Below, piece after piece: positions 1-41,921 of a stretch of DNA of 41,921 bases. Below the pieces are notes generated by a model that worked only from the letters and a program-made list of their open reading frames with translations, ran no database searches and was not told the origin of the DNA. Both the position numbers and the translations under genes were made by a program. The DNA lies in contig QHYM01000110.1 of NCBI GenBank assembly GCA_003223295.1, forward strand, positions 1 to 41,921, read 5' to 3'. This DNA comes from Acidobacteriota bacterium (GTDB taxonomy: Bacteria; Acidobacteriota; Terriglobia; Acidiferrales; UBA7541). The first letter of the stretch is position 1. The number at the start of each line of letters is the position of its first letter.

Positions 1-262
1 CGCTGAGAAACGCAAGGGAGGTCCTTCCAGAAACAACCATTACTTGGAATTCTTTGGCTCACAAGCGGCCTCTGGGAGAAGGGCATCGGCGAGCAAAATC
101 TTCACAGGTCTAGTACTCACCATCGTTCTAGCCAGGGGACACAGCTTCGTTGCATTTGACTGATTCTAAAGGCCTTTGGAAGCCATAGCAAAGCTGCCCT
201 CCTTTGGCTCAATGCGTGCCCTCTCTTCCCTCCCAGTCGAAATCCAATGGGAGGAATTCTCA

Positions 263-613
263 ATGCGATTCCGGACTGCACTCAGCCTAGCCACAATGTT
301 CGTTGTATCCTTCGCTGCCGTCTCCTTGGCAACCCCTATTCCTGAGGGGCTTGTGTCAGCCAGCTTGCTTCCGACCCCCGACAACCGGTCCCAATCTGGT
401 AAAATCGCGTCGATCGGTGACGCTGCCTTTTCACTGGAAGTCGTGAAAGGTCAAGAACGAAAGACCATCGAGTTCTTGATTGACGGCGATACCAAAGTCG
501 AAGGCAAGCTCGCAGTCGGTTCTCAAGCCACGGTGGAGTATCGTTCTGCGGATGGCAGAAACGTCGCAATACACGTTGTTGTCGCGCATGCCTCGGCCCT
601 GAAAGCGCGGTGA
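263..613 (+). CDS. Small exported protein, DUF5666-like
   Basis: This is a protein of about 116 residues. I chose the ATG at 263 because GGGAGG lies about 8 bases before it and because it starts a clear signal peptide (MRFRTALSL, then a hydrophobic run ending near SLATP). The frame is open upstream to 176, but that extension has no ribosome binding site and no sensible N-terminus. The mature part carries the pattern GKIASIGDAAFSLEV, then T-x-VEGKLAVGSQATVEY, which resembles the small beta-barrel repeat of DUF5666-type exported proteins. The biochemical role is unknown. It lies 117 bases upstream of the trehalose operon on the same strand, so co-transcription is possible but not shown. Confidence 0.7.
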   Translation: MRFRTALSLATMFVVSFAAVSLATPIPEGLVSASLLPTPDNRSQSGKIASIGDAAFSLEVVKGQERKTIEFLIDGDTKVEGKLAVGSQATVEYRSADGRNVAIHVVVAHASALKAR

Positions 614-730
614 GCTGAAAGCAAGAACCGATCCGTTCAAGAACGAGAAACAAGTAATCCTTGGTTCAACGTGGCCGCACACACCCAGCCCCTCGCGGTC
701 CATTTTCATTTTTTGGATTGAGGAGCTCAG

Positions 731-3022
731 ATGCGCACGACTCTGAAAATTGTCCTGCCCCTGATCGTGAGCGTCGCCAGTGTGTCTCTTGTTTTCGCCG
801 GTTACCAGGTCAGGAACCAGCGCCGCATCTTGCGGAATGACCTTGCGCGCCGCGCCGAAATCCTCGCGGACGGCCTTCAGGAAAGTGTTGAACGAGTGCT
901 GGACCGGGGCCAGGAAAAAAACCTGCAGCGCCTGGTGGAACGTTACGCACAGCGCGAGCACCTGAAAGGGATTGCGATTTACGATGCTGCGGGCCATATC
1001 CTGGCGATTACGTCGGGACTTGCATCTGCCTTGCCTTTGCACCCCACGGCTGTAACGAATGCAACTCGCCAGGATAAAGGAGTAGGCGAATTCCTCCCCG
1101 CCGAGCAGACCTCCGCGGCTCAGGAAACTGACGCCGTTCCAGTGCACATATATGCGTTGCCGCTCCACAAGGACGAGGAAGTTGCCGGAGCCCTCGTACT
1201 GGTCCACGACACCAGTTACATTGAAATACAAGCTTCGCACACGCTGCGCGATGCCCTTTTGAATGCGCTAATACAGACGTTGCTGATCAGCCTGCTTGCA
1301 TTGGTCCTTGTGCGCTGGACGTTCACCGAGCCGCTGACTCGAACTGCAAAATGGGTGCGTACGCTGCGAACCGGGCAGCCCAATCCGCCCCCCGCTTTGG
1401 TGCAAGGCGAAATCATGGAGCAGCTGCATCATGAGGTCACGCACTTAGCTAGGGATTTACATTCGGCGAGAGCGGCCGCGGAGGTAGAGGCGCGCCTGCG
1501 AGATTCAAATGCTTCGCTATGGACCGCGGAACGGCTGCGCGTCAGCTTGCGCGATCGACTTCAGGAGCAACCGCTCTTTGTCGTTTCGAATCGCGAGCCG
1601 TACATGCATGTGTTCGACGGGAAGGACAAAACGATCAAAATGATCGTGCCTGCCAGCGGCGTGGTCACGGCCCTCGAACCCGTTTTGCTGGCATGCAACG
1701 GCACATGGGTTGCGAACGGCTCGGGCAGCGCTGACCGAGAAATTGTCGATTCCCGCGACCGGCTCCGCGTTCCTCCCGATCGCCCCAGTTACACACTGCG
1801 CCGCGTCTGGCTCACCGACGAAGAAGAAAAAGGCTACTACTATGGTTTTTCGAACGAGGGCCTTTGGCCGCTCTGCCACATCGCGCACACCCGGCCGATT
1901 TTTCGCCCCGAGGACTGGTTGCAATACCAGAGGATTAACCAGCGGTTTGCCGATACTGTTTTGCAGGAAATGGCGGACGTGGATTCGCCGATTCTCTTGG
2001 CGCAGGACTATCACTTGGCATTGGTTCCGCGCATGGTTAAGGAAGTTCGCCCAGACGCCCGCGTCGCGATTTTCTGGCATATCCCCTGGCCAAACGCCGA
2101 AGTCTTCGGGATTTGCCCATGGCAACGTGAACTCATTGACGGGCTGCTGGGCGCCGACCTGATTGGCTTTCACATTCAGTCGCACTGCAACAATTTCCTG
2201 GAGACGGTGGACCGCGCCCTGGAAGCGCTTACGGAATGGGACCGGTTTGCTGTAAACCGGCAGGGTCACGTCACGCGGGTGCGCCCCTATCCCATTAGCG
2301 TGGCGTTTTCGGAAAATCCGCGGGCAGACGTCGATCCAGACGGCACCAGCGCGCTGCGCAGCGCCTTGTGCCAAGAAATGGGAATTGAGGCCACGCATCT
2401 GGGAGTTGGCGTGGATCGCGTCGACTACACCAAAGGAATCCTTGAGCGGTTCCGCGCTCTGGAAAGATTCTTCGAATTGAATCCGGCTTACCAGCAGCGT
2501 TTTACGTTCGTGCAGATTGGTGCGCCGAGCCGGACGGATATCGAGCGCTACAAAAATTTCCTCGATGAAGTCTCCTCCGAAGCGGATCGCATCAATGCGC
2601 GTTTCCAAACGTCGCGATGGAAGCCAATTGCCTTCCGCAAGAAACACCATTCCCACGAGGAGATTTCCCGTTTCTACCAGGCCGCGTCCCTCTGCATGGT
2701 CACTTCTCTCCACGATGGGATGAATTTGGTGGCCAAGGAGTTTGTGTCTGCTCGCGAGGACGAACGTGGAGTGTTGATCCTCAGCACGTTTGCCGGAGCA
2801 GCCCACGAGTTGTCCGACGCGCTGCTCGTGAATCCCTACGATATTTCGCAGCTCGCGCGTGCCATTCATCGCGCGCTCGAAATGCCGGAGCAAGAACAGT
2901 CCGAGCGAATGCAGCGAATGCGCCACACAGTGCGGCAACACAATGTCTACCGCTGGGCCGCTCATCTTCTCTCGGACCTGACGGAGATTCGCATCGAACT
3001 GGTGGAACGCGCTGAAGCGTAG
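731..3022 (+). CDS. otsA: Membrane-anchored trehalose-6-phosphate synthase (GT20) with N-terminal sensor/HAMP module
   Basis: The protein has 763 residues, whereas ordinary OtsA has about 470. Residues 5-24 form a membrane segment, about 25-172 look like a periplasmic sensor domain, 175-197 form a second membrane segment, and about 198-275 form a HAMP-like coiled coil. The GT20 catalytic domain follows from about 283 (FVVSNREPY). Catalytic signatures of the family are present: QDYHL with D426, FWHIPWP with H450, VDRVDYTKG with R563 and K568, and LHDGMNLVAKE with D662. The expected reaction is UDP- or ADP-glucose plus glucose-6-phosphate giving trehalose-6-phosphate at the inner face of the membrane. 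GAGGAG stands before the ATG at 731. It is the first gene of a three-gene operon with the DUF5752 gene and treT. Glucosylglycerol-phosphate synthase, also GT20, is an alternative activity. No phosphatase domain is fused and no otsB lies nearby. Confidence 0.9.
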   Translation: MRTTLKIVLPLIVSVASVSLVFAGYQVRNQRRILRNDLARRAEILADGLQESVERVLDRGQEKNLQRLVERYAQREHLKGIAIYDAAGHILAITSGLASALPLHPTAVTNATRQDKGVGEFLPAEQTSAAQETDAVPVHIYALPLHKDEEVAGALVLVHDTSYIEIQASHTLRDALLNALIQTLLISLLALVLVRWTFTEPLTRTAKWVRTLRTGQPNPPPALVQGEIMEQLHHEVTHLARDLHSARAAAEVEARLRDSNASLWTAERLRVSLRDRLQEQPLFVVSNREPYMHVFDGKDKTIKMIVPASGVVTALEPVLLACNGTWVANGSGSADREIVDSRDRLRVPPDRPSYTLRRVWLTDEEEKGYYYGFSNEGLWPLCHIAHTRPIFRPEDWLQYQRINQRFADTVLQEMADVDSPILLAQDYHLALVPRMVKEVRPDARVAIFWHIPWPNAEVFGICPWQRELIDGLLGADLIGFHIQSHCNNFLETVDRALEALTEWDRFAVNRQGHVTRVRPYPISVAFSENPRADVDPDGTSALRSALCQEMGIEATHLGVGVDRVDYTKGILERFRALERFFELNPAYQQRFTFVQIGAPSRTDIERYKNFLDEVSSEADRINARFQTSRWKPIAFRKKHHSHEEISRFYQAASLCMVTSLHDGMNLVAKEFVSAREDERGVLILSTFAGAAHELSDALLVNPYDISQLARAIHRALEMPEQEQSERMQRMRHTVRQHNVYRWAAHLLSDLTEIRIELVERAEA

Positions 3023-3115
3023 GAGCGACGCCAAAACGCCGGCTTGGTGCAGCGGTGTGCCGGTTGCACCACAGCTTTGGGATTGGTGCATCTAAGGATT
3101 GAGAGGTTGGCTGAC

Positions 3116-3775
3116 TTGAACACTGCCGAAACACCGTTCGACTTCGTAACCGCCTCCTACCTCACGCGTATCGGAAATCAATCCGCCGGAACCCTAGCAG
3201 AATTGCTGACTGGACTCGAACACTGCAGCGACGCCTCAATCTTTCATCATACGTTTCAAACCCTAGGGACTCACCACTTCCTAACGGAAGGCTTCTCCAA
3301 TGACTTCGCCCAATGGGTGCTCGCTTCCACGAACCGGAATGACCTCGCCGAGCAGCTCACCGCTCTCGACATTCGTGACTATATGTCGATTGCCGCGCTG
3401 CGAAGCGATCTTTGCCGCGTGGTTCGGGATTTCTGCGACGCCGAGCCGCAATTCGCGGCGCAATCAGGTCTCGAACGGTTCTACTTTTGCGAGAGCGTGG
3501 AAGTGACCGTGCCGCTTGGCCGCAGCACGCGCAACCTCGATGAGTTTCGCGAAGGCCTTGAACACCTTAGTCATGCCAGCTTCTATTTTCACTTCATCTC
3601 CTCGCGATTGCGGCTCCAGCTCCAGACCAACGACTTCTCGCTTTGGCTCTCGGGCAGCCTGGGGCTCCGAACTCTCGCCGACAGCGTCAATCAAATTGAT
3701 ATCTATACGAACACTCTGGACAGCGCTCGCACCAAGATGCTCCGCCTGATCGACCGCGAAAGGAGAAAGGCATGA
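3116..3775 (+). CDS. DUF5752 family protein, trehalose-operon partner
   Basis: This is a protein of about 219 residues. The frame is open back to a TTG at 3044, but I prefer the TTG at 3116: GAGAGG lies 9 bases before it, and the conserved part (TPFDFVTASYLTRIG) begins at once after it. A GTG at 3086 is another candidate. It has no signal peptide, no membrane segment and no recognisable catalytic motif. The family is, to my knowledge, uncharacterised and often found beside trehalose synthases. Two parts look similar (AGTLAELLTGLEHCSDASIFHH near the N-terminus and LDEFREGLEHLSHASFYFH near residue 160), suggesting an internal duplication of a helical unit. Its stop overlaps the treT start (ATGA at 3772-3775), so the two are translationally coupled. 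A regulatory or scaffolding role for TreT is inference. Confidence 0.75.
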   Translation: MNTAETPFDFVTASYLTRIGNQSAGTLAELLTGLEHCSDASIFHHTFQTLGTHHFLTEGFSNDFAQWVLASTNRNDLAEQLTALDIRDYMSIAALRSDLCRVVRDFCDAEPQFAAQSGLERFYFCESVEVTVPLGRSTRNLDEFREGLEHLSHASFYFHFISSRLRLQLQTNDFSLWLSGSLGLRTLADSVNQIDIYTNTLDSARTKMLRLIDRERRKA

Positions 3776-5001
3776 GTGAAGTTTTGACCGCGAGCCGCAT
3801 TCCCCTCGAGAATTATGCGGAGGTGGTCGGTGCGGGCGAGATTGAGGAATTGCGTGCCCTGGCCAAGCCGCTGCGCGGCCGCAGCATCGAAATGATCAAC
3901 TCCACCGCCGTGGGAGGCGGAGTCGCAGAGATTCTCAACCGCCTGGTACCGCTCGCCGAAGAGCTCGACCTCGGCATCCGCTGGGACGTGATGAAGGGCG
4001 CCGAGGAATTCTTCGATGTCACCAAATCTTTCCATAACGCGCTGCACGGCGAGCCATACCACGCCAAACCCAAGGATTTTGAGATCTTTCTCTCTTACAA
4101 CGAACAGAACCGCGCGACTCTTCCGCTCGATGCCGAATTCGTGGTCATTCACGATCCGCAACCCGCCGCGCTGATCGATGCGCGAAAGCCCAGCTCCAAT
4201 CATTGGGTCTGGCGCTGTCACATTGATTTGTCGCATCCGAACCGCGCGGTCTGGGACTTTCTCGAAAAATTTGTCACCCGCTATGACGGCGCCATGTTCT
4301 CTTCTCCCGAATTTTCTCGCCAGCTCTCCATCCCGCAATACCTCTTCTATCCGGCCATCGACCCCCTTTCCGAGAAGAACTGCCCCCTCGACTCAGAATT
4401 CATCGAGCAAGTTCTCCGTCGCTACCAGATTGATCCGCAGCGCCCGATATTGACGCAGATTTCCCGCTTCGACCGCTTGAAGGATCCCGTCGGCGTGATT
4501 CGCGCGTATCGAATCGTGAAGCGCTACTTCGATTGTCAGTTGGTCCTCGCGGGCGGCAGCGCGTCCGACGACCCGGAAGGCGCACTCGTCCTAAAAGACG
4601 TCCTGCGCGCTGCGGAACAAGATCCCGACATCAAGATCCTCGAACTCCCCGCCTGGGCGCCCCTGGAAGTGAATGCCCTCCAGCGAGCTTCGACCATCGT
4701 CGTTCAGAAAAGTTTGCGCGAAGGTTTCGGCTTGACCGTTTCAGAAGCGCTCTGGAAAAAGAAGCCTGTTGTCGCTTCGGCGGTGGGTGGCATTCCCTCG
4801 CAAATCATTCACAAGCACACAGGCCTTCTGGCGCATTCCGTGGAAGGCACGGCCTATCAAATCCGATTTTTGCTGTCCCATCCGCAGATTGCCGCAAAGC
4901 TCGGAGAAAATGGTCACGAGCACGTGAAAGAAAATTTTCTCATCACGCAAAAATTGAAGCGTTATTTGGCCTTGTTCTTGATGCTCGATCGCGGCTTGTA
5001 A
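3772..5001 (+). CDS. treT: Trehalose synthase TreT (GT4, glycosyltransferring)
   Basis: The protein has 409 residues, the usual length for TreT. It is expected to join NDP-glucose and free glucose into trehalose in one cytoplasmic step. It has the GT-B layout: an N-terminal half with MINSTAVGGGVAEIL and the characteristic WRCHIDLSHPN, and a C-terminal half with QISRFDRLKDPVGVI and the GT4 nucleotide-sugar motif E-x7-E at E317 and E325 (REGFGLTVSEAL). The ATG overlaps the stop of the DUF5752 gene by four bases. With the upstream GT20 gene, the operon encodes two independent routes to trehalose. Some family members run in reverse, so direction in the cell is not settled by sequence. Confidence 0.9.
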   Translation: MSEVLTASRIPLENYAEVVGAGEIEELRALAKPLRGRSIEMINSTAVGGGVAEILNRLVPLAEELDLGIRWDVMKGAEEFFDVTKSFHNALHGEPYHAKPKDFEIFLSYNEQNRATLPLDAEFVVIHDPQPAALIDARKPSSNHWVWRCHIDLSHPNRAVWDFLEKFVTRYDGAMFSSPEFSRQLSIPQYLFYPAIDPLSEKNCPLDSEFIEQVLRRYQIDPQRPILTQISRFDRLKDPVGVIRAYRIVKRYFDCQLVLAGGSASDDPEGALVLKDVLRAAEQDPDIKILELPAWAPLEVNALQRASTIVVQKSLREGFGLTVSEALWKKKPVVASAVGGIPSQIIHKHTGLLAHSVEGTAYQIRFLLSHPQIAAKLGENGHEHVKENFLITQKLKRYLALFLMLDRGL

Positions 5002-5133
5002 TTTTCGCAAACGAACCCGCTGGCAACGCCTCCCGGGAAATTGTCATCTAAAGGTGTAAGCGGAAGCCTTCCCTGGCCCCGGGCCAACCCTGCTTTCTCG
5101 ACGATCCCAGCTTTTTGTCCAAGGAGATCATGT

Positions 5134-5709
5134 ATGAAGCGCGTTGCTCTACTTTTGTTCTTGGCAAGTTGGCTTGTGCCGCTGGCTTCGGCGCAAGATC
5201 ATTTTCAGGTTGGCGCCTACGGGGATTACTTCCGGGTCACGCAAACGAGCACGGACATGGCGGGACTGGGAGCACGAGTAGGTTACAAGGCCTTCTCTCA
5301 CGTAATGCTTGAAGGAGAAATGAGCTATGACTTCGGGCAAGCGTTCACGGAGCGGTGCCTTAGTGGAGGGTGCACGGTCACCGTTGCAAACAGCAACCTC
5401 AAAGTCCTGCATGGAATGTTTGGACCAAAGTTCATTGGTGGCCGCCATGCCATTCGCCCATTCCTCACGGTAAAGGGAGGCTTTATTAATTTCCGGCTGG
5501 ATCCGCGGCCGCCATCGTTCTCTGGGTTCGTCAGTTCAGTTGACAATCTTCGCTCGAACAATGTCAGCGCCGTTCTGTATCCCGCCATAGGAGGGGAAGG
5601 GCATCTCGGCCCGATCGGTTTGCGTATGGAAGTTGGTGACGAGATGTATTTCGCCGGGAGCACGCACCACAACCCGCGCCTGGCAGTGGGCCCGTTCCTT
5701 CGCTTTTAG
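5134..5709 (+). CDS. Outer-membrane beta-barrel protein
   Basis: This is a protein of 191 residues. AAGGAG at 5121-5126 is well placed for the ATG at 5134; the open frame back to 5041 is probably leader. A signal peptide (MKRVALLLFLASWLVPLASA) precedes the mature start QDHFQVGAYGDYF. Alternating hydrophobic/polar strands with aromatic girdles follow (YGDYFRVTQ, YKAFSHVMLEGEMSYDFG, GGFINFRLD), and the chain ends in LAVGPFLRF, a C-terminal Phe strand typical of outer-membrane barrels. It resembles the OmpA/OmpW-like small barrels that are common in acidobacteria. The ligand or function is unknown. One Cys pair (CLSGGC) sits in a predicted loop. It lies 132 bases after treT, ahead of a strong terminator. 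Confidence 0.75.
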   Translation: MKRVALLLFLASWLVPLASAQDHFQVGAYGDYFRVTQTSTDMAGLGARVGYKAFSHVMLEGEMSYDFGQAFTERCLSGGCTVTVANSNLKVLHGMFGPKFIGGRHAIRPFLTVKGGFINFRLDPRPPSFSGFVSSVDNLRSNNVSAVLYPAIGGEGHLGPIGLRMEVGDEMYFAGSTHHNPRLAVGPFLRF

Positions 5710-5752
5710 GAATCAAGGGCCCAGGCCTCAAAGCAGTCTTATGCAAAACGAG

Positions 5753-5789
5753 AGGGAGACCTCGTGCAGGACCGGGGTCTCCCTTTTTT
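5753..5789 (+). terminator. Rho-independent terminator
   Basis: AGGGAGACC at 5753-5761 pairs perfectly with GGTCTCCCT at 5776-5784, and a run of six T follows immediately (5784-5789). It lies 43 bases after the beta-barrel gene and just before the stop of the convergent RDD gene. The T tract is on the plus strand, so its main job is to end plus-strand transcription from the trehalose/barrel region. Confidence 0.88.
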
Positions 5790-5803
5790 GCGTTTGTTCA
5801 GAG

Positions 5804-6406
5804 CTAATTGCCGCGGCGCAAGATCAGGCAGCCGGCAATCATGTCGTGCAGCGCCTGCTTTTGCGTCGCGAAGCCTGCCATAATATGGCCGAAAGGGTAA
5901 ATCATGTTCGACACGATTTTGGCGAAGTGTCTGCCCGTGGCGCGCCAAAAACTCACGCGACGGCCCGCCATGTCCGTCACCACAAGGTCGAGGGCCTTCT
6001 TGCCCACCGTGGCCTGCCACTCGGAACTTTCCATCAACGCATGATAGAGCCAGGTAACCGCTAGGCTGAAGGTAGCAAACAAAAAGAACACTCTCATGAT
6101 CAGCCAGAATCCGGCATCGTTCAAATCTTCCCCCGAATGGATTTGGCTCAAAAGCGTGCCGAGGCCGGTCAGAAAAACCAAAGGAATCGCAATGACGAAG
6201 GCGCCTATTGTGATCACCGCCCCGTCAATGAGATAAGCCAGAAAACGGAGCCAGAATCCGCCATATTCCACGCGAGCCGTTGCCGGAACAGTTTGCGCAC
6301 CCATCGGCGAACGTGCAATCACAACCCCAGAGGAGAATGTTTGTCCGCAAGCTGAACAGAATACTGCGCCGTCCGCCATCAGGGCACCACATTTGGAACA
6401 ATACAC
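5804..6406 (-). CDS. Zinc-ribbon RDD-family membrane protein
   Basis: This is a protein of 200 residues that starts with GTG at 6406; AAGGAG lies about 8 bases upstream of it. The N-terminus is a zinc ribbon with Cys at 3, 6, 17 and 20 (CSKCGA, CSACGQ). An RDD domain follows (residues about 47-195), beginning GGFWLRFLAYLIDGAVI with the conserved Arg and Asp, and containing hydrophobic segments near 58-80 and 100-125. RDD proteins are inner-membrane proteins; some have been linked to ion exchange or transport, but the role here is unknown. It is transcribed toward the terminator at 5753-5789 and away from the dGTPase gene, which lies 85 bases upstream on the same strand. Confidence 0.85.
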   Translation of the reverse strand: MYCSKCGALMADGAVFCSACGQTFSSGVVIARSPMGAQTVPATARVEYGGFWLRFLAYLIDGAVITIGAFVIAIPLVFLTGLGTLLSQIHSGEDLNDAGFWLIMRVFFLFATFSLAVTWLYHALMESSEWQATVGKKALDLVVTDMAGRRVSFWRATGRHFAKIVSNMIYPFGHIMAGFATQKQALHDMIAGCLILRRGN

Positions 6407-6491
6407 AGATGCTCCTTGCTTTCAAACAACCTGCGGCCAATCCTACTTACAACCTCTGACCGGGTCAATTGACCCGGTCGATCGCCCGCGT

Positions 6492-7646
6492 TCACACAGT
6501 CCGCTGCTCTCCGAAGTGTTCGCGGTGCTGGCGCAATAAAAATTGATCGGTCATTCCAGCAATGTAATCGCAAACGATCACGTGGCGCGCTTCCATCTCC
6601 GCAAGTTCTTCGTAGGACGTGGGCATCGAACCTGGCTCGCCCAGATAGTAGGCAAAAAGCTCTTCCAGGCACTTCACCGAGCGGTCGCAGTCTTCCGTGA
6701 TCGCCGCATGATTATAAATATGAGCAAACAAGAATCGCTTCAGCGCTGCGTTTTGTGCCGCAACGTCTTCGCTGAACCCTGCAAGCCGCTTCGGAGCTTT
6801 ACGAAGTCCCTCCACCGAGGAAACGCCAGCAGCCAGCACGCGCTGCTGAGTGGTCTCAATTAGATCGGTAACCAGCAAGTCCAGGACGTGCTTGAGCGCT
6901 TCGTTGAATTTCAGTTTCTCTCGGCCCCCCGGATGCGCCGCGACTACGCGCGCGTACGCGGCGCCAAAGAAGGAAACGTCCCGGCACAACATTCCGAGAT
7001 CTAGAAGTCCGGCTTCCAGCGCGTCGTCGATGTCAGCCGTGTTGTACGCAATTTCATCGACCCAATCAATGAGCTGGGCTTCGAGCGGTGGACGCAAATC
7101 GAGAAGGTATTCACGAAGCTGCGGAAATTCCGCATTCGAATAATCGCGCGAGTGTTTGATGATGCCTTCGCGCACTTCAAAAGTGAGATTGAGGCCGGGA
7201 AAATCAAGATAGCGCTGCTCGAAATGTTCGACGATACGAAGCGCGTGCAAATTGTGATTGAAGTGCCCGCCATTCGCCCGCATCAATTCGTTCAGCTTGG
7301 CTTCGCCCGCGTGCCCGAACGGCGGATGGCCAATATCGTGAACTAGAGCCAGGGCTTCGGCCAGTTCCGTGTTTAATCCCAACGCTGCAGCCACGGTGCG
7401 GGCGATCTGCGCCACTTCCAGCGTATGCGTCAGGCGATTGCGGAAATGATCGGAATAGCGCGTGGTGAAAACCTGCGTCTTGGCTTCGAGGCGGCGAAAA
7501 GCCCGCGAATGAATGATGCGGTCGCGATCTCTGGCGTAATCGCTGCGGTAACCATGTGTCGGCTCTGGAAAGCGGCGCCCGCGGGTGTCTTCCGCACGCA
7601 TGGCCCAAGGGGCTGGTGTGCCAAGTGTGGCAATAGTTCGCTCCAT
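6492..7646 (-). CDS. dgt: Deoxyguanosinetriphosphate triphosphohydrolase-like protein (dGTPase)
   Basis: The protein has 384 residues from the ATG at 7646, which begins MERTIATLG. The frame is open to 7820 but that extension overlaps the next gene and is rich in Lys and Arg without family similarity. The HD-domain phosphohydrolase signature is intact: SRAFRRLEAKTQVF, then NRLTHTLEVAQIA, LALVHDIGHPPFGHAGE and LIDWVDEIAYNTADIDDAL. The family hydrolyses dNTPs to deoxynucleosides and triphosphate in the cytoplasm and affects nucleotide pools. This is the bacterial group usually called dGTPase-like because substrate preference varies. The start lies 40 bases after the stop of the TPR gene, so the two are probably co-transcribed. 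Confidence 0.9.
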   Translation of the reverse strand: MERTIATLGTPAPWAMRAEDTRGRRFPEPTHGYRSDYARDRDRIIHSRAFRRLEAKTQVFTTRYSDHFRNRLTHTLEVAQIARTVAAALGLNTELAEALALVHDIGHPPFGHAGEAKLNELMRANGGHFNHNLHALRIVEHFEQRYLDFPGLNLTFEVREGIIKHSRDYSNAEFPQLREYLLDLRPPLEAQLIDWVDEIAYNTADIDDALEAGLLDLGMLCRDVSFFGAAYARVVAAHPGGREKLKFNEALKHVLDLLVTDLIETTQQRVLAAGVSSVEGLRKAPKRLAGFSEDVAAQNAALKRFLFAHIYNHAAITEDCDRSVKCLEELFAYYLGEPGSMPTSYEELAEMEARHVIVCDYIAGMTDQFLLRQHREHFGEQRTV

Positions 7647-7686
7647 CTTGTTCAGGAACTCTCGCGAGGGATTGACCCGCCCGAGT

Positions 7687-8409
7687 TCAGGACTGCGGCG
7701 AAATCGAATCCAGGCCACGGTCCGCTTGATCGGCGATGTTGGTATCCGGGAATTCTTTTTTGATCTGCTGATAGATGTTCGCAGCTTCTTTAGGATTGGA
7801 ACTGCGAAGAGCGCCGGCAAGCTCCAACAGTACGAGCGGGCGTGGCACGATCACGCTCGGCTTGTCCGCGAGCGCCCTGAGCAGCTTGACGGCGTCCTCG
7901 GTCTTGCCGGTGCGCGCGTAGATGATGGCCATCTGATACTGGGCCATGGCCGCGAGTTCCTTGTCGCTGCTGCCGCTGATCTTCTTCAATTCTTCGAGAG
8001 CTTGGTTTTGGCGCTCCAGATCTTCCAGGCAAAGCGCGGCGTAATAGCGCGCCAGTTTGCCGGGATTCGTGGAAGGATAGGCGTCAGCAAGTTTCGTGAA
8101 CTTGCTCAAGGCATCCTGGGCGCGTGCTTTTTCATCCGCGTATAGTGGTTCGCTTGGATCCGCGGGACCAGGGGCAGGTCCGATGCGGCCTTTATAGGCT
8201 TTCATGGCGGATTCAAATTCGACGGAAGCCTGGGCAGTCTGGTGCTCAATGTAGAAGCGCCATCCGCCGTATCCGATGGCTACCGCAAGTACGACGGCCA
8301 CGAGAATGCCTGCAAACTGTCCGTGAGATAGGACGGCTTCTGCGCCGTGCTCGATGGTTTCCTTGATCTTGTCCTGTTTTAGTTCTTTGCGCGAAATATG
8401 TTCAGACAC
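7687..8409 (-). CDS. Membrane-anchored tetratricopeptide-repeat protein
   Basis: This is a protein of 240 residues. I chose the GTG at 8409 because AGGAGA is correctly spaced before it and the protein then starts MSEHISRKELKQD. A short basic cytoplasmic N-terminus leads into one membrane segment (FAGILVAVVLAVAIGYGGWRF, near residues 33-53). The remainder, outside the cytoplasm, is helical with TPR-like repeats (QYQMAIIYARTGKTEDAVKLL, VLLELAGALRSSNPKEAANIY). The layout matches YfgM/BamD-like single-pass TPR proteins that act as adaptors in envelope protein folding or assembly. The specific partner is unknown. It is upstream of dgt on the same strand. Confidence 0.8.
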   Translation of the reverse strand: MSEHISRKELKQDKIKETIEHGAEAVLSHGQFAGILVAVVLAVAIGYGGWRFYIEHQTAQASVEFESAMKAYKGRIGPAPGPADPSEPLYADEKARAQDALSKFTKLADAYPSTNPGKLARYYAALCLEDLERQNQALEELKKISGSSDKELAAMAQYQMAIIYARTGKTEDAVKLLRALADKPSVIVPRPLVLLELAGALRSSNPKEAANIYQQIKKEFPDTNIADQADRGLDSISPQS

Positions 8410-8561
8410 ACAGGCTCTCCTGAATGTTTCGAACACGCCATGGTAACATAACGGCAACTCCAAGGCCGACCAGACATCGGCCCGCTAAAGCGGATTTACT
8501 TTTCCGCTGGCAAAATATGAAGCAATCTCCCCAGCTTTTCGAAGGGTGCTAGTTTGGAGCC

Positions 8562-9095
8562 ATGAAGACAGCTTGCATTCATTGCGGCGCGGAACATTTG
8601 CTCAAAGATTCGGAATTTGGTGGGCACGCGAAGGTGCAGTTCAAGTGCTCGAAATGCGGCAAAACCACAATTGTAGAGATTAAGCGTCGCACCGATGCTA
8701 CCGTCGTAATGTCTCCGCTTCCTTCCTTCGCGCGCGCCAATGCCACCAGTTTGAACTTGAACCTGCCTCCGCCCGATCCTGGATTGCAGCTTCCCGCAAA
8801 CAAAAATGTTGTTCTCAGCATTCTCTCCGGCCCTTCGAAGGGCCAGAGCCACACGCTCACCAAGCCCCGCGTAGTCATGGGCCGCAAAGGAGCGGATGTT
8901 GCTTTGAACGACCCAGAAATCTCCCGGCATCACTGTTTTCTCGAAGTTCGGGACACCTACATCAATCTGAAGGACATGGATTCAACCAACGGAACATTTT
9001 ATGAAGAGGAACGCGTGCGCGCCGCCATGCTCCGGGACGGAACCGAATTTCGCATCGGCGGAAGCTTGATCCGCGTGACCTTTCAGAAGAAGTAG
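8562..9095 (+). CDS. Zinc-ribbon and FHA-domain protein
   Basis: This is a cytoplasmic protein of 177 residues. Residues 1-40 form a zinc ribbon of the MJ0042 type, with Cys at 5, 8, 29 and 32 (CIHCGA, CSKCGK). A Pro/Asn-rich linker (about 48-78) joins it to an FHA domain at about 80-177. The FHA phosphothreonine-binding residues are present: VVMGRKGADV, PEISRHHCFLEV and DSTNGTFYE. FHA domains read phosphothreonine made by Ser/Thr kinases, so it is probably part of a kinase signalling chain; no kinase gene is in this window. The ATG at 8562 has GAAGGG and GGAG upstream. It is divergent from the TPR/dgt pair. Confidence 0.88.
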   Translation: MKTACIHCGAEHLLKDSEFGGHAKVQFKCSKCGKTTIVEIKRRTDATVVMSPLPSFARANATSLNLNLPPPDPGLQLPANKNVVLSILSGPSKGQSHTLTKPRVVMGRKGADVALNDPEISRHHCFLEVRDTYINLKDMDSTNGTFYEEERVRAAMLRDGTEFRIGGSLIRVTFQKK

Positions 9096-9201
9096 CCTGG
9101 AGCCCAACCTGGCACCACAAACGTTTGGCAGCCCTTCGAGGCGATTCCATCGGTAACTGTTGTGAGATACTAACGCAGATTTCAAACTTTCTCGGAGTGC
9201 G

Positions 9202-9978
9202 ATGAATCGTCTCTCCGCCTGTCTGATTACATCGAACGAGGAACACAACTTGCCGCGCGCATTGCGTTCGCTCGAAGGTGTCGCGGATGAGATCGTCGTC
9301 GTGGATTGCGGAAGCTGGGACCGCACTCAAGAGACTGCACGGGCTCATGAGGCGAAGGTTGTTACACGTGCATGGACGAATTTCGCGGAACAAAAGAACT
9401 TTGCCGCTGCAGCCGCGAGCAATGATTGGATTTTGTCGCTCGACGCGGACGAAGAATTGAGCCCAGAACTTCGGCAGTTTCTTGTTGAGTGGAAGCAGAA
9501 AGAACCGGAATTTGCTGTGTATGAGCTCGCCCGTCGCGCCTGGTACTTGGGCGCATGGATTAAACACTCGGGATGGTATCCGGATTATCAGCGGCGCCTT
9601 TACCGCCGTGGTGCGGCCAGTTTCCAAGGCATTGTTCACGAATCTCTGCGGTTTGAAGGCCCGGCCGGACGGCTGAGAGGAGATTTGTTTCACTACACGA
9701 TTCTTTCGTTCGCTGAGCACGAGGAGAAAGTCGAACGCTATACGACTCTGGCAGCCCGACAAATGTACGCGTCGGGGAAGCGAAACTGGCGCGCGGTTAT
9801 GTGGTTGGCAACGCCTTGGACCTGGTTTCATAGTTTTGTGGTGCGAAGGGGCTTTCTTGACGGTCATCGCGGCTGGCTTATTTCGCGGATGGCAGCACGC
9901 GGAACTTGGCTGAAGTTCAAAAAACTTGGAAAGCTCATTGAGGCAGAACGCCACGGTCCTGCAATGAAAACTCCATGA
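9202..9978 (+). CDS. GT2 glycosyltransferase, WaaE/KdtX-like
   Basis: This is a protein of 258 residues with a single GT-A domain: LSACLITSNEEHNLPRAL at the N-terminus, IVVVDCGSWDRT near 31-42, and the metal-binding DxD at D81-A-D83 (LSLDADEEL). The region GWYPDYQRRLYRR and the ending WFHSFVVRRGFLDG are typical of the WaaE/KdtX branch that adds sugars to the LPS inner core. It is a cytoplasmic, membrane-associated enzyme with an unknown exact donor and acceptor. GGAG precedes the ATG at 9202. Its stop overlaps the next glycosyltransferase (ATGA at 9975-9978), so the two form one translation-coupled unit, probably for lipopolysaccharide or another surface glycan. Confidence 0.87.
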   Translation: MNRLSACLITSNEEHNLPRALRSLEGVADEIVVVDCGSWDRTQETARAHEAKVVTRAWTNFAEQKNFAAAAASNDWILSLDADEELSPELRQFLVEWKQKEPEFAVYELARRAWYLGAWIKHSGWYPDYQRRLYRRGAASFQGIVHESLRFEGPAGRLRGDLFHYTILSFAEHEEKVERYTTLAARQMYASGKRNWRAVMWLATPWTWFHSFVVRRGFLDGHRGWLISRMAARGTWLKFKKLGKLIEAERHGPAMKTP

Positions 9979-11069
9979 AAGTGCTCTATGTAGACCTGGA
10001 GCGCGAATGGCGCGGCGGCCAGAGTCAGGCCCTGCTGACCGTCACAGGACTGCGGGCCTGCGGCCATGACGCGCACTTGCTGGCGGTGGGCGGTTCCCCA
10101 CTTGCACGAAGAGCGGAGGCTGCCGGCGTTCCAGTCCACGTCGTCGGAACAAGCGCGCGGAGAATTGTCGCTGCCCATCTTCTTCGCCGGTTGCTCGCGC
10201 AACAAAAATTTGAGTTGCTCCACGCAAATGAGCCGCATGCGCTGACTTCCATTTGGTTGGCGGGAAGCCACGGAAAAGCGGCAGTGGTTATGTCGAGAAG
10301 AGTGGCATATCCGCTGGGGCGGAGTCTGGTAGCTCGAAAACGGTACGAGAGCGCACAGCGAATCATCGCCATTTCCCGGTTTGTGGCGAAGAGTGTGCTT
10401 GACTCCGGCGTTCTCCCCGAGAAGGTAGAAATCGTTTACGAGGGCGTAGAAGTGCCCCCTGCAGTGACGCAGGAAGCAAGGCGACTTGCACGGATGCGAT
10501 GGAGAGTCGGTGATTCCGAGCAGCTTCTTGGCTGCGTCGGCTACCTGCTGCCGGAAAAAGGGCAGGAGTTTGTCGTGCGCGCACTGGCTTCTGCGCGCGC
10601 GACCTTCCTCGGCGCCCGATTGCTCTTGGCCGGTGACGGGCCTTGCCGCGAAAAGTTGGAGTTCCTGGTCCGCGACCAGGGACTGCAGGATGCCGTCATT
10701 TTTGCTGGATTCATTCAGGAAGTGTCCCAAGCCTATGCGGCCCTGGATGCGTTCCTGTTCCCCTCCCTCGCTGAACCACTGGGCACTTCCCTACTGGCGG
10801 CGATGGCTTGGGGTCTTCCGGTGTTGGCCGTAGCGAGCGGAGGCGTCCCCGAATACGTCGAAGACAGCGAAACGGGATTGCTGTTGGCTCAGCCTGACCC
10901 GGGCCTGTTCTCGGCTGGGATATTGCGCCTCCTGAGCGAGCCGGAATTCGCGAAGCGTCTTGGTGGAGCAGCCAGAAACTCGATTCAAAGGCGTTTCACG
11001 GCGGACCGCATGGTGAGAAACACGCTCCGCGTTTACGAGGACGTCCTCAAGAAGTACCGGAAGGCGTGA
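9975..11069 (+). CDS. GT4 glycosyltransferase, probable LPS/surface glycan
   Basis: This is a protein of 364 residues with a GT-B fold. The N-terminal half opens MKVLYVDLEREWRGGQSQAL, with the glycine-rich loop that binds acceptor. The C-terminal half has GCVGYLLPEKGQEFVVRAL, RLLLAGDGPCREKLE and SLAEPLGTSLLAAMAWGLPV. In the usual E-x7-E motif of GT4 enzymes the second Glu is replaced by Ala (EPLGTSLLA), which is a tolerated but noteworthy variation. It is coupled to the GT2 gene by a four-base overlap, and the pair likely builds one oligosaccharide. Donor and acceptor cannot be read from sequence. Confidence 0.87.
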   Translation: MKVLYVDLEREWRGGQSQALLTVTGLRACGHDAHLLAVGGSPLARRAEAAGVPVHVVGTSARRIVAAHLLRRLLAQQKFELLHANEPHALTSIWLAGSHGKAAVVMSRRVAYPLGRSLVARKRYESAQRIIAISRFVAKSVLDSGVLPEKVEIVYEGVEVPPAVTQEARRLARMRWRVGDSEQLLGCVGYLLPEKGQEFVVRALASARATFLGARLLLAGDGPCREKLEFLVRDQGLQDAVIFAGFIQEVSQAYAALDAFLFPSLAEPLGTSLLAAMAWGLPVLAVASGGVPEYVEDSETGLLLAQPDPGLFSAGILRLLSEPEFAKRLGGAARNSIQRRFTADRMVRNTLRVYEDVLKKYRKA

Positions 11070-11139
11070 ACTCCACGGACCTCACCGCGGTTCAGCACAC
11101 CGTTCTGAACAACGCACAGGTCCGGGAAAATAAGGCGGC

Positions 11140-11189
11140 AAAAAAGGATGAAGCGCTTGGCAGTTCGTTTGCTTCCGCCAAGCGCTTCA
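11140..11189 (-). terminator. Terminator-type hairpin between convergent units
   Basis: A perfect 13-base stem (11149-11161 with 11177-11189, arms TGAAGCGCTTGGC and its complement) encloses a 15-base loop. On the minus strand the stem is followed by TCC and six T (complement of 11140-11145), the layout of a Rho-independent terminator for the GGDEF/PilZ unit. On the plus strand the downstream sequence is AAACTTTCTTG, a weaker T-rich stretch, so it may also end the glycosyltransferase transcript. Confidence 0.75.
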
Positions 11190-11275
11190 AACTTTCTTGT
11201 AACTTTGCGCTAGTAATCTGACTTCTCTCTTGTTCCAGGCGTTTCCCTCCTATCCGCTCGCCGCTTTGCGTCAAG

Positions 11276-11593
11276 CTATTTTGGGGATTGAACAACCCAT
11301 CGCCCTTTCGGATTGAGGAACTCCACGCCAATCGCAAAGCCGTCGCCTTGCAACGATTGGCAGTAGGCTACTCGTGCCGAGGAGCGAAACTCTCCGGTGC
11401 GCGAGGCGAACTTCAACGGTTCGCCTTGTTCCCATCGGCGCGCGCTGATGACCCGCGCGCCACGCGCGCTCACATTCTCCGTAAATGTCGACTCCGAACC
11501 TGGCGCCTCGCGATGCCCATCGATAAGCACGGGAATTTCCATCAAAATGCGCTTCTCGGCCCGGTGAAACACGAATTTGGTCTTGAGAAGCAT
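11276..11593 (-). CDS. PilZ-domain c-di-GMP receptor
   Basis: This is a protein of 105 residues made of one PilZ domain. The c-di-GMP-binding signature is present: RAEKR (RxxxR) near residue 11, and ENVSARGARV, matching the (D/N)xSxxG motif. The barrel ends with GFAIGVEFLNPKGRW. Stand-alone PilZ proteins pass the second messenger on to motility, secretion or polysaccharide machinery. The start ATG at 11593 is 15 bases after the stop of the diguanylate cyclase gene, so producer and receptor are very likely co-transcribed and terminated at the hairpin at 11140-11189. Confidence 0.88.
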   Translation of the reverse strand: MLLKTKFVFHRAEKRILMEIPVLIDGHREAPGSESTFTENVSARGARVISARRWEQGEPLKFASRTGEFRSSARVAYCQSLQGDGFAIGVEFLNPKGRWVVQSPK

Positions 11594-11608
11594 TTCGAAT
11601 GGTCATCC

Positions 11609-12967
11609 TCACAGGCACGCGGCAATGCGCGCGAGGTTTTGCACGCTGCTCCGGCCCCCGTGCTTCATGACGTAAAGGGCGCGGTCTGCGGAGCCGAGAA
11701 GTTTTTCCGGTGTGTCGCCGTCCTCGGGAAAAGCGGCAACGCCCGCGCTAACCGACAGCGCCGGAACTTCGGTTTCTGCCGCCAGCCGCTCGCGAATGCG
11801 CGTAACCACTCGCGTAGAAATGTCCTTGCTGGCCTCCGGAAGAACCAGCGCGAATTCATCGCCGCCGTAACGCGCCGGCGTATCAATCGCCCGTGAATGA
11901 TTGCGCAGAACTTTGCCGATGCGGACCAGCGCGCGGCTCCCAGTAAGATGTCCGTACTGATCGTTGACGGTCTTCAAGCCGTCCATGTCGAGCAGCACAA
12001 CGCTGAACGGGCGTTGCGTGCGGCGCGAACGGTCCAACTCCGCCTCCAGAACGCTGATGAGGCGGCGGTAATTTGCAAGCCCCGTGAGCGGATCGCTTAC
12101 CGCCATGGTCCGCACTTGTTCAAACAAACGAGCTTGGTCCAGCAAAGCTCCCCCGAGCATCACCACGTAGCTGAACGTCTTACTCAACTCGGCGAGAAAA
12201 AACGGTCCATCAAAAAGCTGCCGCGAAAACGCTGCGGAGACGTGGCAGATCGCGTTCAGCGAAGCCACGATAAGCAGCGAATAGTCGAAAAGGCTTGCGC
12301 TGCTTTTCTTTTCCTTCTCGTTCTTGATGCGCTGGCCGAAGCACACAGCCGCGATCAAGTAAAGCCCCGCCGGGAGCAGGTCCCAGGGGCGGGACAAAAT
12401 GTTCTTCGCGTTGGCAACCGGTGCAGCCGGAGCGGCTAGAAACGCGGCGCTGGTCAAATACGCTGCCACCGCCACAACAAGCAGAACGGCGGCGGTTTCC
12501 TTGCTCGGTTTCCGCGCCGTGGGCATGTAGCGCTCCACGGCAAGCGCGGCCAGGAGCAGGACCGCGAGCAAAGTTCGGCTTACCATCCACCCCAGCGGAA
12601 CTCGCGAGAGTGCCAGTGTTCCATCATTGAGGGCGCCATTGAGTCCGAAGTAGCCGATGGTCTCGATGATTCCCGAGAGCACAAATCCGAAGGAGAGGAT
12701 CAACGCCGTCCGGTCGTGAGTGCCGCGGAACCGCACCAGGGCATTCGCCGCATAGCAGTAACAGAGAAGCGTCCCGCCAACTTCGAGGTAGAGATAGGCT
12801 TGCGGGGAAGCCGCAACCGCAGTTTGCCGCGAGTAGAAGATTGCAGCCAGGAGAAGGGTTACCAGAGTCAGCCCGGTGGCAAACAGGAAGCGCGAACGAA
12901 AACTCCGCGAGGAAAGCGCCTCGCGGCTGCTTCCGAGAAACCCGCTGATACTGGCCCAACTCCCCAC
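11609..12967 (-). CDS. Membrane diguanylate cyclase (MASE-like 8-TM sensor plus GGDEF)
   Basis: I chose the GTG at 12967 (452 residues); the frame is open to 13207, but the extra stretch shows no family features. The N-terminal half has about eight hydrophobic segments (for example FLFATGLTLVTLLLAAIFY and VVAVAAYLTSAAFLA), a MASE-type integral membrane sensor of unidentified signal. The C-terminal half begins DPLTGLANYRRLISVLEAEL and carries the intact catalytic YGGDEF (codons at 11852-11869). The product-inhibition I-site RAID stands five residues before GGDEF, so the enzyme should be active and feedback-controlled. It makes c-di-GMP from two GTP at the inner membrane. It is directly upstream of the PilZ receptor gene. 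Confidence 0.88.
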   Translation of the reverse strand: MGSWASISGFLGSSREALSSRSFRSRFLFATGLTLVTLLLAAIFYSRQTAVAASPQAYLYLEVGGTLLCYCYAANALVRFRGTHDRTALILSFGFVLSGIIETIGYFGLNGALNDGTLALSRVPLGWMVSRTLLAVLLLAALAVERYMPTARKPSKETAAVLLVVAVAAYLTSAAFLAAPAAPVANAKNILSRPWDLLPAGLYLIAAVCFGQRIKNEKEKKSSASLFDYSLLIVASLNAICHVSAAFSRQLFDGPFFLAELSKTFSYVVMLGGALLDQARLFEQVRTMAVSDPLTGLANYRRLISVLEAELDRSRRTQRPFSVVLLDMDGLKTVNDQYGHLTGSRALVRIGKVLRNHSRAIDTPARYGGDEFALVLPEASKDISTRVVTRIRERLAAETEVPALSVSAGVAAFPEDGDTPEKLLGSADRALYVMKHGGRSSVQNLARIAACL

Positions 12968-13361
12968 AAAATCCCCCAAATACCTAAGAAAAACGGCCAA
13001 CTGACAGAGAAAGCAAGTTTGTGCCCTTTCTTGCGGTGAAAGAGCGGCCTCGTAAGATATTGAAAACACATAGATTACTGTGGTAAGCGGAGAGAGGGAG
13101 AAAAGTGTAGGAACGGGCGAGACAAGCCTCCTGGTCCGCGAATTTCCACTTTCGGGCGCTATCATCTTGTGTTTCGTTAGAGTTACCGGGCAGAGGACCA
13201 GTATCACTGAGATTTTGCCGGATGTCTCAGCTTGAGACAGTTCTCAACCCTTGAAACAGAGAGGCCGTAAGCTAGCTTGTGGCGCAAGCTAGTCACCGGA
13301 TTAGAGTGGTTTGCCCTACAAAGTCGAGGCAGTCGCTAGAGAGTGGATCGAGTCGCAAAAC

Positions 13362-13595
13362 CTACAGCTTGGGCTTGGGGGGAGGGAGTTCTCGCGCGAT
13401 TACCGTGTCGGAAAAGCCGGAAGTCTTATGCGAGCCGTCGCAGAAGGGCTTGTTCGCGGAGTGGCCGCAGCGGCACAGCGACACGATCGTGCGCCCGGCC
13501 AGCTCGAAAGGTGCTCCCTGAGGGTCCACGATTTCGAAATCGCCTTCGACGCGAATCGATCCGTTGCTATTGATGGTGATCTTGGTTGCCGCCAT
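13362..13595 (-). CDS. CDGSH iron-sulfur domain protein
   Basis: This is a small soluble protein of 77 residues. The complete [2Fe-2S] ligand set of the CDGSH (mitoNEET-like) family is present: C41, C43, C52 and H56, in the pattern CRCGHSANKPFCDGSH. The N-terminal half (ITINSNGSIRVEGDFEIVD) is the usual beta cap. These clusters are redox-active and labile. It starts 48 bases after the moeZ stop and is the last gene of the cysteine operon cysM-mec-cysO-moeZ. Its ATG at 13595 has AGGAG upstream. A role in electron or cluster supply to the sulfur pathway is inference from position only. Confidence 0.9.
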   Translation of the reverse strand: MAATKITINSNGSIRVEGDFEIVDPQGAPFELAGRTIVSLCRCGHSANKPFCDGSHKTSGFSDTVIARELPPPKPKL

Positions 13596-13643
13596 TTTTT
13601 CTCCTGCGCAATTGAGAATGCGTCTAAAGGAATACTCCGCTCT

Positions 13644-14828
13644 TTAGTATTTGGGAACCGACGGGTCGACCTCATCGGACCAGGCGAGGATGCCGCCTTT
13701 TAGGTTGAGAACTTTGCGGAACCCTGCTTTGCGCAAAAAGTCCACGGCTTCAGCGGAACGCTTGCCGCTGCGGCAATGCGCGACGATTTCCTGTGAGGAA
13801 TCGAGTTCGTGCACGCGCCGCGGCAATTCGCCGAGCGGAATCAGGCGGCCTTTGAGATTGCAAATTTGAAATTCGTGCGGCTCGCGCACATCGAGAATGA
13901 AAAGATCATCTCCGCGATCAATCCGGGACTTCAGCTCGCGCGGAGTAATTTCCGGCACCTGCACGTTTGGCGCTGGAGCTTCTTCCCCGCGCACGCCACA
14001 GAATTCGTAGTAGTCGATGAGTTTCGTGATCGTGCGATGCGAACCGCACATGGGGCAGTTCGGATTTTTGCGCAACTTGAGTTCGCGGAAACGCATTCCC
14101 AGCGCATCGAACAAGAGCAAGCGGCCAATGAGGTGATCGCCGCTGCCGAGAATCAATTTGATGGTTTCCATGGCTTGAATCGAGCCGACGATCCCGGGAA
14201 GAACGCCGAGCACTCCGCCTTCGGCGCAAGACGGTACCAGCCCCGGGGGAGGCGGTTCCGGATAAAGGCAGCGGTAGCATGGACCATCCGGCATGCCAAA
14301 AACCGTGACTTGCCCCTCGAAACGGAAAATGGAGCCGTAGACATTAGGCTTGCCGAGAAGGATGCACGCGTCGTTCACAAGATAGCGCGTCGGGAAATTG
14401 TCCGTGCCATCGACGATGATGTCGAAGTCCTTGAACAGTTCGAGCGCATTCGCGCTAGTTAATTGCACTTCGATGGACTCGATCTGAATGTCCGGATTGA
14501 GATTGGAAAGACGCGCGCGAGCCGCCTGGCTCTTGGGCCTACCGACGTCGCTGGTGCCAAAAGTAACCTGGCGCTGAAGGTTCGTGAAATCCACGACATC
14601 GAAATCGACAAGGCCGAGCTTGCCCACACCCGCCGCGGCAAGATACAAACCGAGCGGCGCGCCTAGTCCACCGGTCCCGATAAGCAAAACCTTGGCGTTC
14701 TTCAGCTTGAGCTGCCCCTCCATGCCGACCTCCGGCATGATGAGATGGCGGCTGTAACGCAGAATCTCTTCTTTGGAAAGACTGGCAGCCGGTTTAGTGC
14801 CGGGCTGCGTTTGAGTGCTTGTGGCCAT
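13644..14828 (-). CDS. moeZ: MoeZ: ThiF/MoeB-type adenylyltransferase with rhodanese domain
   Basis: The protein has 394 residues, typical of the two-domain MoeZ/MoeBR type. It activates the C-terminal glycine of a ubiquitin-like sulfur carrier with ATP and then loads sulfur to give a thiocarboxylate. The ThiF domain (about 20-265) has the nucleotide loop GTGGLGAP (51-58), DFDVVDFTNLQRQ, GTDN with D140, and zinc cysteines C184, C187, C258 and C261. C201 in PSCAEGG lies at the E1-type cysteine. The rhodanese domain (about 292-392) has its active-site cysteine C352 in HCRSGKRS. It lies 109 bases after cysO in the operon. The natural partner is therefore the adjacent carrier; it could also serve MoaD in molybdopterin synthesis. 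Confidence 0.93.
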   Translation of the reverse strand: MATSTQTQPGTKPAASLSKEEILRYSRHLIMPEVGMEGQLKLKNAKVLLIGTGGLGAPLGLYLAAAGVGKLGLVDFDVVDFTNLQRQVTFGTSDVGRPKSQAARARLSNLNPDIQIESIEVQLTSANALELFKDFDIIVDGTDNFPTRYLVNDACILLGKPNVYGSIFRFEGQVTVFGMPDGPCYRCLYPEPPPPGLVPSCAEGGVLGVLPGIVGSIQAMETIKLILGSGDHLIGRLLLFDALGMRFRELKLRKNPNCPMCGSHRTITKLIDYYEFCGVRGEEAPAPNVQVPEITPRELKSRIDRGDDLFILDVREPHEFQICNLKGRLIPLGELPRRVHELDSSQEIVAHCRSGKRSAEAVDFLRKAGFRKVLNLKGGILAWSDEVDPSVPKY

Positions 14829-14937
14829 TGCGATTCCCTGCCCCTCTGGATTCCTTCAGAATAGCAAAAATTCAGGACAAAAGACTTCTGAGCAAAGGTT
14901 ATCTACGGTAAGAAGCGCGTTTCGCTGGACCGGAGAC

Positions 14938-15225
14938 TTAGCAGGAACAACAACCGCCCGCAATAGAGGGAATGATGCTGATTGTGTCGCCGTCCTTGGT
15001 CACCGTGTTCTCTTTGGCGAGATAGCGAATGTCTTCGTCATTCACATAGACATTGACGAAGCTGCGCAGCCGGCCATCCTCGGTGAACAAGTGCTTGCGC
15101 AGATCGGCGTATTGCGTTGTGAGATGGCCGAGCGCTTCGCCAACCGTTCCGGCGTTGAACTCCGCGGAAGCCCGCTTCCCCGCGTACGGGCGAAGCGGCG
15201 TCGGGATCATGACTTTCACGGGCAT
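14938..15225 (-). CDS. cysO: CysO-like sulfur carrier (ThiS/MoaD family) with C-terminal GGCCSC
   Basis: This is a ubiquitin-like protein of 95 residues (MPVKVMIPTPLRPYAGKR, then DGRLRSFVNVYVNDEDIR and GDTISIIPSIAGG). GGAGGAG precedes its ATG at 15225. Ordinary carriers end in the Gly-Gly that is adenylated; here Gly90-Gly91 is followed by Cys-Cys-Ser-Cys and then a TAA stop. The tail (codons 14941-14952) must therefore be removed before activation, and the neighbouring JAMM protease is the obvious candidate. In Pseudomonas the QbsE carrier (GG-Cys-Phe) is trimmed in this way by QbsD, and in Wolinella HcyS by HcyD. Gene order assigns it to cysteine synthesis rather than molybdopterin or thiamine. 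Confidence 0.9.
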   Translation of the reverse strand: MPVKVMIPTPLRPYAGKRASAEFNAGTVGEALGHLTTQYADLRKHLFTEDGRLRSFVNVYVNDEDIRYLAKENTVTKDGDTISIIPSIAGGCCSC

Positions 15226-15289
15226 GAATATGCTCCTCCAAGAACCCTGAAGAAAAATCGCCGTTTTAAGAACCGGCCATTACAAAATT

Positions 15290-15754
15290 CTAAACTGCCG
15301 CGCGATGGCGAATCTCGATTCCCTCCGGCGAAAAAGCCTGGCGATCATCGTTCAGACGCCACGAGGTCATCTCCTGCGGCGCGCCATTGTGCACGCTAAC
15401 GATGACATAGCTATACCACGGCCAGGCATGCTCGCGGTCATAGTCGCTGGGCCGAGCGGGATGATCCGGATGCGAATGGTACCAGCCTATCACTTCAAGC
15501 CCCTGGGCCTGCGCAGCCTTGTCCGCCTCGAGCACGTCTTGACCGGTCACCGAAAAGCGGTTGCGGGGCGAATCGTCGCGGCGATTCACCAGCGGAAAGA
15601 GCCCGAGTACTTCGCGCACGGCTTCGGAATCCGTGGCTTCCAAATCGCGCCCCAACAGAGCTCCGCAACATTCATGGGGATACGTTTCCGCGCCATGCAC
15701 GCGGATTTTCTCCGCCAAGTGACTGCTGATCCACAACGTAGATTCGTCCGCCAT
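15290..15754 (-). CDS. mec: Mec-type JAMM/MPN+ metalloprotease
   Basis: The protein has 154 residues from the ATG at 15754; the frame is open to 15868 but that part overlaps cysM, and the ATG lies only two bases after the cysM stop. The JAMM zinc motif is complete: E28 in PHECCG, then H93 and H95 in WYHSHPDHPARPSDYD, with S103 and D106 (HxH-x7-S-x2-D). In the mycobacterial pathway Mec cleaves the CysO-cysteine adduct and frees cysteine. Here it may also cut the GG-CCSC tail of the carrier to mature it. It acts in the cytoplasm. Position between cysM and cysO strongly supports this function. Confidence 0.92.
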   Translation of the reverse strand: MADESTLWISSHLAEKIRVHGAETYPHECCGALLGRDLEATDSEAVREVLGLFPLVNRRDDSPRNRFSVTGQDVLEADKAAQAQGLEVIGWYHSHPDHPARPSDYDREHAWPWYSYVIVSVHNGAPQEMTSWRLNDDRQAFSPEGIEIRHRAAV

Positions 15755-15756
15755 GG

Positions 15757-16728
15757 TTAATCTTCGTCCCAGAACCGTTCGTTCAGGTACTTGGACGCAG
15801 AATCCGCAAAAACCGTGACTATCAGCGCTTGCTGCTGCTTGGGAATGCGCGCGGCAACCTCGAAGCAACCTAGCAGCGCCGCCGCTGAGCTGGGGCTGAC
15901 CAACAAGCCCTCTTCGCGCGCGAGGCGCTTCACCATCCGATAAGCCTCTTCCGAAGAAACCGGTAGATTCTCATCGGCGAGCCGGTCATCGTAAATCGCG
16001 GGGCGCATTGCAGTTTCCATGTGCTTCCAGCCCTCCAACCCGTGGAAGGAACCATCGGGCTGAAGACTCACGCAGCGTATCTGGGGATTCAGCTCCTTCA
16101 ACCGCCGCGTGGTACCTACAAACGTTCCGCTGGTGCCCAGTCCAGCGACGAAATAAGTGACGCGGCCGGAAGTCTGCTCCCAGATTTCATTTGCGGTGGT
16201 GCGGTAATGCGCCTGCCAGTTCGCCGGATTGCTGTATTGGTCGGCGTAGAAGTATTTGTCAGGCTCCGCAGCCACGATCTCGTGTACTTTGCGAATCGCA
16301 CCGTCGGTACCTTCGTCGCCCGGAGTAATCACCAACTCTGCACCATACGCCGCCAAGATGCGCTTGCGCTCGTGCGAAGCGCTATCCGGCAGGCAAAGCT
16401 TCACGGGATAGCCCATCGTAGCGCCAATCATGGCATAGGCGATGCCGGTATTACCGCTGGTGGCGTCAATGATGGTCTTGCCGGGTGTTAGCGCACCGCT
16501 GGCGATCCCCGCATGGATCATGCTGAGCGCTGGCCGGTCCTTCACTGATCCGCCTGGGTTGAACCATTCGGCCTTGGCATAGAACTCGACGTTCGAGAAC
16601 TTGCTGGCGATACGCTCCAAGCGAAGAAGCGGCGTGTTGCCAATGCGGTCCAGCAAAGATTCGCCCAAACGGCTCGGCTGAGTCGTTGATTCGTGGGCAG
16701 ATGCGGCGATTTGACCGGTAATAGCCAT
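15757..16728 (-). CDS. cysM: CysM: PLP-dependent cysteine synthase using the protein-bound thiocarboxylate
   Basis: The protein has 323 residues and a fold-type II PLP enzyme signature: the PLP lysine K63 in NPGGSVKDRPAL, the phosphate- or substrate-binding SGNTG at 90-94, and the glycine loop GLGTSGTFVG. It should add O-phosphoserine or O-acetylserine to the sulfur of the CysO thiocarboxylate, or to free sulfide. In actinobacterial CysM the donor is O-phosphoserine; which donor is used here is not decidable by eye. It is the first gene of the operon cysM-mec-cysO-moeZ-CDGSH, separated from mec by two bases. The region upstream (16729-16891) is divergent from the gene at 16892. Confidence 0.92.
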   Translation of the reverse strand: MAITGQIAASAHESTTQPSRLGESLLDRIGNTPLLRLERIASKFSNVEFYAKAEWFNPGGSVKDRPALSMIHAGIASGALTPGKTIIDATSGNTGIAYAMIGATMGYPVKLCLPDSASHERKRILAAYGAELVITPGDEGTDGAIRKVHEIVAAEPDKYFYADQYSNPANWQAHYRTTANEIWEQTSGRVTYFVAGLGTSGTFVGTTRRLKELNPQIRCVSLQPDGSFHGLEGWKHMETAMRPAIYDDRLADENLPVSSEEAYRMVKRLAREEGLLVSPSSAAALLGCFEVAARIPKQQQALIVTVFADSASKYLNERFWDED

Positions 16729-16891
16729 GCCTCAAAGAGCTGCCATTCCAGCCCCAGTTGGGGAGGATATGCGACCATTTTACTCCGAATTGGATGCCGA
16801 CGCCTAGCGTGGGGATACGTTGGGGGCTGCCTTGGACTTGGGCTTTCCCACACTTTACAGAAACGCGTGCAATCGTTAGTCTGAATCAGCC

Positions 16892-17335
16892 ATGTGGAAG
16901 GTCGAAGAAAGATTCTCACCGAAAGCAATCGAGAGCTTGGCGGCGTTGGGGTTTGCCGTAGGCAGCACGCGCGGCGTGGTTCGCGTCGAGAAATACGGCT
17001 GCGGCGCCGAATTCCGTAAAGGCCCCGACGAGCGCTATCAGATGACCATCTCGCCCACGATCATGCTGAAGGGCCAGTTCACGCGTTTGTGGGACGCGGG
17101 CTACCAGAAGTTTTTGCTCACCGATGATGGATTGAAGATTCCGGCGTTGGCGTCGCATTTGCAAAACCTTCGGAAGTTCAACGAAGAGCTGCGTACGGCG
17201 CTCGGTGTGCCGACTTTTTACAACGAAGCGCTCGGTTCGGTAAGCCAGGTGAGTGTTTACGACCGCGTGCGGGGGCGGAAGGGCGACGTACCGGACGAAA
17301 CGGTTGGCGCGCATTGCCCGGAGGGCGGGCACTAG
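16892..17335 (+). CDS. Conserved hypothetical protein
   Basis: This is a soluble protein of 147 residues that I do not recognise. It starts MWKVEERFSPKAIESLAALGF and has no signal peptide or membrane segment. Two Cys are present (CGAEF near residue 37 and CPEGG at the C-terminus). It has amphipathic segments such as MTISPTIMLKGQFTRLWDAGYQKFLLTDDG, which look like alternating strands and helices. The start ATG at 16892 is divergent from cysM across a 163-base region, so a shared promoter zone is possible. There is no evidence in sequence for a catalytic function. Confidence 0.72.
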   Translation: MWKVEERFSPKAIESLAALGFAVGSTRGVVRVEKYGCGAEFRKGPDERYQMTISPTIMLKGQFTRLWDAGYQKFLLTDDGLKIPALASHLQNLRKFNEELRTALGVPTFYNEALGSVSQVSVYDRVRGRKGDVPDETVGAHCPEGGH

Positions 17336-17383
17336 CTGCCGCCCAGAATCGCTGCTTTTCTCTGCGCAATCGCAGTCGGGGAT

Positions 17384-17680
17384 TCATTGCGATCCAGCTT
17401 CTTGCAGTTGTCGGCGAAACTGGGCAAGGTCGACGCGATGCTTCGCGGCTTTGTGCCTGCCGATGAAAATGACCGGGATGTCCCATCCATAACGCTCTCG
17501 CAAAAAGGCATTTTCGTCGATGTTGACCTCGCGAAGTGCGGCTCCAAACTCTCGGAGCAGCGGTGCGATGGCGGCCTTTGCTTCCTCGCAAAGATGACAT
17601 CCCGGGCGCGAGTACAACGTGACGTCGCGCGGCCCGCTGGCTGCGAGCTGCGCTTCTTCGGAAGAGGTGGTCGCGCTCAC
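17384..17680 (-). CDS. Glutaredoxin-like protein
   Basis: This is a protein of 98 residues. The start is the GTG at 17680, whose GTGA overlaps the stop of the DinB-like gene (17677-17680); the frame continues further up but that part is inside the DinB gene. The chain DVTLYSRPGCHLCEEAKAAI holds a thioredoxin-fold CxxC at C28 and C31, followed by the conserved cis-Pro context WDIPVIFIG. It belongs to the short glutaredoxin-like (DUF836-type) family of cytoplasmic disulfide exchange proteins. The overlap suggests translation coupling with the DinB-family gene. Confidence 0.85.
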   Translation of the reverse strand: MSATTSSEEAQLAASGPRDVTLYSRPGCHLCEEAKAAIAPLLREFGAALREVNIDENAFLRERYGWDIPVIFIGRHKAAKHRVDLAQFRRQLQEAGSQ

Positions 17681-18207
17681 GGCTGAGGATTGGAATACTT
17701 CATGAACGGGCCGGAATTCGGGTGAAATGCGTGCGCGCGGTAGAGTTCTTCGATCTGCCGCAGGTGGCCGAGGTCGTGATTGGCCCATTCGTGGAGCACA
17801 TGGGCGAGGGTGATTGTCCCAAGTTCGGAATGGACGCCGACGCGCGTGCCAGCAGAGGCTGGCAGTCCCGCCAGCATTGCCAGAGTTGAACGACGAGTTT
17901 GTATGAAATTCGCCAGGTTTTCAGTGCCAGAACCGTGGGAATAGTCTTCTCGCGCCTTAGCGCCATCCAAATCGTATTTCGCAAGCGCGGGAGAATCTTC
18001 GGCCACCATTCGACGAACGCGCTCGGTGTAAACCTGCTCGAGAGCCGCGAGATGAGCCAGCACTTCGGAGATGGACCAGCGGTCGGGCTTCGGTTTCCAC
18101 CGCAAAAGGTCGTCCGGCAAGTCTCCAAGCAGCGTTTCGAGAAGTTGCGGCGTCTTTCCTAGGAGCGAAATAGCTGGCTGAATCTCGCTGGCGGTAGCGG
18201 GTTGCAT
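17677..18207 (-). CDS. DinB/YfiT-like four-helix protein
   Basis: This is a protein of 176 residues with a strong GGGAGG before its ATG at 18207. The sequence has the DinB-superfamily features: an early helix ending LPDDLLRWKPKPDRWSISEV, the LAHLAALE segment with the first metal His, and LAHVLHEWANHDLGHLRQIEEL with further His residues that complete the metal site. Members of the superfamily act as thiol-dependent transferases or hydrolases; substrate cannot be predicted here. It is translationally coupled to the glutaredoxin-like gene through a GTGA overlap, which fits a thiol-linked role, but that is inference. Confidence 0.85.
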   Translation of the reverse strand: MQPATASEIQPAISLLGKTPQLLETLLGDLPDDLLRWKPKPDRWSISEVLAHLAALEQVYTERVRRMVAEDSPALAKYDLDGAKAREDYSHGSGTENLANFIQTRRSTLAMLAGLPASAGTRVGVHSELGTITLAHVLHEWANHDLGHLRQIEELYRAHAFHPNSGPFMKYSNPQP

Positions 18208-18304
18208 GAGGAACCTCCCGTACAGATGATCAGTTTACCCGCAATCTTCGTCGAATGAAGAAGTAGTGCATAATGACGAGTGGCAAAGGATAGGGACGGA
18301 GAAT

Positions 18305-18655
18305 ATGGGAAGAGTCGTGGCGTTGGTGGATGATTTGTTTTTCCAGATGAAGCTGGCGGAAACCGCCAAGCATCTCGGCGTGGAAGTGAAGGTAGCGACA
18401 AATGGCGACGCGCTGCTAGGCCTGATGGAGAGTGCGCCAAAACTTGTGATCGTAGATCTGAACGCGCGCAGCCAGCCCTTGCAGGCCATCGAGAAGGTGC
18501 GTCAGGCGAGCAAAGACGTTCGGGTCCTGGGATTCGTGTCGCATGTGCAGACGCAACTTGCCGCGCAAGCGCAAGCCGCTGGCTGCAACGAAGTGCTGCC
18601 GCGCTCAAGCTTCACGCAAAATCTCGGCGCCATACTGAGTGCCGCGAAGGATTAA
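18305..18655 (+). CDS. Stand-alone receiver-like protein (degenerate REC)
   Basis: This is a protein of 116 residues from the ATG at 18305 (an earlier in-frame GTG at 18266 lacks good signals). The fold pattern of a CheY-like receiver is recognisable: VVALVDDLFF with acidic D9 and D10, LVIVDLNARS with the acceptor-position D51, and VLGFVSHV with S79 at the Thr/Ser switch. At the place of the conserved Lys stands R100 (EVLPRSSF). The chain ends just after alpha5, so no output domain exists. It may be a phosphate sink, a pseudo-receiver or an interaction module. No histidine kinase is nearby. Confidence 0.8.
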   Translation: MGRVVALVDDLFFQMKLAETAKHLGVEVKVATNGDALLGLMESAPKLVIVDLNARSQPLQAIEKVRQASKDVRVLGFVSHVQTQLAAQAQAAGCNEVLPRSSFTQNLGAILSAAKD

Positions 18656-18701
18656 ACGAGAACCGCTTGGAATGTACGTGGGTAAAATGAATGTGAGCAA
18701 G

Positions 18702-19649
18702 ATGAAATATCGGAACCGCATTCTCTTCGTGCTCTGCGGTTCTTTGCTTACCGCTGCGAATTGCTACTCGCAAGAATCGACCTCGAAGCCAGAACCCAAC
18801 CCCGCAAGCTCGCCCAGTGCATCTGTGCAGAGCGGACCCGGCGGCGCCCTGAGCAACGCATTAGCCGCGGCTTGTTCCCAGAATCAGGTGGAATTCATTC
18901 GGTTCCTCACGGTTCGCAACCAGGATTCCTTTTCTCGCCTGACGCCGGCCGCTCGCGTCGCGCTCATGAAACGGTTCGTGCTTCTGGATGAACCGGGCAA
19001 AGTCACGATTTCCGCGAACCCTTCCGGCCGTCCCATCGTGCGCTGCGAAACGCCGGGCGCCACCACGGAGATGCAAATCGGTGGCGCGGAAATCCACGAT
19101 AACGTCGCGTTCATGCCGATGGAGCTCCATGACGTCACAGACTCGGCCGGGACAAGCGCGCGCCAAGTCAACATGGGCCTGGTGCGCGAGGAGGGAGAAT
19201 GGAAGCTACTCTCTCTGGGGGTTCTTCTTCTCGATCTTCCGGCGCTCGAAACGGAGTGGGATGAAGCCGAAATCGAAGAGACGGAAAAAAGCGCTCTCGA
19301 GTCTCTGAAAACCATTGCCTCTGCCATCGAATCCTACCGGAACAAATATCTGCGCCTTCCCGAGTCTTTGACGAATCTTACTTCGTCCGCGCGCGGCAAA
19401 CCGGGCCTTGAAGCTGCGGGCTTGCTGGACGCGGACCTCGCGAAAGGCGCCAAGACTGGCTACACCTTCCGTTATGTCATCGCCGGGGCCAGCGATGTCG
19501 GCGCTCCCGCAAAATATGAATTGTCGGCGACCCCGCTCCGCTATGGACGGACGGGGCGGCGTTCCTTCTTCCGCGATTCGCATGGTGTTCTGCATGCGGC
19601 GGACCGCCAGGGCGCCGTAGGCAGCGAGAGGGATCCGAAAGTTGAGTAG
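18702..19649 (+). CDS. Exported protein with pilin-like C-terminal part
   Basis: The protein has about 315 residues from the ATG at 18702, giving MKYRNRILFVLCGSLLTAANCYSQ as signal peptide; in-frame ATGs at 18672 and 18687 are alternatives. An unconserved Ser/Pro-rich linker follows. A helical middle section (QVEFIRFLTVRNQDSFSRL) and a short beta region (RPIVRCETPGATTEMQIGG) come next. The C-terminal third (SLKTIASAIESYRNKYLRLPESL, then GLLDADLAKGAKTGYTFRYV) resembles the globular part of type II secretion/type IV pseudopilins, but the N-terminal pilin helix is missing. Function is unknown. It lies 46 bases after the receiver gene. Confidence 0.7.
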   Translation: MKYRNRILFVLCGSLLTAANCYSQESTSKPEPNPASSPSASVQSGPGGALSNALAAACSQNQVEFIRFLTVRNQDSFSRLTPAARVALMKRFVLLDEPGKVTISANPSGRPIVRCETPGATTEMQIGGAEIHDNVAFMPMELHDVTDSAGTSARQVNMGLVREEGEWKLLSLGVLLLDLPALETEWDEAEIEETEKSALESLKTIASAIESYRNKYLRLPESLTNLTSSARGKPGLEAAGLLDADLAKGAKTGYTFRYVIAGASDVGAPAKYELSATPLRYGRTGRRSFFRDSHGVLHAADRQGAVGSERDPKVE

Positions 19650-19727
19650 AGCCTCCTGATCAAAGCAGATATCACCTCCCCGGTTTTGTGCTTGCGTGTA
19701 CTTGGCGCTACTATCGAGCGACCAATT

Positions 19728-20813
19728 ATGGTGCGCCACTTACGACCTCCTTTCCCCTGCCTGCTGCTGGCACTTTGTTTGCTTCTAACCGCGCGCATCG
19801 CGGCGCAGCCGCAAACCAGTTGGACAGTGACGCCACTGCCAGTTTTCGAACTGCATAGCGGGTTTTGGATCAATCTTCATCACACGCTCTACCAGGAAGC
19901 GCGACAGCGCCGAGCATCCACCTCGCGCGACGCAAACGCTGCCAAGCCGGCTCCGTCCGCGAAGACAGTTCTAGCTGGAAAAGGCCCACTCACTGAGCCG
20001 GAACAAAAAGCGTGGGACGATGCCGTCGCCTACTACGCCGCTAATTACGCGAACAAGGATCTCCTGTTCACCACGGAACTGATTCAGTTGAAGGACCAGC
20101 TCGGCGACTTCGAGGATTGTGATGAGCTCTCCGGCAGAAAGCGCAAATTCTGCGACGCGGGCTTGCCTCCCAACCTGACTCAAGTCTTGGAAGCGGCAGC
20201 TCCCGTCTATCGCGCGCATCTTTGGCCCGAGCATGATCAGGCGAACCGGCGGTGGATTCTGCAAGTGGCCCCGCTGGTGCGTGAACAAGGCGTGGGCCTT
20301 TCCGAGCGTCTTGCCGACATTTACCAGACGCGCTGGCCGCATGAAAAGATCCGCGTCGACGTGGTGAGCTATGCCAATTGGGCCGGGGCATACACCACGG
20401 TTGATCCGCTGCGCGTCACCATCTCGAGTTTGGATCCTCGCAATCAGGGACCCCAGGCGCTCGAGGTCCTTTTCCATGAAGGTTCGCACGGGATTGCCGA
20501 GCAGGTGCAGACGGCCATCATCCGCGAATGCCGCCAGCGCGACAAACCCATTCCCCGGGATCTCTGGCACGCTCTGGTTTTCTACACCACCGGGGAAGTC
20601 ATCCGCACTGTGCTGACTTCTTCTCCAGCAAGTCAAGGCGATAAGAGTAACGGCGTCGCGAAGAACGAGTACAGCGCCTATGCCGTTCGCGAGGGTCTGT
20701 ACCAGCGCGGCTGGAAGAATTACCTCGAGCTCTTGCAACGGTTCTGGCAGCCGTACCTGGATGGAAAAGCGACTTTCGACGACGCCATCGCCCGCATGGT
20801 GTCCTCGCTGTAA
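19728..20813 (+). CDS. Exported putative metalloprotease-like protein with HEGSH
   Basis: This is a protein of 361 residues from the ATG at 19728, which opens a signal peptide (MVRHLRPPFPCLLLALCLLL, cleavage near ARIAAQ). The mature part is mostly helical. At residues 250-254 lies HEGSH in the context EVLFHEGSHGIAEQVQ, an HExxH zinc-peptidase motif on a helix. A possible third ligand is a Glu in the segment NEYSAYAVREGLYQRG nearer the C-terminus. I do not know a named family for it. Protease activity is inferred from the motif alone; some HExxH proteins are not peptidases. It stands alone, 78 bases after the previous gene. Confidence 0.78.
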   Translation: MVRHLRPPFPCLLLALCLLLTARIAAQPQTSWTVTPLPVFELHSGFWINLHHTLYQEARQRRASTSRDANAAKPAPSAKTVLAGKGPLTEPEQKAWDDAVAYYAANYANKDLLFTTELIQLKDQLGDFEDCDELSGRKRKFCDAGLPPNLTQVLEAAAPVYRAHLWPEHDQANRRWILQVAPLVREQGVGLSERLADIYQTRWPHEKIRVDVVSYANWAGAYTTVDPLRVTISSLDPRNQGPQALEVLFHEGSHGIAEQVQTAIIRECRQRDKPIPRDLWHALVFYTTGEVIRTVLTSSPASQGDKSNGVAKNEYSAYAVREGLYQRGWKNYLELLQRFWQPYLDGKATFDDAIARMVSSL

Positions 20814-20889
20814 CACGACGCGAAAACACGCTGAGAGGAAAACTGCTGACGCTTCCTTGTCGATAGCGCCGTGGGTTCGCGTTTATCGC

Positions 20890-21369
20890 TTAGGAGCTGG
20901 CGTCCTTGATATCCTCGCGCGCCCGTCTCTCTGCGCTCTTGGCCTCTGCCTTGGCGTCAGCATCAGAGTTGAGCATGCGGATCGCTTTACTCAGCGGCAA
21001 TGCCTTGTTTCTCGGTGGGGTCTCGCACGATTTCACGTCACCGCTGGGACGCGCCGCGGTCATGTCCCATTTCAGACAGTTATATTTGATCTTCAAGTTG
21101 CGGCTCACGTGGAGCGCAGCGACACAATCTTGCAAGCTTAAGAATCCGCTGCATGCTTCTCTTAGAGTTGTTTTTGGCGGCAGCAGCGCCTGCAATTGCA
21201 GCGTCAGCTTTCGTTCTTCCTCTTTGTTCGCAGCGAGCTGCTCATTAGCTGTCAACCGTGGGCTCCCCTTGATCCACTTGAGGGGATTGTAGGAACGCGC
21301 AGCGGCTCCCGCAGTACCAAGCAAAATACTGATTCCTGCTGCTCCAATAATGAGCCATTTGTATTTCAT
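20890..21369 (-). CDS. Small exported protein of unknown function
   Basis: This is a protein of 159 residues. GAGGAC precedes the ATG at 21369. The N-terminus is a signal peptide or anchor (MKYKWLIIGAAGISILLGTAG). NPLKWIKGSPRLTANEQLAA follows, then a helix with EEERKLTLQLQALL, then three Cys in a conserved-looking middle (REACSGFLSLQDCVAALHVS, YNCLKWDM) and a fourth in KSCETPP. The C-terminus is charged and Ala-rich (DADAKAEAKSAERRARED). The pattern resembles small periplasmic proteins seen in acidobacterial genomes, but I recognise no named domain. It is transcribed away from mqnD. Confidence 0.7.
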   Translation of the reverse strand: MKYKWLIIGAAGISILLGTAGAAARSYNPLKWIKGSPRLTANEQLAANKEEERKLTLQLQALLPPKTTLREACSGFLSLQDCVAALHVSRNLKIKYNCLKWDMTAARPSGDVKSCETPPRNKALPLSKAIRMLNSDADAKAEAKSAERRAREDIKDASS

Positions 21370-21890
21370 GATGTCCTCACTTCGAGGGCCGGTGTGGGCT
21401 AGCCTCAGTAGGCCACGGTGTGAGCAGCGCTTCGAGCCTTCCCTAGTGCGGTACTCTCCGAATCCGTTACGTTGACCTTCCGGTCAGGTTTTGCAGTGAG
21501 AGTGCCTGTCCATTTGCCGCTGGCGGGCGTTTTGAAATACCGGTGCTATTCTTCGATTCCTAAGACCTTTTAACGCTTTTCTTTCGTCTTTTGGAAGGTT
21601 GTGCAAAGAGATTCTTGACCTCCGGGTGACATTGTCGCGGCTGCCTGCACTATGCTACGCTTTCTCGGTTAGAAATTGCCTGGCCCGGCGTCACGCAAGC
21701 CCTTGCGACGCGCACATTTCCTTACGCTCTCCGAGAGGTTTCCAAGCAACAGGGGAGCTATCGGAGAATTAAGGGTCGGGAAAATTGGTCAAAGCGGGAT
21801 CGCATTGCATGGTCCCCGATGCTATCGAATTCGCAACGGAACTAGTCCCGGAAATGGCCGGGGCCGCGCAAGAAAAGGAATCACCAGCCC
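21370..21890. other. 521-base intergenic region upstream of mqnD
   Basis: No convincing gene is seen here; the longest plus-strand frames entering from 21676 and 21785 do not match mqnD's frame and have no family features. A compact hairpin (21688-21711: GCGT, a two-base bulge, CGCAA, a four-base loop, TTGCG, ACGC) lies about 180 bases before mqnD. A weak promoter-like pair GTGACA (21626) and TATGCT (21651) with a 19-base gap sits upstream of the hairpin. Both are tentative. The region is long for this compact genome and may carry mqnD regulation or a small RNA. Confidence 0.4.
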
Positions 21891-22766
21891 ATGCCTGGCC
21901 AACAAGCAGCCTCGAAGACCGAAACAGCTCCCATCGAAATCAAGTTGGCGCATTCGCCAGATTCCGACGACGCGTTCATGTTCTACGCGCTGGCCACCCA
22001 CAAACTTTCCACGCCCGGTTACAAATACACACACGTTCTTTCGGACATTCAATCGCTCAACGAAGCGGCGCTCGCTGAAACGTATGACGTCACGGCGATT
22101 AGTTTTGCCGCATACCCCGGGCTTCGCGACAAATATGTTCTTCTCGATTGCGGCGCCAGCTTCGGTGAAGGCTACGGTCCCATCGTCGTTTCGACAAAAG
22201 CCGTGAAGCACCAGGAACTCACGGGCAAGCGCATTGCTGTTCCTGGCCTAAAGACTTCCGCGTATCTCACGCTGAAACTTTTCGAGCCGAACTTTGAGCC
22301 CGTAGTCATGCCCTTTGACAAGATCATTGATGCCGTCCAGAACAATCTTGTCGAAGCTGGCTTGCTCATCCACGAAGGACAACTCTTCTTCCCGGAAAAG
22401 GGTTTGCACAAGGTGATCGATCTTGGCATTTGGTGGCAAGAGCAAACCGGCCTGCCTCTTCCGCTGGGTGGCAACGCCGTTCGGCGCGCACTGGGGCCAG
22501 AGGTTGGGCGCCAAATCGCGAAAACCATTCGCGACAGCGTTTCCTACGGGCTGGAACATCGCGAAGAAGCGCTGAACTATGCCATGCAATTTGCGCGCGA
22601 GATGGACACCGAACTTGCCGACCAGTTTGTCGGCATGTACGTCAACCAATGGACGCTCGGGTACGGCGAAAAGGGCAAGCAAGCCGTGAAAGAATTGATT
22701 CTGCGCGGCACCAAGGCCGGGTTCCTCCCAGGACCGCCAACCGTCGAATTCCTCAGCGAAGAATAA
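21891..22766 (+). CDS. mqnD: 1,4-dihydroxy-6-naphthoate synthase, futalosine menaquinone pathway
   Basis: The protein has 291 residues. It makes 1,4-dihydroxy-6-naphthoate from cyclic dehypoxanthine futalosine in the menaquinone route that replaces the MenA-F pathway. The family signature is clear: IKLAHSPDSDDAFMFYAL at the N-terminus, DVTAISFAAYPGL, DCGASFGEGYGPIVVS, and LPLPLGGNAVRRALG. It has a periplasmic-binding-protein-like fold without a signal peptide. AAGGAA lies about 12 bases before the ATG at 21891. It is isolated here: mqnA, mqnB and mqnC are not in the window. The stop lies 9 bases from the stop of the convergent hydrolase gene. Confidence 0.93.
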   Translation: MPGQQAASKTETAPIEIKLAHSPDSDDAFMFYALATHKLSTPGYKYTHVLSDIQSLNEAALAETYDVTAISFAAYPGLRDKYVLLDCGASFGEGYGPIVVSTKAVKHQELTGKRIAVPGLKTSAYLTLKLFEPNFEPVVMPFDKIIDAVQNNLVEAGLLIHEGQLFFPEKGLHKVIDLGIWWQEQTGLPLPLGGNAVRRALGPEVGRQIAKTIRDSVSYGLEHREEALNYAMQFAREMDTELADQFVGMYVNQWTLGYGEKGKQAVKELILRGTKAGFLPGPPTVEFLSEE

Positions 22767-22775
22767 AAGTCATCG

Positions 22776-24362
22776 CTAATTCCTCGCCGAGGTCCCTTCT
22801 TTTTTCGGAGTCAGGTACAGATCCTGATAGTCAAAGCTGAAATCCGCCAGCGGTGAGACCGCCTTCATGGTGAAGTGGTCGATCGAACCATCCGGCCGCA
22901 GTGTAAACGTGAGAAACGCATCTTCGATGGTGCGGTCGCGCCAATGTGCTTGGAAAGTGTCGTACTGCCAGTGCTGAACGTCGGCGATGGCTTTAGGCGT
23001 GTGGTCGAGAGTAAAGACGAGTTTGCTACTTTCCATTCGAATCGTAACCGGACCGTACCAGGGGTCGGTGTACACGCCGGCGTATTTCTCGAGCGCTAGG
23101 GACGGCTTCGAATCGGCCGCGCGGCCTGCCTCCTGGGTCTTCATCACTTCGGCCGCTTCCTTTTCCGTTTGCTCGTCTTCCTTCTTGTAGGCTGCAATCC
23201 AATCGGTTGGTGCAAGCCCAAAGTAAGAGTCCAAGATGTGAAAAAGAATGGAGTCGAAAGCTCCGCCTTGTTCGGCGTTCGTGAGAATAACCACGCCAAG
23301 GTTTTCTTCCGGAACCAGCATGACCCGCGAGACGAAACCCGAAACACCTCCCGTGTGACCGACCATCTTGCGGCCGTGATAGTCGCGTAACCCCCAGCCC
23401 AAGGCGTAAGCGGCAAACTTGCTGCTCAAAGCCGAAAGGGGCCCCTGCCTCTCACCTGCGGGAAGGGTGGTCTGCGCGCTCCACATTTCATGCGACTGCC
23501 TTTCGCTAAAAATCCGATCTTCGCGCCCGGGAATTTTTCCATGGTTCAACTGAAGCAAAACCCATTTGGCCATCTCAGCCGCCGATGAATTGATCGAGCC
23601 CGCCGGCCCGGCATTGTCCAGGTTCACGAATTCGATGAATTGCAGCCTTCCGTCGACTCTCGAGTGCGGCCAGGCGTAGTCGTCGCCAGGCTTGAAATCG
23701 GCGTTGCTCATCTTCGTGGTGTTCATTCCCAGCGGGCGCAGAATTTTCTCGCGCACGTAGTCTTCCCAAGACTTTCCAGTCACCGCCGGGATGATCTGGC
23801 CCGCAGTCATGTACAGCAAATTGTCATAGGCAAAGCGGCTGCGGAAACTGGAAGCAGGCTTCATGAAGCGCAGCCGGTAGATGATCTCCGCGCGTGTGAA
23901 TGTGGTGTGCGGCCAGAAAAGCAAGTCGCCTTCTCCCAGACCCATGCCGCTCCGGTGCGTCAGCAGGTCGCGAATCGTCATTTCGTGAGAGACATACGGG
24001 TCGTACATCTGGAAGCCTGGAAGGCGCTCATACACCGGGTCATCCCATGAGATTTTTCCTTCATCGATCAGCGTCGCCAGCGCCGCCGACGTAAACGCTT
24101 TTGTGTTGGAACCAATGCCAAAGAGCGTGTTCTCATCCGCGAGGGCCGGCTCGCCCAGTTTGCGAACGCCGTAGCCCTTCGCCATCACCACCTTGCCATC
24201 TTTAACGATCGCCAAGGACAGACCAGGCACCTCAAAAGTCTTTAGGACTCGCGCCACGTAGGCGTCAAGATCCGCGGGCGGCGCGTTTTGCGCCAAAAGA
24301 GGCTCGAGCCAAAGGGTGAGCAACAGACAAATCAGCAACCACGGTCGCAGGCTGAATTTCAT
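22776..24362 (-). CDS. Exported serine hydrolase, class C beta-lactamase fold with DUF3471-like C-terminus
   Basis: The protein has 528 residues with a signal peptide (MKFSLRPWLLICLLLTLWLEPLLA) and AGGAGAG before the ATG at 24362. The serine penicillin-recognising motifs are S85-x-x-K88 (SNTK), Y179-x-N181 (YDN) and H336-T-G338 (HTGG). The C-terminal part from about 425 (KYAGVYTDPWYGPVTIRMES) matches the beta-barrel DUF3471 domain common in acidobacterial homologues. Family members are esterases, peptidases or carboxypeptidases; a true beta-lactamase role is not implied. It is periplasmic, in its own transcription unit, and convergent with mqnD. Confidence 0.9.
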   Translation of the reverse strand: MKFSLRPWLLICLLLTLWLEPLLAQNAPPADLDAYVARVLKTFEVPGLSLAIVKDGKVVMAKGYGVRKLGEPALADENTLFGIGSNTKAFTSAALATLIDEGKISWDDPVYERLPGFQMYDPYVSHEMTIRDLLTHRSGMGLGEGDLLFWPHTTFTRAEIIYRLRFMKPASSFRSRFAYDNLLYMTAGQIIPAVTGKSWEDYVREKILRPLGMNTTKMSNADFKPGDDYAWPHSRVDGRLQFIEFVNLDNAGPAGSINSSAAEMAKWVLLQLNHGKIPGREDRIFSERQSHEMWSAQTTLPAGERQGPLSALSSKFAAYALGWGLRDYHGRKMVGHTGGVSGFVSRVMLVPEENLGVVILTNAEQGGAFDSILFHILDSYFGLAPTDWIAAYKKEDEQTEKEAAEVMKTQEAGRAADSKPSLALEKYAGVYTDPWYGPVTIRMESSKLVFTLDHTPKAIADVQHWQYDTFQAHWRDRTIEDAFLTFTLRPDGSIDHFTMKAVSPLADFSFDYQDLYLTPKKEGTSARN

Positions 24363-24522
24363 GAGGCTCTCCTGGCTTCTGCTGGAAGTGTGCGCCGGAG
24401 ATTAAAGCACAAATTCATGAATCTAGGCTGATTTGGATTCCCGCGTGGCTCCAAGAAACATCATTCCACATGCTGTAGCTCGCCTTGACGCTCCTCTGCG
24501 AATCCCTTAGTGTCTTTCCGTG

Positions 24523-26376
24523 ATGAGCCAAAATCAAAAAAGAATTCTCCTGTCTTGCTTCGCCTTCTTGAACGGCAGCGCGTTTCTGGGACCGCCCGCA
24601 GCTTCGCAATCCGCATCGAAGCCTGCAAATCAGGTCGCGACGCCCAAAGCCTGGCCCAAACAAGCAGTTCGTGCCGCCCACGGTATGGTCGTAACCGATG
24701 AAGAGTTCGGATCACAGGCTGGCGTGGAGATATTGAAGCGCGGCGGCAATGCAGTGGATGCGGCTGTTGCGACGGCCTTCGCTCTCGCGGTTGTCGAGCC
24801 CGCTGCGGGCAACATCGGCGGCGGCGGCTTCATGCTCATCCGTCTTGCGGACGGCAAAACGTCTTTCTTGGATTATCGCGAAACGGCTCCCGGCAAAGCC
24901 ACGCGCGACATGTATCTCGGCAAGGATGGCAAGCTCGACGAAGAAGCTTCCGTGATTGGCTATCGCTCCGTCGCCGTTCCCGGAACCGTCGCGGGCCTAG
25001 AATTGGCTCTGAAAACCTACGGCACTATGAAGCTCGCCGACGTGATGGCTCCGGCCATTCGCCTCGCGGAAGAGGGCTTCGTAGTCAGCGAGAAACTCGC
25101 CGCTGAATTGGAGGAAGAGAGTCCCGGCCTGCAAGCTTTCCCTGCGAGTAAACAGATTTTTCTGAACGGCGGCCGCATGTTTAAAGCTGGGAACACGCTG
25201 AAGCAACCAGAGCTTGCCACCACACTCAAGCGCATCGCCGAGAAAGGTGCCGGTGAGTTTTATCGCGGCGAAACGGCGCATTTGCTCGCGGACGAAATGG
25301 CCAAGAACGGTGGCATCATTTCGCTCGAGGACCTTGCGAACTACAAGCCGAAAGTCCGCGAAGTCCTGCGCGCGAAGTACGCTAGCGGCGGCCACTCCTG
25401 GGAGGTATTGACGGCTCCGCCGCCGAGCTCTGGCGGCGTGGCGATCATCGAAGCACTCAACATGTTGAAGGATGTGCCGCTGAAAGGCTGGGACGATCAG
25501 CAAAGTGTTCACATCGTTGCGGAGACCATGCGCCGCGTCTTTGCCGACCGCGCCGCGTACCTCGCCGATCCCGACTATTCCAAAGTGCCAGTGGCCGGTC
25601 TGACTGACTCTTGTTATGCCAAAGAGCGTGCCGCATCGATTGATCCTGCAAAAGCCACTCCCAGCAAAACGGTCAGCGCAGGCACACCGCATGTCTGCGG
25701 CGCTTCCGCAAATGCCGCCTCTGCGCCACACCTCGCCCCGAGCCGCAGCGAGGGCCGCCACACCACGCACTTTTCCGTGGTCGACGCCACAGGAAACGCG
25801 GTCGCCAGCACCTACACTTTGAACGACAGCTACGGCTCCCACGTCGCATGCGCCGCCGGCTTCTTGCTCAATGACGAAATGGACGACTTCACCACGCAGC
25901 CCGGCGTTCCGAATGCACTCTACGAATTGATGCAATCCGACGCCAACGCCATCGCTCCCGGCCATCGTCCGCTCAGTTCAATGACGCCCTCAATTCTCCT
26001 CCGCGATGGCAAACTCAGCTTTGTTACCGGTTCGCCCGGCGGCCCGACCATCATTTCCGTGACTCTGCTGAGCATTATCAACTGGATGCGCCTCGGCATG
26101 GATGCGCAAACGGCCATCAATGCCCCGCGCTTTCATCACCAATGGTTTCCCGATCGCATTCGCATGGAGGCAGAATTTCCGTTGAGCGTGGAGCAAGCCC
26201 TGCGCGCTCGCGGTCATGAAGTCGAGCGCGGCTGGTACTACACCCCAAGCCTTGGCAGCGAAGCCAAGTTGAGTAGGCACATGGGACTGGTAAACGCCAT
26301 CGGCATCGATCCGCAAAACGGCGAACGTCTTGGCGCCGCTGATCCGCGCGACCAGGGGTCCGCCGCCGGATACTGA
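24523..26376 (+). CDS. ggt: Gamma-glutamyltransferase
   Basis: The protein has 617 residues from the ATG at 24523 (a GTG stands one codon earlier). It is an exported Ntn-hydrolase that cleaves gamma-glutamyl bonds, for example of glutathione, in the periplasm. An apparent signal peptide is followed by VVTDEEFGSQAGVEILKRGG and GGGGFMLIR. The autocleavage site is HTTHFSVVD, with the catalytic Thr at residue 414 (codon 25762-25764). The small subunit continues STYTLNDSYGSH, DEMDDFTTQPG, HRPLSSMTPSI and GSPGGPTIIS, which form the usual active-site loops. An insert rich in Ala, Pro and Ser (about 393-411) just before the cleavage site is longer than in E. coli GGT. It is divergent from the hydrolase gene. 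Confidence 0.93.
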   Translation: MSQNQKRILLSCFAFLNGSAFLGPPAASQSASKPANQVATPKAWPKQAVRAAHGMVVTDEEFGSQAGVEILKRGGNAVDAAVATAFALAVVEPAAGNIGGGGFMLIRLADGKTSFLDYRETAPGKATRDMYLGKDGKLDEEASVIGYRSVAVPGTVAGLELALKTYGTMKLADVMAPAIRLAEEGFVVSEKLAAELEEESPGLQAFPASKQIFLNGGRMFKAGNTLKQPELATTLKRIAEKGAGEFYRGETAHLLADEMAKNGGIISLEDLANYKPKVREVLRAKYASGGHSWEVLTAPPPSSGGVAIIEALNMLKDVPLKGWDDQQSVHIVAETMRRVFADRAAYLADPDYSKVPVAGLTDSCYAKERAASIDPAKATPSKTVSAGTPHVCGASANAASAPHLAPSRSEGRHTTHFSVVDATGNAVASTYTLNDSYGSHVACAAGFLLNDEMDDFTTQPGVPNALYELMQSDANAIAPGHRPLSSMTPSILLRDGKLSFVTGSPGGPTIISVTLLSIINWMRLGMDAQTAINAPRFHHQWFPDRIRMEAEFPLSVEQALRARGHEVERGWYYTPSLGSEAKLSRHMGLVNAIGIDPQNGERLGAADPRDQGSAAGY

Positions 26377-26455
26377 GGGGGGAATAATTCGGCACAGGGT
26401 CTCACAGGACGCGAAAACTCCTCCAAAACAACGGTAAACTTCTTGGTGGTCGTTC

Positions 26456-27334
26456 ATGAAACCCGGGAAAACCATGCAGAGACTCCTTTCGACCTATTTG
26501 TTCATTTCCAAGAAATTGACGCCGGAATTGCTCGGGCAAATCGCCGAGGCCGGATTTCAGGGCATTGAGATTTTCTGCACGGGCAGCCATTTCGAATACG
26601 CGTTGAAGCAGGAAGTGCGGGCCATGGCCAGTGCTCTGGAAGCGCACCGCTTGCAATTGGTTTCTCTGCACGCTCCCACGAGCCGGGACCTCAGCGCGAT
26701 GCGCGAAAGCGGCACGCCGCTTTCCATCTGCGAAGTCGAACGCGTCCGCCGCATCGAGGCTATGGATGAATTGAAGCGCGTCATCGATGTCGCCGACGAT
26801 TTGCCTTACTCACGGCTCATTCTCCACATGGGTGGATCGCGCGAAACCGAAGACCCGCGCAAGCGCGACGCCGCGTTTAGCTCACTCGAGCACCTGGTCC
26901 TGCACGCGCGCCACGCCGGCGTTACCGTTTGCGTCGAAAATACTTTGAGCGAAATGGGCAGTCCCGACTACCTTCGCGCCTTTGTGGACGAGACGCGACT
27001 CAGTGGCTTGCGCTTCAACTTCGATATCGGCCACGCCTTCCTCGCGGAATTGCCCGAAGAGGAACGCTTGGAAAAAAGCTTTTCGCCGCTCCGTGAACTG
27101 GTTTCTTCCGTGCATCTCCACGACAACCATGGCGAAAAGGACGAGCACCTTCCGCCCTACGATGGGTCGATTAATTGGCCTGCTGCCATCAAATTACTCA
27201 AATCCGCATCACAAAATGGTCTGCCGCTCGTCCTCGAACTAAAAGAGAAAAGCGGGCACGACGCACCCTCCGTAACCGAGCAACTCGCCGCCGCACGTAA
27301 ATCCCTCGACCGCTTCGAAAAAGCCTGGGCGTAA
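26456..27334 (+). CDS. Sugar phosphate isomerase/epimerase-like TIM barrel
   Basis: The protein has 292 residues (or 286 from the ATG at 26474). It belongs to the AP-endonuclease-2/xylose-isomerase-like TIM-barrel superfamily. Metal-site residues typical of the group are seen: E in [11 protein letters not shown] and H in [11 protein letters not shown] in [17 protein letters not shown], and a final E in [11 protein letters not shown]. The substrate is unknown; such proteins include sugar isomerases, epimerases and dehydratases. No sugar operon is adjacent. It lies 79 bases after ggt and 98 bases before asnS on the same strand. Confidence 0.85.
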
Positions 27335-27432
27335 ACGCCGATCGAACGAATCCTCAAGATCAGCACTGCTTACCGCACGCTCGACCCTACTCTGGTAAAC
27401 TAATCGTTTCATTTGCGGCTGAGAATCGCACT

Positions 27433-28734
27433 ATGACGGTGATTACCATCGAGCAAGCAGGAAAGTACGACGGGCAGGAAGTCACGCTCAAGGGCTGGCT
27501 TTACAATCTCCGCGAGTCAGGCAAGCTGCTTTTCCCAATTTTCCGCGATGGCACCGGCATCATCCAGGGCGTTTGCTCACTCAAAGAAAACCCCGAGGCG
27601 TTCGAATCTCTCAAGGGTCTAACGCAGGAATCCAGCGTCATTGTCACAGGAAATATTCGCGCCGAAAAACGCGCTCCCGGCGGCTACGAAATCGGGGTTA
27701 CCAAGATTCAAGTTCTGCAAAAAGTTCCCGAATCCACACCCTTCCCCATCCAGCTCAAAGAACACGGGGTCGATTTCCTCCTCGACAATCGCCATCTCTG
27801 GATTCGCACTCCGCGCCAAGCTGCCATCCTCCGCATTCGCGCCGAAGCCATCCGCGCCGCCCGCGAATTCATGGACAGCCAGGGCTACACTATTACCGAT
27901 GCGCCGATGTTCACGCCCGCGGCCTGTGAAGGCACTTCTACGCTCTTCGAAGTCAACTACATCGACGACCAGAAAGCCTATCTGACGCAAAGCGGCCAGC
28001 TCTATGGCGAGGCCCTAGCCATGGCGCTGGGCAAGATCTATACCTTTGGCCCCACGTTCCGCGCGGAAAAATCTAAGACCCGACGCCATCTGACTGAATT
28101 CTGGATGCTCGAACCAGAGGCTGCCTACGTGGAACTGGATGAAGCCATGGCTGTTGGCGAAGGCCTCGTCAGCGCCATCGTGCAAGGCGTCTTGAAGAAC
28201 AAACCACGCGAGCTCGAAACCCTCAAACGCGATACGAAGAAGCTCGAAGGCGTCAAGCCGCCTTTCCCGTGCATCAGCTACGAAGAAGCTGTTGCCGTCC
28301 TCAACAAGAACGGCAATCCCGCCAAGTTTGGCGACGACTTTGGCGGCGACGAAGAGACCATCATTTCGAGCTCGTTCGACCGCCCCGTGCTCGTGCATCG
28401 CTATCCCACCTCCCTCAAAGCTTTCTACATGCAGCCTGATCCGCAGCGCCCCGAGCTGGCTCTTGCCTTTGACATGCTTGCACCCGAAGGCTACGGCGAA
28501 ATCATTGGCGGCAGCCAGCGCATCCACGATTACGACCTGCTGGTGAAGCGCTTGCACGAGCACAATCTCCCCGAAGAAGCTTTTCAGTGGTATCTCGACC
28601 TGCGGCGTTTTGGCAGCGTGCCGCATTCCGGTTTCGGTCTGGGCCTGGAACGTACGGTCGCGTGGATTTGCGGGACCGAGCACATTCGCGAGGTCATCCC
28701 CTTCCCTCGCATGATTTACCGGGTATACCCTTAG
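27433..28734 (+). CDS. asnS: Asparaginyl-tRNA synthetase
   Basis: The protein has 433 residues, the normal length of AsnRS. It charges tRNA-Asn with asparagine in the cytoplasm. The N-terminal OB-fold anticodon-binding domain begins at [18 protein letters not shown]. Class II motif 2 is [20 protein letters not shown] and motif 3 is [15 protein letters not shown] near the C-terminus. The tail [17 protein letters not shown] is typical of AsnRS rather than AspRS, which would have a GAD insert that is missing here. It is followed by a repeat hairpin and the arginase gene on the same strand. Confidence 0.95.
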
Positions 28735-28753
28735 GGTTCACTTAAAGCAGCAA

Positions 28754-28840
28754 CGTGATTCGTGACTGGTGACTTGTGACTCGTGAGGCAAGGACCGGTC
28801 GCTGTTTTGTGGACCCACGAGTTACGAATCACCAGTCACG
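28754..28840 (+). repeat. Inverted arrays of a heptamer repeat forming a large hairpin
   Basis: From 28754 the sequence reads CGTGATT, CGTGACT, GGTGACT, TGTGACT, CGTGA: four and a half units of NGTGAYT at 7-base spacing. After a spacer of 30 bases, 28816-28840 carries the inverted version. The arms 28761-28785 and 28816-28840 pair at 22 of 25 positions. The right arm touches the GGAG (28840-28843) that serves the arginase ATG at 28849. It lies 20 bases after the asnS stop. It may act as a terminator-like or translation-controlling hairpin, or be a dispersed intergenic repeat. Confidence 0.85.
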
Positions 28841-28848
28841 GAGCTCGA

Positions 28849-29760
28849 ATGGCTCAAAAAGTTCGCATCATCGGCGTTCCAATGGACCTCGGCCAAAGCC
28901 GCCGCGGCGTGGATATGGGCCCTTCTGCGCTTCGCGGCGCGGGATTGCAGACCGCCATCAAGAAACTCGGCCACACCGTGGAAGACATCGGCAACCTGGA
29001 AGTGAAGCAGCCGGAGGAAATGCCCGTAGGCGAAAAGCGCGCCAAGTACCTTCAGGAAATTGCGGAAACCTGCCAGGACATTTCCAAAACCGTAGAAAAG
29101 TCTCTCGCCGAAGGCTTTCTCCCGCTCGTTCTCGGCGGGGATCACTCCATCGCTGTTGGCGCCGCGGCCGGGGTGGCTTCTCATTTCCGGCAGCAGAAGA
29201 AGGAAATCGGCTACCTCTGGCTCGACGCGCACGGAGACATGAATACCCCGGAATCCTCGCCGTCAGGCAACATCCACGGGATGCCGCTCGCCGACATCAT
29301 GGGCTACGGCGCGGCAGAGCTCGTCGAATTAGGAGGCTTCAAGCCCAAAGCCGAGCCGGGCAACATCGTCATTGTCGGCGCCCGTGACCTCGACGCCCAG
29401 GAACGCAAAATCGTAAAGAAGTCCGGTGTCCACGTTTTCACCATGCGCGATATTGATGAGCGCGGCATGCGCGACGTCATGTCCGAAGCCCTCAAGTACG
29501 CCATGGACGATACCGGCGGCATCGCCGTTAGCCTGGACATGGACTTCGTTGACCCCTCTGACGCTCCCGGCGTGGGCACGCCAGTCCGCGGCGGCGTCAC
29601 GTATCGCGAGGCCCACCTCGCTATGGAAATGATCGCCGACACTGAATCCATGGTGTCCATGGAAGTGCTGGAAATTAACCCTATTCTCGACGAACACAAC
29701 CGCACGGCGCTGCTCGGCGTTGAACTAGTGCTCTCCGCCCTCGGCCAAAAAATCCTATAA
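28849..29760 (+). CDS. rocF: Arginase
   Basis: The protein has 303 residues from the ATG at 28849 (MAQKVRIIGVPMDLGQSRRG), with GGAG six bases upstream. It hydrolyses arginine to ornithine and urea with two Mn ions. Ligands of the ureohydrolase family are all present: H99 in GGDHS, D126, H128 and D130 in WLDAHGDMNTP, and D230 and D232 in SLDMDFVDPSDAPG. The substrate-loop Glu follows in MEVLEINPILDEHN. The N-terminal signature and the SGNIHGMPLA loop favour arginase over agmatinase. It follows asnS after the repeat hairpin. No urease or other arginine gene is next to it. Confidence 0.93.
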   Translation: MAQKVRIIGVPMDLGQSRRGVDMGPSALRGAGLQTAIKKLGHTVEDIGNLEVKQPEEMPVGEKRAKYLQEIAETCQDISKTVEKSLAEGFLPLVLGGDHSIAVGAAAGVASHFRQQKKEIGYLWLDAHGDMNTPESSPSGNIHGMPLADIMGYGAAELVELGGFKPKAEPGNIVIVGARDLDAQERKIVKKSGVHVFTMRDIDERGMRDVMSEALKYAMDDTGGIAVSLDMDFVDPSDAPGVGTPVRGGVTYREAHLAMEMIADTESMVSMEVLEINPILDEHNRTALLGVELVLSALGQKIL

Positions 29761-29979
29761 TTGGAGGCAGTTTCCCGTTGGTGGTCGTCTAGAGCCTGGC
29801 CAGCGGAATATTTTCGTCGCGTGAGCAGTCTGCCATACAGGATCGGCTGCCTTGTCGTAGAATAGTCCGCCGGGCGGCCTTTTCACCCCGAACAGGCATC
29901 ACAATCAGGCAACCTGAGGCTCTTCGGTGCAGGGGCCCAAACAATATTTTCGACTTTGTCGAGAGACTGAGGAGACGTC

Positions 29980-31446
29980 ATGAGCAAACATTGCACTCGC
30001 CTGACCGCACTCTTCCTGGCCCTGCTTCTTTTGCCTGCGCCAAACTGGGCGACCTGCGGCGGGGGCGGCGGCGGGGGAACCGGCGGCATGCGCGGCCCCA
30101 GTGGCCCTGGAATGGGCAGCGACGAACAGGTCTACCAGGTGCCCTGGAAGCTCATCAAGCCTGAGGACTCCATCGTGGCCGGCCTCGTCCTTTATTGGTT
30201 CCCTTCCTCGGGCGAGGAATTTCAGAAATCCAGCTTGCGGAATTCCCGCAGCCTTTCTCTTTACGCGTCACAGTGCGTCACCATGGGTGTGGCGGATGCC
30301 AGCACCGCCATGGGCCAGAAATTCCTCACTGGCGAGAAGCTGCCGGTTGTAGTCTTCGCCAAAGCCGATGGCACGGTCATCAGCAAACTCGAAAACGTCA
30401 ACGGGTTCATGAAAGTTGACCGCGTCGAAAAGCTCGTCGAGACGGAGATGAAGCAGCGCGAAGAATCCGTCAAGGAGCGCATGAAGGAAGCCAAGGAAAG
30501 GCTAAAATCCGGGGATAAAGATGGCGCTATTCCGATTTTCCGCTCGGTGATGGATGAAAAGTGCGTTTTCCCCGGAAAAGCCAAAGAGGCCGCCAAAGAA
30601 CTCAAGAAACTCGGGCTGAACGATATCGCAACCGTCTTCGATGGTCCCGTTTTTGATCCCACGAAGAGCGCCAAGATCGAATCCGTCATGAAGCGCGGGC
30701 TCCAGGCGGAAATGAACGAAAAATACGAACAAGCCGAACGCCTTTACTCTGAAGCGCGCCGCATGGATCCCGCCGATCCGGCGCCATTGCGTTACCTGGG
30801 TGAGCTGTACCGTCATCATCTCGGCGATTGGGATAAGGCTCGCGAGACCTTCAACGAAATCCTAGCGCGGCCTGGCGACCCCTTGTCGCGCGCCGTGGCT
30901 CTTCACGGCCTCGGCAAAATGACCATCCACGACGGTGACTTCCTGAAGGGCTTGCACCTGATGGAAGACTCCGTCCGTGAATATCCCCTCGCGCTCGCCT
31001 ACCGCAATCTCGCCGTTTACTGGAATTCCGAAGGAGACACGGCGAAGGCCGACTACTACACGCGTGAAGCCCTGAAGCTCGATCCCACTGATCCTTTCAA
31101 TCTCGTTTTCGCCGCCGCTTTCCTTGCCGGCAACGGGCATGGCGACGAGGCCCTGAAAATCGCCCAGGAAAACGAAGCGCTGCTTCCCGCCTCCTACAAT
31201 CTCGCCGCCATCTATGCGCAGCTTGGACAAAAGCAAAAAGCGCTCGGGCTGCTGAAGCGCCACTTCCTCCAATACGAGCGCTACGCTTCCGTGCGTACCA
31301 AGGAAATGATGGAAGCCCGCGTCGACACGGTATTCGCTTCTCTGCGCGAAGATCCGGTATTCCTCGCGCTCACCAGCGCCGCTGACGGCAAGCTTCCCAT
31401 TCCACAGAACCAAAAAATGACCGCTGCTCCGGCCGGTACGACCTAG
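29980..31446 (+). CDS. Exported TPR protein with thioredoxin-like N-terminal domain
   Basis: The protein has 488 residues, with GAGGAG before the ATG at 29980 and a signal peptide (MSKHCTRLTALFLALLLLPAP). The mature start holds a glycine run (C, then seven Gly) and a Gly/Pro-rich patch. Residues about 50-140 (VPWKLIKPEDSIVAGLVLYW, LPVVVFAKADGTVISKLEN) look like a thioredoxin fold without a CxxC pair. A charged helical link (REESVKERMKEAKERLKSG) leads to several TPR units in the C-terminal half (EKYEQAERLYSEARRMDPAD, GDTAKADYYTREALKLDPTD). Envelope location and protein-binding role are likely; the partner is unknown. Confidence 0.8.
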   Translation: MSKHCTRLTALFLALLLLPAPNWATCGGGGGGGTGGMRGPSGPGMGSDEQVYQVPWKLIKPEDSIVAGLVLYWFPSSGEEFQKSSLRNSRSLSLYASQCVTMGVADASTAMGQKFLTGEKLPVVVFAKADGTVISKLENVNGFMKVDRVEKLVETEMKQREESVKERMKEAKERLKSGDKDGAIPIFRSVMDEKCVFPGKAKEAAKELKKLGLNDIATVFDGPVFDPTKSAKIESVMKRGLQAEMNEKYEQAERLYSEARRMDPADPAPLRYLGELYRHHLGDWDKARETFNEILARPGDPLSRAVALHGLGKMTIHDGDFLKGLHLMEDSVREYPLALAYRNLAVYWNSEGDTAKADYYTREALKLDPTDPFNLVFAAAFLAGNGHGDEALKIAQENEALLPASYNLAAIYAQLGQKQKALGLLKRHFLQYERYASVRTKEMMEARVDTVFASLREDPVFLALTSAADGKLPIPQNQKMTAAPAGTT

Positions 31447-31629
31447 CCTTACGGCGGAGCGAAGCCATCGCCTCTCGTTCGATGGAATTCCGCCCACCCT
31501 TCCGGTGCGTGTGGCCGATGCGTTGTGCATTGTCAATTCAGAACGCGCACGAAAACATCCGCTCCACCAACTCCCGGTTTTCCCTTATAACTGAACCTGG
31601 CAACTCCACGACAGTGAGAAATTGGACCC

Positions 31630-32763
31630 GTGACCCCTGACAACAAGAAACGACTCCGCGTTGGTATTCTCTTTGGCGGTCGCTCCGGTGAACATGAAGT
31701 TTCTTTGGCCTCGGCCGCTTCCGTGATCCGTGGCCTGGATCCGGACAAATACGAAGCCCTGCCCATTGGCATCACCAAAGAAGGCCACTGGCTGATCGGC
31801 GGCGCGGCGCAAAAGATGCTCCCTGAAGTCCTAAAGGGTGGCCAACGCGTGATGATGACCGCTGACCCCACCGATGCAGCGCTGATTCCCCTCGACCGTA
31901 GCGGCGGCGGCCAGCGCATCGACGTCGTTTTTCCGGTCATGCATGGCACGTTCGGTGAAGACGGCACCATCCAGGGACTGCTGGACCTTGCCGGCTTGCC
32001 CTTCGTCGGCGCGGGCGTGCTTGGTTCCGCCATTGGCATGGACAAGGACGTGGCCAAGCGGCTTTTGCAAGTCGCCAAGATTCCCGTTGTGCCGTGGATT
32101 GCCGTGCAGCGCGCGGATTGGGAGCGCATTCCCAAAGAAATTCAGAAAGCTGTCGAGAAGAAATTCAAGTATCCCGTATTTGTGAAGCCAGCCACGCTCG
32201 GCTCTTCGGTTGGTATGACCAAAGTTCACTCGCGTGCGGAATTTGCTGGTGCGCTGAACCTGGCTGCGGGATTTGCCATGAAGATTCTGGTCGAGCAATG
32301 CGTCGTAGGGCGCGAAATCGAAGTCTCCGTGCTCGGCAACCACGATCCCAAGGCCTCGATCCCCGGCGAAATCGTGCCGCACCGCGAATTCTACGATTAC
32401 ACGGCAAAATACCTGGAAGAGGGCTCGCAGATCTTGATCCCCGCGAAGCTCAAACCCGCGCAGACAAATAAAATCCAAAAGTATGCCGTGGAAGCCTTTC
32501 GCGCCCTCGAGCTCAACGGTATGGCCCGCGTGGATTTCTTTGTCGAAAAGAAGGCCGGCAAGATTTATCTCAACGAAGTGAACACCATTCCCGGCTTTAC
32601 TTCCATCAGCATGTACCCGAAAATGTGGGAAGCCAGCGGCATTCCCTTTCGCGAGCTAATTGACAAGCTCATCGAACTCGCCCTGGAGATGCACCGGGAA
32701 AAGGCCCGCACAAAATATGCGATCGAGCTCCCCGAAGGCGCCGCCGGCGCGCTTGAAGCGTAA
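31630..32763 (+). CDS. ddl: D-alanine--D-alanine ligase
   Basis: The protein has 377 residues, an ATP-grasp enzyme that makes D-Ala-D-Ala for peptidoglycan in the cytoplasm. I use the GTG at 31630 as start. Motifs are FGGRSGEHEVSLASAASV at the N-terminus, HGTFGEDGTIQGLLDLAGLP, the ATP-grasp KPATLGSSVGMTKV, and the Mg-binding/C-terminal LNEVNTIPGFTSISMYPKMW. The length and the insert near residue 110 match the VanA/DdlA-type branch. Its upstream neighbours are unrelated and the next gene is a small membrane protein. Confidence 0.94.
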   Translation: MTPDNKKRLRVGILFGGRSGEHEVSLASAASVIRGLDPDKYEALPIGITKEGHWLIGGAAQKMLPEVLKGGQRVMMTADPTDAALIPLDRSGGGQRIDVVFPVMHGTFGEDGTIQGLLDLAGLPFVGAGVLGSAIGMDKDVAKRLLQVAKIPVVPWIAVQRADWERIPKEIQKAVEKKFKYPVFVKPATLGSSVGMTKVHSRAEFAGALNLAAGFAMKILVEQCVVGREIEVSVLGNHDPKASIPGEIVPHREFYDYTAKYLEEGSQILIPAKLKPAQTNKIQKYAVEAFRALELNGMARVDFFVEKKAGKIYLNEVNTIPGFTSISMYPKMWEASGIPFRELIDKLIELALEMHREKARTKYAIELPEGAAGALEA

Positions 32764-32937
32764 TTCATCGGCACCGCTAGCGAGCCACAACAACAAACAT
32801 TCATTGGACCATCCACCTCCTGCCATTTACTCCCGCTGCGAATTTCTGTAAGGTCTTAGTGTTGCTCGAAGGCGCAGGGATTTCTCGGAACGCGTTGTAT
32901 TTTCGATTCTGACGCTCGCGGGGCAGGAGACTACCGA

Positions 32938-33381
32938 ATGACCTTGCTGGATCCACCTCCCGTCAAGCCCCAAAAATCGCGGGCCATGGCTTTCACGGTC
33001 GCGGCCGTCACGCTGGCCGCGATTGTAACCCTGTGGTTCGTCTTTCGATACTACCCGGAAAAGCGAGCCGCGGAGCGTTTCTTCGACGCGCTCGCAGCCG
33101 GGAACATCAACCTCGCCTACCAGCTCTGGAATCCCGGTCCGAGCTATACGATGAAGGACTTTGTTGCCGACTGGGGGCCTGAAGGATATTACGGGCCGGT
33201 GAAAAGCTACGAAATCCTGAAGACCAGCTCACCGCACGGCGCAAACGCCGTGGATGTTCGTGTGGCGGTCAGTCCCTTCTCTCCCGTGCCCGACGCTTCC
33301 GACCCAGAAAAAAGCCGCAAAACAAAAGTCGTCAGCGTCTGGGTGGTTATGTCCGACAAATCCCTCAGCTTCCCGCCGTAA
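32938..33381 (+). CDS. Single-pass membrane protein of unknown function, NTF2/DUF4878-like outer part
   Basis: This is a protein of 147 residues. AGGAG stands 9 bases before the ATG at 32938. A short Pro-rich cytoplasmic start (MTLLDPPPVKPQKSR) is followed by one membrane helix (AFTVAAVTLAAIVTLWFVF, about 17-35). The outer part RAAERFFDALAAGNINLAYQLW resembles the start of lumazine-binding/NTF2-like (DUF4878) domains, and the rest is a short sheet (VDVRVAVSPFSPV, VVSVWVVMSD). No enzyme residues are evident. Its stop is 17 bases from the stop of the convergent heptose kinase gene. Confidence 0.75.
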   Translation: MTLLDPPPVKPQKSRAMAFTVAAVTLAAIVTLWFVFRYYPEKRAAERFFDALAAGNINLAYQLWNPGPSYTMKDFVADWGPEGYYGPVKSYEILKTSSPHGANAVDVRVAVSPFSPVPDASDPEKSRKTKVVSVWVVMSDKSLSFPP

Positions 33382-33397
33382 CTTGATTTAGCGCAGC

Positions 33398-34462
33398 CTA
33401 GCCACGAGCTTCATCCAGCGCATGTTCCAATTCCCGGGGTGAAACGCAGGCCGTTCCGAGCTTGCCCACCACGACCCCTGCAGCGATGTTGGCAAGCATC
33501 GCCGCTTCCACAATGGACGCTCCCGCCGCAGCCGCCAGCGCCAGCACACTCAAAACTGTGTCCCCGGCTCCAGTCACATCGAAAACCTGCCGGCCCGTTG
33601 CTCCACGCTCGATGCCGGCTTGGCCGACACGCGCGTAGGTCACCTCAAAACTCGTCGCGGGAATATGCACATGCTCCGTCGACGATTCCTCAAAAATACT
33701 CATTCCCTTTTCTCCGCGCGTGATCACTACCGCCCCGCATCCAAAATGCGCCAGCAATGCGCGCCCTGCTTCTTCGAAAGACTGCTCATCAGCGAGCGTC
33801 TGATTTACCAGTAGGCTCGCCTCCTTTGAGTTACAGGTGACTACACGCGCTCCCCGATATGCGTACAATCGCTTGGTCTTCAGGCCCACGAACACAGGTA
33901 CCTTCAACTGATGCGCCGCGCTGAGCACGCGATCCGCAAAATCATCCGTGATCAGCCCCTTGTCGTAATCGGAAAGCACCAGCGCGTCGAGCCGCTTGAG
34001 GGCAGAAATAACGAGCCGCAAAAGCTTTTCCTGCGTTTCCTGGCGTACCGCTTCCTGCCGCTCGCGGTCCACGCGCACCACTTGCTGGTGCCGCGCGATG
34101 ATGCGGGTCTTCACTGTGGTGATGCGCTTCGCATCCGCAATGACGCCTTTGCCGCCAATCCTGGCATCGCGCAAACACCCTTGCATCGCGCGGCCCGCCT
34201 CATCGCTCCCGAGCACTCCAAACGCTTCCACTCGAGCGCCAAGCGCCGCCATATTCGCCGCCACATTCCCTGCTCCGCCGAGGCATTCATTCTGCTCCAC
34301 AAAATCCACCACCGGCACGGCTGCTTCCGGCGATAAACGCGACGCCGTGCCCCAGAGATAGCGGTCAAGCATCAGGTCTCCGAGGACACCAATCCGTTTC
34401 CCTCGCAGTCGCGGGAGCAACCGTTTCAAGCGGGTCACGGAATGAGCGAGATGAGTGGTCAT
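33398..34462 (-). CDS. hldA: D-glycero-beta-D-manno-heptose-7-phosphate kinase (RfaE/HldE domain 1)
   Basis: The protein has 354 residues of the PfkB/ribokinase family. It phosphorylates heptose-7-phosphate at C1 for LPS inner-core heptose. Motifs are RIGVLGDLMLDRYLWGTA at the start, ECLGGAGNVAANMAALGA, VLSDYDKGLIT, and the anion-hole/catalytic DVTGAGDTVLSVLAL. The adenylyltransferase half (RfaE domain 2/HldC) of bifunctional HldE is missing, so it must be encoded elsewhere. The PfkB residues look intact. It is 19 bases downstream of the Trm112-like gene on the same strand. Confidence 0.9.
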   Translation of the reverse strand: MTTHLAHSVTRLKRLLPRLRGKRIGVLGDLMLDRYLWGTASRLSPEAAVPVVDFVEQNECLGGAGNVAANMAALGARVEAFGVLGSDEAGRAMQGCLRDARIGGKGVIADAKRITTVKTRIIARHQQVVRVDRERQEAVRQETQEKLLRLVISALKRLDALVLSDYDKGLITDDFADRVLSAAHQLKVPVFVGLKTKRLYAYRGARVVTCNSKEASLLVNQTLADEQSFEEAGRALLAHFGCGAVVITRGEKGMSIFEESSTEHVHIPATSFEVTYARVGQAGIERGATGRQVFDVTGAGDTVLSVLALAAAAGASIVEAAMLANIAAGVVVGKLGTACVSPRELEHALDEARG

Positions 34463-34481
34463 CGGGCTGGGTGGATTCTCG

Positions 34482-34667
34482 CTACTGGCTGCAGTTTTCC
34501 TCCGCGATGCTGGCTTCTTCGGGGAGCATCACAGGAATCTCGTCCCGAATCGGGTAAACGCGCCGGCAAGAAACGCATTTCAAGCCCGATTTATCTGCCA
34601 GGAGTTCCACGCGGGTCTTGCACACCGGGCAAACAAGGATGTCGAGAGCGTGTTTTGGAATGGCCAA
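34482..34667 (-). CDS. Trm112-family zinc-ribbon protein (YcaR-like)
   Basis: This is a protein of 61 residues. I choose the TTG at 34667 because GGGAGGAA lies four bases before it; the open frame to 34712 adds an unrelated stretch. Cysteines C13, C16, C31 and C34 ([24 protein letters not shown]) form the zinc site, and [12 protein letters not shown] is the usual ending of the Trm112 domain. In bacteria such proteins often lie beside LPS genes, as in E. coli where ycaR sits next to lpxK and kdsB. Here it directly precedes the heptose kinase, the same general context. Confidence 0.85.
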
Positions 34668-34851
34668 GATTCCTCCCTGGGGATTGTCCGCGATGCTGCA
34701 GCAAATAGGCACTCTATCAAACGCCTTCGCCGGTCAGCAACTTCGCATTCCTCGCGCTTGACCCTGACGGAGCTTTACGCACGAATCGCTTGACCGTGCT
34801 CTTCCCCCCGGCGTAACGTCTCCTTATCCCTTCCGGTTACGGAGACCACAC

Positions 34852-35427
34852 ATGCCCCTCACTTTCCGGAACCTCACTTGTGCTCTCTTGGCGTTCGCTT
34901 GGCCGGTCGCAGCCTCCTTCGGGCAGTCGCCGGCTTCCTCGTTCCAGCAAACACCGGCCCCAGAAAAACAGGACTCCGTAGCCGAAGCGGCTCGCAAAGC
35001 AAAGGAAAAGAAAGCCGCCAGTGCACGCAAAGTTTTCACGGAAGACGACATCTCCGGAATGAAGAAAGAGGGCGTTTCTGTGGTGGGCACGGAAAACCAG
35101 AAACGTCCCGAGAGCACCCCTGCCTCGAAAGAGAACGGCGAGGATCCGCCCAACAGCGAAAAGTATTGGCGCGGCAAAGCCCAGCCAATTCTTGAGAAGA
35201 TAGCGGACATCGATAAGCAGATTGCTCAGATAAAGGAGGATCTCAAGAAGTATGGAATTGGCGGCTTCGATGTCGCCACGGGGTTCCGGAACAACGTCGC
35301 CTACGTCGAGGACCGCAACGCCCAGATTCAGGAGCTGCAAAAGAAGAAAGCAAATCTGCAAAAGAAGCTGGAGGATTTGCAGGAAGAGGGCCGCAAAGCC
35401 GGGGCCGAACCCTCGTGGTTTCGTTGA
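34852..35427 (+). CDS. Exported coiled-coil protein
   Basis: This is a protein of 191 residues with a signal peptide (MPLTFRNLTCALLAFAWPVAASFGQ). The next part is low-complexity and Ser/Pro/Lys-rich (about 30-110). Two helical sections at about 115-140 (AQPILEKIADIDKQIAQIKEDL) and 160-185 (IQELQKKKANLQKKLEDLQE) have the heptad pattern of a coiled coil. No enzyme motif is seen. It is divergent from the Trm112/heptose kinase pair. A structural or scaffolding role in the periplasm is likely; a named family is not recognised. Confidence 0.72.
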   Translation: MPLTFRNLTCALLAFAWPVAASFGQSPASSFQQTPAPEKQDSVAEAARKAKEKKAASARKVFTEDDISGMKKEGVSVVGTENQKRPESTPASKENGEDPPNSEKYWRGKAQPILEKIADIDKQIAQIKEDLKKYGIGGFDVATGFRNNVAYVEDRNAQIQELQKKKANLQKKLEDLQEEGRKAGAEPSWFR

Positions 35428-35675
35428 TTGCGGCTCCGCTCTGACGTGATTCTCCGATGCGACCGCCCTCCCGTATCTGCTTGAAATAACTCTGGATAGG
35501 TACTGAACACCCGTCCAGATTCTTCTCTTACCTTTCGGCACTTTTCGAACGAGCCTTTTGTGCCATAAAGCACGCCAACACTAAAACTGTTCCTCGGGCC
35601 AGTAGTTTTCCGAGGCCCGGCGGCAATACACTGTCGGCGAGTTAGTTCGAATCCCCTCCCTACGGGAGAACTACT

Positions 35676-36284
35676 GTGTATTGCGATCGCTGTGGGCTGA
35701 ATTTCCTGCCCAAACAGTCCGTGTGCACTCGCTGCAAGAAAGTGCCCACGCGGTACTGGTTTCAATTCATGAGTTTGGTCACCATCCTGGTGGCTGTCCT
35801 CTGCAACACCTTGCTGGGATTGCTATTGCTGCCTCGGCTCGCGGGGGCCCATCACGGACGTTTGCTGTTTCGTAGCTGGTTCTGGTTCAACCAAAAAGCT
35901 GCCCTATACGGTTGGGTGCCCCTGGCCCTCGGTCTTCTCGCTTGGGACTATTTCATTTGGAAGGAAGCACGGCCCAAGCTCAAGGGTTGGTTCACGCGAA
36001 AGCTGCTGACATTCTCGCTGGCCGCCGGCGTTGCCCCCATGATTCCCTGGTGGATTCCCGCAGGGCAGCCCCCGGGCCAGTTTCTCTCGATGATTAGCAG
36101 GTATGAGGGCCTCCCGGCATTGCTGGCTTGGAGCGTTGTGCTGTTCGTGACCATTATGTTGTGCATCGACCCCGAATCGCGTGACTACCTGCTCGGTCAC
36201 GGAAGAACACTGAGCATTGTGAGCACCGGGATGCTCATCGTGGTTCTCGCCATGACCCTTATCGGCTGGTCGCTTTCCTACTGA
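35676..36284 (+). CDS. Zinc-ribbon multipass membrane protein
   Basis: This is a protein of 202 residues that starts with GTG at 35676, with GGGAG nearby upstream. The N-terminus MYCDRCGLNFLPKQSVCTRC is a zinc ribbon with Cys at 3, 6, 17 and 20, spaced exactly as in the RDD protein at 5804-6406. Four or five membrane segments follow (for example LVTILVAVLCNTLLGLLLLP, LYGWVPLALGLLAWDYFIW, ALLAWSVVLFVTIMLCI and LIVVLAMTLIGWSLSY). A signalling or transport role cannot be assigned. Confidence 0.75.
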   Translation: MYCDRCGLNFLPKQSVCTRCKKVPTRYWFQFMSLVTILVAVLCNTLLGLLLLPRLAGAHHGRLLFRSWFWFNQKAALYGWVPLALGLLAWDYFIWKEARPKLKGWFTRKLLTFSLAAGVAPMIPWWIPAGQPPGQFLSMISRYEGLPALLAWSVVLFVTIMLCIDPESRDYLLGHGRTLSIVSTGMLIVVLAMTLIGWSLSY

Positions 36285-36401
36285 GCGCCGTCACTACAAA
36301 CATTCACTGGCCCTCGGGACAGGATACTCGGTGAAGACACGTCTTCGCGGAAGCCTTGCTGAGAAAGCACGGCCGCGTTCCAATAGAATCACGGAGTGAC
36401 C

Positions 36402-37388
36402 ATGCGAATCCAAAAGACCCAGCTCTGTTTCGTTGCCCTGGCAATCGGTGTGTTTGCCGGAACCGCCTTCGGACAGCAGCAAAGAGTATTCGATTGGCAG
36501 CCCGCCAACGATGAAACTGTCCGGCTCGATCCGGCCAACTATCACACGGCCCGTACCTACCGGCCCAACCACACAGGCCAAAGCAATCACGTCGATATCA
36601 AGGCGCAGAAGCCGGTCACCATCTTCATGACCCCGGAAGCAGACTGGAACTTCGCCCTGCAGCATCCCGAGGCCCTCGGCAACCTTCGCCAGGTTTGCCT
36701 GCGCGAGCACGTCGTGAGCACGACCTACGTCTGCGAACTTCCAGTCGAGCCCCTGACGCTGATCATCCGGGACGAACGTTACAGCCCCGGGGCGCCCGTG
36801 TTTGCCGGGCTCGGCGTTGTGCTGAATACCATGGACACCGCTCAAGACAATACCGTTCGCGCCGTCGGCACGGGCATCGCCGCCGTGCTGAATACCGCGC
36901 GCCAGTCTTCCGCGCCGCGACAGTTCAAGGATCCCAACGATGTGCACGTCCAGTATTACCGCTGGGATTGCGTCGAAAATTGCATCCAACCGGAATTCCA
37001 ATGGACGCGCCAGATCAAAGAGAAGTACGAGCTGACCTCGTTTCTGAAGGTCTATGGCGGCTTCCAGCCCGACCACGACGGTGAGCAAATCAGCATCAAA
37101 ATCAAATCACCCGTGCCGATGCTCGTGGCTATGCTGCCCTCGCAGGTCGCGGATCAGTTGCATTCGCAGCCGGACGCGCTGGAATCCGCGCTCCGCAAGA
37201 ATTCCTGCCAGCAGCGCGGAGTGCAATCTTTGCAGTTCGAATGCACCTTCAATTTGGACGACGGCCCGCAGTCACTGATCGTCGTGCCCGAGGCCGGCCA
37301 AAAAGTGCCCCACAAGAAGGCCGAAATCGAGATGCTGGCCGCGCGCTGTGTCGATCATTGCGAAGTACTCCAAACCACCAAGCAATAA
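36402..37388 (+). CDS. Exported protein of unknown function
   Basis: This is a protein of 328 residues from the ATG at 36402, with GGAG (36393-36396) six bases earlier and a signal peptide (MRIQKTQLCFVALAIGVFAG, cleavage near AFGQQQ). The mature part is mostly beta-strand, with VFDWQPANDETVRLDPANY, PVTIFMTPEADWNFALQHPE and SLIVVPEAGQKVPHKK. Cysteines occur in probable pairs (CLREHVVSTTYVC; CVENC; CQQRGVQSLQFEC; CVDHC), consistent with disulfides in the periplasm. I do not recognise a family. It is convergent with the GH18-like gene. Confidence 0.72.
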   Translation: MRIQKTQLCFVALAIGVFAGTAFGQQQRVFDWQPANDETVRLDPANYHTARTYRPNHTGQSNHVDIKAQKPVTIFMTPEADWNFALQHPEALGNLRQVCLREHVVSTTYVCELPVEPLTLIIRDERYSPGAPVFAGLGVVLNTMDTAQDNTVRAVGTGIAAVLNTARQSSAPRQFKDPNDVHVQYYRWDCVENCIQPEFQWTRQIKEKYELTSFLKVYGGFQPDHDGEQISIKIKSPVPMLVAMLPSQVADQLHSQPDALESALRKNSCQQRGVQSLQFECTFNLDDGPQSLIVVPEAGQKVPHKKAEIEMLAARCVDHCEVLQTTKQ

Positions 37389-37437
37389 AACATTGCGTCA
37401 GAGTCTTGCTGCCTTTCACTTCGGGCGGGCTAGGGTA

Positions 37438-37453
37438 CGCTTCAGGTGAAGCG
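37438..37453 (+). terminator. Possible stem-loop between convergent genes
   Basis: CGCTTC (37438-37443) and GAAGCG (37448-37453) form a six-base stem with a four-base loop, between the stops of the exported protein gene (37388) and the GH18-like gene (37483). The flanks lack a clear T tract, so termination activity is uncertain. Confidence 0.3.
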
Positions 37454-37482
37454 CTGGCTCTTTATGGCTGGCCTAGAGCAAA

Positions 37483-38550
37483 TTATTTGTGACTTGGCAG
37501 CAGCTCCCAGATTCCCGCGTCCTCCGTGCCGAGAACCCAGGAAGCGAAGCCGCGAAGCCCGCGATCCTTCACCAGCGTGTAGCGCTCTTTGAACGTGCGC
37601 GCATCGGTGTAGAAAATCCACTCGCGCTCATCATCCCTATAAAAGTACAACCACGCCGACCGATCCACTGAATCCCATTCAAGATGCCCGCTGTAGGCTT
37701 TCGCCAGGTCGAGCGCATCCTCCGTGGAAATATAGTCGGCCGCGGGGTTGGGCTTGTCACCGCCCTTGTCCTGAGACTTGCTCGGCGTCCCCGAAAACCA
37801 GTGATAGCCATACAAAGGAATTCCCAGGGCGAGTTTCTGGGGCGGCACATCTTTCAGAGCGTAGTCAAGGTTCGCAACAGTCCAGGCCCATCCCGCCACG
37901 GGGCCCGGCACCGTCCAGACAGTGTGCTGGTCATAGGTCATCAGGCACAGAAAATCCACCGATTGCGCAATGGCTCTCAAGTCGTAGGCGCCGCGCCAGT
38001 TCTCGTAGATCCACGTGGAGAACCCTGTTTCTCCCGGATGTCCAGGCGCGTTTGGGATCGTGGCGATGGAAAGCTGTAGATTCTCCTTGTGAAAGGCCGC
38101 CGCCGTTTCGCGGACGAAGTCAGAGAGTACATCGCGATCGGTCCAGTTCACGTTTTCCAGGTCCAACTGGAACCCGATGTAGTTGTTGTCTTTGCTGGCG
38201 CGAACCAGGGTGGCGATGGCCGCGTGGCGGGCGGGAGCATTCCCGAAAAACTTGTGAACTTCTTCCTGCGCAAACCCCCCGTTGACGACAAGCGGCATGA
38301 TCGAAACGTGGTGCTGGCGCGCGGTTTCCAGCACCTGCGGATTGGGTCCGCCGGAGACCAGACCGTTCGAATCCAACGAATACCAATTTGGAGAAAGGAT
38401 ATCGATCTTGTCCGCATGTGCCAGGAACGAATGCACAGACTGAGGCTCGCGCGTCATATAAAAAATAGACTTAGGCTGCTGCGCTTGAACGGGCGTTGCG
38501 GAAAAGAATGACGTCAGGACAATGGCGAAGAATATTTGTAGTTCTTTCAT
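37483..38550 (-). CDS. Exported GH18-family (chitinase/YaaH-like) hydrolase
   Basis: The protein has 355 residues, with a signal peptide MKELQIFFAIVLTSFFSATPVQA. The TIM barrel starts with SIFYMTREPQSVHSFLAH and DILSPNWYSLDSNG. The catalytic motif, usually DxxDxDxE, reads YIGFQLDLENV: the acid E132 and D130 are kept, but the first Asp positions are Ile125 and Gln128. LCLMTYDQHTVW and KLALGIPLYGYHWF are typical substrate-cleft strands of the SleL/YaaH branch. Target glycan is probably peptidoglycan- or GlcNAc-type, in the periplasm or outside. The lost acidic positions do not exclude activity. Confidence 0.85.
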   Translation of the reverse strand: MKELQIFFAIVLTSFFSATPVQAQQPKSIFYMTREPQSVHSFLAHADKIDILSPNWYSLDSNGLVSGGPNPQVLETARQHHVSIMPLVVNGGFAQEEVHKFFGNAPARHAAIATLVRASKDNNYIGFQLDLENVNWTDRDVLSDFVRETAAAFHKENLQLSIATIPNAPGHPGETGFSTWIYENWRGAYDLRAIAQSVDFLCLMTYDQHTVWTVPGPVAGWAWTVANLDYALKDVPPQKLALGIPLYGYHWFSGTPSKSQDKGGDKPNPAADYISTEDALDLAKAYSGHLEWDSVDRSAWLYFYRDDEREWIFYTDARTFKERYTLVKDRGLRGFASWVLGTEDAGIWELLPSHK

Positions 38551-38637
38551 GCGCGCAGTCTAGCGAGTCCAGGCCCTCAAGCGCAACACGCTTCAGAGTT
38601 TTTTGGCAAACACTTGGAACGTATAAACCTACGTGTG

Positions 38638-39648
38638 TCATTGGCGGCCGGCCCAGGCCAGGCCGTCAGGGCCCTTCCCGGTGGGAATGCGAGCGGTAAC
38701 TTCCAGCGTCTTCAAATCCAGTACCGCGACGGTATTTTCCCCAGCAACGGCAACGTAAGCCCGGGAGCCATCCGGAACGATGAGAATGCCTTCTGGCTGG
38801 CGGCCCATGTTGAGGCGTTTCACTTCCTTGCGCGAAGCAGCGTCAATCACCAACAGGCCACTGTTCCCAAGATCCGAAATGAGGACGAGCTTGCCATCAG
38901 GAGTGAATTTAAGGCGGTTCGAGCGATTTGTCTGCACATTGAGCGTTTGCACGACCCTCTTCGTCGCCACATCAATCACCGAAACGGTGCCGTCGGCAGA
39001 ATTGGCGGCCCAGAATTCGCGGCCATCGGGTGCAATGTCCCCACCTTCCGGGCCTTTGCCGACGGCGATGTTCGTCGCGCTCCATCCAACAGATTCAGCG
39101 CCGCGCTGCAGCAGTGTGATGGAATCGGACTGGATGTTGGACGTGAAGAGTTGTGAGTGGTCTTTCGAAAACACCAGCATGTGTGTGCCGTTCTGGCCGA
39201 TGCCGAGAAGCCAATCAATCTGATTCGCAACAGGATCGTAGCGCGCGATCAGCCTGTTCTGCTCCGCCGTGAACCATACCTTCCCGTCAGCAAAGGTGAT
39301 TCCGTGGGGTCGCCGCAGAGCGCCAAGATCGACCCGGCGGATTTCTTTCCGTGCCACCAGATCCATCACGGAAATCGTGTTACCCGGAGTGCGTGCGCCG
39401 TAGTTGGCAACAAACGCCATCTTGCCGTCATCGGAAACGGTGATTTCGTGCGGTCCTTCGCCGGTGGGAATCTGCGCGACCGTCTTGAGTGTGCCTGGAT
39501 CGATGATCGAGAGCGTGGCGTCTTCCTTATCCAAAACGAGGAGGGCGGGCGACGGAGTTTGCGCAGCCGTGAAATGCGGCTGAAATAGAAAAACGGCATT
39601 CGTGGCCAACCCCGCAAACAGAATCTTCCACGGAATTACACGCTTCAT
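38638..39648 (-). CDS. Exported YVTN-type beta-propeller protein
   Basis: This is a protein of 336 residues from the ATG at 39648; AAAGGAT is 9 bases upstream, and the earlier frame (to 39708) has no signal. A signal peptide ([21 protein letters not shown]) precedes a seven-bladed propeller of about 40-residue repeats such as [40 protein letters not shown] and [20 protein letters not shown]. These domains bind ligands or proteins; no catalytic residues are expected. It is divergent from the Gfo/Idh/MocA oxidoreductase gene, sharing a 133-base upstream region. Confidence 0.88.
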
Positions 39649-39781
39649 ATTCACATATCCTTTCAACAAGCGCCGCACCGCCAGCCAGCATAATACAAGA
39701 CAGGACAAATCAGATAAACAGTCGCAAGAAATGGCCAGGCGAGCGATAATGTGGCTGGCGATGCGGGATGGGGAGAGGTCT

Positions 39782-41407
39782 ATGAGCGAAAAGCTGCGCG
39801 AAGAGAAAAACGAAAAAATAAATCAAAAGAAAAGCGGTGAGAGAGACGAAACGAAAGGTCTCGGCGAAAAAAGCCTTACGCGCCGGAAATTCTTAGGCAG
39901 CGTCGCGGCAGGCAGCGCGGCTGCGGCGCTCGTGCCTAGACACGTGTTGGGGCGGGGATTCACGCCTCCCAGCGACATGCTCAACATCGCCGGCGTCGGC
40001 ATTGGCGGCATGGGTCGCCAGAACCTCATCAATCTTGCCGGCCAGAACATTGTGGCCCTGTGCGATGTGGACTGGGGCTACGCCGATAAGGGCTTCGAGC
40101 GCCTCGACACGGATATTCAAAGGCTGCGAGACCGCTTGGATCATCCAGCCGCGCCGCCCGCCGCGGGCCAGCCTCAGACCGAGTTTGATCCCGTGAAGGC
40201 GAAGGCCCGTCTCGACGCCATGATCCGCCTCAAAACCGAGCATTTGCCGAAAGCCAAGCGCTACAAGGATTATCGCGAAATGCTCGACCGCCAGAAGGAC
40301 ATTGACGCCGTCCTGGTGGCCACCGCCGACCACATGCACGCCCCGATCGCGCTCGCCGCCATGGAGCTTCACAAACACGTCTACGTCCAAAAACCTCTCA
40401 CTTGGTCCGTTGAGGAAGCCCGCAAAATGGCGCGGGCTGCGAAAGATACCAAAGTCGCCACGCAAATGGGCAACCAGGGCCATTCCCTGGACGATGCGCG
40501 CGCGGCCGTCGAATACATCTGGGCCGGCGCCATCGGCGACGTCCGCGAAGTGCACATTTGGACGAATCGCCCTCTCGGCTATTGGCCGCAAGGTGTGCCG
40601 CGCCCGGAACCGCTGAAGCAACCTGCCGATCAGCTTCGCTGGAACGGCCAGGGCGTAAATCTGCGCCTCGCCGCCGCGATGGCTGGCAACTATCCCGTTC
40701 CGGACACGCTTGCGTGGAATCTTTTTCTAGGCGCAGCGGCGCCGAATATCGAATATCATCCCATCTACCATCCTTTCAACTGGCGCGGCTGGGTGGATTG
40801 GGGCGTCGGCGCCATCGGCGACATGGGCGCGCACCTGATTGATCACTCGATGTGGGCGTTGAAACTGGATATGCCCACCAGCGTCGAAACCATATCGACG
40901 CCGTTCAACGGCATGTCGTATCCGCAAGCGACGATGACTTTCTATGAGTTCCCCGCCCGCGGGCCGCTGCCGCCGGTGAAGCTGACCTGGTACGACGGCG
41001 GCTTGAAGCCCAACAAACCCGAAGAGCTGGGCGACGAAGAGCTGAGTCAGGAAGGCGGCGCGTTGCTCATCGGCAGCAAAGGCAAACTGATGCACGAAAC
41101 CTACGGTGCAAAGCCGCGCCTGTTGCCCAAGTCGCTCCACGACTCCTTTGGCAAGCCGCCGCAGAAGCTGCCACGCATTCCCGGCGAAGCGCACGAAATG
41201 AATTGGGTGAACGCCGCCAAGGGCAAGACCGAAGCTTCCTGCCCGTTTGAATATGCGGCACGCCTCACCGAAGTCATGCTGCTGGGTGTCGTGGCCTTGC
41301 GCGCCGGCAAAAAGATCTCCTACGACGGCGCGAACATGCGCGTCACCAACCTGCCCCAGGCCAACGACTACTTGCGCCGCGAGTACCGCCAAGGCTGGTC
41401 CGTTTAA
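39782..41407 (+). CDS. Tat-exported Gfo/Idh/MocA-family oxidoreductase
   Basis: The protein has 541 residues from the ATG at 39782, preceded by GGAGAGG; the open frame to 39602 lacks signals. A long charged leader ends in the twin-arginine signal [20 protein letters not shown] (R34, R35), so it crosses the membrane folded, probably with NAD(P) bound. The nucleotide-binding [15 protein letters not shown] is present, and the usual EKP strand is [10 protein letters not shown], keeping Lys. The C-terminal domain ([20 protein letters not shown]) has the family His. Substrate is unknown; such periplasmic members act on sugars or glycans. It is about 180 residues longer than typical soluble members. 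Confidence 0.9.
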
Positions 41408-41574
41408 CCGCGGCCGCCGGCTGTAACCGCCGCTCGCTTGCAGTGCCTTAATTTGGATCTGGCGTATCGGAAAATGCGCCACACCACTTACGATTGTCTT
41501 TTGCGCTAGCTCTGATTCTTGCCTTGGCGCTCGTCCGGGCAGCCGTAATTCAGTATATGGAATCGAGAGGACCT

Positions 41575-41921
41575 CTACAGACCTTTGGATTGGCGGAAAG
41601 CGCGGACCACCGCGGCAGCGTCCTGATGCTGCCCGTCCACTGCATAGTTGAGCCGTCGAATGTCGCTGGCGGAAAGTTTGCCGCCAAGGCCGGCCAGCGC
41701 CCCGCGTAGTGCCGGAAACTGCACCAGCGTAGATTCCTGAATGATAGGGACGGCGTCATACGGCGGAAAGTAGTGGCGATCATCATCCAGAGCAACCAAG
41801 CCGAGCGCGTCAATCAGTCCGTCCGTCGAATTGCCGGCGACCACGTCCACCTGATGATCCACCAGCGCGCGATAAATCAGGCCTAGATCCATCACCTTCG
41901 GAGATCCCGCGAAGTGCAAAT
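41575..41921 (-). CDS. C-terminal part of glycine-betaine/choline-type ABC substrate-binding protein
   Basis: Only the last 114 or so residues are in the window; the gene continues past the right end. The sequence LIYRALVDHQVDVVAGNSTDGLIDALGLVALDDDRHYFPPYDAVPI matches the C-terminal lobe of the OpuBC/OsmX (OpuAC) family that binds quaternary amine osmolytes such as glycine betaine, carnitine or choline for an ABC importer. YFPPYDAVPI is a strong signature of the family. The stop is TAG (complement of 41575-41577). Permease and ATPase genes would be expected beyond the edge. Fusion with the permease, known in some OpuB-type systems, cannot be excluded. Confidence 0.85.
   Translation of the reverse strand, partial: LHFAGSPKVMDLGLIYRALVDHQVDVVAGNSTDGLIDALGLVALDDDRHYFPPYDAVPIIQESTLVQFPALRGALAGLGGKLSASDIRRLNYAVDGQHQDAAAVVRAFRQSKGL

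Follow-up and report, generated by a model that had tools for sequence, protein, structure and literature searches.

A CysO-like putative pro-carrier and the association of sulfur-carrier tails and fusions with JAMM proteases in Acidobacteriota

The CysO-like sulfur carrier encoded in the 41,921-nt stretch of acidobacterial DNA analysed here (the window) is very probably a pro-carrier trimmed by a JAMM protease, in a phylum where JAMM appears to free carriers from ending at Gly-Gly. We infer the cleavage, its exact site and its enzyme from comparisons of genes and genomes. Trimming of this kind is an already known process; what appears to be new is its reach over several carriers of one phylum, the frequency of CysO-E1 fusion and an excess of cysteine in the tails.

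The genes of the locus follow one another along the minus strand in the order cysM, JAMM, carrier, and an E1 with ThiF and rhodanese domains (Table 1). The Pfam ThiS model matches the carrier at 48.6 bits (cut-off 22.5) in an alignment reaching residue 91, and the C-terminus reads ISIIPSIAGGCCSC (PSIAGG-CCSC; codons GGC GGT TGT TGT TCC TGC TAA). This agrees with the sequence-only reading, which had described Gly90-Gly91 followed by Cys-Cys-Ser-Cys and the stop. The function of the Gly-Gly pair is assigned from the established biochemistry of CysO, MoaD and ThiS, and a cut is expected after Gly91. The nearest solved relatives of the carrier are 3dwg, which we take to be M. tuberculosis CysO, and 4n6e (a ThiS/MoaD protein); both end at GG. 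With a beta-grasp ThiS/MoaD domain, a Gly-Gly motif and cysM, JAMM and MoeZ neighbours, the window protein resembles a CysO-type carrier, but the encoded Gly-Gly C-terminus of M. tuberculosis CysO is here followed by four residues, and we therefore class it as a CysO-like pro-carrier rather than a strict CysO. The closest named relatives are Acidobacteria metagenome assemblies.

Table 1. Positions within the window of the carrier gene, its parts and its neighbours.
Feature	Positions	Strand	Details
CysO-like sulfur carrier gene	14938..15225	-	95 aa, encoded as a predicted pro-form; Pfam ThiS match
Tail codons TGT TGT TCC TGC (Cys-Cys-Ser-Cys)	14941..14952	-	stop TAA at 14938-14940
Gly90-Gly91, predicted thiocarboxylate site	14953..14958	-	position from sequence and match alignment
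JAMM (Mec-type) metalloprotease	15290..15754	-	Prok-JAB 90.7 bits
cysM-like PLP-dependent cysteine synthase	15757..16728	-	PALP 242.4 bits
MoeZ-type E1, ThiF and rhodanese domains	13644..14828	-	ThiF 283.8 bits, Rhodanese 58.9 bits
Gap from cysO stop to moeZ start, 109 nt	14829..14937	-	no significant RNA structure

A Mec-type JAMM protease with intact zinc ligands had been proposed as the next gene upstream, and it is indeed there: its Prok-JAB domain contains HSHPDHPARPSDYD, which fits the JAMM motif HSHP-x6-SxxD and is preceded by PHECCG. No other protein of the genome matches Prok-JAB at E 0.001, and the nearest solved relative of this one is 2kcq. On the window cysM, the TIGR01138 cysM model scored 338.5 bits, under the model cut-off of 394.2. 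Neither a promoter-like nor a terminator-like site was found in the 109-nt gap, an Rfam search of the window returned no matches, and the fold of tail plus gap has a z-score of -0.34. Two further minus-strand ORFs flank the locus. Upstream of cysM lies a glutaredoxin-like ORF (SRPGCHLCEEAK, named by eye; 17384-17788), and directly downstream of moeZ is a small ORF (13362-13595) with CRCGHSANKPFCDGSH, presumably a CDGSH iron-sulfur motif.

The loci gathered numbered 319, of which 80 came from contigs of named genomes, 130 from a search of the phylum (195 of 396 genomes matched) and 109 from a search of the class (364 of 399 matched), the fetched loci being a spread of the listed matches. After 48 were dropped (47 duplicates or loci without a carrier, one cut at a contig end), 271 unique loci were left, the own-genome paralogues L002 and L003 standing outside this number. 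They comprise 90 in-frame fusions of carrier and E1 and 181 unfused loci. An exact GG end was found in 6 of the 181 unfused loci, and in 1 of the 145 (window included) whose fetched stretch contained cysM, JAMM and moeZ. The sequence-only reading had named Gly-Gly ends in the same gene context as the finding that would count against it; this objection does not hold, that single locus being the only such case.

Tails of the unfused carriers have a median length of 4 residues and range from 0 to 39, plus one of 136 (L032) that meets an assembly gap and was excluded from composition counts. Exact GG ends occurred in 4 of 103 clusters at 85% identity, as against 3.4 expected from the stop-codon frequency of adjacent DNA, and tails of five residues or fewer in 62 of 103, as against 18% expected. 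Exact ends are thus no commoner than chance, and long tails are rarer than chance. The constraint is thus weak, not absent, since a freely placed stop would leave longer tails. The tails of near relatives do not align. Plasmid records from other phyla (4 of 35 matching) gave GGI in Aliarcobacter, GGRS in Burkholderia and GG in two actinobacteria.

The five carriers most similar to that of the window (91-96% identical) all extend past GG, so a one-off sequencing error does not explain the window tail; having some tail is the norm in this group. Over the last 90 core residues these six are 88-97% identical pairwise, yet their tails read CCSC (window), CCCC, CCPL, GCCSR, CRS and CR, while sister lineages carry VPAME, GI, RS and others. 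Residues after GG change far faster than the carrier protein. The exact tail CCSC was found in no other unfused locus (181 checked), and a conserved CCSC motif was rejected on these near-identical carriers. The sequence-only reading had called for a family comparison of CCSC conservation and had suggested that the three cysteines could bind metal, take part in redox gating or form a blocking disulfide. When run, the comparison showed that near-identical carriers differ in how many cysteines the tail has, where they stand and how far apart, and 80 of the 145 same-context loci have no tail cysteine; neither function is supported for CCSC as such.

In a more general form, tail cysteines could coordinate a metal, or pair in a disulfide that holds off trimming until it is reduced. 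Cysteine-bearing tails do recur (79 of 181 unfused loci), and synonymous changes in one family, described below, hint at selection on the peptide. However, the conserved cysteine number and spacing expected of a metal or redox switch are absent even among carriers 91-96% identical to the window's, many same-context relatives have no cysteine in the tail, and protein chemistry does not predict the preference for TGT over TGC reported below. We consider such a gate improbable.

Some unusual carrier ends deserve mention in their own right. Locus L187 has a carrier ending in PSIAGG-SPSIAGG-CCCNL, which looks like a duplication of the Gly-Gly end and would offer two candidate cut sites. The window's own genome holds a second CysO-like carrier (L085, contig C220, 5437-5856), which ends GG-SPALLRA and adjoins a threonine-synthase-like gene (named by eye). 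A third (L086, contig C314, 2284-2613) ends GG-CESSVNSWRAHTRFCP; it follows a protein-kinase-like ORF and precedes a transposase-like one (both by eye), and translation running on into inserted DNA may account for its long tail.

We also compared genomes that differ in JAMM content. From a census of 197 genomes we took 24 with no (16) or weak (8) Prok-JAB matches, the weak ones (E 8.7e-6 to 7.8e-4) being counted as JAMM-less, and 24 with strong matches. Thirty carrier loci, ThiS and MoaD types included, were fetched per set, of which one JAMM-less match was cut at a contig edge. All 29 readable carriers of the Acidobacteriota with no or weak JAMM end at GG, compared with 10 of 30 in the JAMM-bearing set (Fisher p 1.4e-8, kinship ignored); genomes without any Prok-JAB match gave 19 of 19 (p 2e-6 against the same 10 of 30, kinship again ignored). 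The other 20 carriers of the JAMM-bearing set, ThiS and MoaD included, have a tail or a fusion. With types set by end motif and length, exact ends numbered 15/15 (no or weak JAMM) versus 3/11 (JAMM-bearing) for ThiS and 11/11 versus 5/11 for MoaD. By eye, MoaD is joined to MoaE-like and ThiS to ThiG-like sequence within the JAMM-bearing set. In this sample, residues after Gly-Gly accompany a genomic JAMM, as expected of JAMM-processed pro-carriers. The earlier proposal that the window protein is a pro-form, with the JAMM protein as its likely trimming enzyme, thereby gains strong comparative support, both from these 29 exact ends and from the one Gly-Gly end among 145 same-context loci.

Carriers need not have the protease beside them. 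A JAMM was sought elsewhere in 13 genomes, seven without an adjacent copy and six others of interest, and was found in all 13; in a second set without JAMM near the carrier it was found elsewhere in 9 of 9, one match lying below the family cut-off. In G145, a fragmented assembly with a fused carrier, the one JAMM match was sub-threshold (20.5 bits). One genome, G031, has a CysO-like match yet no Prok-JAB match; it is a possible exception, its carrier end lying outside the counts.

Some carriers weigh against this reading. MoaD and ThiS of the window's own genome stop exactly at GG despite its JAMM, which argues that JAMM permits tails and does not impose them; likewise, the CysO of actinobacteria stops at GG despite an available Mec-type protease. 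These own-genome MoaD and ThiS ends had suggested that tails are unique to CysO, an idea refuted by ThiS and MoaD loci elsewhere. Among 24 such loci in 12 other genomes, 8 were exact, 10 tailed, 5 long fusions and 1 unclear (ThiS: 4 exact, 7 tailed, 1 unclear; MoaD: 4 exact, 3 tailed, 5 long fusions).

Fusion is the extreme form of extension past GG. In 90 of the 271 unique loci the carrier reading frame passes GG into the E1, with 10-39 residues (median 19) between GG and the conserved E1 motif RYxRH in the 89 loci where the motif was found. No in-frame ATG occurs in the linker of 83 of these 89 fusions, so most would have no separate E1 ATG start there; some ATG, GTG or TTG codon is present in 64. 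On an E1 tree (FastTree, 243 sequences, many weak forks), the fused and unfused states require 19 changes, at least nine of them on starred branches. So many switches are hard to understand unless the junction between carrier and E1 gets cut.

Taken together, these observations are best explained by the following sequence of events. The neighbouring JAMM would cut after Gly91, removing CCSC and exposing the Gly-Gly end, which MoeZ would adenylate and thiocarboxylate. CysM would then build cysteine on the thiocarboxylated carrier, for this JAMM to release in the manner of Mec in the known pathway. With JAMM available, sequence beyond GG would be only weakly constrained. CysO in the phylum goes from exact ends through short drifting tails to in-frame E1 fusion, and ThiS and MoaD likewise from exact ends to tails and fusions. 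In class Terriglobia, the disposable segment, with its repeated Cys codons near the stop, may have acquired a second, probably regulatory, role.

In the 180 unfused tails no longer than 40 residues, cysteine accounts for 152 of 1158 residues (13.1%), whereas a three-frame reading of adjacent non-coding DNA gives 2.8%; when each 85% cluster is represented by a single locus, the counts are 85 of 657 against 2.5% in adjacent DNA. This is a roughly five-fold excess. The last eight residues of the neighbouring proteins hold hardly any cysteine (JAMM 6/1272, CysM 2/1216, MoeZ 0/1320), and fused linkers have it in 2 of 720 codons. Two or more cysteines were counted in 23 of the 103 clusters, where the null gave a mean of 1.9 and a maximum of 8 in 2000 draws. 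ThiS and MoaD tails have 5 of 89 (p = 0.045 versus CysO). Two large clades retain cysteine (22 of 23 unfused loci in one, 17 of 18 in the other) as other tail residues change.

Pure drift would have the stop codon wander once JAMM had made its position unimportant, the letters of the tail being meaningless. The unalignable tails of near relatives, the spread of lengths, exact ends as rare as chance predicts and the recurrence of fusions and fissions on the E1 tree all fit this. Drift accounts for the existence of tails, however, and not for the cysteine excess or its retention in the two clades, and a randomly placed stop would produce longer tails. As a full account we find it unlikely, and for cysteine content it is disfavoured. 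Two technical sources of cysteine were also rejected. An artefact of gene overlap fails since 41 of 84 clusters hold cysteine once negative-gap clusters are removed (with the null taken from the full set), and slippage on TGT repeats, possible for CCCC, fails for CICS (by reasoning). In seven loci (L054, L061, L068, L069, L071, L075 and L078) the RC or LC tails do stem from overlap of the moeZ start codon with the cysO end (CGATGCTAA or CTATGCTAA).

Cysteine could instead assist the protease. A Gly-Gly-Cys sequence might imitate the CysO-cysteine adduct that Mec cleaves, a cysteine at the first position after GG thereby aiding trimming. QbsE with QbsD and HcyS with HcyD are trimmed sulfur carriers with a JAMM partner, and the sequence-only reading had cited the GGCF end of QbsE; to our knowledge, no polycysteine tail has been reported for QbsE or HcyS. 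Of 174 tails with 1-40 residues, 23 (the window's included) have cysteine at the first position, but Ala (39) and Ser (30) are more frequent there, and Ser or Ala occupies it in 69 of the 90 fusions. The cysteines also lean towards the stop, with 115 of the 152 within the last five positions and 82 within the first five (short tails being counted twice), though the very first (23/174) and very last (24/174) positions are about equal. Such mimicry seems very unlikely.

Codon usage adds to this picture. The ratio of TGT to TGC is 57:28 in tails, 192:1222 in neighbouring genes and 35:55 in gap DNA. Cysteine codons near the stop hint at a codon-level or regulatory role no less than at one in protein chemistry. 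Because the tail would be cut off the protein, it can carry regulatory Cys codons: with JAMM removing everything past Gly-Gly, the last codons of cysO would be free to act as a regulatory leader. We regard it as possible, rather than probable, that Cys codons at the end of Terriglobia cysO sense charged Cys-tRNA and control the downstream E1, a role that may coexist with trimming. The excess itself, near absent at neighbouring gene ends, the clusters with two or more cysteines, the crowding into the last five codons and the choice of locally rare TGT would all be consistent with it.

A conserved form of tail was found in 15 loci of the f91 family (L070, L275, L278, L286, L288, L291, L295, L299, L307, L312, L313, L326, L328, L329 and L335). 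These share an LRC[IV]CS-like tail, the DNA RTCTGTAGNTAGCC and a hairpin that starts inside the stop codon. At least six of its seven outer pairs are kept in 15 of 15 loci around 15 different inner stretches, and the five folds tested had z-scores of -2.3 to -3.5. The Leu, Arg and first Cys codons of LRC[IV]CS vary synonymously, which suggests that the peptide is under some selection. The element is not a repeat: of the ten f91 genomes searched, nine have exactly one copy, and it is absent from the tenth and from the window's own genome. No Rfam family matched it, and a known RNA family was set aside as a candidate, since the two Rfam matches seen were sub-threshold, at chance level and on stretches other than the window. 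In two other loci, L211 and L212, the tail Cys codons pair within a small hairpin, making up one of its arms, and the stop codon lies in the loop; the L212 stretch has a z-score of -6.2.

Published cys leader peptides offer a precedent for such regulation. PMC1262725 describes actinobacterial candidates with Cys runs near the stop and reports, for Mycobacterium, no conserved terminator hairpin and a proposal of Rho-dependent termination; the cysS leader uORFC-8-2 has tandem Cys codons (PMC8632094), and polycysteine ORFs are, as cited by other authors, the subject of Canestrari et al. (2020). Those leaders are separate short ORFs, whereas here the codons end a working gene and the gap has no terminator. 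The likeness is real but partial: Cys codons do stand near a stop upstream of a cysteine-pathway gene, and neither a terminator nor alternative folds were found before the target gene. The window's tail and gap show no significant structure, a sister locus (L007) has a z-score of +1.93, and the f91 hairpin has no terminator U-run. Moreover, the association of Cys tails with moeZ gaps of at least 60 nt (52/71 vs. 22/83) is non-significant in independent tree pairs, and the cluster counts correct only partially for ancestry. The Terriglobia tail may be a cysteine-codon regulatory segment, an idea that is weak for the window itself. Somewhat less likely is the specific model of a built-in cysteine sensor, in which TGT-rich Cys codons would stall ribosomes whenever charged Cys-tRNA runs short and so set MoeZ expression, with the f91 LRC[IV]CS-stop-hairpin as its conserved form.

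If trimming by JAMM is the right reading, one protease would spare a cell's sulfur carriers from having to end at Gly-Gly, and tails and fusions (CysO-E1, MoaD-MoaE, ThiS-ThiG) would be explained together across a large phylum, as a bacterial parallel to ubiquitin precursors. The JAMM of the pathway would gain a maturation role beside cysteine release, and genomes would offer a simple test of JAMM substrates. The Cys-codon excess would possibly represent a discarded protein tail reused as a nutrient sensor.

Several known systems resemble the one proposed here. Searches of open-access literature by title and start of abstract, in some of which a term also matched the common word "this", listed no paper on CysO-MoeZ fusions or such tails. 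The actinobacterial CysO/CysM/Mec/MoeZ pathway has the same four gene types, and 3dwg is the best solved-structure match by sequence; its examined carriers, however, end at GG, whereas the window carrier has four more residues and many of its relatives are fused to E1. Row 4c of Iyer et al. (2006) shows this operon type, including an Acidobacteria member (Susi), and the same work describes ThiS-ThiG and MoaD-MoaE fusions and suggests that JAB frees ThiS or MoaD. M. tuberculosis MoaX is described as cut between Gly82 and Ser83, by a protease that the paper leaves unnamed, and DRJAMM as cutting D. radiodurans MoaD-MoaE. There, a cut after Gly-Gly frees the carrier, whose partner is MoaE, whereas here it would remove a short tail or the E1. 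In C. subterraneum, CsRpn11 is described as removing a 9-residue tail and CsJAMM as cutting CsSAMP precursors. As with CsUb-pre and CsSAMP, residues past Gly-Gly would be removed by a JAMM protein in Acidobacteriota too, though those are archaeal modifiers and the carrier studied here would serve bacterial cysteine synthesis.
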